A DNA stretch of 64,000 bases. It comes from Natronospira bacteriovora. GTDB taxonomy: Bacteria; Pseudomonadota; Gammaproteobacteria; Natronospirales; Natronospiraceae. Within the stretch, counting starts at the first letter, position 1; each line of letters opens with the position of its first letter. The stretch spans positions 434,001 through 498,000 of the forward strand of contig NZ_JAVDDT010000001.1 of the NCBI RefSeq assembly GCF_030848495.1, given 5' to 3'. Of this stretch, positions 1 through 64,000 are shown in pieces. The position numbers and the translations under genes are program-made. Below the pieces are notes generated by a model, which had not been told where the DNA came from, searched no databases, and saw only the letters and a program-made list of their open reading frames with translations.

Positions 1-8
1 TGTTTTAG

Positions 9-22
9 TTGATACAGATCAA
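9..22. promoter_or_regulatory. Fnr/Anr box upstream of osmC-family gene
   Basis: TTGAT-ACAG-ATCAA is a perfect match to the Fnr/Anr consensus TTGAT-N4-ATCAA. Its centre is 70 bp before the ATG at 86. If it works as a class II site (centre at -41.5), transcription would start near 57, and a 4/6 match to a -10 box (TAAAGT, 45-50) lies exactly where expected. That it activates the downstream gene is inference. Confidence 0.75.
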
Positions 23-85
23 CTCCATCGGACGGCCATCCCCTTAAAGTGTATACCCGAGCCAATAGCGAAATGAGCACAGACC

Positions 86-514
86 ATGCAAGGCATGCCC
101 CATCTCTACAAAGCCTCCGCCAACGGCGGGCCCAACGGTATCATCATCGCCAAGAGCCCCGGGTTGAAGGATCTGGAAACCGATTCCCCGGCCCAGTTCG
201 GTGGCAGCGGTGACTTCTGGTCGCCCGAAACCCTGCTGGTGGCATCCATCAGCAATTGCTTTCTGCTCACCTTCCGGGCCGTCAGCCGCAAGTCCAATCT
301 CGGGTGGACGGATCTCTGGGTGGACACCGAGGGCACCCTGGACAAGACAGAGGACGGCCTTCAGTTTACCCGCTTTGTCATCAGCGCCCGCCTGAGAGCG
401 GACGATGGCGAGGAAGAGGACATTGCCGTGCTGCTGGAAAAGGCCAAGCAGCACTGCCTGATCAGCAATTCCCTCAAGGCGAAATGCGAGCTCAGGATCG
501 AGATCGAGGTCTGA
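86..514 (+). CDS. OsmC/Ohr family protein
   Basis: A 142-residue protein of the OsmC fold. OsmC and Ohr proteins are cytoplasmic thiol peroxidases that reduce organic hydroperoxides with two redox cysteines. Here C58 (in SISNC) and C124 (in KQHC) occupy the expected places about 65 residues apart, the second in the long helix typical of the family. It belongs to the broad OsmC group; the sequence does not settle whether it acts as peroxidase or has another redox role. The ribosome binding site is weak, and a second ATG nine bases on is possible. A perfect Fnr box precedes it, so anaerobic or redox control is likely. Confidence 0.85.
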   Translation: MQGMPHLYKASANGGPNGIIIAKSPGLKDLETDSPAQFGGSGDFWSPETLLVASISNCFLLTFRAVSRKSNLGWTDLWVDTEGTLDKTEDGLQFTRFVISARLRADDGEEEDIAVLLEKAKQHCLISNSLKAKCELRIEIEV

Positions 515-535
515 CGGCGAGCAGGCAGGACACGG

Positions 536-564
536 AAAAGGCCCGGCGAATGCCGGGCCTTTCT
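536..564. terminator. Bidirectional terminator between osmC-family gene and subtilase
   Basis: A GC stem AGGCCCGGC / GCCGGGCCT with a GAAT loop is flanked by A-rich sequence on the left and TTTCT on the right. It lies between two convergent genes and can serve both. Confidence 0.8.
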
Positions 565-605
565 GTTTGCGGGTCAGACACGAGCCACCCGAAGCAACAC
601 CGTGT

Positions 606-1991
606 TCAGTGAATGGCGGCACGGGCATCGACGATGCCACTGCCAAACTCCTGACGGTTCCCGTGAATGCGATCGGCGTCCCGCTGCAGACGATTGACGG
701 CCTGGCGGGCACTCAGATCGGGATTCTCGTCTCGAATGAGACCGACCACACCGGCGGCATGGGGTGAAGCCATGGAGGTGCCGGCCTTCCAGCCGAAACC
801 CAGTCCGCAGGAGGCGGTCTGGGCACAGGCCTCGTTGGGAAAAACAATGGTCGAGAGCACCAGATACTCGAACCAGTCGGCCGGACGGGTCGCCGGGTCA
901 CAGATACCGATCTGGCCACAGTCACCACCCGGTGCGGCCACATCAATCGCCGCACCATAATTGCTGTAGAAGGCGCGCACATCGAAGGAAACGCCCGGCT
1001 GATAACGCGGAGCGGGCTGGATGCCACTGGCGCCGACGTTGACGATGCCGGGCAGGCCACCGGGCAGGTTGATGAGCGTGCCGTTGAGGTTCAGGCCCGC
1101 GTTACCGGCCGACGCCACGATGGAGGTTCCCGCCGAGACCACCGCATTGGCGATGCGGTTGTCCGCCGCCACGAAGGTGGCCAGGCCGTCGGTGCCCTGC
1201 CCCTGGCCGTACCGCCCCAGAGCACCAAGACTCATGTTGATGACCTGGAAGCCACGGTCCGCCGCATCCAGCATGGCCAGCCAGCGGGATGAACTGAAGG
1301 CGCACAGGCCACAACCCGGGATTATTTCAAAGGTGTTGTAACTGGCGAGCGCCAGATTCGGGCCGACACCCACCGCCCCCGCTCCACCAAAGGCGGCCGC
1401 TACCGTACCGGCCACATGGGTGCCGTGGTCTGACTGGCTGGGATAGGGATTGCAGGGTGCGCCCGCCACCCAGAGCCCTTCGTGATAGCCGGCCGAGCTG
1501 TAGCAGGCCACATGGGTCACATTGGGCGCCAGGTCCGGATGATTCCAGGCGATACCGGTGTCGATCACCGCCACCGTGGTGTTGTGCGAACCGGTCACGC
1601 CGGCGGCCCAGGCTTCGGGGGCATGCACCCGTTCGATGCCCCAGAGCAGGCCATCGTTGAACAGCCAGTCATCGGCGGTCGGGCCACTGTTCGGGAATTC
1701 CACCTGACTGACATCCGGCAATGCCATGGCCGGCTCAATGCCCACCGAACGCACACGATTGTCACCGGCCATGAGGTCGCTGAAATTGGCGTTGTCGGAT
1801 CGGGCTATGGCAATGCCCAGGTGATCGAAGCTGGTCAGCAGCTCACCGCCGGCGGCCTCGATACTGGACACCAGGTTCTGGGGCACGTTGTTCTGTTTGT
1901 ACAGGATGATGTAGCGCTCGGCCATGGCCGAGCCGGCAAAGGTCAGAAGAATGAAGAAGGCAATCAGGGGAAATAGCAGTTTTTTGCGCAT
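606..1991 (-). CDS. Secreted S8 (subtilisin-like) serine peptidase
   Basis: From the ATG at 1991 the protein has 461 residues. A basic start plus hydrophobic stretch ending in GSAMA is a Sec signal peptide, which is why this start is chosen over a longer frame. A short I9-like propeptide region follows (about residues 25-90). The catalytic triad is clear: D144 (VIDTG), H189 (HGTHVAG) and S406 (GTSMASPHAAG), with oxyanion N297 (SAGNAG). Several cysteine pairs suggest disulfides, fitting an extracellular or periplasmic protease. It points away from the hemerythrin genes and has its own terminator. Substrate is unknown. Confidence 0.93.
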   Translation of the reverse strand: MRKKLLFPLIAFFILLTFAGSAMAERYIILYKQNNVPQNLVSSIEAAGGELLTSFDHLGIAIARSDNANFSDLMAGDNRVRSVGIEPAMALPDVSQVEFPNSGPTADDWLFNDGLLWGIERVHAPEAWAAGVTGSHNTTVAVIDTGIAWNHPDLAPNVTHVACYSSAGYHEGLWVAGAPCNPYPSQSDHGTHVAGTVAAAFGGAGAVGVGPNLALASYNTFEIIPGCGLCAFSSSRWLAMLDAADRGFQVINMSLGALGRYGQGQGTDGLATFVAADNRIANAVVSAGTSIVASAGNAGLNLNGTLINLPGGLPGIVNVGASGIQPAPRYQPGVSFDVRAFYSNYGAAIDVAAPGGDCGQIGICDPATRPADWFEYLVLSTIVFPNEACAQTASCGLGFGWKAGTSMASPHAAGVVGLIRDENPDLSARQAVNRLQRDADRIHGNRQEFGSGIVDARAAIH

Positions 1992-2132
1992 CGTCGAATC
2001 CCTCCACTGGAATTTCACACGACTCCCTGCGGGGTGCAGGTCAATGAAATCTAGTTCATGAGCGGGCGGTGACAAGTGGTATTTTCACGACGACGAACGG
2101 TCAGTGGCCGGGGGGCGAAAAATGTCATTCGA

Positions 2133-2146
2133 TTGAGCCAGATCAA
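2133..2146. promoter_or_regulatory. Fnr-like box upstream of hemerythrin genes
   Basis: TTGAG-CCAG-ATCAA matches the Fnr consensus at 9 of 10 defined bases. The centre is 83 bp before the first hemerythrin ATG. With class II spacing a -10-like CATGCT (2169-2174) falls at the right place. It lies in the divergent spacer with the subtilase but fits the rightward genes better. Confidence 0.65.
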
Positions 2147-2222
2147 ATCATGGGGCACGGGGCCGGCGCATGCTGAACTCAGGGAAATGGCCGTTCGGCC
2201 GAAAGCCGAGGGGGTAATGTGA

Positions 2223-2783
2223 ATGAGCCGTGCCATCGAACAGTTGCAAGCCGATCACAGGGCGTTCACGCGCCTGATCGAGCACATGGAATCCGCCATG
2301 GAGCGCTGCCTGCAGGGCGATGACATTGATCTCATGCTCATGAGCGAGTTCGTGGATTACTGCTCCGGTCATGCGGACGATTTCCACCACCCGCTGGAGG
2401 ATCGCGTCTTTGATCGCCTGCTGGCCAGAGATCCGGGCCTGGGGCCGATCATCCGCCAACTGGAACAGGAACATCTGCACCTGCGCTGGGCAACCCGCGA
2501 GCTGCGGGACATGCTGGAAGCGGTGAACTCGGTGGACTATGTGCGTCGCGACCGCTTCCTCGAGGCGCTGGGCGAATACCTCGGGCTGTTCCATCACCAC
2601 ATCAGCACGGAAGAAGAGCGCCTGTTCAGGCGGGCTGACCGGCTTCTGACCGAAGAGGATGTGCGGCAACTGGATGCCTGGCTGGACAGCGCCCCGGTGA
2701 CTGCCTTTGCGAGACGGGACGGCAATGATTTCCAGCGACTGGATCCACTGCTCCACGCCGTCGAACCCACCACAACGCGCTGA
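2223..2783 (+). CDS. Hemerythrin-domain protein (first of tandem pair)
   Basis: A 186-residue, all-helical protein with the residues of a hemerythrin (HHE) four-helix di-iron site: H12, H50, H55/H56 with E59, E83/H84, and H124-H126 with E130. Such proteins bind O2 or NO, or act in di-iron repair and stress responses; none of these roles can be picked from sequence alone. No signal peptide, so cytoplasmic. It is followed 23 bp later by a paralogue that keeps every proposed ligand at the same residue number. An Fnr-like box upstream suggests induction at low oxygen, which fits an NO or O2 handling role. Confidence 0.88.
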   Translation: MSRAIEQLQADHRAFTRLIEHMESAMERCLQGDDIDLMLMSEFVDYCSGHADDFHHPLEDRVFDRLLARDPGLGPIIRQLEQEHLHLRWATRELRDMLEAVNSVDYVRRDRFLEALGEYLGLFHHHISTEEERLFRRADRLLTEEDVRQLDAWLDSAPVTAFARRDGNDFQRLDPLLHAVEPTTTR

Positions 2784-2806
2784 AGCGGCGCCGGGAGCAG
2801 GCCGCC

Positions 2807-3349
2807 ATGAACACCGTCATACAGAAACTCAAGAACGATCATCGCCGCTTCGCCCGACTGATCCGCCGCATGGAATGGGAGCTGGATCGCTGCCATCACG
2901 GCGAGGGGCTGGACACCGACGCCATGGCCGCCTTCGTGGACTACTGTTCCCGTCACGCCGACGAACACCATCATCCGCTGGAAGACCGGCTGTTCCAGCG
3001 CATGCTGGATCGTGACCCCGGCCTGCGTGGAACCATTGAACAGCTGAATGCCGAGCATGTGGAACTGGACGAGGCCACCCGAACTCTCCACCAATTGCTT
3101 GAGGCCATCCGGGCCGACAACCACGTCTCCCGGGACGAGTTCCTGGGCGCGCTCGCCCGCTATCTCTTCCTCTATCACGGTCACATGGATGTGGAGGAAT
3201 CCGAGCTCTTTCGCCGGGCGGACTCCCTGCTGTGGGAGAGCGACTGGCAGGCACTGGAGCGCTGGCTGGCGGAACAGCCACCCTCCCCCTTTGAAGATGC
3301 CAGCAGCCATGACTATCAGCGCATCGAGCGCCTGATGACCAGCTTCTAG
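2807..3349 (+). CDS. Hemerythrin-domain protein (second of tandem pair)
   Basis: A 180-residue paralogue of the gene before it, evidently from tandem duplication. Proposed di-iron ligands are conserved: H12, H50, H54-H56 with E59, E83/H84, H124, H126 and E130. The helices between are substantially diverged, so the duplication is not recent. It is probably co-transcribed with its neighbour and shares its Fnr-like control. The pair may form heteromers or sense different ligands; this is inference. No terminator is visible before moaA, 240 bp on, but moaA has its own regulatory signals. Confidence 0.88.
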   Translation: MNTVIQKLKNDHRRFARLIRRMEWELDRCHHGEGLDTDAMAAFVDYCSRHADEHHHPLEDRLFQRMLDRDPGLRGTIEQLNAEHVELDEATRTLHQLLEAIRADNHVSRDEFLGALARYLFLYHGHMDVEESELFRRADSLLWESDWQALERWLAEQPPSPFEDASSHDYQRIERLMTSF

Positions 3350-3386
3350 TGGGTCACCGCGCCCCACGGCGCGATCCCCCGGCCGC

Positions 3387-3400
3387 TTGACCTCCGTCAA
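3387..3400. promoter_or_regulatory. Dnr/Fnr-type palindrome upstream of moaA
   Basis: TTGAC-CTCC-GTCAA is a perfect palindrome that differs from the Fnr consensus only at the inner base of each half. The same TTGAC-N4-GTCAA form recurs at 27325, before hemN. Class II spacing puts transcription start near 3435, just before the first stem of the structured moaA leader. Confidence 0.55.
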
Positions 3401-3424
3401 GGTACGCCCGTCGATTCGGCGGCA

Positions 3425-3591
3425 CACTGATTGCGAGGCTGTGGTAACGCAGCCTGACTCCGAGCATCCGATGCCTGCAGCCCCCCGGGTATGGCACGGA
3501 TGCCGCCGAACGGCGGGGATCTTCCCGCCGGTAGCGGCCAGGGCAGCGCGCGGAAACGCCACTGCCTCCCGGCATTGGAAAGGAGTGCACA
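3425..3591 (+). promoter_or_regulatory. Structured moaA leader resembling the Moco RNA motif
   Basis: The region before moaA can form several strong stems: AGGCTG/CAGCCT (3436-3455), a GCCGCC/GGCGG hairpin near 3501-3515, and a GCGGGG/CCCGC hairpin beside it. At the end, CACTGCCTCC can pair with GGAAAGGAGTG, which would hide the moaA ribosome binding site AAGGAG (3580-3585). Moco RNA motifs are known leaders of moaA operons in gammaproteobacteria and have this position and logic. Assignment is by position and architecture; I could not run a covariance model. Confidence 0.5.
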
Positions 3592-4692
3592 ATGCAAGCT
3601 TCAAACCCGCAACGGCCCGCCCCCGCGCAGGCCGCCGACGCTGACACACCTGCCGAGCCCCTGCCGTGGCCGATGCCCCGCCGGGCGCCCACCGTGGATC
3701 GCGGCCAGGTTCCGGATTCCGAACTGGAAGACCGTTTCGGCCGGCGTTTCGCCTATCTGCGGCTTTCCATTACCGATGTCTGCAACTTCCGTTGCGAGTA
3801 CTGCCTGCCGGACGGCTATCAGGGCCGGCCCACCGGTTTCCTGCACCAGGCCGAAATCGGCCGGCTGGTGCGCAGCTTCGCCGAGCTGGGCATCCGCAAG
3901 CTCCGCATTACCGGCGGCGAGCCGCTGGTGCGCAAGGATGCCCTGGCCATCATTGCCGAGGCCGCCGCCACCCCGGGCATCGAGAAGGTGGCCCTGACCA
4001 CCAATGCCTTCAATCTGGCCCGTCAGGCCGAGGCCCTGCGCGAGGCGGGCCTTTCCGCCATCAATATCAGCCTGGACAGCCTGAACCCGGAAGGCTTCGA
4101 GCGCATCACCGGCGACAAGCGTTTCGACAAGGTCATGGCCGGCATCGACGCGGCCATTGCCGCCGGCATTCCCAGTGTGAAGATCAATACCGTGCTGCTG
4201 GGCGGGCTCAATGATCATGAAGTGCCTGACTTCATGGAGTTCGTGCGTGAACGCCCGGTGGCGGTGCGCTTCATCGAGCTGATGCAGACCGCCGACAACG
4301 GCGAGTATTTCCGCCGCCGCCATGTCAGCGGCCAGACCGTGGCCGACCGCCTTCAGGCCGCCGGCTGGGTTCCGCAGAAGCGCGGCGAAACCGATGGCCC
4401 GGCGGTGGAATACACCCACCCGGACTACGCCGGCCGCATCGGCCTGATTGCCCCCTACGCTCCCGGTTTCTGTGACGGCTGCAACCGCCTCCGGGTCACC
4501 GCCCGTGGCGGCCTGCGACTGTGCCTGTTCGGCAACGGTACCCACGACCTGCGCCCCCTGCTCCAGGACGACGCCGACATGCCCGCTCTCAAGCGCAGCA
4601 TCTGCCAGACCCTGGTGGGCAAGGAAGTGTCCCATCATCTGCATGAGGGCGATTTCGGCGATACGCCGCACCTGGCGAGCACGGGCGGGTGA
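3592..4692 (+). CDS. moaA: GTP 3',8-cyclase MoaA (molybdopterin synthesis)
   Basis: A 366-residue radical SAM enzyme for the first step of molybdenum cofactor synthesis, conversion of GTP to 3',8-cyclo-GTP (then to cPMP with MoaC). The N-terminal cluster motif is CNFRCEYC (C64, C68, C71). The C-terminal substrate-binding cluster uses C294, C297 and C311. The protein ends in the essential Gly-Gly pair (365-366). An N-terminal extension of about 45 proline/alanine-rich residues precedes the usual start of the domain. AAGGAG lies 6 bp before the ATG. It leads a cluster with moaC, a molybdate transporter, moaD, moaE and mobA. Confidence 0.96.
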   Translation: MQASNPQRPAPAQAADADTPAEPLPWPMPRRAPTVDRGQVPDSELEDRFGRRFAYLRLSITDVCNFRCEYCLPDGYQGRPTGFLHQAEIGRLVRSFAELGIRKLRITGGEPLVRKDALAIIAEAAATPGIEKVALTTNAFNLARQAEALREAGLSAINISLDSLNPEGFERITGDKRFDKVMAGIDAAIAAGIPSVKINTVLLGGLNDHEVPDFMEFVRERPVAVRFIELMQTADNGEYFRRRHVSGQTVADRLQAAGWVPQKRGETDGPAVEYTHPDYAGRIGLIAPYAPGFCDGCNRLRVTARGGLRLCLFGNGTHDLRPLLQDDADMPALKRSICQTLVGKEVSHHLHEGDFGDTPHLASTGG

Positions 4693-4697
4693 GGGCG

Positions 4698-4873
4698 AGT
4701 GAACAGTGAACAGTTCCCAGTGAACAGAAAACCGGGTCTTTCCTGTTCTCCTGTGGGAGGGGCATTCCTGCCCCGACATAGGCTTCGGCGGAGCCCCAGT
4801 CGGGGCAGGAATGCCCCTCCCACAGACAACTGGTACAAGCCCACTGTTCACTGGGAACTGTTCACTGTTCACT
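4698..4873. repeat. Nested palindrome with heptamer arms and REP-like core
   Basis: Outer arms 4698-4727 and 4844-4873 are perfect 30-bp inverted repeats, each built from 7-bp units (GTGAACA, GTGAACA, GTTCCCA, GTGAACA). Inside them, 4751-4777 and 4799-4825 form a perfect 27-bp inverted repeat (CTGTGGGAGGGGC...), which resembles REP-type elements. The loop (4781-4795) can itself fold. The element fills nearly all of the moaA-moaC spacer, so it would be part of the operon mRNA. It encodes nothing. Confidence 0.93.
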
Positions 4874-4900
4874 TAATTCAATGACGAGGACTCAGAAGCT

Positions 4901-5392
4901 ATGACCGAGCCAAACTACCGCATGGTGGATGTGGGCGAGAAGCCGGTGACCCGCCGGCGTGCCATCGCCACGGGGCGGATTGTGGTGGGCCCTGAGGTGA
5001 TGGCGCATCTGCGTGAGGGCGAGCTGCCCAAGGGCGACCCCCTGCGGCTGGCCGAGGTGGCGGCCATTCTGGCGGCCAAGCGCACGCCCGACCTGCTGCC
5101 CCTGTGCCATCCCCTGATGCTGGATCACGTGGGATTGATCTGTCGCTTGAACGAGGCCGAACAGGCGGTGGATGTCTTTGCCACCGTGGTCACCAGTGCC
5201 CGTACCGGGGTGGAGATGGAAGCCCTGGCGGCGGTCAATGCGGCCCTGCTCACCATCTGGGATCTATCCAAGCCGATTGAAGCGGCGCTGGAGATCGGCG
5301 GTGTGAAGCTGCTGCTCAAGGAAGGCGGCAAGTCCGGCCGCTGGGAACACCCGGATGGGCTCGCCGGCCTGCCGGCGGAGCTTGCCGCATGA
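4901..5392 (+). CDS. moaC: Cyclic pyranopterin monophosphate synthase MoaC
   Basis: A 163-residue protein of typical length for MoaC, which turns 3',8-cyclo-GTP into cyclic pyranopterin monophosphate in the cytoplasm. Family hallmarks seen are MVDVGEK near the N-terminus, LLPLCHPL (about residues 65-72), the TGVEMEAL stretch, and the DLSKPIE segment with the K of GVKLL following. GAGGA lies about 11 bp before the ATG. Its stop overlaps the start of the next gene (ATGA), so the transporter is probably translationally coupled. The spacer from moaA is occupied by a long palindromic repeat. Confidence 0.96.
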   Translation: MTEPNYRMVDVGEKPVTRRRAIATGRIVVGPEVMAHLREGELPKGDPLRLAEVAAILAAKRTPDLLPLCHPLMLDHVGLICRLNEAEQAVDVFATVVTSARTGVEMEALAAVNAALLTIWDLSKPIEAALEIGGVKLLLKEGGKSGRWEHPDGLAGLPAELAA

Positions 5393-6525
5393 GCATCGCA
5401 CCGGCCAGGCTGCGGGCCCGGCTGGGCGATGTCAGCGGCGCCTTCGCCGATGGCGCCGTGCTGTTTCCCCTCTTGCTGGCCCTGGCCTGGCAGACCGGCG
5501 CCTCGGTGGTGATCATGCTGGCCACCACCGGGGCCGCCTATCTGGTCACCGGCTGGCTGTTTCGCCTGCCCATTCCGGTGCAGCCGCTGAAATCCCTGTC
5601 CGTGATGGCCATTGCCGCCGGGGCCAGCGCCCAGGAACTGCAGGCCGCGGGCCTGCTGCTGGGGGCCATCTACTTCAGCATCAGCTTCATGAACGTGAAC
5701 CGCCTGGCCGGGCGGATTCCCGATGTGCTGATCCATGGCTTTCAGCTCGGCCTCGGCATTCTCCTGCTGATCACCGCGGTCCGGCTCATGGGCGGTACCG
5801 TCCAGGAAATGCTGCTGGTGGCCTTCGCCGCCACCCTGGTCATCGGCATCACCCGCTACAGTGGCCTGCCCCTGCTCGGCCTGATCGCCGTGGCGGGGCT
5901 GATGTGGGGCATCTGGCATGCCGAAGTGCCCCTTGGCGGTGGCCACGAGGACGGGCTGAGGGCTTCCATCGTTGCCTTGATGGTGCTGCCGCAAATTGCA
6001 TTGACCCTGACCAACTCCGTGCTCGGCACCCAGCGCGCCGCGCAGGCCTATTACGGCGAGGCCGCCTGGCGGGTCAATCCGCGCCGGCTGCTGACTTCGC
6101 TCGGGCTCGGCAATCTCATCGTGGGCGCCGTGGGCGGCATGCCCTACTGCCACGGCTCGGGTGGCGTCACCGCCCATTACCGGGGCGGGGCCCGCAGCTG
6201 GCTGTCCAATGTGGTCATGGGCAATGCCCTGCTGCTGCTCGCCGCCCTGTTGCTGATCGGCGGCGGCGGCCTGCCGGAATATCCACCGGCGCTGCAGGCC
6301 CTGCTCCTGGGGGTGATTGGCGTGTTTCACATCCAGCTGACCTACGCCAGCTGGCGCAAGCTCGACACCGCCCTGATTCTGGTGGTCATGGGCACTACCG
6401 CCCTGCTCGCCCAGAGCATGCTCTGGGTGCTGGTGGCCGGGGTCATTGCACTCACCCTGCGCGCCCTCTACCAGCGACTCACGCCCCGCCGGAACGATAC
6501 CGGCCGGGCCATTGAAAGCGATTGA
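5389..6525 (+). CDS. MOT1-type molybdate/sulfate transporter
   Basis: A 378-residue polytopic membrane protein with about ten hydrophobic segments. It carries the two signatures of the MOT1 branch of the SulP-related superfamily: PIPVQPLKS (about residues 63-71) and the GGMPYCHGSGG stretch (about 247-257). MOT1 proteins are high-affinity molybdate transporters in plants and algae; bacterial members are usually only predicted. Sitting between moaC and moaD, overlapping moaC by 4 bp, it very likely supplies molybdate for the cofactor the neighbouring genes make. No modABC-type system is seen in the window. Confidence 0.85.
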   Translation: MSIAPARLRARLGDVSGAFADGAVLFPLLLALAWQTGASVVIMLATTGAAYLVTGWLFRLPIPVQPLKSLSVMAIAAGASAQELQAAGLLLGAIYFSISFMNVNRLAGRIPDVLIHGFQLGLGILLLITAVRLMGGTVQEMLLVAFAATLVIGITRYSGLPLLGLIAVAGLMWGIWHAEVPLGGGHEDGLRASIVALMVLPQIALTLTNSVLGTQRAAQAYYGEAAWRVNPRRLLTSLGLGNLIVGAVGGMPYCHGSGGVTAHYRGGARSWLSNVVMGNALLLLAALLLIGGGGLPEYPPALQALLLGVIGVFHIQLTYASWRKLDTALILVVMGTTALLAQSMLWVLVAGVIALTLRALYQRLTPRRNDTGRAIESD

Positions 6526-6542
6526 ACGTGAGGAGAAAGACC

Positions 6543-6800
6543 ATGTCCCGGGAAGTGGAAATCAAGCTGTTCGGTGCCTTTCGCCAATACAGCCCGGAAA
6601 CCGCCATCGCCGTCAGCCTGCCGGAGTCGGCCGATGTGGCCACCCTGCGCCAGGCCTTTGCCGACAAGCTCGGGGACGACAATGCCCGCGCGCTGCTCCA
6701 ATCCTCGGCCTTTGCCACCGACGAGGCCGTGTTGAACGAAGGTGACACGGTTCCGGCGGGGGTGCGGATTTCAATTCTGCCGCCGGTCTGCGGTGGGTGA
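6543..6800 (+). CDS. moaD: Molybdopterin synthase small subunit MoaD
   Basis: An 85-residue ubiquitin-like sulfur carrier. The C-terminal Gly-Gly (PVCGG) is the site that is adenylated by MoeB and then thiocarboxylated, to give sulfur to the pterin in complex with MoaE. The ATG at 6543 is preceded by GAGGAG at 7 bp; a longer frame starting at 6522 lacks a ribosome site. It lies 17 bp after the transporter. A block of 7-bp tandem repeats begins directly after its stop codon and separates it from moaE. Confidence 0.93.
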   Translation: MSREVEIKLFGAFRQYSPETAIAVSLPESADVATLRQAFADKLGDDNARALLQSSAFATDEAVLNEGDTVPAGVRISILPPVCGG

Positions 6801-6802
6801 GA

Positions 6803-6886
6803 GAGTTCTGAGTTCTGAGTTCTGAGTTCTGAGTTCTGAGTGCTGAGTGCTGAGTGCTGAGTGCTGAGTTCTGAGTTCTGAGTGCT
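6803..6886. repeat. Heptamer tandem repeat, 12 copies
   Basis: Twelve back-to-back copies of a 7-bp unit in two variants, GAGTTCT and GAGTGCT, ordered as five, four, two and one. It starts 2 bp after the moaD stop. Every unit carries TGA; because 7 is not a multiple of 3, all forward frames are closed. No facing arm was found nearby, unlike the other repeats of this kind in the window. Copy number is likely unstable by slippage. Confidence 0.95.
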
Positions 6887-6912
6887 GAGTGGGGCGGTGG
6901 TTATCGGCAGCG

Positions 6913-6935
6913 TAGGCGCGGATTCATCCGCGCAA
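6913..6935. repeat. REP-like palindrome between moaD and moaE
   Basis: GTAGG followed by an 8-bp perfect stem GCGCGGAT/ATCCGCGC (6916-6933, 2-nt loop). It resembles the short GTAGGAGCGGATTTATCCGCG type of dispersed palindrome frequent in gammaproteobacterial spacers. Related hairpins occur at 18976 and 20704. Confidence 0.7.
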
Positions 6936-7019
6936 TGGCCTGAATCCGGCAAGGATCCTTTTGATGGATGCCCCAGAATTCGTGCGCGGGGCGAATCTGG
7001 AAAGAACAGGAATAAATTG

Positions 7020-7460
7020 ATGACAATTCATGTAGCAACGAAAGACAAGGTACTGTCCACCGAGGCGGCGCTGGCGCATTGTTCGGCGCCGGGGCACGGG
7101 GCGGCGGATCTGTTCATTGGCCGGGTGCGAGACCTGAATCAGGGGCGGGATGTGAATGCGGTCAGTTACGATCTGCACCCGGTGCTGTGCAAGAACGTCT
7201 TTCGCGAAATCTGTGAGGAAGCCCGCAAGGAATGGGGTGAGTCACTGCACTTCTGGCTGGAACATCGCCAGGGTCGCCTTGCCGTGGGCGAGGCCAGCGT
7301 GGTGGTGGCGGTGAGTTCACCGCATCGGGACGAATCCTTCCGCGCCTGCCGCTACATCGTCGAGCAGATGAAGCATCGTGCCCCGATCTGGAAGCAGGAG
7401 CATTACGTGGATGGCGACAGTGAATGGGTGAAGGGCCATGCCCTCTGCAGCCATGGCTGA
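7020..7460 (+). CDS. moaE: Molybdopterin synthase large subunit MoaE
   Basis: A 146-residue catalytic subunit that, with MoaD thiocarboxylate, inserts two sulfurs into cPMP to form molybdopterin. Seen are FIGRVRD near the N-terminus, the VVVAVSSPHR stretch, and the lysine-rich KHRAPIWKQEH segment that contains the active-site lysines and MoaD contacts. The ATG at 7020 gives the usual length; the frame is open further upstream but that part is not MoaE-like. Unusually for a moaD-moaE pair, about 220 bp of repeats lie between them. The 3' end overlaps mobA. Confidence 0.95.
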   Translation: MTIHVATKDKVLSTEAALAHCSAPGHGAADLFIGRVRDLNQGRDVNAVSYDLHPVLCKNVFREICEEARKEWGESLHFWLEHRQGRLAVGEASVVVAVSSPHRDESFRACRYIVEQMKHRAPIWKQEHYVDGDSEWVKGHALCSHG

Positions 7461-8019
7461 TTTTGCCGGACTGGTTCTGGCGGGCGGTGCGTCCTCGCGC
7501 ATGGGCGAGGACAAGGCCCTGCTGCGTCACGGTGAACACAGCCTGCTGGAGCTGGCGGTGCGGCGGCTGACGGCCGCCGGGGCCGATCCGGTGCTGGTGA
7601 GCGGTGACCGGCCCGACTATGACTGCGTCCCGGATAGCCGGCCCGGCCTCGGGCCCCTGGGTGGACTGGTCTCGGTGATCAATGAGCGCCCCGGGCTGGG
7701 TAATCGCCTGCTGCTGGTCACCGCCGTGGACACGCCCGGCCTGTCCGCGGATAACCTCTTGGCCCTGCTGCGATCCATGCAAGCCGGCGACAGCGGCATC
7801 CATTTCGACGACCACCCCTTGCCACTGGTGCTGCGAGTCAGCGACGCCCTGCACCACGCCCTGGATGAACTGCTTGCCGACGGGCAGGGTGCATCCGTGC
7901 GTGCCCTGGCCGAACGGCTTGAATGCCGCACGCTTTCGCCCGCCGAATCGGATCTGCGCAACATCAACACCCCCGCCGACTGGACGGCCTTCAACCGGGC
8001 CGGGGAGCTGGCTGTTTGA
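7453..8019 (+). CDS. mobA: Molybdenum cofactor guanylyltransferase MobA
   Basis: A nucleotidyltransferase of about 188 residues that attaches GMP from GTP to Mo-molybdopterin, making the bis-MGD cofactor of nitrate reductase and other DMSO-reductase-family enzymes. The signature LAGGASSRMGEDKALL lies at the N-terminus, followed by the GLGPLGGL and VDTPGL motifs. The ATG at 7453 overlaps the moaE stop region; one at 7438 is also possible. A downstream MFS gene overlaps its stop codon. Its presence implies bis-MGD enzymes elsewhere in the genome. Confidence 0.93.
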   Translation: MADFAGLVLAGGASSRMGEDKALLRHGEHSLLELAVRRLTAAGADPVLVSGDRPDYDCVPDSRPGLGPLGGLVSVINERPGLGNRLLLVTAVDTPGLSADNLLALLRSMQAGDSGIHFDDHPLPLVLRVSDALHHALDELLADGQGASVRALAERLECRTLSPAESDLRNINTPADWTAFNRAGELAV

Positions 8020-9245
8020 GGGCACCGCTTCCGTCGACGTCGCTGTGGCCCATCGGACTGGCCATCTACCTGCTCATGCTCCCGGTCACCGGTGTGGTGC
8101 CGGTACTGGAAGAACTCACCGGCGGCCGCCACCCCGGCCTGAGCGATTTCAGCAAGCACCTGTTCATGGTGGCCAATATGCTGGCAGCCGTGCTGCTGGC
8201 GCCGTTGGCAGGCCGGCTCTCCGACCGCCTGGGACGTCGTCAGCCCATCATCGTCAGTGTCATGCTGGCCAATGCCCTGGTGCTGATGGTGCTGAGCCTG
8301 GACGCACCCTACGGAGTGCATTTGCTGCTGCGCTTTTTCGATGGGGCCCTGCACATCACCGCGCTCACGCTGCTGATGACCATGGCCATGGACCGGGCCA
8401 GGGATGCACGCAAGGGTGCATGGGGACAGCCGGGCCGGATTCCGGGAATGGGACGGGCCATGGGGGTGGCCGGTGCCGGCCTGACACTGGGGACGGCCAC
8501 CGGCGCACCGCTGGGCGGCTGGATCGGGCAGGACAATGCCCTGCATGTGCTGCAGGCCGGTGCAGTGCTGTCGCTGCTGCTGGCCTTCTGGGTATCCACC
8601 CTCCGGGAGCCCGGGCATCAGCCGGCCACTCCATTGCCCCGGCGCGGGACAAAAGACACCGGCCTGCCCCTGCGTGAGCTGGTCGTACCCTATGTCTTTA
8701 CCTTTGCCGATCGCCTGTCGGTGGGCTTCATCATTTCCACCATGACGCTCTATCTGCGCACGGTACTGGGTGCCGAACCCGGGCAGATCGGTCTGCTGAT
8801 GGGCAGCTTCATGCTGCCCTTTGCGCTGTTGACCTATGTCTTTGGCCGCCTGGCCAGTCATTTCCGTCCCCTGGCCATGATGATGGCGGGCAGCACCCTG
8901 TATGGCCTCGCCCTGCTTGCACTGGCCTTCGCACCCTTGCCATTGTGGTGGTGGCTGATGCCTGCCGGCGGTGTGGCCGCGGCGCTGATGTTTGCCCCCT
9001 CCCTGGTGATGACGGCCCGCGCCGCCGGCGACGACAACCGGGCCATGGCCATGGGCGGCTTCCATGCGGCGGGATCGCTGGGCTTTCTGCTGGGCCCGCT
9101 GACCGGAGGCACCATCCTGGCCGTGGCCTCGCTGCTGGATCGGGAGGGCTGGCTGGCCGCCTTCCTGATCATGGCCTGCCTGCAGTGGTTCTGCGTGCTG
9201 CTGTTCCTGCCACGGCTGCGGGCCGAGATTCGCGCGCGCAATTGA
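8016..9245 (+). CDS. MFS transporter
   Basis: About 409 residues with twelve hydrophobic segments and the MFS loop motif GRLSDRLGRRQP between helices 2 and 3. The coding frame has no good ATG; the TTG at 8016 overlaps the mobA stop (TTGA), giving tight coupling, and the hydrophobic region starts a few residues later. Substrate is not evident. Its place at the end of the moa-mob operon could mean molybdate, nitrate/nitrite or drug export, but this is guesswork. A perfect Fnr box for moeB overlaps its stop codon. Confidence 0.85.
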   Translation: MRAPLPSTSLWPIGLAIYLLMLPVTGVVPVLEELTGGRHPGLSDFSKHLFMVANMLAAVLLAPLAGRLSDRLGRRQPIIVSVMLANALVLMVLSLDAPYGVHLLLRFFDGALHITALTLLMTMAMDRARDARKGAWGQPGRIPGMGRAMGVAGAGLTLGTATGAPLGGWIGQDNALHVLQAGAVLSLLLAFWVSTLREPGHQPATPLPRRGTKDTGLPLRELVVPYVFTFADRLSVGFIISTMTLYLRTVLGAEPGQIGLLMGSFMLPFALLTYVFGRLASHFRPLAMMMAGSTLYGLALLALAFAPLPLWWWLMPAGGVAAALMFAPSLVMTARAAGDDNRAMAMGGFHAAGSLGFLLGPLTGGTILAVASLLDREGWLAAFLIMACLQWFCVLLFLPRLRAEIRARN

Positions 9246-9255
9246 TGTTGATCAA
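9242..9255. promoter_or_regulatory. Fnr/Anr box upstream of moeB
   Basis: TTGAT-GTTG-ATCAA is a perfect match to the Fnr consensus. The first T-T-G-A overlaps the TGA stop of the MFS gene. Its centre is 79 bp before the moeB ATG, close to the spacing of the boxes before osmC and the hemerythrins. Confidence 0.72.
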
Positions 9256-9327
9256 CTCTATCGCCCTGCGGACACGGCACCCTTTGGAGCTGAACATCCC
9301 TGAACAGCCATCGAGACCGTCAATACC

Positions 9328-10401
9328 ATGAGCCGATACGACCGCCAGACCATGCTTCCCGAGATCGGGCCGGAAGGCCAGGAGAAACTGGGCCGTGCCC
9401 GGGTGCTCTGCATTGGTGCGGGCGGGCTTGGCTGTGCGGTGCTGCCCTATCTGGCCGGTGCCGGCGTGGGCCACATCACCATCATTGATGATGACGTCAT
9501 CGAGGCCAGCAACCTGCATCGTCAAGTGCTGTTCGGCGATGATGATCAGGGCCGGGCCAAGGCGGAAATGGCGGCTCTGCGCCTGAAGGAAATCAACCCG
9601 GAGATCGGCACCCACGCCATCGTGGACCGCCTGAATGCCGGCAATGCCCAGCGTCTGTTCGAAGATCATGATGTGGTGGTGGAAGGCAGCGACAACTTCG
9701 ATACCAAGTTTCTTGCGGGTGACGCCGCGGTGAAGTTCGGTGTCCCGCTGGTGTATGGCTCGGCGGTTGGATTCGAGGCCCAGGTTACCGTGCTCGACAG
9801 TGATCGCGGGCCCTGCCTGCGTTGCCTGTATCGAAGCCCACCCAGCGGCTGGGTGCCCAACTGCGCCGAGAACGGCGTGCTCGGCCCCCTGGTGGGCGCG
9901 GCGGGCTGCGTACAGGCATCGGAGGTCATCAAGCTGATCGTGGCCGAAGGACGCAAAGTTCCGCTGGAGCATCTGATCGGCCGGCTGTGGATGATTGACG
10001 GATACGACATGCAGAGTCACAGCCTGCGCTTCGAACGCCGGCCGGACTGCCCCTGCTGCAGCCGCGAGCCGGCCGAGATCAGCTTGCCCAGGCCGGAGAA
10101 GGATCCTTCGCTGGGAATCAGTGTCGATGAGGCGAAGCAGCTGGAGAATGCCATTTTCATTGACGTTCGCAGCCATGAAGACTGGGAACGGGGGCATATT
10201 CCCGGCGCCCGCCACCTGCCGCTTCCGGCGCTCATGGATGGCGCGACACCGGTCATCGAGAACGGCGAGACCTGCGTCGTCTACTGTGAACGGGGCAATC
10301 GTGGCCAAATCGCGGCCAGACTCATTCACGATGCCACCGGGCAGGATGTACGCAATCTGCGCGGTGGCCTGGCGGCCTGGCCGGATCCCCCCGGCGAATA
10401 A
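9328..10401 (+). CDS. moeB: MoeB/ThiF adenylyltransferase with C-terminal rhodanese domain
   Basis: A 357-residue E1-like enzyme that adenylates the Gly-Gly end of sulfur carriers such as MoaD. The ATP/Rossmann motif is IGAGGLG (29-35). The structural zinc is held by C163/C166 and C241/C244. Residues 265-357 form a rhodanese domain with active cysteine C320 (VYCERGNRG). The fused form, as in MoeZ and MOCS3, can accept persulfide sulfur and pass it to the activated carrier itself. It is a separate unit from the moa operon with its own Fnr box. The same enzyme may also serve thiamine or thiolation pathways. Confidence 0.93.
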   Translation: MSRYDRQTMLPEIGPEGQEKLGRARVLCIGAGGLGCAVLPYLAGAGVGHITIIDDDVIEASNLHRQVLFGDDDQGRAKAEMAALRLKEINPEIGTHAIVDRLNAGNAQRLFEDHDVVVEGSDNFDTKFLAGDAAVKFGVPLVYGSAVGFEAQVTVLDSDRGPCLRCLYRSPPSGWVPNCAENGVLGPLVGAAGCVQASEVIKLIVAEGRKVPLEHLIGRLWMIDGYDMQSHSLRFERRPDCPCCSREPAEISLPRPEKDPSLGISVDEAKQLENAIFIDVRSHEDWERGHIPGARHLPLPALMDGATPVIENGETCVVYCERGNRGQIAARLIHDATGQDVRNLRGGLAAWPDPPGE

Positions 10402-10516
10402 GCAACCCCACTCATCGGCCACTGCCGACCGGTAATCGCCACAAGGCAGAAAGCTGCTCGCACAGGCCTTCCTCGCCTGCTACGCTCAGGGCAAGTCATT
10501 CCTACAGGGAGCCTCC

Positions 10517-10744
10517 ATGGCCGACGTCAGCTCCATCGCCGCGCTCAGCACCGGTCTCAGCCAGATGCAGCTGCGTGCGGAAGCGGACGTGGCCGTGCTG
10601 CGCAAGGCCATGGACGCGCAGCAGGCCCAGGCAGCGGCCCTGATCGAAAGCCTTCCCGATGCCAACCCGGTGAGCCCGGCCTCGGCCAGTGGCAGTGCCG
10701 ACCTGACCCAGCTGCTGGGCAGCCTGGTGGATGTGCGGGCCTGA
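10517..10744 (+). CDS. YjfB-like small protein
   Basis: A 75-residue protein resembling the YjfB (putative motility protein) family: a short helical N-terminus, then VAVLRKAMDAQQAQAAAL, the family core, then a small tail. Family members occur beside flagellar genes in some bacteria, but function is unproven and no flagellar gene is nearby here. GGGAG lies 5 bp before the ATG. It stands alone, with a strong terminator 40 bp after its stop. Confidence 0.7.
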   Translation: MADVSSIAALSTGLSQMQLRAEADVAVLRKAMDAQQAQAAALIESLPDANPVSPASASGSADLTQLLGSLVDVRA

Positions 10745-10784
10745 CGGCCTGCGGCAATACCTCAAGACAAGCGAGCGTGAGCCT

Positions 10785-10816
10785 GGGGCTGAATCCTGCG
10801 ATTCAGCCCCTTTTTT
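10785..10816 (+). terminator. Rho-independent terminator of yjfB-like gene
   Basis: Perfect 11-bp stem GGGGCTGAATC/GATTCAGCCCC with a 4-nt loop, followed by six T. Confidence 0.95.
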
Positions 10817-10864
10817 ATGAATGCTTCGCGGACTGGTCGGGTGGCGGCCCGCCAATTTCTGTTC

Positions 10865-12052
10865 TCAGAACCGGGCGGAGAGGGTCCACCAGACCTTGCT
10901 GACATCGACGACACCATCGTCGCCGTCGAAATGGGCCAGCTTGATCTCCGTGGCCCAGGGGCCGGGCAGCTTGTGGCCGGCGGAAATGTTCAGCTCCCGG
11001 CCCCAGGCGTCTCCGCCGGTGTCGGCACGAAAGTCGTGCAGTCGAGCCAGCAGATTCCAGCCGTTGAATCGGGTTCCGACACCGATCCAGGTATCGCGCA
11101 GGCCGTCATCCGGCGTGACGAGGAAACGGTCGGCCCAGCCGTTGTGGGCGTGCAGCGTGGCAAACGGCGTCTGAAAGGCACGCTCACCATCGCCGCTGAG
11201 CCGCTCGTGACCCAGGAACCAGCGCCAACCCTCCAGGGCCTGGCTCAGTGAAAGGTGAAGATAATCCTGCGCATCCAGGTCAGACAGTTCATTGATCGGA
11301 GTCTGGCGAGCGTACTCCAGGCGATAGGACAGGCCGGTATCACCCGGCAAGGGGCCGCGCAGGCGCAGGCCGATATTCTCATGGGAGGCCGACCGATCCT
11401 CGAATTCGAAGCGATGGGCATAGAGATCCATGTCCATGCCGGCGAAGCGGCGACCAAGCACCACGACCCAGCTGTCCAGATCGGCCGTGCTCATCAGGGG
11501 ATCGGGATGATGGGGGCCGAACACACGATGCGCGCGGTCAAGATACTGCAGCGACAGGCGCCAGTCCGGCTGTGGACGCCAGGCGACACTGAGTGCGTCG
11601 AAGGTCTGTTCCAGCTGACGGAAACCCACATTGCCGATGAAGCGGGCATTGTCATCAATCAGGCGCTGGCGCCCGGCCACGGCTTCGAACTGCTCGCCGG
11701 TGGAATAGCGCAGCCAGGCCTGGGAGATACCGGTGTCCGCCGGGTCCGCCACTACCGGCCGATCGGAAGGGGTGACGGTGTCGTTGTACAGGCGGTTGCC
11801 GATGACCCGGTTTGCCTGCAGGCCCAGGCCTGCGTCCAGACCCCGCCAGGTCGGGCTGCGCAGCAACAGACGCAGGCTGGCCGTGGAGGCCACTGCATCC
11901 CGTTCGATGCCTTCCTGGTCCACGAACTCCAGGCGATAACGGAGATCCAGTTCATCCAGGGCCGGGGCAGCCGCCTCCCCCGTCGTGGCGAACGCGGGGG
12001 TACCGGCAATGGCCACCAGTAGACCGGCGGCCAGTGAACAAGACTTGAACAT
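10865..12052 (-). CDS. Outer-membrane beta-barrel protein (alginate-export/porin-like)
   Basis: About 395 residues from the ATG at 12052, which has AGGGAG 8 bp before it; the signal peptide ends near TPAFA. The rest alternates polar and aromatic residues in strand-like segments with frequent Arg/Tyr, and the chain ends in SARF, the terminal aromatic typical of BamA-inserted barrels. The repeated WRPQPDWRLSLQYLD-type strands resemble the alginate-export-like porin family often found beside nitrate or nitric oxide genes. Divergent from dnr and sharing a Dnr/Fnr-like box, it may be an anaerobically induced porin. Substrate unknown. Confidence 0.75.
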   Translation of the reverse strand: MFKSCSLAAGLLVAIAGTPAFATTGEAAAPALDELDLRYRLEFVDQEGIERDAVASTASLRLLLRSPTWRGLDAGLGLQANRVIGNRLYNDTVTPSDRPVVADPADTGISQAWLRYSTGEQFEAVAGRQRLIDDNARFIGNVGFRQLEQTFDALSVAWRPQPDWRLSLQYLDRAHRVFGPHHPDPLMSTADLDSWVVVLGRRFAGMDMDLYAHRFEFEDRSASHENIGLRLRGPLPGDTGLSYRLEYARQTPINELSDLDAQDYLHLSLSQALEGWRWFLGHERLSGDGERAFQTPFATLHAHNGWADRFLVTPDDGLRDTWIGVGTRFNGWNLLARLHDFRADTGGDAWGRELNISAGHKLPGPWATEIKLAHFDGDDGVVDVSKVWWTLSARF

Positions 12053-12112
12053 CGCGACACTCCCTTTGCTGAAGGTGTGTGGCCAGTCTGAACAGGATCG
12101 ACCGAAAAGGAC

Positions 12113-12126
12113 TTGATCCATGTCAT
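12113..12126. promoter_or_regulatory. Imperfect Fnr/Dnr-like box between porin and dnr
   Basis: TTGAT-CCAT-GTCAT has one perfect and one partial half site (8 of 10 bases). On the minus strand, class II spacing would start transcription near 12078, 26 bp before the porin ATG. It is 40 bp before the dnr ATG, so autoregulation is also possible. Confidence 0.45.
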
Positions 12127-12159
12127 GAGTGGCATCGTCACATCGACTAGAATCAAGGC

Positions 12160-12861
12160 ATGAGCCAAAGCAACCGCCCCAGTCCGGAGAACGTGGACAA
12201 CCATCCCATCTTCTCCGCTTTCACGCCGGCCCAGCGGGAGCGCGTCCTGTCCCGGGCCGAGACCGTTCACGTGGATCGGGGCGAAACACTGTTTCATGAA
12301 GGGGATCCGGCCCGCCGCATCTTCCTCTGTGAATCCGGTCAGCTGAAACTCTATCGTCTTGCCCCCAGCGGCAACGAAAAGATCATCGCCCTGATCCAGC
12401 CCGGCAGCACCTTTGCCGAGGCCACCATGTTCATGGAAGAGCGCAATTACCCGGTGAACTGCGAGGCGCTCAAGGCCAGCCGGCTGATTGCCTTCGATGC
12501 TGATGACTGTGTGGCCATGCTGCGCGAGGACGTGGATTCCTGCTTCAGCCTCATGGCCATGTTCAGCCGCCGCCTGCGCCAGCGCCTGACCGACATCGAG
12601 GCCCTTTCGCTCCAGAACGCCACCCTGCGCGTGGCCAATTACATCCTGCAACTGCAACAGGCCCAGGGCGAGAGCGACACCCTGGATCTGCCCACCTCGA
12701 AGAAGCACATCGCCGGCCTGCTGGCCCTGCAACCGGAGACGCTTTCCCGCGTCTTTGCGCAGCTGCAGGATACCGGCGCCCTGCGCGTGGAAGCCCGCCG
12801 CATCACCATCCTCGACCCTGAACGGTTCCACAACATCGCCTACGGCCTGGAAAACGCCTGA
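12160..12861 (+). CDS. dnr: Dnr-type Crp/Fnr regulator (nitrogen oxide responsive)
   Basis: A 233-residue Crp/Fnr regulator. It lacks the N-terminal cysteine set of Fnr and closely resembles Pseudomonas DNR, for example in the STFAEATMFM stretch and NATLRVANYIL before the helix-turn-helix. DNR binds heme and responds to NO, turning on denitrification genes. The recognition helix contains ETLSR, in which E and SR contact the TTGA half site, so it should bind Fnr-like palindromes. The barrel protein gene is divergent and an Fnr-type gene follows convergently. NO sensing is inferred from family. Confidence 0.82.
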   Translation: MSQSNRPSPENVDNHPIFSAFTPAQRERVLSRAETVHVDRGETLFHEGDPARRIFLCESGQLKLYRLAPSGNEKIIALIQPGSTFAEATMFMEERNYPVNCEALKASRLIAFDADDCVAMLREDVDSCFSLMAMFSRRLRQRLTDIEALSLQNATLRVANYILQLQQAQGESDTLDLPTSKKHIAGLLALQPETLSRVFAQLQDTGALRVEARRITILDPERFHNIAYGLENA

Positions 12862-12896
12862 AGCAGGCCGGCCGATGTCATCCGACCGCGTTCGGG

Positions 12897-13643
12897 TCAG
12901 TGAAGTGCAGCCGTGCCCTCAACCGAAACGCTACGCAGCCTGTCCGGATCATGAATGGTGACCGCTCGACGATCGAAACTCACCAGGCCCAGGTGGGTGA
13001 GACGGCGCAGACAGCGACTGACCGTTTCCGGTGCCATGCCCAGATAGCTGCCCATGTCACGCCGTGACATGGCCAGCTGGTAGGCAACGGCAGACCAGCC
13101 CCGGTCGGCCATGCGCTTGCCGTAGTCCAGCAGAAACTCCGCCATGCGCGATTCCACGCAGCGCTCCAGATCACGGCCCATGGCGTTGGACAGCTCCCGG
13201 CTCGCCAGATCCAGCAGGCGGAGCTGAATGCGGTTGGCGCTGGCCGGCAGCATTTCCAGTTGACGCAGCGACAGGCGACAGACACTGGATGATTCAAGCA
13301 CCGCGGCGCTCTGGCAATGCCGGCCGGGATACATGCCTTCCAGGCCCAGCAGGTCGCCCGGCAGGTAGAAGCCAAGAACCTGACTGCGGCCGTCACCCAG
13401 ATCCCGATACGTCTTGATCGAACCGGAGTGCACCATGAACAGTGTCCTGAAGGCTTCACCCTGGCGGAACAGGTGATGGCCGGCCGGAAGCGTCGGGGAA
13501 TGGCGCACGATCGGGTCCAGCGAATCAAGCGCTTCACGATCCATCGAGGCGGGGAGGCAGTGTTGGCGATGACGGCAGGAACTGCAGTGACAATTGAATG
13601 ATGAAGTTGCCGGGCCAGGCGCTGACAGTTCCGTTTCCGCCAT
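12897..13643 (-). CDS. Fnr/Anr-type oxygen-sensing regulator (copy 1)
   Basis: A 248-residue Fnr-type activator from the ATG at 13643, chosen because AGGAG precedes it. The [4Fe-4S] ligands match E. coli Fnr numbering exactly: C20, C23, C29 and C122 (an extra C18 is present). The recognition helix ETVSR predicts binding to TTGAT-N4-ATCAA. Fnr proteins bind DNA as dimers when the cluster is intact, without oxygen. This copy ends facing dnr and lies beside hrpB. A second Fnr with all four ligands is at 22863; either may control the boxes in this window. Confidence 0.92.
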   Translation of the reverse strand: MAETELSAPGPATSSFNCHCSSCRHRQHCLPASMDREALDSLDPIVRHSPTLPAGHHLFRQGEAFRTLFMVHSGSIKTYRDLGDGRSQVLGFYLPGDLLGLEGMYPGRHCQSAAVLESSSVCRLSLRQLEMLPASANRIQLRLLDLASRELSNAMGRDLERCVESRMAEFLLDYGKRMADRGWSAVAYQLAMSRRDMGSYLGMAPETVSRCLRRLTHLGLVSFDRRAVTIHDPDRLRSVSVEGTAALH

Positions 13644-13817
13644 GGGTGTCTCCTGACAAAAAGTGCGCATTCGTTTTGCACAGATGAATCACCGGTAAGG
13701 AATAAAGCTAGTTCAACTTCCTTCCCTTTCAAGGGCATTCCCACCCAAAAGCGCTTTCGTCGCCTTACCGCCGCCTTGTGTATCATGCTGGCCGGTTCAG
13801 ACCAAGCGTGAAATGCA

Positions 13818-16286
13818 ATGCCCGATGCCCCCATCAACAGCCTGCTGCCGGAGTTGCGGGAAACGCTCCGTGCCGGCAACACGGTGATCCTCGAGGCACC
13901 ACCCGGTGCCGGCAAGACCACCGCTGTTCCACCGGCGCTGCTGGACGCGGACTGGCTTGGCGGGCGCAGGATACTGCTGCTGGAGCCACGACGACTGGCG
14001 GCACGGGCAGCGGCACGGTACATGGCCTCGCAAATGGGCGAGGCGGCCGGGCAGACCGTGGGCTACCGCACACGTCTGGACAGCCGGGTATCCGCGGCCA
14101 CCCGCATCGAAGTCGTGACCGAGGGCATTCTCACGCGCCTGCTGCAGGCCGACCCGGAACTGCCGGCCTATGGGGCCATCCTCTTCGATGAATTCCACGA
14201 GCGCTCCCTGCAGGCGGATCTGGGCCTGGCCCTGGCCCGGGAAACCCAGCAGGCCCTTAGGCCGGATCTTCGGCTGCTGGTCATGTCCGCCACCCTGGAT
14301 ACCTCGGGCATTGCCACCTTGCTGAGGGATGCGCCGGTGATTCGCAGCGAGGGGCGAAGCTTTCCCGTGGAGACCCGCTATGCCGGATCACCCGCCAGGG
14401 GCGATCTGCTGACTTACTGCGCCCGCACCATCCACCAGGCCCTGACCCATGAAAGCGGCTCACTGCTGGTCTTCCTCCCCGGCGTGGGCGAGATTCGTCG
14501 TCTGCAGGGCTTGCTGACCGGGACACTGCCGAAGGATGTCCTGCTGACGCCGCTCTACGGCCAGCTCCCGCCGGAGGAACAGGACCGGGCCATCCAGCCG
14601 GCGGCGGACGGCGTTCGGAAAGTGGTGCTGTCCACGGCCATTGCCGAATCCAGTCTGACCATTGATGGCATCCGCGTGGTGGTGGATGCGGGCCTGGAGC
14701 GGGCCCCGCGTTTTGATGCCGCCAGTGGCATGAGCCGGCTGCAGACCCGGCGGGTATCGAAAGCCTCCGCCGATCAGCGCCGGGGGCGTGCCGGCCGCAC
14801 CCAGGCCGGGGTCTGCTATCGCCTGTGGGGGGAAAGTGAACAGGCTGGCCTGGCCGCGCACAGCCCCCCGGAAATACGGGAAGCGGACCTCGCCCCCCTG
14901 GTTCTGGAGCTGGCGCAATGGGGTGTCAGTGACCCTGGGGAACTGCTATGGCTGGATGCGCCACCCGCCGCCCACTGGCAACAGGCCCTGGATCTGCTGC
15001 AACAGCTGGAGGCCATCGAAGCCGAGGGCCGCATTACCGCACATGGACAGGCCATGCTGCCCCTGGGCCTGCATCCGCGCCTGGCCCACATGATCCTGAG
15101 GGCCAGGGAATCCGGGCTGGGGCAACTGGCCGCTGAGCTGGCCGCGCTGCTGGAAGAGCGGGATCTGCTGGATGCCCGTGCCGGCAGCGATGTGGAAACC
15201 CGGCTGCAATTGCTGCGGGGTGAGACCCGAGAGGCGGGTCTGTCCCGGAAACGCCTGGATGCCATCCGGCGCCAGGCGAGGAAGCTTCAGACCGGGGACG
15301 GTCAGGGCGGCGAAGCGCATCAGGCAGGGCGCCTGCTGGCTCTGGCCTTTCCCGATCGCATTGCGCGTCGCCGCCCCGGGCAACGGCCCCGCTACCAGCT
15401 CAGTGGCGGGCGCGGGGCCTGGCTGGCGGAAGATGATCCCCTGTCGCAGCAGGAGTGGCTGGTGGCCGCCAGTCTGGATGGCGAGGCGCGGGAGGCCCGT
15501 ATCTTCCTGGCCGCGACGGTTTCCCTGCCGGAGCTGGAAGAGGCGCTCCCCCATCATTTCAGTGAGCATGAACAGGTGGGCTGGGATGATCGCCGCGGCA
15601 CGGTGACCGCCCAGAGGGAACGGCGGCTCGGCGCCATTGTGGTTGCCAGCCAGCCGCTGGCGAAGCCGGCGCCGGAACACATCCAGGCCGGTCTTGTCCA
15701 GGCCATCAGGGAACGCGGCCTGGCCGCCCTGCCCTGGTCGGATATGGCCATCCAGTACCGGGCCAGGATGGGGTTGCTGCACAAGCACGAGCCGGAGCAA
15801 TGGCCGGCGGTGGACGATGCCAGTCTGGAAGAGAATCTGGAGAACTGGCTCGGCCCCTATCTGGCCGGCATGGAACGCTGGCGGGACCTGGATGCGCGCC
15901 TGCTGCTGCAGGCCCTGAAGGGCATGCTCGACCATGGCCGGCAGACACGCCTGGAGGCACTGGCACCGGAACGTCTGGCGGTGCCCAGCGGCCACTCACC
16001 CCGCCTGGACTACACGGCCGAACAGGGGCCGGTGCTGGCCGTGAAGCTGCAGGCCCTGTTCGGGCTGAAAGCCACGCCGAGGATTCTGGATGGCCGTCTG
16101 TCCGTGGTCTGTCATCTGCTCTCCCCGGCCGGACGGCCCCTGGCGGTGACCTCCGACCTGGCCAGTTTCTGGCAGCAGGCCTATCCGGAGGTGCGCAAGG
16201 ACATGCGCGGTCGCTATCCCAAGCACCCCTGGCCGGAGGATCCCCTGTCAGCCACGCCCAGCATGCGCAGCAAGCGACGCTCCTGA
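13818..16286 (+). CDS. hrpB: ATP-dependent helicase HrpB
   Basis: An 822-residue DEAH/RHA-type superfamily 2 helicase. Walker A PPGAGKTT is at 28-35, the Walker B box is DEFH (124-127), motif III SAT at 157-159, and motif VI QRRGRAGR at about residue 315, followed by the winged-helix/HA2 region and the HrpB-specific C-terminal domain. HrpB is widespread in proteobacteria; its RNA substrates are poorly known, though a role in mRNA or stress processes has been proposed. Length is normal. It is a single gene, divergent from the Fnr gene. Confidence 0.95.
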   Translation: MPDAPINSLLPELRETLRAGNTVILEAPPGAGKTTAVPPALLDADWLGGRRILLLEPRRLAARAAARYMASQMGEAAGQTVGYRTRLDSRVSAATRIEVVTEGILTRLLQADPELPAYGAILFDEFHERSLQADLGLALARETQQALRPDLRLLVMSATLDTSGIATLLRDAPVIRSEGRSFPVETRYAGSPARGDLLTYCARTIHQALTHESGSLLVFLPGVGEIRRLQGLLTGTLPKDVLLTPLYGQLPPEEQDRAIQPAADGVRKVVLSTAIAESSLTIDGIRVVVDAGLERAPRFDAASGMSRLQTRRVSKASADQRRGRAGRTQAGVCYRLWGESEQAGLAAHSPPEIREADLAPLVLELAQWGVSDPGELLWLDAPPAAHWQQALDLLQQLEAIEAEGRITAHGQAMLPLGLHPRLAHMILRARESGLGQLAAELAALLEERDLLDARAGSDVETRLQLLRGETREAGLSRKRLDAIRRQARKLQTGDGQGGEAHQAGRLLALAFPDRIARRRPGQRPRYQLSGGRGAWLAEDDPLSQQEWLVAASLDGEAREARIFLAATVSLPELEEALPHHFSEHEQVGWDDRRGTVTAQRERRLGAIVVASQPLAKPAPEHIQAGLVQAIRERGLAALPWSDMAIQYRARMGLLHKHEPEQWPAVDDASLEENLENWLGPYLAGMERWRDLDARLLLQALKGMLDHGRQTRLEALAPERLAVPSGHSPRLDYTAEQGPVLAVKLQALFGLKATPRILDGRLSVVCHLLSPAGRPLAVTSDLASFWQQAYPEVRKDMRGRYPKHPWPEDPLSATPSMRSKRRS

Positions 16287-16323
16287 GCGTCTTGCCACCA
16301 TGGGCAGGACGGGCGGCGACGCT

Positions 16324-17136
16324 TCAATCGGCCAACAGTCGCGACAGGGCCCGCTGCCCCATGAAACGATCCTGCTGCCGGCCGTCGGCATCAAACAGCA
16401 CCGTGGTGGGCACGCCCAGAGCCTGCCAGTCGTCCAGCAGGCGGCTGCGGGGATCGAGCAGCCACTCCAGGTTGTCCGGCAAGGGGCCGTGCTGTTCATG
16501 CTGCTGCCGGTAGTCGTGCACGGTTCGGGGTGATTCCCCCAGGTTCACCAACAGCCAGCGGCTGTCGGGTTCGCGTCTCGCCGCCTCGATCACATCCGGC
16601 ATCATCTGGCGGCAGACCCCACACCAGGTGGCCCAGAGGAACACCCCGGTCTTCGCCTCGCCCTGCAGCTCTGTCAGCAGCACCGGCTCGCTGTCCAGGC
16701 GCTGCAAGGCCTGCCCTTCCAGCTCGATCCCCTGTGGACGGATCATCTGAAGGGTGATCACGCCGACCACCGCCAGCAACAGGGCCGGCGTCGCGGCGGC
16801 GGCGACCCAGCGCAGGGCCAGTTGTCGTCGCGACAGGTACCAGGTGGTCACCGCCAGCAGACCGAGCACCGCACCCCAGAGGGAATAGCCGTCGCGCCAG
16901 AGGTAGAGCGCTTGCCAGGGCGCATCCAGATACAGGCCGGCATTCATGCCCACATGCAGCAGGCGACCCCCGACGATGGCGGCAATCAATGACCAGGTGA
17001 CCCAGTCATTCAGGCGTGGTGCACGCCGCTGCAGCAACCAGGCCGACAGCATCAGGCTGCCGGCCACCAGCAGCACCAGCAGGCGATCCAGGGGCAGGAC
17101 CAGGGGGCCAAGACTGACAGCGTCCATGATGGGCAT
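16324..17136 (-). CDS. Membrane protein: Lgt-like N-terminal half fused to thioredoxin domain
   Basis: About 270 residues. The first 130 contain four hydrophobic segments and resemble the N-terminal part of prolipoprotein diacylglyceryl transferase (GRLLHV, LWRDGYSLWGAVLG). Residues 140-270 form a TlpA/ResA-like thioredoxin domain with WCGVC (C172, C175). The thioredoxin part should face the periplasm and may reduce disulfides or aid cytochrome maturation. Starts at 17136 or 17127 are both possible, as neither has a clear ribosome site. The Lgt part appears too short to be a full enzyme. Its neighbours give no clear clue. Confidence 0.75.
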   Translation of the reverse strand: MPIMDAVSLGPLVLPLDRLLVLLVAGSLMLSAWLLQRRAPRLNDWVTWSLIAAIVGGRLLHVGMNAGLYLDAPWQALYLWRDGYSLWGAVLGLLAVTTWYLSRRQLALRWVAAAATPALLLAVVGVITLQMIRPQGIELEGQALQRLDSEPVLLTELQGEAKTGVFLWATWCGVCRQMMPDVIEAARREPDSRWLLVNLGESPRTVHDYRQQHEQHGPLPDNLEWLLDPRSRLLDDWQALGVPTTVLFDADGRQQDRFMGQRALSRLLAD

Positions 17137-17272
17137 CCGAATCAGAGGTGTCCATGACAAATGGAGCGGGATTGCCGCGTGCATTCGCCAGCGCAGGAAG
17201 AACATGATATCAAGAGCGGACATGCTACAGCGTGGAACGTAACCATCACCCCGGCGAACAAGGATGACTGAC

Positions 17273-18019
17273 ATGCGACTGATCGGCCTGATTGCCGCTT
17301 GCAGCGTGTTTTCTGCCTGCATGATCGCCCCGCCTACCGATAACCCCATGCCCGTGGAGTACGCACAGACCGAAAAGAGCGCTGATACGCTGGTCGTGTT
17401 CCTGCCCGGTCGCTTCTCTCGCGAGGACGAATTTGGTGCCAACGGTTTCTTCGACCTGGCCCGCGAGGCCGGACTGGATTCGGTCGCCGCCGATGCCCAC
17501 TTCGGCTATTACCGGGAACAGAGCATTACGGATCGCCTGCATGAGGATGTGATTCAGCCGGCCATTGAGCAGGGTTACGAGCATATCTGGATTGCCGGCA
17601 TCTCCATGGGCGGCATGGGGGCGGTGCTGTATGTGGACGATTATCCGGATCAGGTGCGTGGGGTCATTCTGTTCGCGCCCTATACCGGAGGCCGAGCGAT
17701 GGTACGGGCCGTGGATGAGGCCGGCGGCTTGAGCCAGTGGACCGGGGAGACGGAAGCCGGTGAAGTACACGAGCGCCGGACCTGGCGCCGCCTGCAGGCC
17801 ATGAGCCGGAAAGACCCGGCACCGGTCATTCTCGCCTACGGCCTCAGTGACCGCTTCATGAAGCCCAACACGCTGCTTGCCCGGAGCCTCCCGGAAGATC
17901 AGGTCTTCACGATTGAAGGTGGGCACAACTGGGCGGCGTGGCGACCGCTGTGGGAAATGATTCTGGCGGACGACCTGCCACAACGCCTGTCGACCCTGGA
18001 AACCACTGTTTCCAAATAG
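17273..18019 (+). CDS. Alpha/beta-hydrolase lipoprotein
   Basis: A 248-residue predicted lipoprotein with lipobox VFSAC (C16), so anchored in a membrane after signal peptidase II cleavage. The start at 17273 is chosen because AAGGA lies before it and not before the earlier ATG. The catalytic triad fits S111 (GISMGG), D193 (GLSDRF) and H218 (GGHNW). It is probably an esterase or similar serine hydrolase at the envelope; substrate unknown. Divergent from the Lgt-thioredoxin fusion gene. Confidence 0.78.
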   Translation: MRLIGLIAACSVFSACMIAPPTDNPMPVEYAQTEKSADTLVVFLPGRFSREDEFGANGFFDLAREAGLDSVAADAHFGYYREQSITDRLHEDVIQPAIEQGYEHIWIAGISMGGMGAVLYVDDYPDQVRGVILFAPYTGGRAMVRAVDEAGGLSQWTGETEAGEVHERRTWRRLQAMSRKDPAPVILAYGLSDRFMKPNTLLARSLPEDQVFTIEGGHNWAAWRPLWEMILADDLPQRLSTLETTVSK

Positions 18020-18221
18020 ATCATGTCACAGTCTGCAACACGACACTCCGGTCTCGATCTGGAACAGATACGGTCTCGACAATTGTCCGCGAATTGACAT
18101 CTCCCGCCCCGCGGCCCGTCATGAAGGGCTCCGGGGCTTTTTCCCCGACGGCCGGCAAACCTGGCACGCAAGCTGCACCCTCCAGACCTGAACTTCGATG
18201 TTCAATCCAACTGGAGGAATC

Positions 18222-18632
18222 ATGACTATTCGCAAGACGCTGATCGCATTTGCCGCTACCGCTTTCGTGGCCTCCCCCCTGGCCATGGCCCAGGGCCAAC
18301 CTCCGCAGCAGCAGCAACAGCAGCAGCAGGCCCAGCCGATGCCCCAGGAACAGGAGGCTCCGGAAGTCAGCGACGCACAGGTTGAAGCCTTCGTCGATGC
18401 CTATGTGGCGGTGAACGAGGTGCGCGAAGAGTACACCGAGCGACTGCAGAATGCGGCTGATCAGGAACAAGCCCAGCAGCTGCAGCAGGAAGCGAACGAG
18501 GAAATGACCGCGGCCATCAACGACAGCGGCATGGATGTCGAGGAGTATCAGGAAGTGGCCATGGCCGTGAACGCGGATGCCGACGTTCGCGAACAGGTCA
18601 CCGAGATGCTTGAAGAGCGTGGTGCCTTGTAA
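18222..18632 (+). CDS. DUF4168 periplasmic protein with glutamine run
   Basis: A 136-residue secreted protein with a signal peptide ending near LAMAQ and GGAGG 5 bp before the ATG. After cleavage comes a run of eight glutamines, then a helical DUF4168 domain (about residues 45-136) rich in Glu and Gln. DUF4168 proteins are periplasmic and of unknown function. The glutamine run is encoded by CAG/CAA codons and may vary in length. It is a single gene with its own terminator. Confidence 0.82.
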   Translation: MTIRKTLIAFAATAFVASPLAMAQGQPPQQQQQQQQAQPMPQEQEAPEVSDAQVEAFVDAYVAVNEVREEYTERLQNAADQEQAQQLQQEANEEMTAAINDSGMDVEEYQEVAMAVNADADVREQVTEMLEERGAL

Positions 18633-18718
18633 TCACGCGGTATTCCTCAGGAAAGGCATCGGGCTCTCCCCCTGCCCGGTGTGAGAGAGGCCGGGTTCCC
18701 CTCCCCGGCCACCCCCGG

Positions 18719-18750
18719 AAAGCCTCGCCCCCTGGGCGGGGCTTTCTTTT
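18719..18750 (+). terminator. Terminator of DUF4168 gene
   Basis: Stem AAAGCCTCGCCC/GGGCGGGGCTTT (one T-G pair) with a short loop, followed by CTTTT. Confidence 0.85.
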
Positions 18751-19110
18751 CAAGCAACCCCGCAAAGCCCCAGCACCAAGCATCGTTGTCGTAATCGTAG
18801 TCGTAATCGGCTTTTCGATTTTCTAATCGGTGCCTCTAGCCCTCCGAACACCAACCCCAAACACCTCGGCTCCGTTCAGGTCGTTAGTGCTTACACGGAG
18901 AACACGGAGCTTGCGAGAGTGTCGGCTTCGTTAAACCTCGCGTGTCGATGTGGGTTAATTGGCATCAGATGGCTTGATCGCGGCTGAAAGCCGCTCCCAC
19001 AGCTATCTAGAACCGTGATTCCAGAAATTCATCTGTATTTATCCGTGTTCATCTGTGGCCAATAAATCATTCCACGACGAATGCCGTTGAAATCGTCTGT
19101 CTTCCACCCC
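18751..19110. repeat. Gene-free spacer holding three kinds of dispersed repeat
   Basis: No gene is seen in these 360 bp. 18784-18809 is a run of degenerate 6-bp units (GTTGTC, GTAATC, GTAGTC); its 21 bp at 18789-18809 recur exactly, reverse complemented, at 36650-36670. 18976-19002 is a REP-like hairpin (GCGGCT/AGCCGC stem, followed by TCCCACAG). 19028-19060 is a run of about 10-bp units around ATCTGT that resembles the arms of the palindrome at 42353. CACGGAGAACACGGAG near 18894 is a further short direct repeat. Confidence 0.75.
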
Positions 19111-19144
19111 AAAAAAATGGCCGGCTAAAAGCCGGCCATTCTTT
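19111..19144 (-). terminator. Terminator of rhlE
   Basis: On the minus strand, AATGGCCGGC/GCCGGCCATT with a TTTA loop is followed by seven T. It lies about 20 bp after the rhlE stop. Confidence 0.92.
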
Positions 19145-19164
19145 CAATCAACATTCACTTGCTT

Positions 19165-20481
19165 TCAGCTCTTGCGCGACGGCCTGGCCGACGCCGAAGG
19201 ACGGCGCTTGCGGTTACCACCGGCCGGACGCGGCTTGCGCGAACGGGCGTGCTTGGGCCGCTCCGACTTGTTGTCGTTGTGGCGGTGACCACCCGGACGG
19301 CGACGGGCACCCGGCTTCTTGAAGATCGGCTGCGGACGTTCACTCGGGTCGGGTTCAAAACCCTCGACCACCTGGCTCTCGATGCGGTTGCCCAGCAGCT
19401 TCTCAATGCCGTGCAGCAGCTTGTTCTCATCCACGCAGACCAGCGAAACAGCGACACCTTCACGTCCGGCACGACCGGTACGCCCGATGCGGTGCACGTA
19501 GTCTTCCGGGACGTTGGGAAGCTCGAAATTGACCACATGGGGCAGATGATCGATGTCGATGCCACGGGCCGCGATGTCCGTCGCCACCAGGATGCGAACC
19601 GAGCCCTGCTTGAACTGGCGAAGGGCGCGACCACGCGCCGCCTGGGTCTTGTTGCCATGAATGGCCACGGCGGACAGTCCGTCTTCGTCCAGCTGCTTCA
19701 CCAGGCGATCGGCACCGTGCTTGGTGCGGGTGAACACCAGCACCTGACGCCAGTTGCCATCGGAGATGAGATGGCTCAGGACGGCACGCTTGTCGCCGCG
19801 ACTGACCGGATGCACACGCTGTTCCACGCGTTCGGCCGCGGTGTTGCGAGCCGCCACTTCGATCTGGGTCGGCGTTTTCAGCATGCCGCCGGCCAGCTTG
19901 CGAATCTCGCTGGAGAAGGTGGCCGAGAACAGCAGGGTCTGACGCTGCTCGGGCAGCGTGCGGATGATCTGGCGGATGTCGTGAATGAAGCCCATGTCCA
20001 GCATGCGGTCGGCTTCATCCAGGATCAGGGTCTCGACCCGGGACAGGTCGGCATTGCCCTGGCGCAGATGATCCAGCAGACGACCGGGGGTGGCCACCAG
20101 AATGTCCACGCCACGGCGCAGGGTCTGGATCTGCGGGTTCATGCCCACCCCGCCGTAAATGGTGGCGGACTTCAGGGGCAGATGCTTGCCGTAGGTGTGC
20201 ACACTCTGCTGAACCTGCGCCGCCAGCTCACGAGTGGGCGTCAGGATCAGGGCACGCACGGTGCGGCGGCCACCCTTGGGCGGTTCGGCCATGAGCCGTT
20301 CCAGCAGGGGCAGGGTGAAACCGGCGGTCTTGCCGGTACCCGTCTGGGCGGCGGCCATGACATCACCGCCGGCGAGAATGGCGGGAATGGCCTGGGCCTG
20401 AACGGGCGTAGGGGTATCGTAACCCTGTTCCTGAATGGCACGGGTCAGCGCGGCCGAAAGGCCGAAATCAGAAAAATTCAT
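19165..20481 (-). CDS. rhlE: DEAD-box RNA helicase RhlE
   Basis: A 438-residue DEAD-box helicase that unwinds short RNA duplexes with ATP and aids ribosome assembly and RNA decay. The order is Q motif near FSDFGLS, Walker [13 protein letters not shown] (LDEADRM), SAT, and HRIGRTGR in the second RecA lobe. The last 70 residues are a basic, Arg/Lys-rich tail, as in other RhlE proteins, for RNA binding. The ATG at 20481 starts the Q-motif region directly. A single gene with its own terminator. Confidence 0.93.
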
Positions 20482-20703
20482 TATTTGAAAAGCTCCTGGG
20501 ATGCCTGCCCACGAGCGGCCAATGGCCGTCATGTCGGGGCCCGGTCCAGGCGAAAATTAAAAAAACAAATCGGGGAAGGCCCTTGGGAGGGGAAAACCGC
20601 GAATGCCCGACGCAGACCGGATCGCGTCAGTGGCGGGCACTATAACAGAAAACGGCCCAAAGCACGCAATTTTCTGCATGGGGCGTGCCAGCCGAGCAAT
20701 TGT

Positions 20704-20727
20704 GATCGCGGATAAATCCGCTCCTAC
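20704..20727. repeat. REP-like palindrome between rhlE and fadH
   Basis: GATCGCGGATAAATCCGCTCCTAC: stem GCGGAT/ATCCGC (20708-20721) with flanks as in REP-like elements. It is of the same type as those at 6913 and 18976. It lies about 25 bp after the fadH stop on the other strand. Confidence 0.68.
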
Positions 20728-20752
20728 GGTGCCAAAAGCCGGCGAAGCCGGC

Positions 20753-22813
<2,061 letters not shown>

Positions 22814-22862
22814 TCAGATTCAGGGTACTGGCCGGCCCATTACCCGTCGGTGTCCAGGCACC

Positions 22863-23609
22863 TCACTGCGCCTCGCCGTCATCGCCCTTGACCATGGACT
22901 TCAATGCGGTGGAATCGACAATCCGGATATCGCGTCGATCCACTTCGATCCAGCCCTCATCCTGGAAACGCCGCAGTACCCGGCTGACGGTCTCGGTGGC
23001 CAGCCGCAGGTAGTTGGCCACGTCCTTGCGCGGCATGGACAGGCGCAGATCAGAGGTGGAATAGCCCCGCTCGCCAAGACGGCGGGAGAGATCCAGCAGG
23101 AAGCCCGACATGCGCTCCTCGGCCGTGGTATCGGCCGCGCGTGGCACCATGCTGCTGATCTCCTTGCTGAGCAGACGCATGATCTGGCGCTGCAGGCCGG
23201 GAATGCTGGCGGCCAGTTCACTCAGTTGCGAAAAGGGCATGATGCAGGCGGAGGCGGTGTCCAGCGCCATGACCGAGCATTGGTGGTGATCCGGGTGGAT
23301 GGCGTCCAGGCCCACCAGCTCGCCGGGCAGATGAAAGCCGATCACCTGCTCTTCCCCGTCCCGATTGATCACATAGCTCTTGAAGGTACCGGAACGCACG
23401 GCGTAGATGCTGCGCATGGGGTCACCCTTGCGAAACAGGTGATCGCCATTGTGCAGGCTGCGTGAAGCTTCAACGACCTTGTCGAGACGCTCCACTTCGC
23501 CGCGGTTGAGCCCCATGGGCACACACAGCTCCTTGAGGGAACAATTGCTGCAGACGCGCTTGAGTTCGCGCAGATCCAGTTCCCGGGCCTGTCCGGTCGC
23601 AGAAGACAT
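22863..23609 (-). CDS. anr: Fnr/Anr-type oxygen-sensing regulator (copy 2)
   Basis: A 248-residue Fnr-type protein with all [4Fe-4S] ligands at E. coli positions: C20, C23, C29 and C122. The helix-turn-helix carries ATETVSR, predicting TTGAT-N4-ATCAA binding. Compared with the copy at 12897, the DNA-reading residues are the same but much of the sensor domain differs, so they are old paralogues or one was acquired. No box was seen before this gene. The name anr is by family analogy; which copy is the main regulator is unknown. Confidence 0.9.
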   Translation of the reverse strand: MSSATGQARELDLRELKRVCSNCSLKELCVPMGLNRGEVERLDKVVEASRSLHNGDHLFRKGDPMRSIYAVRSGTFKSYVINRDGEEQVIGFHLPGELVGLDAIHPDHHQCSVMALDTASACIMPFSQLSELAASIPGLQRQIMRLLSKEISSMVPRAADTTAEERMSGFLLDLSRRLGERGYSTSDLRLSMPRKDVANYLRLATETVSRVLRRFQDEGWIEVDRRDIRIVDSTALKSMVKGDDGEAQ

Positions 23610-23724
23610 GACACTCCTTCGCTGATATGCCGAGAGTCAGAACGCCGCGGAATCCACTGTGCCGATACTCGAGCGACAGGGGCGGAATCCGGGTTTCGCC
23701 TACTTTAAGCCATCCGGCATACGC

Positions 23725-23762
23725 AAAAAAGCCTTCCGGCCCCGATTGGGGGCCGAAAGGCG
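23725..23762 (-). terminator. Terminator of PLP decarboxylase gene
   Basis: On the minus strand, GCCTTTCGGCCCC pairs with GGGGCCGGAAGGC around a short loop and is followed by six T. Confidence 0.9.
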
Positions 23763-23802
23763 GGCTGGGTGGGCCAGAACAGCTCTGACTCCAAGAGGTT
23801 GT

Positions 23803-25794
23803 CTAAAGGCGGGAGAGCAGCAGCCGTTCCAGGTAGCGGCAATAGCGATCCAGGTAATTCATGCCCTCCGACGTGCTGCACAACCAGGGATTCATCAGGG
23901 TGTGGCGCAGCAGGAAGATGTAGTTGCTGCTGCGCTCCCCGTCTGCTTCAGCCGTGAAGGTGGCCGCATCCAGACCCAGACGATCGGTCAGGGTGGCCCG
24001 GGCTTCCTCACTCAGGGCGTGGTGGAAGACATTGGTGCGGGAACCGAAGTATTCGCGCATCTGGGGCGGCTGGTCGGGCACCACCCGCAGTTCCTCGTAA
24101 ATTCGCCGGGCATAGCGGTTCATGGCCGGGACACTGTGATTGCCTTCCGGGTTGACGGCAATGCAGATGAGGTTGCTGTCCGGTTCGAAGGGCAGCACCA
24201 GCCGCACCTTGCCCTTCAGGCGCTCGGCGGTTTCATGCAGGCGGTCATAGAGGTACTCGGTATTGCGCACGGTGACTTCGGTGAGGCGGCCGAAGTGCTT
24301 GTAGTCCAGGGGAAACACCTGGTGCGTGACATAGGTGGCGGCAGCCATGGAACCGGGTTTGGAACCTTCCATGATGTAGCGGCCCAGATTGCGCAGCAGG
24401 GTATCGGTATCGGCCTTCTCATCCGCCTCGTCGAATACATAGGCGGCTGACTCACCCAGCAGGGCGGTGATTTCCCGGTTGCGGGCGATGAAGGCGCCCA
24501 CACCAAAGGGCAGATAACCCAGCTTGTGGGGATCCACCGTGACGGTATCCACATGACGAATGGCGGCAAAGGCCTGGTGGACGTCGCTGGAGGGGAAGTA
24601 GCGGAACTGGGCGGCCACCTCCTCGCGCTGTCGCAGCCCGCCGCCGGGCTGGCGGAACAGGGTGGCCATGTAACCACCCCAGGCCGCGTCCAGGTGAATG
24701 CCGAAATCCAGCCCCTGCTTGCGCCACTTCTGGCGCAGGGCAACGATGTCGTCGATGGGGTCGATGGTGCCGTATTCGGTGGTTCCCAGAACCCCCACCA
24801 CGGCCAGTACCGCCCTGCCCTCGGCCTTGAGCTCGGCCAGCTGACGATCCAGGGCCTGGGGATCCAGGCGCATGCGATCGGTGACCGGCACCGAAACCAG
24901 CTGGGCGGAGCCGAAGCCCATCAGCTTCATGGCCTTCTTCCAGCTGTAGTGAGCCGTCAGCGGCACCATGACCACCGGCGGCTTGAGCCCGGCATGGCGG
25001 CTGTGGAAATCCATCGGCCCCAGGTGCTCGATACGTGCCTGCTCCAGGCGATCCGACAGGGCCTGACGGCGCTCCGCGGGCTGCCCGCTCAGGGCCTCGG
25101 CCACGGCCTGTCGAAGCCGGATCACGGCATCCACGTCCAGATTGAACCAGGGCCAGGGATCGGGATCATCCAGGGACAGGGGGCGCCGGGTCACAGCCGC
25201 GGGGTCCACGTCCAGTTCGGGCAGGATCTCCCGCGCGGCCAGGGGGTAGTACTTGGCGGCGCGCAGGTTCCAGAGCCCCTCGTAATTGGCCACCGTGCCA
25301 CCGGAGGTCAGGTGCCCCCAGGCACAGGGATGGCTGCCGGGCTGGGTGTTGAAACCCATCATCTGCGCCAGCTGGCGCCCCGCCGCCAGTTCCAGCCGCA
25401 CCGTGGCGGGTGCCGCTTCCTCGGTGACGTTGTTGGGGTTGTAGAGGGTGGTGACCAGGTGGGCAATCAGGCCTGGCAGCAGCAGGTCGGACGCCATGTG
25501 ACCGATGTAGCGCGGGTTGAAGAAGGGCGCGGACGTCTTCAGGCGTGCCGTAAGACGATGCAGCTCGGTCTTGGTGCGATCAACGAAATCCAGATACTCC
25601 TCGGAATGCAGCACCCGGGTCGGGATGGGCGGGGCATCCTCCGGATGCAGGTTCCGGCGCCAGTACACATGGTCACGGAAGAATTCCAGGATCAGCTTTT
25701 CGAACAGCTCATCATTCTCGCCGTAAGCACCGAGAAAGAAGGGACTGAGAAACGCTTCCAGATCGCTTGCGGGTTTCTGTGCCGGATATTCCAC
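23803..25794 (-). CDS. PLP-dependent group II amino acid decarboxylase, large form
   Basis: About 663 residues, longer than most glutamate or aromatic decarboxylases and closer to Enterococcus-type tyrosine decarboxylases (about 620). Seen are HLDAAWGG, the substrate/PLP aspartate region, and DPHKLGY, whose lysine forms the Schiff base. The GTG at 25794 is chosen because AGGAG lies 8 bp before it. It may decarboxylate tyrosine, aspartate or glutamate; sequence alone does not decide. It is transcribed ahead of hemN on the same strand order but has its own terminator. A role in acid stress, amine or beta-alanine production is possible. Confidence 0.8.
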   Translation of the reverse strand: MEYPAQKPASDLEAFLSPFFLGAYGENDELFEKLILEFFRDHVYWRRNLHPEDAPPIPTRVLHSEEYLDFVDRTKTELHRLTARLKTSAPFFNPRYIGHMASDLLLPGLIAHLVTTLYNPNNVTEEAAPATVRLELAAGRQLAQMMGFNTQPGSHPCAWGHLTSGGTVANYEGLWNLRAAKYYPLAAREILPELDVDPAAVTRRPLSLDDPDPWPWFNLDVDAVIRLRQAVAEALSGQPAERRQALSDRLEQARIEHLGPMDFHSRHAGLKPPVVMVPLTAHYSWKKAMKLMGFGSAQLVSVPVTDRMRLDPQALDRQLAELKAEGRAVLAVVGVLGTTEYGTIDPIDDIVALRQKWRKQGLDFGIHLDAAWGGYMATLFRQPGGGLRQREEVAAQFRYFPSSDVHQAFAAIRHVDTVTVDPHKLGYLPFGVGAFIARNREITALLGESAAYVFDEADEKADTDTLLRNLGRYIMEGSKPGSMAAATYVTHQVFPLDYKHFGRLTEVTVRNTEYLYDRLHETAERLKGKVRLVLPFEPDSNLICIAVNPEGNHSVPAMNRYARRIYEELRVVPDQPPQMREYFGSRTNVFHHALSEEARATLTDRLGLDAATFTAEADGERSSNYIFLLRHTLMNPWLCSTSEGMNYLDRYCRYLERLLLSRL

Positions 25795-25873
25795 GTTCAC
25801 TACTCCTGACAGCCGGCCCACTGATCCCGGGGGAGCAGTGGGCCAGACGTTGAATCGGTTGTTTGACGGCCCT

Positions 25874-27253
25874 TCAGATCACCCGGGAGAAGCGTGATTC
25901 ACTCCGGCCGGGGCCGTTATAGGCATCAAAGAGCATGGCCACGTGACGCAGCAGGAAGCGCCCGGCGGACGAGACCTGGAATCCGTGACTGTCGAAACTC
26001 AGCAGTCCGTCGTCGGCCATCTGGCGCAGCATGGGGATGGTGGCGGCGAAATAACTCCAGAAGTCGATGTGATGACGGCGGGCCACATCGCGGGTGTCCA
26101 GATGGCCGTTGCACATGATGTTCTGGATCACCTGCTGCCGAATGCGATCGTCGGCCGACAGTGACAGGCCGCGCGCAATGGGCAGTCGCCCGTCCTCCAG
26201 TGTCTGCTGCCATGTGCGGATGTCAGCCAGGTTCTGGCTGAAGCTGTCACCGATCTTGCCGATGGCGCTGGCGCCGAGCCCGATCAGGTCACATTCGGCA
26301 TGGGTGGAATAGCCCTGGAAATTGCGGTGCAGGCGACCCTGATCCCTCGCCCGGACCAGGGGGTCGTCGGGGCGGGCAAAATGATCCATGCCAATGTGTT
26401 CGTAACCCGCTTCCGTGAGTTTTGACACGGCCGTGGCGAACAGATCCAGACGCTCTGCTGCGCCCGGCATGGCGTCTTCATTCATCAGGCGTTGCACCGG
26501 GAAACGGTCCGGCATGTGGGCATAGCCATAGATGGAAAGGCGATCCGGCGCCAGCTCGATGACGGTGTCCAGGGTGCGGGCGAAACTCTCCGTATTCTGA
26601 TGGGGCAAGCCGTAGATCAGGTCAAAACTCAGGCCGCGCGCCCCGGCTTCCCGAACCGCCGCCACCTGTCGCCGCACGCTCTCGACCGGCTGAATGCGGT
26701 TGACCGCCTGCTGAACCCTGGGGTCGAAGTCCTGGATGCCCAGCGACATGCGATCAAAGCCGATCGCCACCAGGCCGCGAATATCGTCTTCACTGACGGA
26801 TCGCGGGTCGATCTCCACCGAAAACTCCCGCTCCGCTGCCGGTGCCATCTGGAAGGCCTGGCCGAGGCTGTTCATCAGCCAGCCCAGCTGTTCCAGGCTG
26901 TGGTAAGTGGGGGTTCCGCCGCCCAGGTGCAACTGGCGCAGGGTGCGATCCGGATCGAACAGGGACGACTGGCGATGAATCTCGGTGGCCAGATGGGTCA
27001 GGTAGGCATCCGCCCTGTCCTTGCGCTGGGTAATGCTGCGATGGCAGGCACAGTAATAGCAGGCCTTCTCGCAGAAGGGTAGATGCACGTAGATGGATAG
27101 ATCCCGGGGAATGGGTTCTTCATTGGAGGCCGTGGCGGCTTCGCGATAGGCAGCCTCGTCAAAGGCGTCGCTGAACTGCAGCGCCGTGGGGTAGGATGTG
27201 TAACGTGGGCCACGCACATCGTAGCGCCGCATCAGATCCATATCGAACATCAT
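25874..27253 (-). CDS. hemN: Oxygen-independent coproporphyrinogen III oxidase HemN
   Basis: A 459-residue radical SAM enzyme that converts coproporphyrinogen III to protoporphyrinogen IX without oxygen, for anaerobic heme synthesis. The cluster motif is CEKACYYCACH, and the glycine-rich LHLGGGTPT follows, both diagnostic of HemN rather than HemW-like proteins. GAGGCGAG precedes the double ATG at 27253/27250. A Dnr/Fnr-type palindrome upstream has its centre 41.5 bp from a predicted start whose -10 box is TATGCT, so anaerobic induction is well supported. Confidence 0.95.
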   Translation of the reverse strand: MMFDMDLMRRYDVRGPRYTSYPTALQFSDAFDEAAYREAATASNEEPIPRDLSIYVHLPFCEKACYYCACHRSITQRKDRADAYLTHLATEIHRQSSLFDPDRTLRQLHLGGGTPTYHSLEQLGWLMNSLGQAFQMAPAAEREFSVEIDPRSVSEDDIRGLVAIGFDRMSLGIQDFDPRVQQAVNRIQPVESVRRQVAAVREAGARGLSFDLIYGLPHQNTESFARTLDTVIELAPDRLSIYGYAHMPDRFPVQRLMNEDAMPGAAERLDLFATAVSKLTEAGYEHIGMDHFARPDDPLVRARDQGRLHRNFQGYSTHAECDLIGLGASAIGKIGDSFSQNLADIRTWQQTLEDGRLPIARGLSLSADDRIRQQVIQNIMCNGHLDTRDVARRHHIDFWSYFAATIPMLRQMADDGLLSFDSHGFQVSSAGRFLLRHVAMLFDAYNGPGRSESRFSRVI

Positions 27254-27324
27254 GACTCGCCTCAAGGTTCCCGCAGGGGCCGAATGACAGGGCCTCAGCA
27301 TAGGCGCAAAGGGCCGCGGGCCCA

Positions 27325-27338
27325 TTGACCTGTGTCAA
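27325..27338. promoter_or_regulatory. Dnr/Fnr-type palindrome between hemN and usp
   Basis: TTGAC-CTGT-GTCAA is a perfect palindrome of the same form as that before moaA. For hemN (minus strand), a -10 box TATGCT at 27302-27297 lies exactly where a class II promoter with the box at -41.5 needs it. The divergent usp gene starts 36 bp to the right and may share control. Confidence 0.62.
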
Positions 27339-27373
27339 GGCGGAGGCAGGCTGCGGGGAACGGGAGAACTGGC

Positions 27374-28294
27374 ATGCAAGACAGCCGTATTCACCTGGAA
27401 CACATTGCCGTGCTGCTTCCGGACAGCCTGCGCCTGTCCAGGGCGGTCGAGACGGCGGTCAAGCTGGCCGAACGGGAAAAGGCCCGCCTCACGGTGCTCG
27501 TGCCGGGAAGCGAACTCGAGCGGACCCTGGCCCGGCACACCCTGGACGTGGACACCCTGGATCAGCTGGTCTCCGAGCACGATCTGGCCCGGAACCGGCA
27601 CCTGGATGAGCTTCTGGCCGGTATTCGCCCGCGGGTCGCTCAGGTCAGCTACCAGGTGGTTTCCGGGCGGCGGCGCCATGAAGCCATTCTGGAGTGGATG
27701 CAGGCAAGACGGCCGGATCTGCTCGTCAAGGACATCGGCAAGGGCAGCCGCCGGGTGGCGCATCTGTTCACGCCGCTGGACTGGCATCTGATGCGCGGCA
27801 GCCCCTGTCCATTGATGCTGCTGGGGCGCGGTGTGGCGCACGGGCCGGTGGTGGCCGCCCTGGATCTGGTGGGTGCGCGGGAGAAACCGCTGTCACTGGA
27901 TCAGCAGGTCATGACCTGGGGGCAATGGCTGAGTGACTGGCAGCAATGCCCCCTGCACACGGTGCATGCCTTTGAAACCGTGGAAAACCTGCGCCTGCCC
28001 TTTGGCATGGATCGCCTCATGCCGGAGGATGACCTGAAGCGGGTCGAGACGGAACACCGCCAGCTGCTGGATCGAGCGAGTGCATCGGTGAACGTTCCCG
28101 AACAGAATCGCCATCTCATTCACTCACCCCCCGGCCGCGCCATTCCCGCCCTGTGTGATGAACTGGATGCCCGAATGCTGGTACTTGGAACCGCCCGCCG
28201 GGGTCGCCTGGAAAGGCTGGTGATGGGCAGTACGGCCGAATCCATCATTCACGCTCTCGACGGTGACCTGCTCGCCATTCCCCCAATCGATTGA
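27374..28294 (+). CDS. Tandem-domain universal stress protein (UspE-like)
   Basis: A 306-residue cytoplasmic protein made of two Usp domains in a row, as in UspE. The second domain ends with the ATP-loop-like GTARRGRLERLVMGSTAE (G-x2-G-x9-GS/T type), whereas the first domain has a weaker version. Family members bind ATP and support survival under starvation, hypoxia and other stresses. The ATG at 27374 gives the normal start. Divergent from hemN across a Dnr/Fnr-type box, which suggests hypoxic control, as known for several Usp genes in Pseudomonas. Confidence 0.87.
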   Translation: MQDSRIHLEHIAVLLPDSLRLSRAVETAVKLAEREKARLTVLVPGSELERTLARHTLDVDTLDQLVSEHDLARNRHLDELLAGIRPRVAQVSYQVVSGRRRHEAILEWMQARRPDLLVKDIGKGSRRVAHLFTPLDWHLMRGSPCPLMLLGRGVAHGPVVAALDLVGAREKPLSLDQQVMTWGQWLSDWQQCPLHTVHAFETVENLRLPFGMDRLMPEDDLKRVETEHRQLLDRASASVNVPEQNRHLIHSPPGRAIPALCDELDARMLVLGTARRGRLERLVMGSTAESIIHALDGDLLAIPPID

Positions 28295-28307
28295 AGCCGG
28301 ACCCATC

Positions 28308-29555
28308 ATGCTGAAGGATTATGTCGGCCTGATCCGCCAGCAGCCAGCCTTTCTGCTGTTTGGCCTGTTGGCCGCCGCCCTGTCCAGCTTCGGACAGACT
28401 TTCTATATTGGTCTGTTCAGTGGCGAGATTCGTGACGACTTTGATCTCAGCCACGGTCAGTTTGGCCTTTACTATTCACTTGCCACATTGGCCAGTGGTT
28501 TTGCCATCCTCTGGGTTGGCCGCCTGGTGGATCGACTCGATCTGAGAGTCATCAGCGCCCTCACAGTGTCCACTTTCGGCATTGCGTCGATCATCATGGC
28601 TCTGGTGGTTCACCCGCTGTCCCTTCTCGCCACCCTTTTTCTGCTACGACTGCTGGGACAAGGCATGATGGGGCATATTGCCATAACGGCCATGAGCCGC
28701 TACTTCACTCAGGCAAGAGGCCGGGCGATCGCCATCGCTGCCAGTGGATTCCCGCTGGGTGAAGCCGTACTCCCCCTTGTTGCCATCAGCCTTACTGTCA
28801 CCATCGGCTGGAGAAACACCTGGTTGACGTCGGGCCTGGCTCTTCTGTTCATCGGGCTGCCCCTTCTGTTGGCCCTTTTGCAACATCAACCGCGTCGCGA
28901 TCGATTATGGCGACTGAAGCAACATCGCCAGCAACGCCCCGGGCACAGGGCTTCACAAAGGCAGTGGGCAGTCTCGGACGTACTCACGGATGCACGCTTC
29001 TGGCTACTGATGCCAATCATCCTGAGCCCGGCATTTTATGTCACCGGCTTTTTCTTTCACCAGGTTCATTTGGCGGAGGCAAAAACATGGCCATTGCAGT
29101 GGCTGGCGGCATGCTTTGCCGTGTTCGCCGCAACTCAGTTCACCGGTCTCATGACAGCTGGCTATCTCACCGACCGAATCACTGCACGACGCCTGCTGCC
29201 TTTCTACCTTCTTCCACTTGCCGGCGGCATGATCGTCATCTGGCTTGGCAACAGCATCTGGTGGATGCCGTTGTATATGGCATTGTTCGGGCTGACAGCA
29301 GGTACCAGCGCCACGATTGTTGCGGCAATATGGGCGGAAATGTACGGCACCCGTCACCTGGGCAGCATCCGCTCGATCTACACGTCCTTGATGGTATTCT
29401 CCACAGCCGCCTCGCCGTGGCTCATGGGTTCAATGCTGGATGGTGGCCTTCACATGGAAGAGCTGGCGATGCTTTCCTTTTTCTGGTTGCTGGGTGTTTC
29501 ATCGCTGAGCTTTCTGCTTGGCCCGGCCTTATCGAAACGACAAAGACACGCTTGA
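28308..29555 (+). CDS. MFS transporter (near TonB receptor)
   Basis: A 415-residue membrane protein with twelve hydrophobic segments and the MFS loop motif in GRLVDRLD. It lies 13 bp after usp but its base use is less GC-rich than its neighbours, as is the 228-bp spacer after it. The following gene is a TonB-dependent receptor, so the two may move one nutrient across outer and inner membranes. The family suggests a small organic anion or metabolite; nothing more precise can be said. Possibly acquired by transfer. Confidence 0.85.
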   Translation: MLKDYVGLIRQQPAFLLFGLLAAALSSFGQTFYIGLFSGEIRDDFDLSHGQFGLYYSLATLASGFAILWVGRLVDRLDLRVISALTVSTFGIASIIMALVVHPLSLLATLFLLRLLGQGMMGHIAITAMSRYFTQARGRAIAIAASGFPLGEAVLPLVAISLTVTIGWRNTWLTSGLALLFIGLPLLLALLQHQPRRDRLWRLKQHRQQRPGHRASQRQWAVSDVLTDARFWLLMPIILSPAFYVTGFFFHQVHLAEAKTWPLQWLAACFAVFAATQFTGLMTAGYLTDRITARRLLPFYLLPLAGGMIVIWLGNSIWWMPLYMALFGLTAGTSATIVAAIWAEMYGTRHLGSIRSIYTSLMVFSTAASPWLMGSMLDGGLHMEELAMLSFFWLLGVSSLSFLLGPALSKRQRHA

Positions 29556-29783
29556 CCACTCGATTCAAGATATCAAAAAGAACAATGTCTGCCCGATACG
29601 ATTAAACATAAAACAAGTATCACTGATACGACGACAAGGTATCCCATCATTCCAACTTGCATGCCGGAATTCCTCTGCCATCTTATAGGACTGTTGCCTG
29701 AAATTTTGCCCTGTTACGGCCATTACTGAAGGCAACAACTCGCATCAACAATCACTAACATGGACTATTAAGGAGCAGAGGGT

Positions 29784-32390
29784 ATGTACTCGCACCTTGG
29801 AGGGAAGCTATTGCTTGCCGCGTCTATTGGGATAGTGTTCGCCGGAACGGGCACATCCACAACGGCGCTTGCAGACGAAACCGAAGCCCGCGACCTGGAT
29901 CGCGTCATTATCACCGGTACGCGACTGTCACGACTGGAGATGGAGGAGATCAGTCCGATTACGACCATTGATCGGGCACAGATGGAACGAGAAGGCATCC
30001 AGACCACACAGGATCTCTTTCAGCGGATCCCTGCCCTGGGGGCGGGCAGTTTCACAGAAACCGGGGATTCCAATGATGATACCGGCCCGGATACCTCAGC
30101 CGCAGCACTTCGCGGCCTTGAAGCCAATGCAACGCTTGTTCTCATCAATGGCCGCCGAACGGCCAACTCCCCGTTTGCAAAAGGCATCACCACGTCGGCC
30201 GTGGATCTGAACACCATCCCCTTCGCCGCCATCGAACGCGTCGAAGTCATGCGCGATGGCGCCTCGGCGATTTATGGCACGGACGCCATTGCAGGTGTGA
30301 TCAACATCATCCTGCGCAACGACATGCAGGGCGCGGAGATTCATGCCAATACCGGCATCTCCTCAAGCAGCGACGCCCAGGAAGACCGCATCAGCATGGT
30401 GTGGGGTTCAGCCGGCGGGGAGAGTCGCTTTACCACGACTCTGGACTGGTATAGCCGCGGCGCGATCTGGAAGAAGGATCGTGAGTACTCCCAGAGTGCA
30501 AACAAGACCACGCTGCATCCGGATGGACTCGATTTCCGTTCGAGCCTCGGCTCCAATCCCGGCGCCTATTTCCTGCTGGATGACGAAGAGTTCCAGCCAG
30601 ACCCGGATTGCCCTGCTGATCGGCTGAATGCCAGCGGTGAGCTTTGCCTGTTCGATTACTCGCCGGACATGCAGCTGCGTCCCAATTCAGAGCGAACCAG
30701 TCTTTTCCACGTCTCTGAGTACGACCTGAGCGCCAATGCCATGATGTATGGCGAGTTCTGGGCCCATCACCGGAATAGCGAGATCGTGGGCGCTGCCACA
30801 CCGAGCGTGGATGAACTGTTCATCTCGGAAGATCACCCTGACAACCCCTTTGATCAGGACGTGCGCGCCCGCTATCGCTTCACGGATGCCGGCCCGCGAG
30901 TCCAGCACCAAAACCATACCAGTCTGCGTGCAGTGATCGGTGTGACCGGCCTGTTTGCCAACCCGGACTGGGATTACGACGTGGCTGCGGGTTATACACG
31001 GCATGCTGCCGAACAGCATGGGGTGAGCGGCTTTATCAATCTCCACGATGCCCAGGCAGCGTTGGATGACTTCAGCTACAACCCCTTTGGGGCAGAACCC
31101 AATGATCAGGAAGTCATCGACCGGATTTCGACCCGGACCACACGCACCGGTGTTTCACGGCAATCCTTCCTGGATGCCGGCGTCAGTGGCCAGTTCGGTC
31201 TGTTGCCGGGTGGACGCATTGGTCTGGCCGCTGGCCTTCAGTACCGGGATGAGTTCATCCGGGACATTCCCGATTACCAGTTCCGGACCGGCCAGATCAT
31301 CGGCACCGAAGCCACCCAGGCGGAAGGTGGCCGTGATATCACCTCCGCTTACGTGGAGACTGCCCTGCCGGTCATGGAGAACATGAATATCCAGCTGGCC
31401 ATGCGGCATGATGACTACTCCGATTTCGGTACCACCACGAACCCGAGAATCGGGATCAGCTATCAGCCCACGGAACGCCTTGGCTTCCGTGCCAGTTATT
31501 CCGAGGGCTTCCGTGCCCCGAGCATTCCCGAGATCGGGCTGGGAGCCACGGAGGAAAGCCCCATTCTGGTGGACACCACTCGCTGTGAACTGACGGGTGA
31601 TGACCAGGATTGCGGGCCGACCGAGTATATTGTCCGCTTCGAGGGCAACCCCTTCCTGGAGCCGGAAACCAGCGAAAGCCTCAACTTCGGTATCGTCGCG
31701 GAGCCGCTGGACTGGATGTCGGTGAGCCTTGACTACTGGAAAATCCGGCACGAGAACCTGATTGCCTCCGACACCCAGTTCATCCTGGACAACGAGAATC
31801 AGTTCCCCGGTCGTGTAGTGCGCCTGGATCCCACGGCCCAGGAGCAGGCCGACGGTATCCCCGGGCGCATCGATTTCATCAACGACACCTTCCTGAACTT
31901 CGGCATGCAGGAAACCGATGGTGTGGACCTGGATGTACGCATTCAGTGGGAGCAGTTTGGCGGCGCAATGAGCCTCAACACTTCCGCCACCTATGTGCTC
32001 AGCTTCGACCGCCAGCTACGGGAAACGGATCCCGTCCGCGAGTTGGCTGGTACGTTCGAGCGGCCCAAACTGCGCGCTGTGTCACGCCTCAACTGGGACA
32101 CGTCCCAATGGGGCTGGACCCTGGGTCTCCGCCATGTGGGTTCCTACAGCGAGCGTTTCGATGGATTCGGCCTGCATAATGTCCTTCCGGATCGCAGCGT
32201 AAGCTCCTGGACGGTACTCGATGCCTCAGTACGCTGGCGTGTTGCCGAGAATTTCGACGTCATGGGCCGAGTGCATAATCTGCTGGATGAGGATCCGCCC
32301 TTCCAGCGTGGCAACATCTGGGGTTATGACCTGAGAAACCACGACCCGCGCGGGCGTTTCATGAGCGTGGCCGCAAGCTATCGCTTCTGA
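29784..32390 (+). CDS. TonB-dependent outer-membrane receptor
   Basis: An 868-residue receptor with a signal peptide ending near TTALA. The plug domain (about residues 35-160) begins with DLDRVIITGTRL, a TonB-box-like region, and has the plug motif GASAIYGTDAIAGVINI. The C-terminal 22-strand barrel follows and ends in ASYRF. AAGGAG lies 8 bp before the ATG. The plug type is common among receptors of xanthomonads and shewanellas for sugars, peptides or other nutrients rather than siderophores. The spacer before it is AT-rich and shows no cobalamin riboswitch that I can see. Likely partner: the MFS gene upstream. Confidence 0.92.
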   Translation: MYSHLGGKLLLAASIGIVFAGTGTSTTALADETEARDLDRVIITGTRLSRLEMEEISPITTIDRAQMEREGIQTTQDLFQRIPALGAGSFTETGDSNDDTGPDTSAAALRGLEANATLVLINGRRTANSPFAKGITTSAVDLNTIPFAAIERVEVMRDGASAIYGTDAIAGVINIILRNDMQGAEIHANTGISSSSDAQEDRISMVWGSAGGESRFTTTLDWYSRGAIWKKDREYSQSANKTTLHPDGLDFRSSLGSNPGAYFLLDDEEFQPDPDCPADRLNASGELCLFDYSPDMQLRPNSERTSLFHVSEYDLSANAMMYGEFWAHHRNSEIVGAATPSVDELFISEDHPDNPFDQDVRARYRFTDAGPRVQHQNHTSLRAVIGVTGLFANPDWDYDVAAGYTRHAAEQHGVSGFINLHDAQAALDDFSYNPFGAEPNDQEVIDRISTRTTRTGVSRQSFLDAGVSGQFGLLPGGRIGLAAGLQYRDEFIRDIPDYQFRTGQIIGTEATQAEGGRDITSAYVETALPVMENMNIQLAMRHDDYSDFGTTTNPRIGISYQPTERLGFRASYSEGFRAPSIPEIGLGATEESPILVDTTRCELTGDDQDCGPTEYIVRFEGNPFLEPETSESLNFGIVAEPLDWMSVSLDYWKIRHENLIASDTQFILDNENQFPGRVVRLDPTAQEQADGIPGRIDFINDTFLNFGMQETDGVDLDVRIQWEQFGGAMSLNTSATYVLSFDRQLRETDPVRELAGTFERPKLRAVSRLNWDTSQWGWTLGLRHVGSYSERFDGFGLHNVLPDRSVSSWTVLDASVRWRVAENFDVMGRVHNLLDEDPPFQRGNIWGYDLRNHDPRGRFMSVAASYRF

Positions 32391-32426
32391 AACCTCGAGA
32401 CAGTCGGGCAAGCCATTGCCCGAGGT

Positions 32427-32460
32427 AAAAAAGGGCGCACCCTCGGGGTGCGCCCTTTTC
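32427..32460. terminator. Bidirectional terminator between TonB receptor and sugar dehydrogenase
   Basis: Stem AAGGGCGCACCC/GGGTGCGCCCTT with a TCG loop, preceded by A-rich and followed by T-rich sequence, between convergent genes. Confidence 0.93.
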
Positions 32461-32477
32461 ACTTCTGCCCGCCAGGT

Positions 32478-33629
32478 TTATCGGGCCGGCTCGATCCGGT
32501 ACAAAGCGGCATCCGACATGTCGTTCACGATGTAGATGTACCCATCCGGGCCCTGCCGGACATCGCGGATGCGACCGATCCGTTCACGCAGCAATTCCTC
32601 CGCGTGTACGACGGTTTCATCCTCGATCACCAGGCGCAGGATCTTCTGGGGACGCAGGCCACCGGCCAGCAGATTGCCCTCCCAGTTGGCAAAGCGATCA
32701 CCATGAACCAGGGCCAGGCCGGACGGTGCCAGAGTGGGGAGGAATTCGAATACCGGGTCCACCATGCCTTCCCGGTGACGGGCTTCAGCGTGGGGGAACT
32801 TGTCCTCGGTGCGATAATCCCGTCCAAGGGTGGCGGTGGGCCAACCGTAGTTCTTGCCCGGCTCGATCAGATTCAGCTCGTCACCACCGCGGGGGCCGTG
32901 CTCGGTAGCCCAGATCAGCCCCGTCTCCGGGTGCTGGACGATACCCTGGATGTTGCGATGGCCGTAGGACCAGATTTCCGGCGCATAGTCGTCATCGCCG
33001 ACGAAGGGGTTGTCGTCAGGCACACTGCCATCATCGTTCAGGCGCACAACGGTGCCGGAATGATCCAGGGTGTCCTGTGCCCGTGGCGGCTCAGCCCCCC
33101 GATCCCCGATGGTCATCATCAGGGTGCCATCGTCCAGGAACAGGATCCGGGAGCCGTAATGGCGGCCGGGAGAGGTGTATTCATTGGATTCGAACAATGC
33201 TTCCACGTCCACGAGTCGATTGCCCTCCAGGCGGCCACGCGCCAGGGCGGGGACGGTGCCGTCCGAATCACCCTTGGAGTAGGTCAGATAGATCCAGCCA
33301 TTGCTCTCATAATCCGGGTGGACCACCACATCAAGCATGCCGCCCTGATTGGTCGCGAAGAATTCCGGCGTACCTTCCACCCGCGTCTTCTTGCCCTCTT
33401 CGATCAGGTACAGGCCGTTGGGACGCTCGGTAACGAGAAAACGGCCATCCGGCAGGAAACCAACAGCCCAGGGATGGCTGAGACCGTCCACCAGCTTGAC
33501 CAGGCGAATCTGCTCGTATTCGGTTCCAATGCTTGATGCCACCACTTCCCTGGCCTGGGCCTGGCCGGCCGCAAGGGCGATCGCCGTCGACAGGCCCAGC
33601 AGCAAGGAACTCCGCAATGCGGTTTTCAT
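32478..33629 (-). CDS. PQQ-dependent aldose sugar dehydrogenase (soluble GDH-like)
   Basis: A 383-residue periplasmic six-bladed beta-propeller. The signal peptide ends near GQAQA. Characteristic are LSHPWAVGFLPDG at the start of blade one, the GDRG loop, WSYGHRNIQG and EHGPRGGDELN, which carry the PQQ and calcium contacts and match the YliI/Asd branch. Such enzymes oxidise aldoses at the periplasm with PQQ, which many hosts must import. It is a single gene. No pqq genes occur in the window. Confidence 0.92.
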   Translation of the reverse strand: MKTALRSSLLLGLSTAIALAAGQAQAREVVASSIGTEYEQIRLVKLVDGLSHPWAVGFLPDGRFLVTERPNGLYLIEEGKKTRVEGTPEFFATNQGGMLDVVVHPDYESNGWIYLTYSKGDSDGTVPALARGRLEGNRLVDVEALFESNEYTSPGRHYGSRILFLDDGTLMMTIGDRGAEPPRAQDTLDHSGTVVRLNDDGSVPDDNPFVGDDDYAPEIWSYGHRNIQGIVQHPETGLIWATEHGPRGGDELNLIEPGKNYGWPTATLGRDYRTEDKFPHAEARHREGMVDPVFEFLPTLAPSGLALVHGDRFANWEGNLLAGGLRPQKILRLVIEDETVVHAEELLRERIGRIRDVRQGPDGYIYIVNDMSDAALYRIEPAR

Positions 33630-33765
33630 GGTGCAACCTCCTGATTTTTATTCTGAAATGGATTCGAGGGGAAAATGCAGGATCGCAAGAACCTGTGAAC
33701 TGTGACAGACAGCATAGCTGATGGTTCGTATTCCTACCGCCACTGACCGAAGGGGTGGTAGGAAT

Positions 33766-33814
33766 GGCGATTTGTTCGAAAAGGGTTCTCATCGGGCCTC
33801 CCTCTCCGCCACAC
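33766..33814. repeat. Direct repeat copy 1, ends in inverted copy of tRNA-Ser 3' end
   Basis: Matches 34242-34290 at 48 of 49 bases. Its last 18 bp (33797-33814, CCTCCCTCTCCGCCACAC) are identical to the 3' end of the tRNA-Ser gene plus its CCA and 3 bp beyond, but lie on the opposite strand to the tRNA. Confidence 0.93.
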
Positions 33815-33820
33815 GAAAAA

Positions 33821-34099
33821 GGTTCTTCGCGGAAAAGCGGGGAGGAAGTTCGGGCGTGGTGGCCGGGGCGGGTCTTGGTGGCCCTGCCCAGAACGCGCCG
33901 TGAATACGTCCCTGTAGGCTCGAGGGAAACATCCCTGTTTCCCACGGTTCTGGGCAGGGCCACCAAGACCCTTTCCAGAGCGGTGATTCGGCGGGTTGGT
34001 GGGGGCGTGACCGGAAGCGTAAGGGGAACCACTGCCCGCTCCCACCAACCCGACGCCCCTAACCGCTCGGCGCCCCCCCCCGCTTTTCCGCGAAGAACC
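33821..34099. repeat. Nested inverted repeats
   Basis: Outer perfect 22-bp arms at 33821-33842 and 34078-34099 (GGTTCTTCGCGG... and its complement). Inner perfect 25-bp arms at 33870-33894 and 33947-33971 (GGGTCTTGGTGGCC... and its complement) enclose 52 bp. The left flank 33825-33872 recurs at 48527-48574. Confidence 0.93.
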
Positions 34100-34241
34100 C
34101 AAAAAAAAGCCACCCGGTGCGCCGTACTGGTTATTCACCTGGTGCCTGCTCGACCGTGGGGATTGCCAGGCGCATCCCTGCGCCTGGCCCTCCGCTTCGC
34201 TCCGGGCTCCGCGCATGCGCGCTACGCGACAAATCGCTCCC

Positions 34242-34290
34242 GGCGATTTGTTCGAAAAGGGTTCTCATCGGGCCTCCCTCCCCGCCACAC
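34242..34290. repeat. Direct repeat copy 2 beside tRNA-Ser terminator
   Basis: Second copy of the 49-bp repeat at 33766. Its last 18 bp match the inverted tRNA-Ser 3' end at 17 of 18 bases, so the tRNA terminator is bracketed by a long palindrome (34273-34290 against 34323-34340). Confidence 0.92.
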
Positions 34291-34318
34291 AAAAAAAGCC
34301 ACCCGATTGGGTGGCTTT
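34291..34318 (-). terminator. Terminator of tRNA-Ser
   Basis: On the minus strand, AAAGCCACCC pairs with GGGTGGCTTT around AATC, then seven T in all. It starts 8 bp after the encoded CCA. Confidence 0.93.
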
Positions 34319-34325
34319 CCTTGTG

Positions 34326-34415
34326 TGGCGGAGAGGGAGGGATTCGAACCCTCGGACCCCGCGAGGGGTCAACGGTTTTCGAGACCGCCCCATTCGGCCG
34401 CTCTGGCACCTCTCC
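34326..34415 (-). tRNA. tRNA-Ser (anticodon CGA)
   Basis: A 90-nt class II tRNA including an encoded CCA end. Acceptor stem GGAGAGG/CCTCTCC with discriminator G; anticodon loop CTCGAAA reads CGA, so it decodes UCG. The long variable arm (GACCCCTCGCGGGGTC) and GGTTCGAATCC T-arm are typical of tRNA-Ser. A terminator follows. tRNA-Ser genes are common integration sites, which makes the repeats beside it notable. Confidence 0.97.
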
Positions 34416-34677
34416 GGAAAACATTTGTCCAAAAACCGCAAGTCACCCGCTGGCGTCGCCGTTGGTCGGTGCGCCTGCCCCGACAATCGCGGGAAGTAGC
34501 GGGCAGCCCCCGCTTCGGGGGACAATATGGTCATCCTCCCCCAATCAGGGGGTTGAGGACGGCAACCGGAAGCCGCAGATTCTAACAAAGGACCGGGGCT
34601 GGCGCGAATGATATCCGTCTCTCCGCCCCTGGGTTATTACATAAGTCCGTATTCGGAAAAGGAGCACTCACACAGGC

Positions 34678-36700
<2,023 letters not shown>

Positions 36701-38275
36701 CTACTCCCATTCGATGGTCGCCGGCGGTTTGCCGGAGATATCGTAGGTCACCCGGGAAATGCCCCTGACCTCGTTGATGATGCGGCGTGAGACGTGGTCC
36801 AGGAAATCGTAGGGCAGATGGGCCCAGCGGGCGGTCATGAAGTCGATGGTCTCCACGGCACGCAGGGCCACCACCCAGTCATAACGGCGACCGTCCCCCA
36901 TGACGCCCACGGAACGCACGGGCAGGAAGACGGCAAAGGCCTGGCTGGTCTTGTTGTAGAGGTCGTGATTCCAGAGCTCTTCGATGAAGATGGCATCAGC
37001 CTTGCGCAGGATGTCAGCGTATTCCTTCTTCACTTCACCCAGAATGCGCACACCGAGGCCCGGGCCAGGGAAGGGATGCCGGAAGAGCATGTCATGGGGC
37101 AGGCCCAGTTCCACGCCCAGGCGCCGGACTTCGTCCTTGAACAGTTCACGCAGGGGCTCGATCAGCTTGAGCTTCATGTGCTCGGGCAGGCCACCCACAT
37201 TGTGATGGGACTTGATGACCTGGGCCTTGCCGGTCTTGGAGCCGGCGGATTCAATCACGTCCGGATAGATGGTGCCCTGGGCCAGCCATTTCACGTTTTC
37301 GATCTTCGCGGCTTCCTCGTCGAAGACTTCGATGAAGGTGCGGCCGATGATCTTGCGCTTCTCTTCCGGGTCTTCAACGCCCTCGAGGGCGGAGAGGAAA
37401 CGATCCTCGGCATCCACGCGGATGACATGAACCCCCATGTGCTCGGCAAAGGTGGCCATGACCTGATCACCCTCGCCCAGGCGAAGCAGCCCGGTATCCA
37501 CGAATACGCAAGTGAGCTGATCACCAATGGCCTTGTGCAGCAGAGCGGCCACCACGGAGCTGTCCACGCCGCCGGACAGCCCCAGCAACACGTGATCATG
37601 CCCCACCTGTTCACGCACCTGACTGACCTGGGTCTCGATAATGTTGTCGGACTGCCAGTCAGCGGCACAGCCGGCGATGTCGTGCAGGAAACGCTCCAGG
37701 ATGCGACCGCCCTGGGTGGTGTGGGTCACCTCGGGATGGAACTGAATGCCATAGAAGCATTTTTCTTCGTGGCTGATCACGGCATAGGGGGCATTCTCGG
37801 AGCTGGCCACCACCTCGAAGCCCGGCGGCAATTCCGCCACCCGGTCACCATGGCTCATCCAGACGTCCAGACTGGGGATGCCGCCGCTTTCAACATGATC
37901 TTCAATCCCTTCCAGCAGACGACTCTTGCCACTCACCCTCACCCGGGCGTAGCCGAACTCCTGTTCATCGCTGGATTCGACACGGCCACCCAACTGGGCG
38001 GACATGGTCTGCATGCCGTAACAGATCCCCAGCACAGGCACGCCCAGTTCAAACACCGCCGCCGGTGCGCGCGCCGTATCCTGTTCGGTCACGGAAGCCG
38101 GGCCACCGGAAAGAATCACGGCACTGGCGCCAAACTCGCGAATGGCCTCATCACCCATCTCGGGATCATGTATCTCGCAGTACACTCCCAGTTCGCGCAC
38201 ACGACGACCGATAAGCTGGGTGTACTGGGATCCGAAATCGAGAATCAGGACTCGATGGGCATAGATGTCGCGCAT
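36701..38275 (-). CDS. guaA: GMP synthase (glutamine-hydrolysing)
   Basis: A 524-residue enzyme making GMP from XMP, glutamine and ATP. The N-terminal glutamine amidotransferase has the nucleophile in GICYGMQ and the catalytic His/Glu in HPEVTH. The ATP-pyrophosphatase domain shows the P-loop LSGGVDSS, and the C-terminal dimer domain ends in the expected TIEWE. It follows guaB on the same strand, the classical guaBA order, but the 122-bp spacer holds a repeat hairpin. Length is normal. Confidence 0.97.
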
Positions 38276-38297
38276 GGCTGGATTTCCTTTTGGAAAT

Positions 38298-38396
38298 CAG
38301 GAACAAGGAGCAAGGAGCAAGGAGCAAAAGGCCCAACAGTGCCACTTTGGCAAGTCTGTCGGTTTTCGCTCCCTGCTCCCTGCTCCCTGCTCCTGA
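38298..38396. repeat. Inverted heptamer arms within guaBA spacer
   Basis: Left arm 38298-38328 is built of AAGGAGC units; right arm 38363-38396 of GCTCCCT units, its near complement (four mismatches and one extra base). The arms enclose about 34 bp. The right arm ends beside the guaB stop codon. In the guaBA transcript this would be an imperfect hairpin of about 30 pairs. Confidence 0.88.
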
Positions 38397-38397
38397 A

Positions 38398-39870
38398 TTA
38401 TTCCGTTCTGTAATTCGGGGCTTCTTTGGTGATGGTGACGTCGTGGACATGAGATTCCTTGACGCCGGCACCGGTGATCTTCACAAACTGTGGCTTGGTG
38501 CGCATTTCCTCGATGGTGGCGCAACCGGTGTAGCCCATGCTGGCGCGCAGTCCCCCCATCATCTGGTGCACGATGGCTCCCAGCGGGCCCTTGTAGGGCA
38601 CCCGGCCCTCGATACCTTCCGGCACCAGTTTCTCCACTTCCTCGGTCTTGTCCTGGAAATAACGATCGGAAGAGCCGTGACGGGACGACATGGCTCCCAT
38701 GGAACCCATGCCGCGGTAGGCCTTGTAGGAACGACCGTGGTAGAGCTCCACCTCGCCCGGTGATTCTTCCGTGCCGGCAAACAGGCCGCCGATCATGATG
38801 CTGTGGGCACCGGCCACAATGGCCTTGGCCAGATCGCCGGAGAAGCGCACACCGCCATCGGCAATCAGGGGAACGCCGGTGCCTTCAAGGGCCTTGGCCA
38901 CATTGGCCACGGCGGTGACTTGGGGCACACCCACACCGGCCACCACGCGGGTGGTGCAGATGGAGCCGGGTCCGATACCCACCTTGACGGCGTCCGCACC
39001 GGCCTTGACCAGATCCTTCGCCGCCTCGGCGGTCACGATATTGCCGCCGATGACCTGTACCTCCGGATACTGCTTCTTGATGCTCGCCACCCGATCCAGC
39101 ACACCCTTGCTGTGACCGTGGGAGGTATCCACCACGATCACGTCCACTCCGGCGGCCACCAGGCGCTCAACACGCTCGTCGGTATCGCCGCCGGTTCCCA
39201 CGGCCGCGGCACAGCGCAGGCGACCCTGATCGTCCTTGCAGGCGCTGGGGAAATCGGTGGCCTTCTGTATGTCCTTCACGGTGATCATGCCGCGCAGCTT
39301 GAAATCGTCACTGACCACAAGAACCTTTTCGATTCGGAACTCGTGCAGTTTCTCAAGGATCTCTTCCCGGCTGGCCCCTTCCTTGACCGTCACCAGTTTG
39401 TCCTTGCCGGTCATGATGGTTGTGACCGGAGCGTCGTACCGGGTCTCGAAACGAAGATCGCGACTGGTGACGATGCCCACCAGCTCTTCACCGTCCACCA
39501 CCGGCACACCGGAGATACCATGCCGACGGGTCAGTTCCATGACCTCGCGGATACTGCGATCGGGGCTGACCGTGATGGGATCCTTGATGACACCGCTTTC
39601 GTATTTCTTGACGTGGCGAACCTCGGCGGCCTGCGCCTCCGGCGACATGCTCTTGTGAATCACGCCGATGCCGCCTTCCTGGGCCAGGGCGATGGCAAGA
39701 CGGCCTTCGGTGACCGTGTCCATGGCCGCGGAAACCAGCGGAATGTTGAGCGTGATGTCGCGGGTGAGCTTCGTGCCCAGGCTGACCTGGTGCGGCAGAA
39801 CCTCGGAATGTGCGGGCAGCAGCAGAACGTCGTCGTAGGTGAGGGCTTCTTCGGCGATGCGGATCGACAT
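38398..39870 (-). CDS. guaB: IMP dehydrogenase
   Basis: A 490-residue enzyme that oxidises IMP to XMP with NAD+, the committed step to GTP. The TIM barrel is split by two CBS domains (about residues 95-200). The catalytic loop is GPGSICTTR, followed by the flap region with EGRVPYKG. It precedes guaA in the same direction. A clear sigma-70 promoter with a perfect -10 box lies upstream. Confidence 0.97.
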
Positions 39871-39941
39871 GGGTGCAATTTCCCGAAACTTGTGTCGATT
39901 GAACCGGCGGCGGGACCACCAGCGAGAAAGTTAATCGGCGA

Positions 39942-39970
39942 ATTATACGCGTCCTGGCGGCATGGGGTAA
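39942..39970 (-). promoter_or_regulatory. Sigma-70 type promoter of guaBA
   Basis: On the minus strand, -10 box TATAAT (39947-39942) is perfect; 17 bp before it is TTACCC (39970-39965), a partial -35 box. Transcription would start about 65 bp before the guaB ATG. Confidence 0.7.
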
Positions 39971-40050
39971 AGGCGGCGATCCGCGCTCCCACCGGCCTTG
40001 CGCTGGCGGCAGGCGCCGTAGTCCGATCACGGCAATGGTAAACTGACGAA

Positions 40051-41430
40051 ATGAGCCGATCACTGCTGCAACCGCCGGACCCGGCGGAAATCTGGACCGT
40101 CTCCCGCCTGAACCGGGAGGTTCGCTTTGCCCTGGAACAGGGCTTTCCGGCCCTGTGGATCGAAGGCGAGATCTCCAATCTGGCCCGCCCCGCTTCAGGC
40201 CATCTGTATTTTTCCCTGAAGGATGCCTCGGCCCAGGTTCGCTGCGCCATGTTCCGGCCCCAGCAGCGCAGCATGCGCTTCCGGCCGGAGAACGGGGAAA
40301 AGGTTCTGGTTCGGGCCCGCATCGGCCTGTACGAGGCACGTGGTGAGTTCCAGCTCAAGGTGGAAGCCATGGAGCCCGCCGGCCTGGGGGCCTTGCAGCG
40401 GGCATTCGAGGAGCTCAAGCAGAAACTGGCCGCCGAAGGCCTGTTTGACGAGGCCATCAAGCGTCCACTGCCGGCCATGCCGGAACGAATCGGCGTTATC
40501 ACCTCCCCCACCGGCGCGGCCATTCGCGACATTCTCACCACCCTGAAGCGGCGCTTTCCCCTGGCCGAGGTCGTTGTCTACCCCGTCCCCGTGCAAGGCG
40601 AGGGTGCCGGGCAGAAGATTGCCCACATGCTTGCCGTGGCCGGAAGACGGGCCGAGTGCGATGTGCTCATTCTGGCCCGTGGCGGGGGCTCGCTTGAGGA
40701 TCTGTGGGCCTTCAATGAAGAGTGCGTGGCCCGCGCCCTGCGCGCCTGCCCGATCCCCGTGGTGGCCGGGGTGGGCCATGAAGTGGATTTCACCATTGCC
40801 GATTTTGCCGCTGATCACCGCGCGCCAACACCCACTGGCGCCGCTGAGGCCGTCAGCCCGGATGCCGGCGAGTGGCGTCAGCGTCTTGATCGTCAGACCC
40901 AGCGCATGATGCTGGCGGTGAACGGGCACCTGCAACGGGCCCGCGAACACTATCGCGGCCTCAGGCGTCGTCTTGCCCTGCGCCACCCCGGGCAACAACT
41001 GCAGCAACAGGGGCAGCGCCTGGACGAGATGGCCCTGCGCCTGACACGCCTTGTCCGGCGTCAGCTGGATCATCAGGCCCGGCAGTTGAATCACCTCGGT
41101 CAGCGATTGCGGGCCGCCAACCCCGGCCAGCATCTCCAACGCCGCCGTGACCGCCTGGCGGAGATTCGTCGCCGACTGGGGCAGGCCATGCAGCACGGGC
41201 TGCAGGATCGGCGGCAGCGCCTGCAGAGCAGTGCCCGGGCCCTGAACACCGTCAGCCCGCTGGCCACCCTCGACCGGGGCTATGCCATTGTGCAGCGGCC
41301 GGATGGCGGTATCATCCGGAGTGCTGGCGAGGTGATGGCCGGGGACGAGATCACCGCCCGGCTGGCCAGAGGCCGAATCAGCGCCCATGTCATAACCGTG
41401 GATCAGGATCAGGACAAGGAAAATTCATGA
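40051..41430 (+). CDS. xseA: Exodeoxyribonuclease VII large subunit
   Basis: A 459-residue subunit of the ssDNA-specific nuclease ExoVII. It has the N-terminal OB fold (WIEGEISNLARPASGHLYFSLKD region), the catalytic core with SPTGAAIRD, RGGGSLEDLW and AGVGHE, and a long helical coiled coil (about 285-400) that binds XseB. xseB is not adjacent. It is divergent from guaB, a common arrangement, and overlaps the next gene by 4 bp (ATGA), so the M23 peptidase is probably coupled to it. Confidence 0.96.
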   Translation: MSRSLLQPPDPAEIWTVSRLNREVRFALEQGFPALWIEGEISNLARPASGHLYFSLKDASAQVRCAMFRPQQRSMRFRPENGEKVLVRARIGLYEARGEFQLKVEAMEPAGLGALQRAFEELKQKLAAEGLFDEAIKRPLPAMPERIGVITSPTGAAIRDILTTLKRRFPLAEVVVYPVPVQGEGAGQKIAHMLAVAGRRAECDVLILARGGGSLEDLWAFNEECVARALRACPIPVVAGVGHEVDFTIADFAADHRAPTPTGAAEAVSPDAGEWRQRLDRQTQRMMLAVNGHLQRAREHYRGLRRRLALRHPGQQLQQQGQRLDEMALRLTRLVRRQLDHQARQLNHLGQRLRAANPGQHLQRRRDRLAEIRRRLGQAMQHGLQDRRQRLQSSARALNTVSPLATLDRGYAIVQRPDGGIIRSAGEVMAGDEITARLARGRISAHVITVDQDQDKENS

Positions 41431-42296
41431 TGATGAAACGGATGTTCTCCGCCGTTACCCTGCTGCTGACGGTGGTCGCGGCCGCGGCCGCCACCGCCCA
41501 TGAGCTACCCCGCCACAAGCCGGTTCCCGGCGGTGTCGCGGTGATCGACCTGCCCGGTGACCGTGGCGGCCGCCCCGAGGTTCGCTACCGGGATCGCCAG
41601 GGCCTGGTGGTGCCCAACGGAGATGATTACCGGGCCATTCTCGGCATCCCCCTGGGCACGTCACCCGGGGAACAGCGCTTCGAGGTTCGCTTCCCCGATG
41701 GCGAATCCCTGCAGAAGCGCTTCCATGTCGAGCCCAAGGAATATGCGGAATCCCGTATCACCATTGCCGATGAACGCCTGGTCACACCGGACGCGGAGGC
41801 ATTGGAGAGAATCAATCAGGAACGGCCCCGGATTCGGCGCGCCCTGGCCACACACAGCGAGGCCGACTCGGTACCACTGGCCTTTGCTTTGCCCGTGGAA
41901 AACGTGGAGACCAGTCCCTTCGGCCGCCAGCGCTACATCAATGACCAGCCCCGCAATCCCCACAGCGGCATTGATATCCGCGGCGCCACCGGTACCCCCA
42001 TCTACGCCCCCGCCCCGGGCCAGGTGATCGAGGCCGGCCATTTCTACTTCAACGGCAAGACCGTCTTCCTCGATCACGGCGAAGGCCTGATCTCCATGTT
42101 TGCTCACATGGACGAGATCAAGGTATCGGTCGGCGATGAACTGGACACCGGGGAATTGGTGGGAACCGTCGGCATGACCGGCCGCGTCACCGGCCCGCAC
42201 CTGCACTGGTCGGTGTCACTGGGCAACACCATGGTCAACCCCCGCTATTTCCTGATCGACGAATCGCCCCTCGATCGCCGGGAAAACGCGGAGTGA
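41427..42296 (+). CDS. M23 family metallopeptidase, periplasmic
   Basis: A 289-residue secreted protein with a signal peptide ending near AATAHE. The middle (about 45-110) is a beta-rich domain, and 150-280 the LytM/M23 domain with zinc ligands in HSGIDIR and HLHWS (first His and the H-x-H pair), plus the aspartate of GIDIR. All ligands are present, so it may cut peptidoglycan peptide cross-links rather than act as an inactive activator. Three ATG codons in a row make the exact start uncertain. It follows xseA with overlap. Confidence 0.92.
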   Translation: MMMKRMFSAVTLLLTVVAAAAATAHELPRHKPVPGGVAVIDLPGDRGGRPEVRYRDRQGLVVPNGDDYRAILGIPLGTSPGEQRFEVRFPDGESLQKRFHVEPKEYAESRITIADERLVTPDAEALERINQERPRIRRALATHSEADSVPLAFALPVENVETSPFGRQRYINDQPRNPHSGIDIRGATGTPIYAPAPGQVIEAGHFYFNGKTVFLDHGEGLISMFAHMDEIKVSVGDELDTGELVGTVGMTGRVTGPHLHWSVSLGNTMVNPRYFLIDESPLDRRENAE

Positions 42297-42352
42297 TGAA
42301 AAAAGCGCCGCGAAATGGACGCAAAATAGACGCGAAATAAGGAAATGAAAAT

Positions 42353-42433
42353 GAATTAGCCACAGATAAACACAGATGGACACAGATGATTCGCAATTGA
42401 AGTGCCAGGGAACACTTTATCTGTGGCTAATTC
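42353..42433. repeat. Inverted repeat with about 10-bp periodic arms
   Basis: Perfect 18-bp arms GAATTAGCCACAGATAAA (42353-42370) and its complement (42416-42433). The left arm runs on as CACAGATGGACACAGATGA, a tandem of about 10-bp units also seen at 19028-19060. Outside the arms, related GACGCAAAA and TGCGTGCGTTTTGC stretches extend the palindrome imperfectly to about 42310-42460. Confidence 0.92.
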
Positions 42434-42475
42434 GCTTCTTTATCTGCGTGCGTTTTGCGGCTCAGGGTATTGGCG

Positions 42476-43114
42476 TCAATCCTCGCTGTCGGTGGCGAGG
42501 AAGAGGCCGAACCAGCCGGCATCGAGATTGATGATGGCGTAGGCGATATCGTATTCGCCGTCACAGAACCAGCAGGAAAAGCCGGGATCGAGACCGAACA
42601 GGAAGACATCCTCGTCGCCGGCTTCTTCGAACAGGGCATCCAGGTATTCGCCGGTCATGCGCTCGGCCTGATCTTCGGCCAGGCCATCCCCCAGAACGCC
42701 CCCCTCCTTGAGCGCACGGTAGACGGCGTCTCCGAACTGCTGCCGGGTTTCGGGCCAGACACGTTCATCGGCCAGCCAGGCGATGGAGCAGCCGGCGATG
42801 TCACTGGGCAAATCCTGATTGTCGGCCAGGCTCCAGAGCAGGCTGATTACCGTCTCCGGCCCCGGATCATCGGCCGCCTCTGCAACGTCGCTGTCGTCCA
42901 GCTCGTAGGCCTGGAAAACGACGCCGCCGGTGACCCAGCTGCGGCGAATCTCCCGATGCACGGCTTCCATGACCTGGCGACGGGGCGTGGGGATGGCGAT
43001 GGGATCGCCGGTGGACATATCCACTTCATCGATCAGTTCATCATCCACCAGCAGGGTTTCGCCGGGTTCCGAGTGAAAACTGCCGCTGTACTCATGCACG
43101 GACCAGATGGCCAT
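42476..43114 (-). CDS. Unknown acidic cytoplasmic protein
   Basis: A 212-residue acidic protein that I do not recognise. It has no signal peptide or membrane segment. Cysteines occur in AGCSIAW and in FSCWFCDGEYD near the C-terminus, where a CxxC pair is possible, and tryptophans are frequent. AAGGAG lies 6 bp before the ATG, and codon use looks normal, so it is a real gene. It sits 10 bp after the CPBP gene on the same strand and is probably co-transcribed with it. Confidence 0.75.
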   Translation of the reverse strand: MAIWSVHEYSGSFHSEPGETLLVDDELIDEVDMSTGDPIAIPTPRRQVMEAVHREIRRSWVTGGVVFQAYELDDSDVAEAADDPGPETVISLLWSLADNQDLPSDIAGCSIAWLADERVWPETRQQFGDAVYRALKEGGVLGDGLAEDQAERMTGEYLDALFEEAGDEDVFLFGLDPGFSCWFCDGEYDIAYAIINLDAGWFGLFLATDSED

Positions 43115-43124
43115 TTGCCGCTCC

Positions 43125-43880
43125 TTAGCCGGGCTTGCCTGACTGCTGCCGGCGAATCAAGAATACCCCGATCACCATGATGGTCAATGCGGGGGGAATC
43201 GTCCAGAGGGACAGGGGTTCTGAAAACCCGAGATGGTCCAGCCCCAGTGTGGTGCCATTGTACGCACAATGCAGGGCGATGGCGGGCCAGATACTGCGAC
43301 CGTGAATGACCAGAAGGGCGCAGGCGAGACCCAGTACGGCCGTGATGGTGGCGTGCACCGGATGGCCGTGCAACATGGCAAACAGCGCCGTACTGATCAG
43401 AATCGCCGCCCAGGGCGGAAAGCGCGCCAGCATGCCACGCAGAATCAGGCCGCGAAACAGGAGCTCTTCAGCCAGGGGCGCCAGAATCACCACCACCATG
43501 GCCAGACCCAGTGGCCCGATGCGCTGTGTGGTCTCACGCAGGACTTCATCAACGGCACGCGCGTGCTCTTCGGCTTCACCAAGGCGGTAAAGGTGGGCCA
43601 GCGTGGCGGCGATCAGTAGCGACAGGGCAAGGCCGATGAGCAGACTGCCGGCCACGGCCCGATGGTGGCAGGCATACAGGCCGAGACTGTGGCGCCAGCC
43701 CAGGCTGCCGAGGATGACCACCAGGACGATGGCCAGCAGACTGCCAATCTGCATGCCACCCACGCGACCCAGTGCGGAGGCCACGCCGCCCAGGGCTTCG
43801 CCCAGAACCAGCAGAATCAGGCCAAGCACCAGCGCCAGGCAATAGGCAGTCAGGGCATGCAGGGGGCGAACCGCTGTCAT
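43125..43880 (-). CDS. CPBP-family intramembrane metalloprotease
   Basis: A 251-residue membrane protein with about seven or eight hydrophobic segments. The Rce1/CPBP (ABI) motifs are present in order: EELLFRG, FAMLHGH and a late HCAYNG, which carry the catalytic Glu pair and metal-binding residues. Members process prenylated or peptide substrates, or act in bacteriocin immunity; the substrate here is unknown. The ATG at 43880 follows GGAGG. It lies between cysteine dioxygenase and an unknown gene, all on one strand. Confidence 0.87.
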   Translation of the reverse strand: MTAVRPLHALTAYCLALVLGLILLVLGEALGGVASALGRVGGMQIGSLLAIVLVVILGSLGWRHSLGLYACHHRAVAGSLLIGLALSLLIAATLAHLYRLGEAEEHARAVDEVLRETTQRIGPLGLAMVVVILAPLAEELLFRGLILRGMLARFPPWAAILISTALFAMLHGHPVHATITAVLGLACALLVIHGRSIWPAIALHCAYNGTTLGLDHLGFSEPLSLWTIPPALTIMVIGVFLIRRQQSGKPG

Positions 43881-43912
43881 GGCACCTCCGGGAAAGTGGC
43901 CCGGTCCCGCCG

Positions 43913-44518
43913 TCAATCGTAGCTCAGGCTGCGGCGTTCCCGCTGATACCAGTCACCACTCCGGGGAAGGAAGACATTGCAGCAATTCATCTCGCCGCCA
44001 TAGATGTGCAGGGTCACGGCCACATCATCTTCCCGGTCATTGAGGATTCGATGATGATCATGGGGTGGTATCAGGCAACCGGCTCCGCCCACCTCGGACG
44101 TCACGACTTCTTCCAGTCGAAAGCGATCCTGGTCACCGCGGCTTTCCCGGTGGGAATACTGTTCAATGCGAATACGGCCGTGACAGACGCCCTCCACGCA
44201 CCAGAGACCGGAGTGATCATGCAGGGGCGTACCCTGCCCCACGCCCCAGGTCATGGCGACAATGGAGAATCGATCATCGGGAGCGCGGTACACCAGGCGG
44301 CGGGCGTAATGATCCTCTTCGGCTTCCAGGAAACTGGCAGGCAACTGGAATTCCGGGGAAGAAATGAGTCGGCACAGCCGATTCTTGACCGCTTCGGTGA
44401 TGGCATCGGGGTCGTTCAGGGCCGCCGCTTCACTGACGCCATCGATCAGGGCTCGGGCTCCTGGAAAGTCCTCCGCGGGCCGCGGGGCGCGTTGGTCGAC
44501 GGCGTATTCGGTGGTCAT
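43913..44518 (-). CDS. Cysteine dioxygenase-family protein (thiol dioxygenase)
   Basis: A 201-residue cupin that should oxidise cysteine to cysteine sulfinate with Fe(II) and O2. Iron ligands are the two His in PLHDHSG and the His in PPHDHHRI. A cysteine (in LWCVEG) sits where some cysteine dioxygenases form a Cys-Tyr crosslink. 3-mercaptopropionate dioxygenases are the main alternative. It lies 17 bp after the MetX-type gene, so sulfur amino acid synthesis and breakdown genes are joined. GGGAG precedes the ATG. Confidence 0.85.
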   Translation of the reverse strand: MTTEYAVDQRAPRPAEDFPGARALIDGVSEAAALNDPDAITEAVKNRLCRLISSPEFQLPASFLEAEEDHYARRLVYRAPDDRFSIVAMTWGVGQGTPLHDHSGLWCVEGVCHGRIRIEQYSHRESRGDQDRFRLEEVVTSEVGGAGCLIPPHDHHRILNDREDDVAVTLHIYGGEMNCCNVFLPRSGDWYQRERRSLSYD

Positions 44519-44535
44519 GCTTCACTCCCTGCCTA

Positions 44536-45642
44536 TCAGATACCGGCCAGGTAATCGGCGATCACCGGGCCAAAGCGTTCGTCGTCCACCAGAAAGGCAT
44601 CGTGCCCCTGAATGGAGGCGAGACCGTGAAAACGTGTCGCCACGCCCACGTCAGCCAGATTGTCGGCCAGTGCGCGCTGCTGCTGCAAGGGAAACAGGAT
44701 ATCGCTCTCCACGCCCACGACCGCGGCGGATTCCAGCTCCGCCAGGGCCTGCAGTGGCGACTGGCCATCACGGACATGGTCGTCCACATCGAACAGATCC
44801 ATGGCCCGGGACAGATAGATATAGCAGTTGGGATCAAAGCCGCCGACGAAGCGATCCGCCTGGGCCGCCAGATAGGATTCAATCTCGTAACGCGGCCCGA
44901 ACCCGGGATCGGGTTCCGCCATCTTGCGGCGGCCGAATCGCTCCGTCCATTCCCCGGGGGAGCGATAGGAAATCATGCCCAGCTTGCGGGCCAGCCGCAT
45001 GCCACTGGCCGGCTGGGCGTCAGAATCGTAGTGGCCACCCTGCCAGGCGGGATCCGAGCGCACGATTTCACGCTGCAGTGAACGCACGGCGATGGCGAAG
45101 GGCAGGGCCCGCTCGGCGGAGGAAATGCTCAGCAGATGCCGGGCGCTGCCGGGGTAGCGCAGCAGAAAGGCCAGTGCACTCATCCCGCCCAGGGAAGGGC
45201 CAACGATGGCGTGAAGCTGCCGGATGCCCATGACATCCAGTGCCGCCCGAGTGGCCGCCGCAATGTCCTCCACCCGCAACTCGGGAAAATCCAGGCGCCA
45301 GGGCTCGTCGCCGCCGGGCCTGGGGCTGGCCGGGCCGGTGGAGCCGAAACAACTGCCCAGGGAATTGAAGCAGAGCACGTGAAAGCGTCTGGTATCGATT
45401 GGCTTCCCCGGCCCGACCATGGCTTCCCACCAGCCATCCGACGGATCCTGTTCGCTTGATGCAGCATGGGCGCTGGGTGACAGCCCGGTAAACAGGAGAA
45501 TGGTGTTGTCGCCATTGCCCCGGCGCTCACCCCAGGATTCACAGACCAGGCGGACACCGGGCAGGGAGTCTCCGCACCAGGTTTCAAGCGGGTCGGGCAA
45601 TTCAATGACGCGGGATGCGGGCGGCTGGCTGGGCACGTTCAC
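44536..45642 (-). CDS. metX: MetX-type O-acyltransferase (homoserine or serine)
   Basis: About 368 residues from the GTG at 45642, which has AGGA at 6 bp. It has an alpha/beta-hydrolase fold with nucleophile serine in GPSLGGM, and Asp and His near GVESDILFP and QGHDAFL. MetX enzymes move an acetyl or succinyl group to homoserine for methionine synthesis. The SLGSCFGSTGPAS stretch also resembles the xanthomonad members described as serine O-succinyltransferases, which feed cysteine synthesis. Substrate and acyl donor cannot be fixed here. It is followed closely by a cysteine dioxygenase gene. Confidence 0.85.
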   Translation of the reverse strand: MNVPSQPPASRVIELPDPLETWCGDSLPGVRLVCESWGERRGNGDNTILLFTGLSPSAHAASSEQDPSDGWWEAMVGPGKPIDTRRFHVLCFNSLGSCFGSTGPASPRPGGDEPWRLDFPELRVEDIAAATRAALDVMGIRQLHAIVGPSLGGMSALAFLLRYPGSARHLLSISSAERALPFAIAVRSLQREIVRSDPAWQGGHYDSDAQPASGMRLARKLGMISYRSPGEWTERFGRRKMAEPDPGFGPRYEIESYLAAQADRFVGGFDPNCYIYLSRAMDLFDVDDHVRDGQSPLQALAELESAAVVGVESDILFPLQQQRALADNLADVGVATRFHGLASIQGHDAFLVDDERFGPVIADYLAGI

Positions 45643-45893
45643 GTGGCTTCCTGCTGTCCTTGACTGGATGAGACGGTCACTGGCGGTGGCCGTCTTACAC
45701 GCCCACACGCCCTGCAAGCGCAACATTGTCCGGGATGCGCCCGGCGATTGCCACCCCGGCCTGCCCGCGAACGGCCGACGACCCCCAAACCATGGCCGTA
45801 AACCGCACCTTGATACACGCCCGTCCCATCCCCACATTCAGGGGTGAGTAAGGCAAGGAACCTCGAATGAGATTCCCTGACAGGAGGGACGCC

Positions 45894-46451
45894 ATGCGAC
45901 CCGATTATGCGCCAGATGACGCCTTGCTGATCGTGGATGTCCAGAACGACTTCTGCCCCGGCGGTGCCCTGGCCGTGGAGGAAGGTGATCAGATCATCCC
46001 CCGGCTCAACGAGGCCATCGAGTCGGCCCGCTCGCAGGGCATCCCCGTGATCGCATCACGGGACTGGCATCCTCGCGGCCATTGCAGCTTCTCCGAACAG
46101 GGTGGTCCCTGGCCGGAGCACTGCGTGCAGGACACGCCCGGAGCGGATTTTCACCCGCGGCTGGCGCTGCCGACGGATGCGGAAATCATCTCCAAGGGCC
46201 AGTCGCCGGATCGTGACCAGTATTCGGCGCTGGAGGACACCGGTCTCGCTGAGTCGTTGAAGGATCGCGGCATCCGCCGCTTGTGGATCGGTGGCCTGGC
46301 ACAGGATGTCTGCGTTCATGCCACCGTAATGGACGCACTCAAGGCCGGCTTCGAAGTGAAATTGCTACGAGCCTCCACTCGCCCCGTGGACGCCGCCAAG
46401 GGCCGTGAAGCCCTCGAGGAAATGCGTGCCGCCGGTGCCGAGCTGGTCTAG
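45894..46451 (+). CDS. pncA: Nicotinamidase PncA
   Basis: A 185-residue hydrolase turning nicotinamide into nicotinate for NAD salvage. Catalytic residues fit D15 (VDVQNDF), K101 (ISKGQ) and C140 (AQDVC), and the metal site fits D57, H59 and H63 (RDWHPRGH). The ATG at 45894 is preceded by AGGAGG at 7 bp. pncB follows 74 bp later on the same strand, so the two salvage steps are joined. Divergent from metX. Confidence 0.94.
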   Translation: MRPDYAPDDALLIVDVQNDFCPGGALAVEEGDQIIPRLNEAIESARSQGIPVIASRDWHPRGHCSFSEQGGPWPEHCVQDTPGADFHPRLALPTDAEIISKGQSPDRDQYSALEDTGLAESLKDRGIRRLWIGGLAQDVCVHATVMDALKAGFEVKLLRASTRPVDAAKGREALEEMRAAGAELV

Positions 46452-46525
46452 GGAACCTCTACTCAGGCCGAGCTTTCCAAGTTCAGGAGTTTCCGATCCG
46501 AAGTCCCCTCAAGAAAGGACACGGC

Positions 46526-47902
46526 ATGCCCGAGCCTGCGCTCTCACCCCACCGACCCGCCAGCGCCCTGCTCACCGACCTGTATGAACTGAGCATGGCG
46601 ACGGTCTATGATGCCGAGGCCATGGAAGAAGAGGCCGTGTTCGAACTCTTCTTCCGTGAGCTGCCGGCTCATCGCAATTTCGTGCTGACCGCCGGTCAGG
46701 ATGAATGCATCCGCTTCCTCAGTGGTTTCCATTTCCATGAAGGGGAAATTGACTGGCTGCGCTCGCTGGATCGATTCCCTGAGCACTTTCTTCGCCGCCT
46801 GGCATCCCTGCGTTTCACCGGCGATGTCTACGCCCTGCCGGAGGGCAGTGTGGCCTTTCCCATGGAGCCAGCCATCCAGGTGCGCGCGCCCCTGATCGAA
46901 GCGCAACTGGTCGAGACCTTCCTGCTCAATCGCATTCACTCCCAGAGCGTGCTGGCAAGCAAGGCGGCCCGCATCGTGCTGGCGGCCGACGGCCGCCCGG
47001 TGATGGATTTCGGCGCCCGCAAGGCCCATGGCAGTGATGGCGCCCTGGCACTGGCCCGCTGCAGTTATATCGCCGGGGCTGCCGGCACGTCGAACCTGGA
47101 GGCCGGCATGCGCTACGGGATCCCCGTAATGGGCACCATGGCGCACAGTTACGTACAGGCCTTCGAGGATGAAGAGCGGGCCTTCGAACGGTTCTGCCGG
47201 CAATGGCCGGAAACCACTCTGCTCGTGGACACCTGGGATACGTTGCGGGGCGTGGAACGGGTAATTGCACTCATCCAGGCCCATCCAGGGCCCGGCAAGC
47301 TCCCGGTTTCCGCCATTCGCCTGGATTCGGGCGATCTGGGGAAACTCGCCTGGCAGGCCCGCGAGAAACTCGACGCGGCCGGACTGGAAGATATCCGCAT
47401 TCTCGCCTCGTCCTCTCTTAACGAGTACCGGATAGCCGAGTTGCTGCGGGAAGGCGCACCCATTGATGGCTTCGGTGTCGGCACCGAATGGGCCGTGAGT
47501 CCGGATGCCGCCGACATCGACTTTGCCTACAAGTTGAGCGAATTCGCCGGCGAACCCCGCATGAAGGCCTCGCGTGACAAGGCCACCTGGCCGGGCGCCA
47601 AGCAGGTATGGCGTTCCTGGCATCGTGGCAGCATGCAGGGTGACCGGGTATGCGCTGCTGACGAAGCACCGATCAAGGGCAGCGAAGCCCTGCTCAAGCC
47701 GGTCATCGAGGGCGGCGAACGCCTGGCCGGGGCGCTCGGCACCCTCGAGGAAACCCGCGAGCACGCGCGCAAGCAGCTGGCTGCCCTGCCGGAAGCGCTG
47801 AGGCAGCCTGAACAGGCAGCCAGCCCCTATTCCGTGAGCATCAGCAAGCAGCTCGAGGCCGACAAGGAGGCCATGCTGAGACGCTATCTTGACGAACGGT
47901 GA
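46526..47902 (+). CDS. pncB: Nicotinate phosphoribosyltransferase
   Basis: A 458-residue enzyme making nicotinate mononucleotide from nicotinate, PRPP and ATP, the step after PncA. Seen are LLTDLYELSMA at the N-terminus, the MDFGARKAHG stretch, IRLDSGDLGKLA (phosphate and ribose contacts), and GFGVGTEW. Length matches the longer bacterial branch. It is paired with pncA, and slyD follows after 80 bp. Confidence 0.95.
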   Translation: MPEPALSPHRPASALLTDLYELSMATVYDAEAMEEEAVFELFFRELPAHRNFVLTAGQDECIRFLSGFHFHEGEIDWLRSLDRFPEHFLRRLASLRFTGDVYALPEGSVAFPMEPAIQVRAPLIEAQLVETFLLNRIHSQSVLASKAARIVLAADGRPVMDFGARKAHGSDGALALARCSYIAGAAGTSNLEAGMRYGIPVMGTMAHSYVQAFEDEERAFERFCRQWPETTLLVDTWDTLRGVERVIALIQAHPGPGKLPVSAIRLDSGDLGKLAWQAREKLDAAGLEDIRILASSSLNEYRIAELLREGAPIDGFGVGTEWAVSPDAADIDFAYKLSEFAGEPRMKASRDKATWPGAKQVWRSWHRGSMQGDRVCAADEAPIKGSEALLKPVIEGGERLAGALGTLEETREHARKQLAALPEALRQPEQAASPYSVSISKQLEADKEAMLRRYLDER

Positions 47903-47982
47903 ACTCCGGCCTTTACGCAGGCCCTGTGGGGATGAGACCCTATTTGGTCATTCTGAATCAAAGATAATTCCGAGAGGTTTCA

Positions 47983-48462
47983 ATGGAAGTCGCCAACAAG
48001 CGCGTGGTCGAGATCGACTACACCCTGAAAGATGCCGAAGGCAATGTCCTGGACAGCTCCGAGGGCCGTGAGCCCCTCGCCTTTGTGCATGGCACCCAGT
48101 CCATCATTCCCGGCCTGGAAAAGGCCATCGAAGGCTGGAATGAGGGCCAGGAAGGCGCCGTGACCGTGGAGCCGGCCGAAGGCTACGGTGAGCGCAATGA
48201 CGAGCTGCAGCAGGAAGTGCCGCGGGACATCTTCCAGGCCGACACCGAGATCGAGCCGGGCATGCGCTTCCAGGCCGTCGGTGAACAGGGTACCCAGATC
48301 ATCACCGTGATCAAGGTCGAAGACGACAAGGTGCTGATCGATGCCAACCATCCCCTGGCTGGCCAGACCCTGCATTTCGACGTCAAGGTCACCGGCGTCC
48401 GTGATGCCACCGATTCCGAACTGGAATCCGGTCAGCCGGACGGCGTGGACGAAGAGCAGTAA
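47983..48462 (+). CDS. slyD: FKBP-type peptidyl-prolyl isomerase SlyD
   Basis: A 159-residue cytoplasmic isomerase and chaperone. The FKBP domain (residues 1-70 and 130-150) is split by the insert-in-flap domain, as in SlyD. Typical are IDYTLKDAEGNVLDSS, the GxxxIIPGLEKAIEG stretch and ANHPLAGQTLHFDVKV. The C-terminus is short and acidic and lacks the His/Cys-rich nickel-binding tail of E. coli SlyD, so a nickel-storage role is unlikely. A strong terminator follows. Confidence 0.94.
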   Translation: MEVANKRVVEIDYTLKDAEGNVLDSSEGREPLAFVHGTQSIIPGLEKAIEGWNEGQEGAVTVEPAEGYGERNDELQQEVPRDIFQADTEIEPGMRFQAVGEQGTQIITVIKVEDDKVLIDANHPLAGQTLHFDVKVTGVRDATDSELESGQPDGVDEEQ

Positions 48463-48488
48463 GCGCTCCGCCAGTCAGAAGCTGAAAT

Positions 48489-48526
48489 CAAAAAGGCCCC
48501 GGTGAAATCACCGGGGCCTTTTTGTT
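48489..48526. terminator. Bidirectional terminator after slyD
   Basis: Stem AAAAAGGCCCCGGTG/CACCGGGGCCTTTTT with a short AAAT loop: T run on both strands. It serves slyD and perhaps the small gene on the minus strand. Confidence 0.95.
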
Positions 48527-48574
48527 CGTCGCGGAAAAGCGAGGAGGAACTTCGGGCGTGGTTGCCGGGGCGGG
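48527..48574. repeat. Dispersed repeat shared with 33825-33872
   Basis: These 48 bp match 33825-33872 with four differences (CGCGGAAAAGCG, TTCGGGCGTGG, GCCGGGGCGGG blocks). Both copies sit just after a strong hairpin or terminator-like segment in a gene-free spacer. The match ends near TTGGTG. Confidence 0.85.
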
Positions 48575-48600
48575 TTGGTGAGCAAGCGGCTGCGCCACTC

Positions 48601-48822
48601 TCAGGGCCCCGGCTCGGCCTCATCCAGCCGCTGCAGCAGCTCGTCGTCGCTCAGGCCGTCGATTTCGCTGTCGGCATCGAGGGCATTGTCCGCGAAAATG
48701 TAGGACTTCATGACCCGCTGATCACGGGTGCAACAGAACAGGATCACCATGGCCCCGTAGGATTCATGGCCACGAACCACTTCCCAGGTCTCCCCCGATT
48801 GATCCTTGATGGTGCGCAGCAT
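48601..48822 (-). CDS. Small unknown protein
   Basis: A 73-residue acidic protein that I do not recognise. It starts with a compact beta-like region containing a Cys pair (LFCCTRDQ) and ends with an acidic helical segment (LSDDELLQRLDEAE). The ATG at 48822 has GGGAGG about 7 bp before it, and the frame has normal codon use, so it is likely real. No signal peptide. It is read from the same strand as the FAD oxidoreductase 74 bp upstream. Confidence 0.65.
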   Translation of the reverse strand: MLRTIKDQSGETWEVVRGHESYGAMVILFCCTRDQRVMKSYIFADNALDADSEIDGLSDDELLQRLDEAEPGP

Positions 48823-48896
48823 GGACGCCTCCCGCAGCCGCCCGAACGGCGATCGATAGCGTGGCCGATGAGGCCACCGTAACAAGCCCGCCCCGC

Positions 48897-50498
48897 TCAG
48901 ACCAGACGCTCGTACCAGCGGCGATCACGCAGGATTTCACGAGCGGCGTTGTGTCCCGGTGCCCCCGTCACGCCACCACCCGGATGCGCCCCGGAACCAC
49001 AGTGATAGAGCCCCTTGATCGGCCCGCGGTAATCGCCGTAGCCGAGCATCGGGCGGGCGGAATACAGCTGATCCAGCTGCAGCGCACCGTGGAAGATATC
49101 GCCACCCACCAGACCGAATCGGGCCTCGAGGTCCGCCGGACTCAGGGCGAGCTGGCCGACAATGCTGTCGCGAAAATTGGGGGCAAACTCGTTCACTGTA
49201 TCGAGGATGGCATCCACGGCCTGCTGCCGGGCCTGATCGCTCCAGCCACCCGGCGGACCCTCGGGGGCAAAATGCTGGCAGAACAGGCTGGCCACATGCT
49301 GGCCCTCCGGCGCAAGGCTGTCATCCAGCGTGCTGGGGATCAGCATCTCCACCACCGGCCGCTTGGCCATGCCCGTCGCGCGGGCATCCAGCCAGGCCTG
49401 ATCCATGTAGCGCAGCGACGGGGCAATCACGATGCCGGATGACAGGTGCGGACCGGTTTCCGGGCGGGCCGTGAATCGGGGCAGTTCCGACAGGGCCACG
49501 TTCATGCGGAACGTACCGGAGGCACAACGGAACCCTTCCATGCGGCGGCGGAAATCCGCCGGCAGGTCATCGGCCTCGATCAATTCCAGATAGAGACGTT
49601 TCGGCCCCACATTGGCCGCCACCCGGCGGGCCGGCAGGAAACGCCCGTCCACCAGTTCCACCCCCTGCACAGCCCCCTTCTCGCTGCGCAGTCGCGCCAC
49701 CGGGGCTTCGATCTCGATGACCACGCCCAGCCGTTCGGCTTCCCTGGCCATGGCCTGGGTAATGGCCCCCATGCCACCGATGGCATGCCCCCAGGCGCCC
49801 GGCTTGCCATTCACCTCACCGAAAACATGATGCAGGAGCACATAGGCGGATCCTGGCGTATCCGGGCTGGCGTAATTGCCCACGATGCTGTCGAAGCCAA
49901 GAATGGCCTTGACCGCATCGGACTCGAACCATTGATCCAGAATGTCGGTGGCGCTGCGGGTGAACAGGGCGAGCAGGTCACGCCGCGCTTCCGCGTCCAT
50001 GCGCGCGAACTGGCGACCGTCGCGCAGGGCATGGATCAGGTCGGTCAGGCCGCCGCCCACATTGGGTGGCGTCTGCAGGATCATGTCCCGCAGGGCGGCC
50101 GCCGCACCGTCCAGCATGGCCTCGAAGGCCGGCCATTGCCCAGCATCCCGCCTGGAAAAACGTGCCACTTCATTCAGGGTGTCCTGGCGGCCGGGCCCTA
50201 GGCACAGGGCATCTCTATTCTCCAGCGGCAGGAAGTTGGACATGGGCCGCTCGACAATCTTCAGGCCGTGCTCATGCAGGTTCAGATCACGAATGACCTT
50301 CGGGTTCAGCAGGCTGACGGTGTAGCTGGCGGTGGAGTTGCGAAACCCCGGGTGGAATTCCTCGGTGACCGCGGCACCGCCCACCACGTGACGGGCTTCC
50401 AGTACCCGAACCCGCAGGCCGGCCCTGGCCAGGTAGCAGGCACAGGTCAGGCCATTGTGGCCGGCGCCAATGATGATGATGTCGTCGGGCTTGCTCAT
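48897..50498 (-). CDS. FAD-dependent oxidoreductase, phytoene desaturase-like (PYROXD2 type)
   Basis: A 533-residue flavoprotein. The dinucleotide-binding motif IIIGAGHNGLTCACYLARAG is at the N-terminus, followed by the GGAAVTEE loop, and the second FAD motif is GLYHCGSGAHPGGGVTGAPGHNAA at the C-terminus. This pattern is that of the PYROXD2 branch related to CrtI carotenoid desaturases, whose substrate is not established. No carotenoid genes are nearby. Single gene upstream of der in reverse order. Confidence 0.87.
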   Translation of the reverse strand: MSKPDDIIIIGAGHNGLTCACYLARAGLRVRVLEARHVVGGAAVTEEFHPGFRNSTASYTVSLLNPKVIRDLNLHEHGLKIVERPMSNFLPLENRDALCLGPGRQDTLNEVARFSRRDAGQWPAFEAMLDGAAAALRDMILQTPPNVGGGLTDLIHALRDGRQFARMDAEARRDLLALFTRSATDILDQWFESDAVKAILGFDSIVGNYASPDTPGSAYVLLHHVFGEVNGKPGAWGHAIGGMGAITQAMAREAERLGVVIEIEAPVARLRSEKGAVQGVELVDGRFLPARRVAANVGPKRLYLELIEADDLPADFRRRMEGFRCASGTFRMNVALSELPRFTARPETGPHLSSGIVIAPSLRYMDQAWLDARATGMAKRPVVEMLIPSTLDDSLAPEGQHVASLFCQHFAPEGPPGGWSDQARQQAVDAILDTVNEFAPNFRDSIVGQLALSPADLEARFGLVGGDIFHGALQLDQLYSARPMLGYGDYRGPIKGLYHCGSGAHPGGGVTGAPGHNAAREILRDRRWYERLV

Positions 50499-50566
50499 CG
50501 GCGCTTCCAGGGGCTTGTGGTGATGAGAGTGTTCATTGGGATGAAACGATCACGGGGTCATTGGAC

Positions 50567-51955
50567 CTACTTGCCACGGGTGTGGCGCTTGAGCCGCTTG
50601 CGCTTCTGGATCTGGCGATCCGTGAGCTTGTTACGCCGGCCCTTGAAGGGATTTTCCGTGCTGCGGAATTCAATCTGGATGGGCGTACCCTGGAGATCGA
50701 AGGTCTGGCGGAAGTAGTTCTCCAGATACCGGCGATAGGCCTTCGGGGTGCGTTCCGTCTGGTTTCCGTGGATCACGATCAGGGGTGGATTCTTGCCACC
50801 CTGATGGGCATAGCGAAGCTTGATGCGGTGCCCGCGAATCAGGGGTGGCGCGTGGCGACTGACGGCATCTTCCAGTGCGCGGGTGAGTACCGGCGTGGGC
50901 AAATCGCGATTGGCGGCTTCCCAGGCCTCATTGACCGATCCCAGCAGTTCGCCCACACCGGTGCCGTGTTTGGCGGAAATGAAGTGCTGTTTGGCAAAAC
51001 CGAGGAAGGGCAGCTTGAGATCCAGCTCCACCTTGGTGCGCTCACGGCGATCCGGTGCAATGCCATCCCACTTGTTCACGGCCACCACCATGGCGCGCCC
51101 GGCTTCCAGTGCCAGCCCCATGATCGAGGCGTCCTGATCGGTGATCCCTTCCGAGCCATCCACCAGGGCCACCACCACATTGGCATCCTCGATGGCCTGA
51201 AGGGTCTTCACCACACTCAGCTTTTCGACGTATTCATGCACTCTGGCACGACGACGAACACCCGCCGTGTCCACCAGTACGTAATCCTGGCCGTCCCGGC
51301 TGAAGGGAACACGAACCGCATCCCGGGTGGTGCCGGGCTCATCGGAAGCCACCATGCGCTCCTCGCCCAGCCAGCGATTGATGAGTGTGGATTTGCCCAC
51401 ATTGGGGCGGCCGATGACCGCCACGCGGATGCCATCCTCGTTGTAGCCCTGCTCGCCCTCGAGTTCGGGCACATGGGAAAGGGCGTCTTCAATCAGGGGC
51501 TGGATGCCGCGTCCGAGGGTGGCGGAAATGGCTCTTGGTTCACCCAGGGCAAGCGCGTGAAATTCGGCGGTGACTTCATCCCGCGACTGGCCCTCGGCCT
51601 TGTTCACCGCCAGCAGCACGGTTCTGGATTGCTTGCGAAAGGCGCGCGCCAGCTGCTCGTCGGCCGGTGTCAGGCCCTGGCGACCATCCACCACGAAAAT
51701 GGCAATATCGGCTTCCTCGAGCGCACGCAGGCTTTGCTGCTCCATCAGCTCCTCGACCGGACGCTCGGCCTCGCCGATGCCTCCCGTGTCGATGACGATG
51801 AAGGGGCGCGGCCCCACCCGGCCGATACCGTACTGGCGATCGCGGGTGAGGCCGGGCGAGTCTGCTACCAGGGCGTCACGGCTGCGCGTGAGCTGATTGA
51901 AGAGCGTGGACTTGCCCACATTGGGGCGGCCCAGCAGGGCGACGACTGGCAGCAT
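50567..51955 (-). CDS. der: GTPase Der (EngA), ribosome assembly
   Basis: A 462-residue protein with two GTPase domains in tandem, each with GRPNVGKS and DTxG motifs (the first DTGG, the second DTAG), then the KH-like C-terminal domain ending in a basic tail. Der is essential for 50S subunit assembly. It lies 15 bp after bamB, completing the conserved hisS-yfgM-bamB-der run. Length is normal. Confidence 0.97.
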
Positions 51956-51970
51956 GGCTTTGGCTCTTGC

Positions 51971-53134
51971 TCAGTTTCTGTCGCGCAGTTGCAGGGCGCG
52001 CACACGGCCGTTGCCATCCTGCACGACGATGGAATCACCGACAATGACCGGGGCCACATTGATCCGCTTGCGGGAGACGCGGGTACGGGCCACCAGCTCA
52101 CCGGTCTCAACATCCAGGAAATGGACATAACCATCCAGATCGCCGACCACGACCGTATCGCGGTAAACCACCGGCGCTGTCACCTGGCGGGCACGTAGCG
52201 CATCCTGGATCCACACACTGGCACCACCCGCGAGCCCAAGACCATGGATCTCGGAATTGCGATCACTGAGGTAGAGCATGGACTCATCGATACTGAGACC
52301 GGCGAGACTGCCGATGTCCCGATCCCAGCGACGGCTGCCCGTCATGGAGATGGCCGCGAGGCGCCCGTCAGCGGAGGCGGCGTAAACCATATCCTCGCTG
52401 GCGGCCATGAGGGGAGCAATATCGGCGATCTGGTCCAGTTCCGTTCGACCGGCCGCCACACCCACGGAGTCGCCCCAGAGGCTCTGGCCGTCACGGAAGC
52501 TGATGGCCCGCACCCGCCCATTCTCGAAGCCCACCAGCACGCGATTACCGCGGATGATGGGTTCGGCGTTGCCACGCATTTTCAGCGCGGGGGGATCTTC
52601 CGAACGGGACCAGAGTTCGGCACCATCATCGATCGCCAGACCGCGAACGCGGCCATCCGCCGTCTTGACGATGACATAGCCCCGACTCACGGCAGGCGCG
52701 GCAAGGATCTCGCCGCCCACCTGGGTGGACCAGCGCTCACGGCCATCTTCGGCATCCAGCGCAAACAGGCGCCCGTCGAGGCTGCCCACGAACACCAGAC
52801 GTTCACCAAAGCGGGGGCCACCGGCCAGCTCGGCATCCAGATCCACTGACCAGACGGTACGCCCGCGATCCGCGCTCAGCGCCGCAACCCGACCACCGTG
52901 TCCGGCCACGTAGACCCGCTCACCATCCGTGTCCGGCCGCAGACCGAGGAACAGGCGTTCCGCCCGGCCCCTGGCGCGGTGGGTCCAGACCGTGTTGACG
53001 TCATAACGGGCGTCGAACGATTCCAGTTCGCGAGGCTCCTCGATGGCACCCTTCTGGGCGCAGGCCGCGGCAAACAGAACGATCAGCAATGCGATGAGGG
53101 ATCGCAGATCCTTTCTACGCTGAGAATTAGGCAT
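51971..53134 (-). CDS. bamB: Outer-membrane assembly lipoprotein BamB
   Basis: A 387-residue lipoprotein of the BAM complex. The signal peptide ends in a lipobox with FAAAC, so it is anchored to the outer membrane. The mature part is an eight-bladed propeller of PQQ-like repeats (for example GRLFALDAEDGRERW, GRVRGLAIDDGAELW). It binds BamA and helps barrel insertion. Its ATG overlaps the yfgM stop (ATGA). The protein is strongly acidic. Confidence 0.95.
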   Translation of the reverse strand: MPNSQRRKDLRSLIALLIVLFAAACAQKGAIEEPRELESFDARYDVNTVWTHRARGRAERLFLGLRPDTDGERVYVAGHGGRVAALSADRGRTVWSVDLDAELAGGPRFGERLVFVGSLDGRLFALDAEDGRERWSTQVGGEILAAPAVSRGYVIVKTADGRVRGLAIDDGAELWSRSEDPPALKMRGNAEPIIRGNRVLVGFENGRVRAISFRDGQSLWGDSVGVAAGRTELDQIADIAPLMAASEDMVYAASADGRLAAISMTGSRRWDRDIGSLAGLSIDESMLYLSDRNSEIHGLGLAGGASVWIQDALRARQVTAPVVYRDTVVVGDLDGYVHFLDVETGELVARTRVSRKRINVAPVIVGDSIVVQDGNGRVRALQLRDRN

Positions 53135-53766
53135 CAGTCTTCATAACCCGCCAGGTCGTGGTACTTCATGTCCAGCGCGCTGCTCGCAGCGAACTGCTCA
53201 TCGTCGGCCGCCAACGCCCGGCCGTAGGCGGCACGTGCCGCGCTACGGTCACCCTTGGCGTAATGCGCATCACCCCGCAATTCATCAAACAGGGGCCCGA
53301 AGCGGCCAGGCTCGGGGATATCCAGAACGGCGAGGGCCTCATCAGGACGATCGCCGGCAACCAGAACTCTTGCCAGACGGACACGGGCCAGCTTCTCGAG
53401 TTCCCGATCCCGGGTATTGTCGATCACCCAGCGCAGCTGTTCACCGGCAACGTCCAGCTCACTGTTCTGCACGGCCATGGAGGCCACACGGAGGGAAGCC
53501 TGGCTGGCATAGGCACTGCGACGGAAGTCGTTCTGCAGCTGTTCGGTGAAGCCCATTACCTGTTCACGGTCTCCGGCCTGGGCGGCGACGGCCACTCGCT
53601 GATACAGGCCGGACGCCTCGCGGGCCTCACTTTCCAGGGAGGCCTGCCAGAAACGCCAGCCGGCAATCAGGGCAATACCGATCACCAGACCGGCGATGAT
53701 GTAACCACCGTTTTCCTTCCACCAGCTTTTTACCGCCTCAAGGGCTTCTTCGTCTGAACTGAACAC
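53134..53766 (-). CDS. yfgM: YfgM-like membrane-anchored TPR protein
   Basis: A 210-residue protein starting with GTG. One membrane segment (about residues 25-42, GYIIAGLVIGIALIAGW) follows a short cytoplasmic part; the rest is helical TPR-like and periplasmic. YfgM works with PpiD as a chaperone linked to the Sec translocon and envelope stress. Between hisS and bamB, its usual place. A run of nine A (53780-53788 on this strand) lies upstream of the start. Confidence 0.92.
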   Translation of the reverse strand: MFSSDEEALEAVKSWWKENGGYIIAGLVIGIALIAGWRFWQASLESEAREASGLYQRVAVAAQAGDREQVMGFTEQLQNDFRRSAYASQASLRVASMAVQNSELDVAGEQLRWVIDNTRDRELEKLARVRLARVLVAGDRPDEALAVLDIPEPGRFGPLFDELRGDAHYAKGDRSAARAAYGRALAADDEQFAASSALDMKYHDLAGYED

Positions 53767-53793
53767 GACTGACCTCGCCTTTTTTTTTCGATG

Positions 53794-55068
53794 CTATTGA
53801 TTCACGTGGCCGGCGAGAAATTCCGCCAATGCCTCGTGGCTACAATGAAACTGTTCGTCGCCGCTGCGCAGGGGCTTGACGGCCACCTCCCCGCTCTCCA
53901 CCTCGGATTCACCGAGAATCAGCGCAAAGTCCGCGCCGCTTCGGTCCGCCTTCTTCAGCTGCGACTTGAAGCTCCCGCCACCACAATGGGCGAGCAGGCG
54001 CAGACCCGCGACCTGATCCCGCAAGCGCTCGCCGAGAACGAAGCCAATGTCCTCGGCGGCCTCGCCCACCATGACCAGATAGGCATGTGGCAGAGTGGCA
54101 CGCCGTGGCGCCTCATCGAGCGCGAGCAAGGCGATGAGGCGTTCCATGCCAAGCGCCCAGCCCACGGCCGGCACATGCCGCCCGCCCAGCTGCGAAACCA
54201 GGAAATCGTAACGTCCGCCACTGCAGACCGCATCCTGAGCGCCAAGGCGGTCGGTTGTCCACTCAAACACCGTCCGGGAATAGTAATCCAGACCCCGAAC
54301 CAGGCGCGGGTTGACCGTGTAGTCGATGCCCTGGGCATCCAGTCGCTGGCGAAGACCGGCGAAATGCGCCTCTGACTCCGGATCCAGGTGATCGAGAATG
54401 CTGGGGGCGCCCGCAATGATGTCCGCCAGATCCGGGTTCTTGCTGTCCAGAATCCGCATGGGATTGCTGTCCAGACGGCGCAGGCTGTCCTCGTCCAGCT
54501 GGTCACGGTAACCCTGGAAATAGGCCACCAGCTTTTCCCGATAAGCCTGCCGGGCCTCGGGGTTGCCCAGGGAGTTCAGCTGCAGGCGAACATGGGAAAG
54601 CCCGAGCCGCTTCCACAGGCGAGCGGTCAGCAACAGCATCTCGGCATCGATATCCGGCCCGTCCAGGCCATAGGCCTCGACGCCCAGCTGATGGAACTGG
54701 CGATACCGCCCTTTCTGGGGGCGTTCGTGCCGGAACATCGGCCCCTGGTACCAGAGACGCTGAATCTGGTTGTGAAACAGGCCATGGCTCATGCCGGCCC
54801 GCACGCAGCCGGCGGTGCCTTCCGGACGGAGCGTCAGACTGTCACCGCTGCGGTCCTCGAAGGTGTACATTTCCTTCTCGACCACATCGGTGACCTCACC
54901 GATGGAACGCACGAAAAGCTCCGTCCGCTCCACGATCGGCATGCGAATCTCGCTGTAACCGTATTCCTCGAAGACCGACCGAGCCACATCTTCCACATAC
55001 TGCCAGAACGGGCTTTCTTCCGGCAGGATGTCGTTCATGCCTCTGACGGCCTGAATACCCTTGGACAC
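53794..55068 (-). CDS. hisS: Histidyl-tRNA synthetase
   Basis: A 424-residue class II synthetase. Motif 2 lies in [20 protein letters not shown], the histidine-specific loop in [14 protein letters not shown], and motif 3 in GWALGMERL; the C-terminal anticodon-binding domain follows. The GTG at 55068 fits GAGGGAG about 7 bp before it and the conserved start [12 protein letters not shown]. The gene normally between rodZ and hisS, ispG, is absent; only 57 bp separate the two. Confidence 0.96.
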
Positions 55069-55125
55069 AACTGCTCCCTCATTCACACCCCGGGGTGTGA
55101 AATCCACTGAATGGAATTCCCGTGA

Positions 55126-56190
55126 TCAATCCTGGCCTGGGGACCCTTGGTTGCCTGCGTCGACGCGAATGCGCGCGGTGTTATCGCGCCGGATACGGGC
55201 GCTGAAATCGACCGTTTCACCATCGGCCTGAATCGTCACCGCCGGCGCATTGCCCATGAAGACACTGATGGGGGCTCGCCCCTCCACGCGGACATCCTCA
55301 CCCTGAACCGCCAGACCGTAGTACAACTGGCGGTCATCGGCGTCATGAATTTCCAGCCAGGAGTCGTCGTCCAGTGACAGCAGCAGAATCCGGCGCTCTG
55401 CCGGATCCACGTCTTCCAGGGGCGGAATCGGCGCTGGCACGGTTTCAACATCGTCAACCTCCGCCGGCATCGCCACGGCCTGGCGCGAAACGGCATCGGT
55501 CTCTTCCGCGGTTTCCGGGGCGGCTTCCCGTGCCACGGGGGGCTCCGGATCCGCATCGTTCCTGCCGGCATCACCCTCGTCAATCAGGCTGGCCGGCTCG
55601 TCCGCCAATTCGTCAACGGATGCCCCTTCCGTCTCCGTGACCGCCGCCTCTGCCACTTCACGCTCGACATCACCCTCATCACGCGGCGACGATTGCCGCT
55701 GGGTCACCGTTTCCTCGGCAACGGCCGGCGTGGGCCGTTCCTGATCGATGGCGATCGTCTCGCGATGGGGGCCGGCGTACCACCACAGCCCGCCCATGAC
55801 CAGCATGGTGAGAACCACCAGCCACGCCACCGGCGCAACCCATGCCGGCGTCTGAGCGTCCATGGCCGGCCCACCCTTTCGTCCCAGTCTCAACTCCGGT
55901 GTGGAATGGGCGGGCAAAGTGGCATCGTAGGCCGCGACGATCTGATCCACCGGGAGATCGAGCAGCCGGGCATAATTCCTCAGGTGACCGCGCACGAAGA
56001 TGGGGGCTTCCAGCACCTCGTAACGATTCTCTTCCAGTGCCTGAAGCACGCCCTTGAGGATACGCAGCTCCTGCGCTACCTGCTCCAGGGTCAGGCCCAG
56101 TGACTCGCGCTGCTCCCTCAGTCGCTGGCCGGGTCCATGCGGTTGTTCATCCTGATCCGCCCTGTCATTCCGGGTAGGCTCATCAGTCAT
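55126..56190 (-). CDS. rodZ: Cell-shape protein RodZ
   Basis: A 354-residue membrane protein with an N-terminal helix-turn-helix domain (about 22-95, LREQRESLGLTLEQVA) that binds MreB, one membrane segment near residues 117-137, a long acidic low-complexity linker, and a C-terminal beta domain (about 270-345). RodZ links MreB to wall synthesis in rod-shaped cells. It overlaps the upstream pilW by 8 bp. The very acidic linker is consistent with salt adaptation. Confidence 0.92.
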   Translation of the reverse strand: MTDEPTRNDRADQDEQPHGPGQRLREQRESLGLTLEQVAQELRILKGVLQALEENRYEVLEAPIFVRGHLRNYARLLDLPVDQIVAAYDATLPAHSTPELRLGRKGGPAMDAQTPAWVAPVAWLVVLTMLVMGGLWWYAGPHRETIAIDQERPTPAVAEETVTQRQSSPRDEGDVEREVAEAAVTETEGASVDELADEPASLIDEGDAGRNDADPEPPVAREAAPETAEETDAVSRQAVAMPAEVDDVETVPAPIPPLEDVDPAERRILLLSLDDDSWLEIHDADDRQLYYGLAVQGEDVRVEGRAPISVFMGNAPAVTIQADGETVDFSARIRRDNTARIRVDAGNQGSPGQD

Positions 56191-56944
56191 AACCCAACTC
56201 CGCCAGCCTGTGCTTGAATTCGGAATCCGGATACTTGGACTTCAGGCGATTCGCGTGACGTCGGGCTTCCATGCGATCACCCAGTGCGTCCTCGATCCGC
56301 ACCCCAAGGTACAGCGCGGCCGGTTCAAGCTCGTCCTGTTCCGCCAGGCGCTGGAAAAAGGCACGTGCACTGAGATATTCCTCACGCTCGTACTGCATGT
56401 CCGCCATGGACCAGAGTGCGTCGGTGTAATTGGGGCGAACGCGCAGGGCATTGCGGAAATGGGATTCGGCGGCTTCATAATCCGGGATGCGCCGGACACA
56501 GCTTCCCGCATTGGTCCATGCCACTTCCGGGGTCTCGTAGAGGCGATTGCGGGCCGCGCGCACCAGCTCTTCTTCCGCTTCCCGGTAATCACCGCGACGG
56601 CAGAGGAAGGTGCCGTAATTGTTGCGAATGGAAGGGTCGTCCCCGTCCAGCCGCAGGGCCCGTCGATAATGGCGCTCGGCAAGCCGAAAATCATTGAGCT
56701 GCTCGTAGAGCAACGCAATGGTGGCGTGGGTCATCGGGTTGCGGTTATCCAGGCGCAGTGACCGTTCCAGGTTATCCTTGGAGGCGTTCAGACGCCCCTG
56801 GCGCATGTAGTGGATACCCAGCTGGAGATGATTGAGGGCCGCTTCCTCGTCGTCGGTTCTTGGCTGCTCCGGGCCGCTACCGGCACACCCCCCCAGCAGG
56901 GACAGCAATACCAATACGTACAGCAGTCTTGTCACCACTTTCAT
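56183..56944 (-). CDS. pilW: Type IV pilus lipoprotein PilW/PilF (TPR)
   Basis: A 253-residue lipoprotein (lipobox LLGGC) with about six TPR repeats (for example [25 protein letters not shown]). PilF/PilW is the pilotin that brings the PilQ secretin to the outer membrane. Its ATG overlaps the rlmN stop (ATGA). Its presence implies type IV pili encoded elsewhere. Usual place between rlmN and rodZ. Confidence 0.93.
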
Positions 56945-58047
56945 GAGGCCACTCCCACCGCGGCAGCCGCCCGTCTTTCCTGACGACGGCTGCGATCCAT
57001 GACCTGACCTGCCAACTGGCCGCAGGCCGCATCGATATCATCACCCCGGGTCTTGCGGGTGATGGTGTTGAATCCGCGCTGTTGCAGTATCTCCCGGAAG
57101 CGGGCAATGCGCTCATCGCTGGAACGACGATAGCGGGCGCCGGGATAGGGATTGAACGGGATGAGATTCACCTTGGATGGAATCCCGGCAAGCAGCCTGG
57201 CCACACCTTTCGCATGGGCCTCGCTGTCATTGACGCCATCCAGCATCACGTATTCCCAGGTAATGTGCCGCCCGGGATGTTTCTCAATGTAATAACGGCA
57301 GGCCGCCATCAATTCCTTCAGCGGCCACTTGCGGTTGATGGGCACGATCTCGTCCCGCAGCTCGTCGAAGGGTGCATGCAGGGAGACAGCCAGCGCGGCT
57401 TCCGACTGATCGGCAAAGCGATACAGATTGGAGACCACACCCGAGGTGCTCAACGTGACGCGGCGCTTGGACAGCCCCAGTGCCAGGTCATCGAGCATGA
57501 TGTTGATGGCCGGAATGACATTGCGGAAGTTGGCCAGCGGCTCACCCATGCCCATGAGCACCACATTGGTCAGTCGACGGGCGTTGTGCTCGTCACGCCC
57601 GAGCAACTGGTTCACGTACCAGACCTGGCCGAGAATCTCGGCCGTGGTCAGGTTGCGGTTGAAGCCCTGTTCTGCGGTGGCACAGAACTGGCAGTCCAGG
57701 GCACAACCGACCTGGGAGGAGATGCACAGGGTACCCCGCCCCTCTTCCGGGATGAACACGGTTTCCACGGAGTTGCCTGCGTCCACCCGCATCAGCCACT
57801 TGCGGGTGCCGTCACTGGACACGTGATCGGACAGCACCTCGGGCGGGCGCACCTCGGCCGTCTGCATCAGGTGATCACGCAGCTTGACGCTGAGATCCGT
57901 CATCCGGGAGAAATCGGTTTCTCCCTGCTGATAGATCCATTTCATGATCTGCCGGGCACGGAAGGGCTTCTCGCCAATACGCTGGAAATACGCTTCCAGA
58001 CCGGCGCGATCCATCCCGAGCAGATTGTTTCTGAGCAGTTCCGGCAC
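56941..58047 (-). CDS. rlmN: Dual-specificity 23S rRNA/tRNA methyltransferase RlmN
   Basis: A 368-residue radical SAM enzyme that puts a methyl on C2 of A2503 in 23S rRNA and A37 in some tRNAs. The cluster motif is CALDCQFC; the catalytic cysteines are in DAACGQL near the C-terminus and in VMLDGVND region neighbours. The GTG at 58047 is used because the residues it adds ([13 protein letters not shown]) align with the start of known RlmN. It lies 43 bp after ndk and overlaps pilW. Confidence 0.94.
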
Positions 58048-58090
58048 CTTGCTTACGCTCCACCCTCGCCTGCGAGGGGAATGCCCCGCC

Positions 58091-58516
58091 TTAGCGGGAG
58101 TGGATCTCTTCCGGCTTGAAGAAGAAATCGATTTCCGTCCGGGCGGTGTCTTCGCCGTCGGAACCGTGCACCACATTGGCGTCGATGGTCTGGGCGAAGT
58201 CGGCACGGATGGTGCCGGCCTCGGCTTCCGCCGGGTTGGTGGCGCCCATCAGATCCCGGTTGCGGGCAATGGCGTCCTCGCCTTCCAGCACCTGCACCAT
58301 CACCGGCCCGGAGGTCATGAACTCCACCAGGGCGCCGAAGAAGGGACGCTCCTTGTGCACGGCATAGAAGCCCTCGGCCTGAGTCTGGCTCAGATGCATC
58401 ATGCGGGCGGCAACAATCTTGAGGCCGGCCTTCTCGAATCGGCTGTAGACCTCACCGATGATGTTCTTCTCGACACCGTCGGGCTTGATGATGGAAAGGG
58501 TGCGCTGCACGGCCAT
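58091..58516 (-). CDS. ndk: Nucleoside diphosphate kinase
   Basis: A 141-residue enzyme that passes phosphate from ATP to other NDPs. The catalytic histidine is in [12 protein letters not shown], and [10 protein letters not shown] starts the fold. Normal length. It lies between iscA and rlmN, its usual place in Pseudomonas-like genomes. The 196-bp gap from iscA probably holds its own promoter. Confidence 0.97.
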
Positions 58517-58712
58517 TCAATATTCTCCTGGGTAACTACCTGTCATGACTGGAAAAAACACCTGAAAAAGCGCTGCCTGCCGCCCGACCGCCGACACGGC
58601 GGGAACGGGCGGAGCGGCCCAGCCGGCTATGGTACTCGGCCGACGGGCATCACGGCAACGCAAATACCGGAATGAACAGGGAATCATGGCCCGAAACGGG
58701 CCGGTGAGCGGA

Positions 58713-59039
58713 TCACGAGACGGTGAAGCTCTCTCCGCAGCCACACTCGTCCTTCACGTTGGGATTGCGGAACTTGAAGGCCTCGTTGATGCCTTCGCGG
58801 ACGTAATCCAGCTCGGTGCCGTCCAGATGGCCAAGATGATCCCGATTCACGATCACCTTGACGCCGCGATCTTCGAACACCACGTCGTTCTCGCCCTGCT
58901 CGTCGGCATAATCGATGACATAGGCCCAGCCCGAGCAGCCGGTTTTCTTGATCCCCAGGCGCAGCCCGATCCCGTGCCCACGTTTCTCCAGGTGGGAACT
59001 CACCCGTCGGGCCGCAGATTCGGTCAGGGAAATGGACAT
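58713..59039 (-). CDS. iscA: A-type iron-sulfur carrier IscA
   Basis: A 108-residue A-type carrier with the three ligand cysteines C35, C99 and C101, at the same positions as E. coli IscA. It receives or carries Fe-S clusters to target proteins. It lies 2 bp after the IscU-like gene and downstream of iscS, keeping the isc order. Unlike its scaffold neighbour it is fully intact, so the locus still seems to work in part of the pathway. Confidence 0.94.
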
Positions 59040-59041
59040 GT

Positions 59042-59479
59042 CTACACCTCGTTGTTCGCCGTCTGTTGTTGCAGCCTGGCCAGGAGCGCCTGCCAGGCGT
59101 CTTCCACGGTAATGAATGCATCCAGGCGATCCGGTGGCGCCCCCAGCCTGTCGCTGAGACCGTGGGCATCGGGCACCGGTTCCCCCGCCTGCCAGCTTTC
59201 ACAGCAGAGCTCGGCCGCCGCCACCAGCCACGGTCCACCGTGGGCCAGGAACCAGGCGGCCCTGGGCCGGGGCTGGAGCCAGAATCGAACCTCCGCGTCG
59301 TCGGCACGCCCGGTGGCTACGGCAGTGACCATGGCCTGGCCCGGCGCGGGCGGACCGACATGCCGGGGCTCGCGGAAACGCCGCCAGCAGGCCGCGCTGT
59401 AGGGGCTGTGCGCGGGCAAGGCAGCGCCTTTGCCCCGGTCACGACCATTACGGTCCATCCACACCTCGCCAGCCACCAT
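59042..59479 (-). CDS. Degenerate IscU-like protein lacking cluster ligands
   Basis: A 145-residue protein (or 138 from the ATG at 59458, which has GAGGTG before it). Its position between iscS and iscA, the start [16 protein letters not shown] (compare Y...HYENPRNVG in IscU), and the end [19 protein letters not shown] (compare HCSILAEDAIKAAI) suggest IscU descent. But all three cluster cysteines are gone: the APACGD site reads PPAPGQ, the YGCGSA site HGGPWL, and the HCS site DAF. Only C31, C92 and C93 remain, elsewhere. It cannot hold a cluster in the usual way; a structural or regulatory role is possible. Confidence 0.6.
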
Positions 59480-59491
59480 CAGACCACCATG

Positions 59492-60697
59492 TTAACCCGA
59501 GACCACGCTGGCGGACGAATCCCCCGCCCGCGGCGACAGGGCCCGGAGACGGGGGACGGCCTCGCGGAACACGGCAATGGCCTGCTCCACCTCCGCCTCG
59601 GTGGTGAAACGCCCAAGGCTGAGCCGCAGGGAGCGTTCGGCCTCGGCATCACTGCGCCCCAGGGCGCGCAGGACATAGGAGGGCGCCACATGGGCAGAGG
59701 TACAGGCCGACCCCCCGGAAACGGCAAGATGCGGTTCCAGCCAGGCCTTCAGCGCCTCCCCGTGCAATCCGCCAAAGTGCAGATTGAGGATGCCGGGTAC
59801 GCACTGTTCGGTGTGCCCGTTCACGCTCACGTCCGACAGGGCCAACAGGCCGTCCAGCAGGCGTTGACGCAGGCTCTGCAGGCGCGCGTGCTCCCCCGCC
59901 TGTTCCTCGCGGGCAATTTCGGCCGCCCTGCCCAGACCCACGATCTGGTGGGTGGCCAGCGTGCCGGAACGCAGGCCGCGCTCGTGCCCGCCCCCGTGCA
60001 TGAGGGCCTCGACACGGGCCCGGGGCCGACGACGCAGGAAAAGCGCGCCGACCCCCTTGGGTCCGTAGAATTTGTGCGCGGAAAGCGAGAGCAGATCCAC
60101 CGGCCACTGATCCAGTCGGATGGGCAGCTTGCCGGCCGACTGGGCCGCATCCACATGAAAGAGTACGCCGCGCTCCCGGGCAATGGCGGCGAGGCCGGCA
60201 ACATCCTGGGTGACGCCGATCTCATTGTTGACGTGCATGAGGCTGACCAGAATGGTGTCATCGCGCAGGGCGGCACGAAGCTGCCCGGCATCCACCAGGC
60301 CGCGGCGGTCAGGCTCAAGCCAGGTGATCTCGAAACCTTCCCGTTCCAGAGAGCGGCAGACATCCACGACCGCCTTGTGCTCGGTGGGGCTGGTGACGAT
60401 ATGCCGGCCGCGATCGCGGTGAAAGCGAGCGGCACCGGTAATGGCCAGATTGTTCGATTCGGTGGCGCCCGAGGTGAAAATGACTTCCCTCGGCTCGGCG
60501 CCGATCAGCCGCGCCACCTGCTCCCTGGCCTGCTCGACCCGTTCCCGCGCCGCTCGCCCCGCCGGGTGATCCGACGCCGGGTTGGCGTAACAGCCATCCG
60601 GCCCCAGGCACTCCATCATGTCCGCCACCACCCTGGGATCGGCCGGTGTGGTAGCGGCATAGTCCAGATAAATGGGTCCAGCGTCCTGATCAGGCAT
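59492..60697 (-). CDS. iscS: Cysteine desulfurase IscS
   Basis: A 401-residue PLP enzyme taking sulfur from cysteine. PLP lysine is K209 (SAHKFYG) and the mobile-loop catalytic cysteine C332 (GGSACTSA), as in class I desulfurases. The ATG at 60697 has GGGAG about 10 bp before it. The chain ends soon after RLRALSP, in [11 protein letters not shown], and lacks the tail (LWEMYK...EWAHH in E. coli) that helps dock IscU. It may mainly feed tRNA thiolation and Moco sulfur, for example through the MoeB rhodanese domain at 9328. Confidence 0.92.
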
Positions 60698-60887
60698 GGC
60701 GGGGCGCTCCCTCGGCATATGATCCCCCATCATACCGTGAGCCGGTCGAACCGTCTGTCCCTCCCCGGCCGCCGCCGGACGGAATCAGCGGACGGCGGCC
60801 AAAGGGAGAGCGGCCAGGTACTTGACGACATGGCAGACGATTGCGTACTGCTTTTGGCAGAGGCCACCACCATCGAGGATCACCGGC

Positions 60888-62054
60888 ATGCGGGATCATG
60901 AAGGGCTGAGTTTTTCCCTGCAGGAGTACGAGCGACGCCTGCGGGCATTGCGGGAACGCATGCAGCGGCGGCGCATTGAAGTCGCCATCATCACCGATCC
61001 TGGCAACCTCTTCTATCTAACGGGCTACCAGACCACCGGCTATTCCTATTTCCAGGCACTGGTGGTTCCGCTGGAAGGCGAGCCGTTCATGGTCACCCGC
61101 CGCCTGGAGGAAACCAATGTCCGCCCCCGCACCTGCGTGGAGCTCACCCGACCCTACAGCGACACCGGTGACGCCATTGAGACCCTCTGGCACGCCCTGC
61201 AGGAATTCAATCTGCACGACTGCTGGATCGGCTACGAACGCAACAGCTATTTCTTCCCCGCCTATCAGCAGGAACGCATGCTGGCGAGCTTTGATGCCAG
61301 CCACTTCGTGGATTGCTTCGGCATCGTGGAAGCCGGACGCATAACCAAATCCGAGGAGGAACTCCGGCTCATGCAGCAGGCCGCTCATGCCACGGAAATC
61401 GGCATGCAGGCCGGTATCGAGGCGGCCGTGCCGGGGGCCACCGAGAACGATGTGGCGGCCGCGGTTCACGATGCCATGTACCGGGCCGGCGGGGAGTATC
61501 CGGCCGTCTCCCCCTACATCGTCTCGGGCCCTCGCTGCATGCTCGGGCATGCCACCTGGGAAGGCCGACGAATCGAGAAGGACGAGGCGGTTTTTCTGGA
61601 GATCGGCGGATGCATGCGCCGCTACCACACGGCCATGATGCGCACGGTCTGGACCGGAAAACCACCGCCGGTGATGCGCGAAGCGGAAGCCATCGCCCGG
61701 GAGGCCCTGCAGGAAATGCTCAGCATCATCCGGCCCGGGGTCACCTCGGCCGAGGTGGATCATGCTGCCCGTCACGTTATCAGCGCCAACCGTCTGGGTG
61801 CCGAACTGATCACCCGTGCCGGTTACAGTATCGGCATCGCCTTCGCACCGAGCTGGGACGAAGGCTACATGCTCAGCCTGAAACCCGGTGACCGCCGCCC
61901 ACTGGAACCCGGCATGACCATGCACCTGATTCCCTGGCTATACGGGATCGAGGGTGACAAGGTGCTGGGTATCTCGGAAACCGTTCGGGTAACGGAGGAT
62001 GGCTGCGAATCCTTTTTCAGCCGCCCGGAAAGGCGTCTGTTTACCCAGACCTGA
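60888..62054 (+). CDS. M24-fold hydrolase, ectoine hydrolase (DoeA)-like
   Basis: A 388-residue pita-bread-fold protein. The five metal ligands of M24 aminopeptidases are not kept: the D-D, H, E and E sites read FLEIGG, YHTAMMRT, GYSIG, HLIPW and GISET. This is the pattern of metal-free creatinase and ectoine hydrolase. LEIGG...RRYHTAMMRTVWTGKP, RAGYSIGIAF and MSLKPGDRxxLxPGMT closely resemble DoeA, which opens the ectoine ring. doeB and other ectoine genes are not adjacent. The ATG at 60888 follows GAGG. Creatinase-like activity remains possible. Confidence 0.7.
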   Translation: MRDHEGLSFSLQEYERRLRALRERMQRRRIEVAIITDPGNLFYLTGYQTTGYSYFQALVVPLEGEPFMVTRRLEETNVRPRTCVELTRPYSDTGDAIETLWHALQEFNLHDCWIGYERNSYFFPAYQQERMLASFDASHFVDCFGIVEAGRITKSEEELRLMQQAAHATEIGMQAGIEAAVPGATENDVAAAVHDAMYRAGGEYPAVSPYIVSGPRCMLGHATWEGRRIEKDEAVFLEIGGCMRRYHTAMMRTVWTGKPPPVMREAEAIAREALQEMLSIIRPGVTSAEVDHAARHVISANRLGAELITRAGYSIGIAFAPSWDEGYMLSLKPGDRRPLEPGMTMHLIPWLYGIEGDKVLGISETVRVTEDGCESFFSRPERRLFTQT

Positions 62055-62076
62055 GGGGGCATGCCACCCGGCCGGT

Positions 62077-64000
62077 TCAGGGCGAAACCAGATGCAGGCG
62101 ATTGCGCCGGACAAAGGCTTCCAGATCCTCGGCGGGTAGGGCGGCGCTGAAATGAAAACCCTGGAAGAGATCGCAGCCCAGACCGTGCAATATCTGCCAT
62201 TGCCACTCTGATTCCACGCCCTCCGCTGTCGTCCTCAGATCAAGGGCATGAGCCAGGCCGATGATGCTTTCCACCACGGCCTGTCCCTGCGCCTCGCTCA
62301 TTTCAGCAATGAAGGAACGGTCAATCTTCAGGCGGTGAACCGGAAACTGTCGCAGCCAGCTGAGAGAACTGTAGCCGGTGCCAAAGTCATCCAGCGACAG
62401 GCCCACGCCAAGCGAGCGCAGGCGCCCCAGACTGGCATGTCCGGTCTCGGTATCGTCCATGGCGACCTGTTCGGTCAGTTCCAGCTGGACCAGCTCCGCG
62501 GGTGCCCCGCTGCGACGAAGGATTCGCTCGACCCGCGCCGGCAACTCCGGTTGCTCGAACAACTGTGCCGACAGGTTGACCGCGATCCCGAGTGACAGAC
62601 CCCGCTTCTTCCACGCCGCCAGTTGACGACAGGCCTGTTCCAGAACCCAGTAATCCAGTTGCGGGCTAAGACCCATGGTGGTGACCAGAGGCAGAAACTG
62701 CTCCGGCGTCAGCAAGCCCCGTTCCGGGTGTTGCCAGCGAACCAGGGCTTCGACACTCGCCACCCGACCTTCCCGATCCATGATCGGCTGGTAGTGGACG
62801 AGCAGTTCGTCCTGACTCAGTGCCCGCCGCAACTCGGCTTCCATGATGAGACGCTCGCTGGCGTCGGACTCCATGCCGGGCTGGTACCTCAAAAGCAGTT
62901 CCCCCTTGCGCTGACGTGCCCGGGAATGGGCCAGATCGGCCGAGCGCACCAGTACCTGCTCCCCTCGTCCGTCATCGGGAAACAAGGCAAAGCCGCAGGA
63001 ATAGCTGAGATGAATATCCTGCCCGTGAACCCGGATGGGTTCGCGAATCCCTTCCATGAGGTAGGTCAGATGGCTGCGCGCTTCCTCCTCGCCGCGCAGC
63101 TCCGGCAGTATGAAGGCGAACTCGTCCGCCCCCACCCGGGCGACCGTTCCGCCTTCCGGCAGGCGGGTCAGAAGGCGCCTGGCCAGTATCCTCAGCACTT
63201 CGTCGCCGCTGGCATGCCCCATGGAGTCGTTGAGGCGACGAAAGCGCTCCACATCAGCAAAGGCGAAGGCCAGCTTGAGATCCGTGTCCCGAAGGGTACG
63301 AATCGCACGCTGCAGTCGGGTCTCCAGGTTCCGGCGGTTGGGCAATTCGGTGAGCGGGTCATAGAAATTCAGCCGGGAGGCTTCGCTGCGGGCCGTGCTG
63401 GCCACTTGCTGCTCCTGCTGCAACAGCCAGATCACCAGACCGAGACCGATGAGGGCGTAGAACAGCAGGTCCACGAGGGGCAGGTAGGCCAGATAGGGAA
63501 TGGCCAGATGAAATCCGACCACCAGAATCTGCGCCAGCAGGCCGTGCATCAGATGCAGACCGTAAATGAACATGACAATGGCCAGGAAACCGGCGCCGGA
63601 GCTGAGCTCGCGGGTGCTGTGCCGCCAGATTACCCAGGCGGCCAGCAGAAAGACCGCCCCCAGCATCACGTGCCGCATGCCCACGCGCACGAACAATCTC
63701 AGCTCGGCCGCCCCGGGGTCGAAGGCACCGATCAGGACGCTGGAGGCGCCAAGCAGCGCCACCATGGCCACGAGAACGATGAGCCGGCGTGGAATCACTC
63801 GCCGCCCGATGCTCAGTGCCACCACACCGGCCAGCAGAAGTGCGGCCTGGGCGTAGAGACTGGCCATGGAGACTGCCGACACCAGGGTGCGCGGCCCCGT
63901 GCTCACGTCGAGAGCAAGCAGCACCAGCACCAGCGCCGCCGAGAAGACGTGCATCGCCATGGCAACGAAGCTCAGACCCCAGTGAACCAGGTAGGCGTGG
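62077..64000 (-). CDS. GGDEF-EAL membrane protein (5' part beyond window)
   Basis: At least 640 residues; the frame stays open with hydrophobic codons to the window edge, so the gene probably begins outside. Six or more membrane segments come first, then a GGDEF domain whose active loop reads GADEF and has no RxxD inhibitory site, then an EAL domain with the motifs EALVRW, ELTE, DDFGTGYSSL, KIDRSFI and AEGVES. The EAL set looks fully active, so net c-di-GMP breakdown is likely. The GGDEF part may be weak or regulatory. Signal sensed by the membrane part unknown. Confidence 0.88.
   Translation of the reverse strand, partial: HAYLVHWGLSFVAMAMHVFSAALVLVLLALDVSTGPRTLVSAVSMASLYAQAALLLAGVVALSIGRRVIPRRLIVLVAMVALLGASSVLIGAFDPGAAELRLFVRVGMRHVMLGAVFLLAAWVIWRHSTRELSSGAGFLAIVMFIYGLHLMHGLLAQILVVGFHLAIPYLAYLPLVDLLFYALIGLGLVIWLLQQEQQVASTARSEASRLNFYDPLTELPNRRNLETRLQRAIRTLRDTDLKLAFAFADVERFRRLNDSMGHASGDEVLRILARRLLTRLPEGGTVARVGADEFAFILPELRGEEEARSHLTYLMEGIREPIRVHGQDIHLSYSCGFALFPDDGRGEQVLVRSADLAHSRARQRKGELLLRYQPGMESDASERLIMEAELRRALSQDELLVHYQPIMDREGRVASVEALVRWQHPERGLLTPEQFLPLVTTMGLSPQLDYWVLEQACRQLAAWKKRGLSLGIAVNLSAQLFEQPELPARVERILRRSGAPAELVQLELTEQVAMDDTETGHASLGRLRSLGVGLSLDDFGTGYSSLSWLRQFPVHRLKIDRSFIAEMSEAQGQAVVESIIGLAHALDLRTTAEGVESEWQWQILHGLGCDLFQGFHFSAALPAEDLEAFVRRNRLHLVSP

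Follow-up and report, generated by a model that had tools for sequence, protein, structure and literature searches.

IVP (PF05635) is a four-helix bundle and belongs to the family of the protein encoded in the intervening sequences (IVS) of 23S rRNA. To our knowledge, it has no known catalytic site. The relative with a solved structure, XCC0516 (2gsc), is presumably a pentamer. Tandem repeats of heptamers are known from cyanobacteria as STRR. Elhai et al. reportedly described in 2008 that small dispersed repeats of Nostoc are embedded in heptamer arrays.

The title of the XCC0516 structure paper, as given in the reference list of PMC3936711, refers to five four-helix bundles. The number of IVP genes in cas loci is given as 18 in an excerpt of the same article (PMC3936711), which places them among the CRISPR-Cas-associated functions. 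For the IVS of Coxiella, excision by RNase III and a 28-bp stem are described in sections of PMC4990558, which also locate 23S IVS in rRNA helices. According to an excerpt of PMC10053308, PF05635 has a homologue in Avd, a protein of diversity-generating retroelements. This homology suggests that IVP may handle nucleic acids. Among the bacterial heptamer repeats, 70 convergent inverted pairs of GGGAATC were counted in X. campestris in an excerpt of PMC4692102. In the open full-text literature (most subscription journals and preprints were outside its scope), no report of a link between IVP and heptamers was found, the heptamer repeats and IVP being treated separately.

Here, a palindrome between moaA and moaC of Natronospira bacteriovora was analyzed within a window of 64,000 nucleotides, together with its relatives in the own genome (G000), in two genus relatives (G001 and G002) and in public genomes. 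The window element lies between two protein-coding genes and not inside a 23S rRNA gene, and its copy is without an IVP/S23 ORF, which was found in one sister copy. Stand-alone IVP genes have the IVP family in common with the 23S rRNA IVS, which likewise consist of one ORF between complementary ends forming a long stem. In contrast to the IVS, the arms of stand-alone IVP genes are tandem heptamers and most copies in the own genome are ORF-less. Moreover, no rRNA was detected in the 20 stand-alone IVP loci scanned with Rfam (out of 74 located), and an rRNA location of these genes was therefore rejected.

The elements resemble the MITEs and small dispersed repeats of Nostoc in being short, gene-less palindromic repeats with few gene-bearing relatives, and the terminal inverted repeats are common to both forms, since the arm string of the window copy also flanks an IVP gene. 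Unlike in Nostoc, no classical transposase with the same arms was found, IVP being the only domain in the gene-bearing copy, and the arms have a period of 7 with free sequence. As in REPIN/BIME systems with RAYT, the window core consists of two inverted REPs with the head GTGGGAG and the RAYT of the genome is REP-flanked, whereas REPINs have no tandem heptamer arms and most armed copies described here have no REP core. No RVT_1 (PF00078) reverse transcriptase, as present in diversity-generating retroelements, was found in G000 or G001. A reverse transcriptase was therefore rejected as the partner of IVP in these genomes, where an Avd-like partner is not evident.

Structure of the moaA-moaC palindrome

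The spacer between the stop codon of moaA (4690-4692) and the ATG of moaC (4901) has a length of 208 bp. The features in and around it are as follows (positions in the window):

3592-4692, plus strand: moaA, upstream gene (NCBIfam, 342 bits), stop codon 5 bp before the start of the left arm
4698-4727, plus strand: outer left arm, heptamer array AGTGAAC-AGTGAAC-AGTTCCC-AGTGAAC-AG (repeat search)
4728-4750, no strand: left core edge, from arm to REPIN, similar by reading to the core edge of another REPIN-cored element (L015:5507)
4751-4777, plus strand: REP 1 of the REPIN, 27 nt, GTGGGAG head at 4753
4778-4798, no strand: REPIN centre
4799-4825, minus strand: REP 2 of the REPIN, perfect inverse of REP 1
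4826-4843, no strand: right core edge, from REPIN to arm
4844-4873, minus strand: outer right arm, perfect inverse of the left arm
4901-5392, plus strand: moaC, downstream gene (NCBIfam, 159 bits)

The initial annotation had reported two perfect inverted repeats in this spacer, an outer one of 30 bp and an inner one of 27 bp, with outer arms built of 7-bp units, and the repeat search agrees with it. The outer arms of 30 nt (4698-4727/4844-4873) were found to be 100% complementary. The inner inverted repeat has a length of 37 nt (4751-4787/4789-4825) and a complementarity of 89%, with its outer 27 nt (4751-4777/4799-4825) being perfect. The predicted RNA fold of the palindrome stretch is one long stem of -139.4 kcal/mol, compared to -69.9 +/- 5.6 kcal/mol for 200 shuffled sequences (z -12.5). 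Because of this fold and of the 153 matches that were obtained when the whole spacer was used as query against the own genome, the palindrome is far beyond chance.

The inside, which had been described as REP-like, is an ordinary REPIN (4751-4825) and as such already known biology. It is composed of two inverted REP palindromes with a conserved head, and dispersed copies of the core are present in G000, G001 and G002. Arm-free REP pairs were identified in the own genome, for example at G000:C8:146928/146979 with an identical 51-bp register, and also in both genus relatives. The cognate RAYT of the own genome was identified with 144.7 bits against the model of the REP-associated tyrosine transposase and is flanked on either side by inverted REPs of a sister REP sequence. 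The remark that ordinary REPs have no heptamer arms was correct and proved to be the useful clue. The arms, and not the REPIN core, are the new part of the observation.

A family of armed palindromes

The sequence is not unique, as a search of the genome and its relatives for arms and core revealed copies both in the own genome and in another genome of the genus. An assembly artefact was ruled out by this other genome and by the distribution of the copies over many contigs. Reading of the matches yielded 36 armed places with GTGAACA-type arms in the own genome. Three genomes of the genus contain the exact 17-base arm pattern (29/31, 8/10 and 1/1 in forward/reverse direction), which was found in none of 53 other relatives. 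No match of the window palindrome was found in plasmids.

The usual copy consists of two facing arms and a core of 107-119 bp (25 of the 29 cores measured; core measurement and edge alignment covered 29 of 31 elements, two being skipped). Most cores belong to one homologous family, beginning with GGCCGTGCC, in a comparison whose first row, supplied as the reference, was slightly out of register with the core. A REPIN core is present in a few armed copies, including that of the window, and a non-REP core in most. The cores occur in both orientations. In 8 predicted pairs of the core family no compensatory changes were found, and a conserved RNA fold of the core was therefore rejected. The upkeep of arms by gene conversion that had been proposed in the initial annotation may occur, but the arms of other copies show an unequal order of units, which would equally fit slippage.

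The neighbouring genes of the 36 places, as predicted by a simple GC-frame gene caller, were co-directional in 28 cases, convergent in 7 and divergent in none, with one place having no called neighbour. The corresponding numbers for the element-free spacers of the same stretches were 78, 22 and 20. The upstream stop codon was found at a distance of at most 20 bp at 31/35 places; two of the 36 places had been omitted from this count, one of which is 33 bp from the stop codon, hence the fraction given. This site bias could result solely from the counterselection of insertions in promoters and genes.

An unusually dense region of the own genome (G000:C3:138776-145680, L009) contains six armed palindromes at gene boundaries within about 7 kb. 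An integron-like array, which was suspected from the clustering on C3, was rejected, as rnf, metG and further operon genes lie between the copies (gene names assigned by eye).

Turnover between species

The comparison by eye with the two genus relatives covered seven armed sites of a single region. Two of them are without an element in both relatives, where the spacers measure only 46/51 and 39/27 bp. At one site G001 has a scar of 17 bp in which parts of both arms are left, at another arm remnants are present in both relatives, and at a further one the GTGAACA element is retained in G001. The spacer downstream of metG carries four palindromes in four sequences, namely GTGAACA arms in the own genome, GAGCTGC and AAGCTNC in two contigs of G001, and a REPIN in G002. 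The spacers at these seven sites are strongly diverged, and no target-site duplication was recognised by eye. Movement of armed elements was not observed in the sites compared.

The two contigs of G001 (G001:C38:1-1242 and G001:C39:552-2689) both contain the metG region and differ in the heptamer palindrome downstream of it, as a result of either strain mixture or a duplication.

Between moaA and moaC, both relatives have a REPIN of other sequence and no arms. This supports the recent formation that had been proposed for the palindrome at this place.

The IVP-bearing copy and further IVP loci of the genus

One armed copy of the own genome (G000:C3:170116-170628) encloses a gene. Its product was identified as IVP (PF05635, 111 bits), and the string of the left arm in the window also flanks this copy at G000:C3:170116-170146. 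Its left core edge was aligned with those of the gene-less cores and scored above all 200 shuffles in 10 of 29 cases. The right core edge had a clear match to none of the gene-less cores, and no similarity was found between the REPIN core of the window and the IVP-bearing core.

Three further IVPs were found in the own genome and one strong match in G001. The units flanking these four are GAGTTCT (7 bp), CGTTGT (6 bp), GGACTGA (7 bp, on one side only) and, in G001, an 8-mer. Although GTGAACA arms are present in G001, its one strong IVP match has the 8-mer arms. Among the five IVP loci of the genus, no matching arm is present on the right side of L060, and the units of L062 are hexamers with an arm score of 9.5. 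In another genus that has IVPs with TAGGCAG arms, gene-less TAGGCAG palindromes were also found. No IVP match was obtained in phages with one query.

The window contains several other repeats. A tandem array of GAGTTCT with 12.6 copies (6803-6890) adjoins a REP (GTAGGCGCGGATTCATCCGCG at 6912). Its unit is the arm unit of another IVP gene of the own genome (L056), and no second arm matching the array was found in the stretch read. A hexamer array of CGTTGT with 8.3 copies (36582-36631) is built of the same unit as the arms, likewise hexameric, around the IVP gene at G000:C4:249407. Inverted 7-mer arrays of AGGAGCA (38299-38327) and GCTCCCT (38368-38393) resemble a further gene-less heptamer palindrome (38299-38393). 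Finally, a 55-nt direct repeat with 96% identity was found at 33766-34296, the copies being 476 bp apart, with 25-bp inverted repeats in between.

Heptamer arms of IVP genes across phyla

For the detection of arms at IVP genes, the left flank was aligned to the reverse complement of the right flank, and shifted positions in the same loci served as controls. The score threshold of 14 was chosen after the first set of loci, in which IVP was located in 74 of 75 (it was missed in L132), and was then left unchanged for the named, plasmid and phylum sets. Among the named loci of public genomes, 50/75 reached this score compared to 1/138 in-locus controls; these are 75 of 80 loci, the 80 being the best of at least 584 relatives. 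According to the record titles, they span the Pseudomonadota, Bacteroidota, Acidobacteriota, Planctomycetota, Gemmatimonadota, Chloroflexota, Verrucomicrobiota, Bacillota and others. In the phylum sample, from which four loci with short flanks and two duplicates were dropped, the score was reached by 42/63 IVP loci and 1/131 controls. For plasmid loci, nearly all cyanobacterial, it was 10/16 and 0/32 (16 of 31 records used). About one third of the IVP loci is below the threshold in all three sets. Mismatched pairs of the named loci reached the score in 10/450 cases, a higher rate than for the in-locus controls that results from the arm units common to related species.

Strong tandem flanks have a period of 7 in 67/76 (named loci) and 55/60 cases (phylum sample), followed by a period of 8. 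When read inward, the units contain more G than C in 70/74 left and 74/79 right arms that show a difference. Cyclic GTGA or GGGA (GKGA) was found in 76/162 units, whereas 300 shuffles yielded 33 on average and 47 at most. The window unit GTGAACA fits this tendency, being G-rich inward with GKGA. Thus, stand-alone IVP genes are generally associated with inverted heptamer arrays of locus-specific sequence. The arms vary in their letters by locus and keep period, polarity and symmetry.

The IVP loci L137, L139 and L141 of Xanthomonas have GGGAATC arms, so that the Xanthomonas heptamer repeat GGGAATC is identical to the arm unit of IVP loci in this genus. In contrast, excerpts of the studies on GGGAATC in Xanthomonas (PMC4692102) and on TAACTGA in Beggiatoaceae discuss quadruplexes and translation and give no element or protein; terms of the IVP family had no match in the excerpt of the Beggiatoaceae study, and neither had '23S' in that of the Xanthomonas study.

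IVP genes are located within operons. In Nostoc edaphicum and Calothrix PCC 7716, the IVP gene runs antisense to the neighbouring gene on either side. It is located between cas6 and cas4 in Anabaena 90 and Pseudanabaena, and between cas10 and the Cmr3 gene in Picosynechococcus. Of these antisense and cas loci, that of Calothrix PCC 7716 has no arms reaching the threshold. For IVP genes in cas loci, insertion of armed elements is a simpler explanation than a function in CRISPR-Cas.

Discussion

The heptamer arms as the usual flanks of IVP genes point to an overlooked kind of mobile element. The window palindrome is probably a gene-less relative of such an IVP-associated element, whose core has turned into a REPIN and whose mobility would be driven by IVP.

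The elements form a family of palindromes with arrays of 7-bp units as terminal inverted repeats (here GTGAACA/GTTCCCA). The gene-bearing form carries one gene, that of IVP, and the core in the window is a REPIN, itself an element of the RAYT type. IVP, if pentameric as in the solved relative, may recognise the G-rich period-7 arms as ssDNA or RNA hairpins and promote the copying or insertion of arms in cis and in trans, and the gene-less copies would spread in trans. Our preferred guess is a hairpin-binding IVP, with the chemistry being performed by host replication or repair. Slippage by whole units would let the arm sequence differ by locus while the period stays at 7. In the operon mRNA, the arms would form one long predicted stem that is probably cut by RNase III, in analogy to the 23S IVS of Coxiella, and an insertion after a stop codon would therefore be tolerated.

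The main alternative is that the heptamer hairpins are resident, having arisen by slippage and template switching, and that IVP elements insert there, so that the arms are the target and not a part of the element. The gene-less copies of the own genome have cores of one homologous family with near-constant length (25/29 with 107-119 bp), which would be missing from a hairpin formed by mere slippage. The left core edge that these have in common with the IVP copy also argues against resident hairpins, as does the common polarity of the G-rich GKGA units over many phyla. On the other hand, the IVP loci of one genome differ in their arms (GTGAACA, GAGTTCT, GGACTGA and CGTTGT), as if they had landed in different palindromes, and the 23S IVS, too, are placed in rRNA helices (PMC4990558, in the sections mentioned). 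Taken together, we regard resident hairpins as unlikely.

It is quite improbable that the window palindrome is an ordinary REPIN moved by the RAYT of the genome, with the heptamer arms as an incidental later addition. The REPIN nature of the core, the register shared by the armless REP pairs (G000:C8:146928/146979), the RAYT with 144.7 bits between inverted REPs and the armless REPINs in the moaA-moaC spacer of both relatives are consistent with it. However, this accounts for the inside alone and is inadequate for the arms, since most armed copies are not REP-cored and since in other phyla the arms surround the IVP gene itself.

A cis-acting RNA hairpin selected to set the expression or mRNA decay of moaA/moaC, as had been considered in the initial annotation, is the least probable reading and was not supported, since, despite the very stable predicted fold (z -12.5) and the position of all judged copies downstream of a gene with none in divergent spacers, the arms recur in dozens of unrelated operons, the core is found in both orientations with 0 compensatory changes in 8 predicted pairs, the moaA-moaC spacers of the relatives have other palindromes instead, and purifying selection on insertions would give the same site bias. 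Some effect of a long hairpin in the operon mRNA on decay or processing is possible, judging from the predicted fold.

Returning to the IVP-associated mobile element, a wider interpretation is offered tentatively, at somewhat less than even chances. Stand-alone IVP genes and their gene-less satellites may represent a phylum-crossing mobile class without a known recombinase, whose ends would be recognised by hairpin symmetry and by their period, mostly 7 and more rarely 8 or 9 with a tendency to G-K-G-A, and not by a fixed sequence. This class may be the source of heptamer arrays in Xanthomonas, cyanobacteria and other bacteria.

Two old loose ends are joined in this way, the IVP proteins of unknown role and the unexplained heptamer repeats. 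If the link holds, the role of IVP could be tested directly by the binding of armed hairpins, and the arms of IVP genes would predict the positions of gene-less satellites in any genome. Furthermore, an IVP gene located within a cas or other operon may have been inserted there and need not contribute to the function of that operon.
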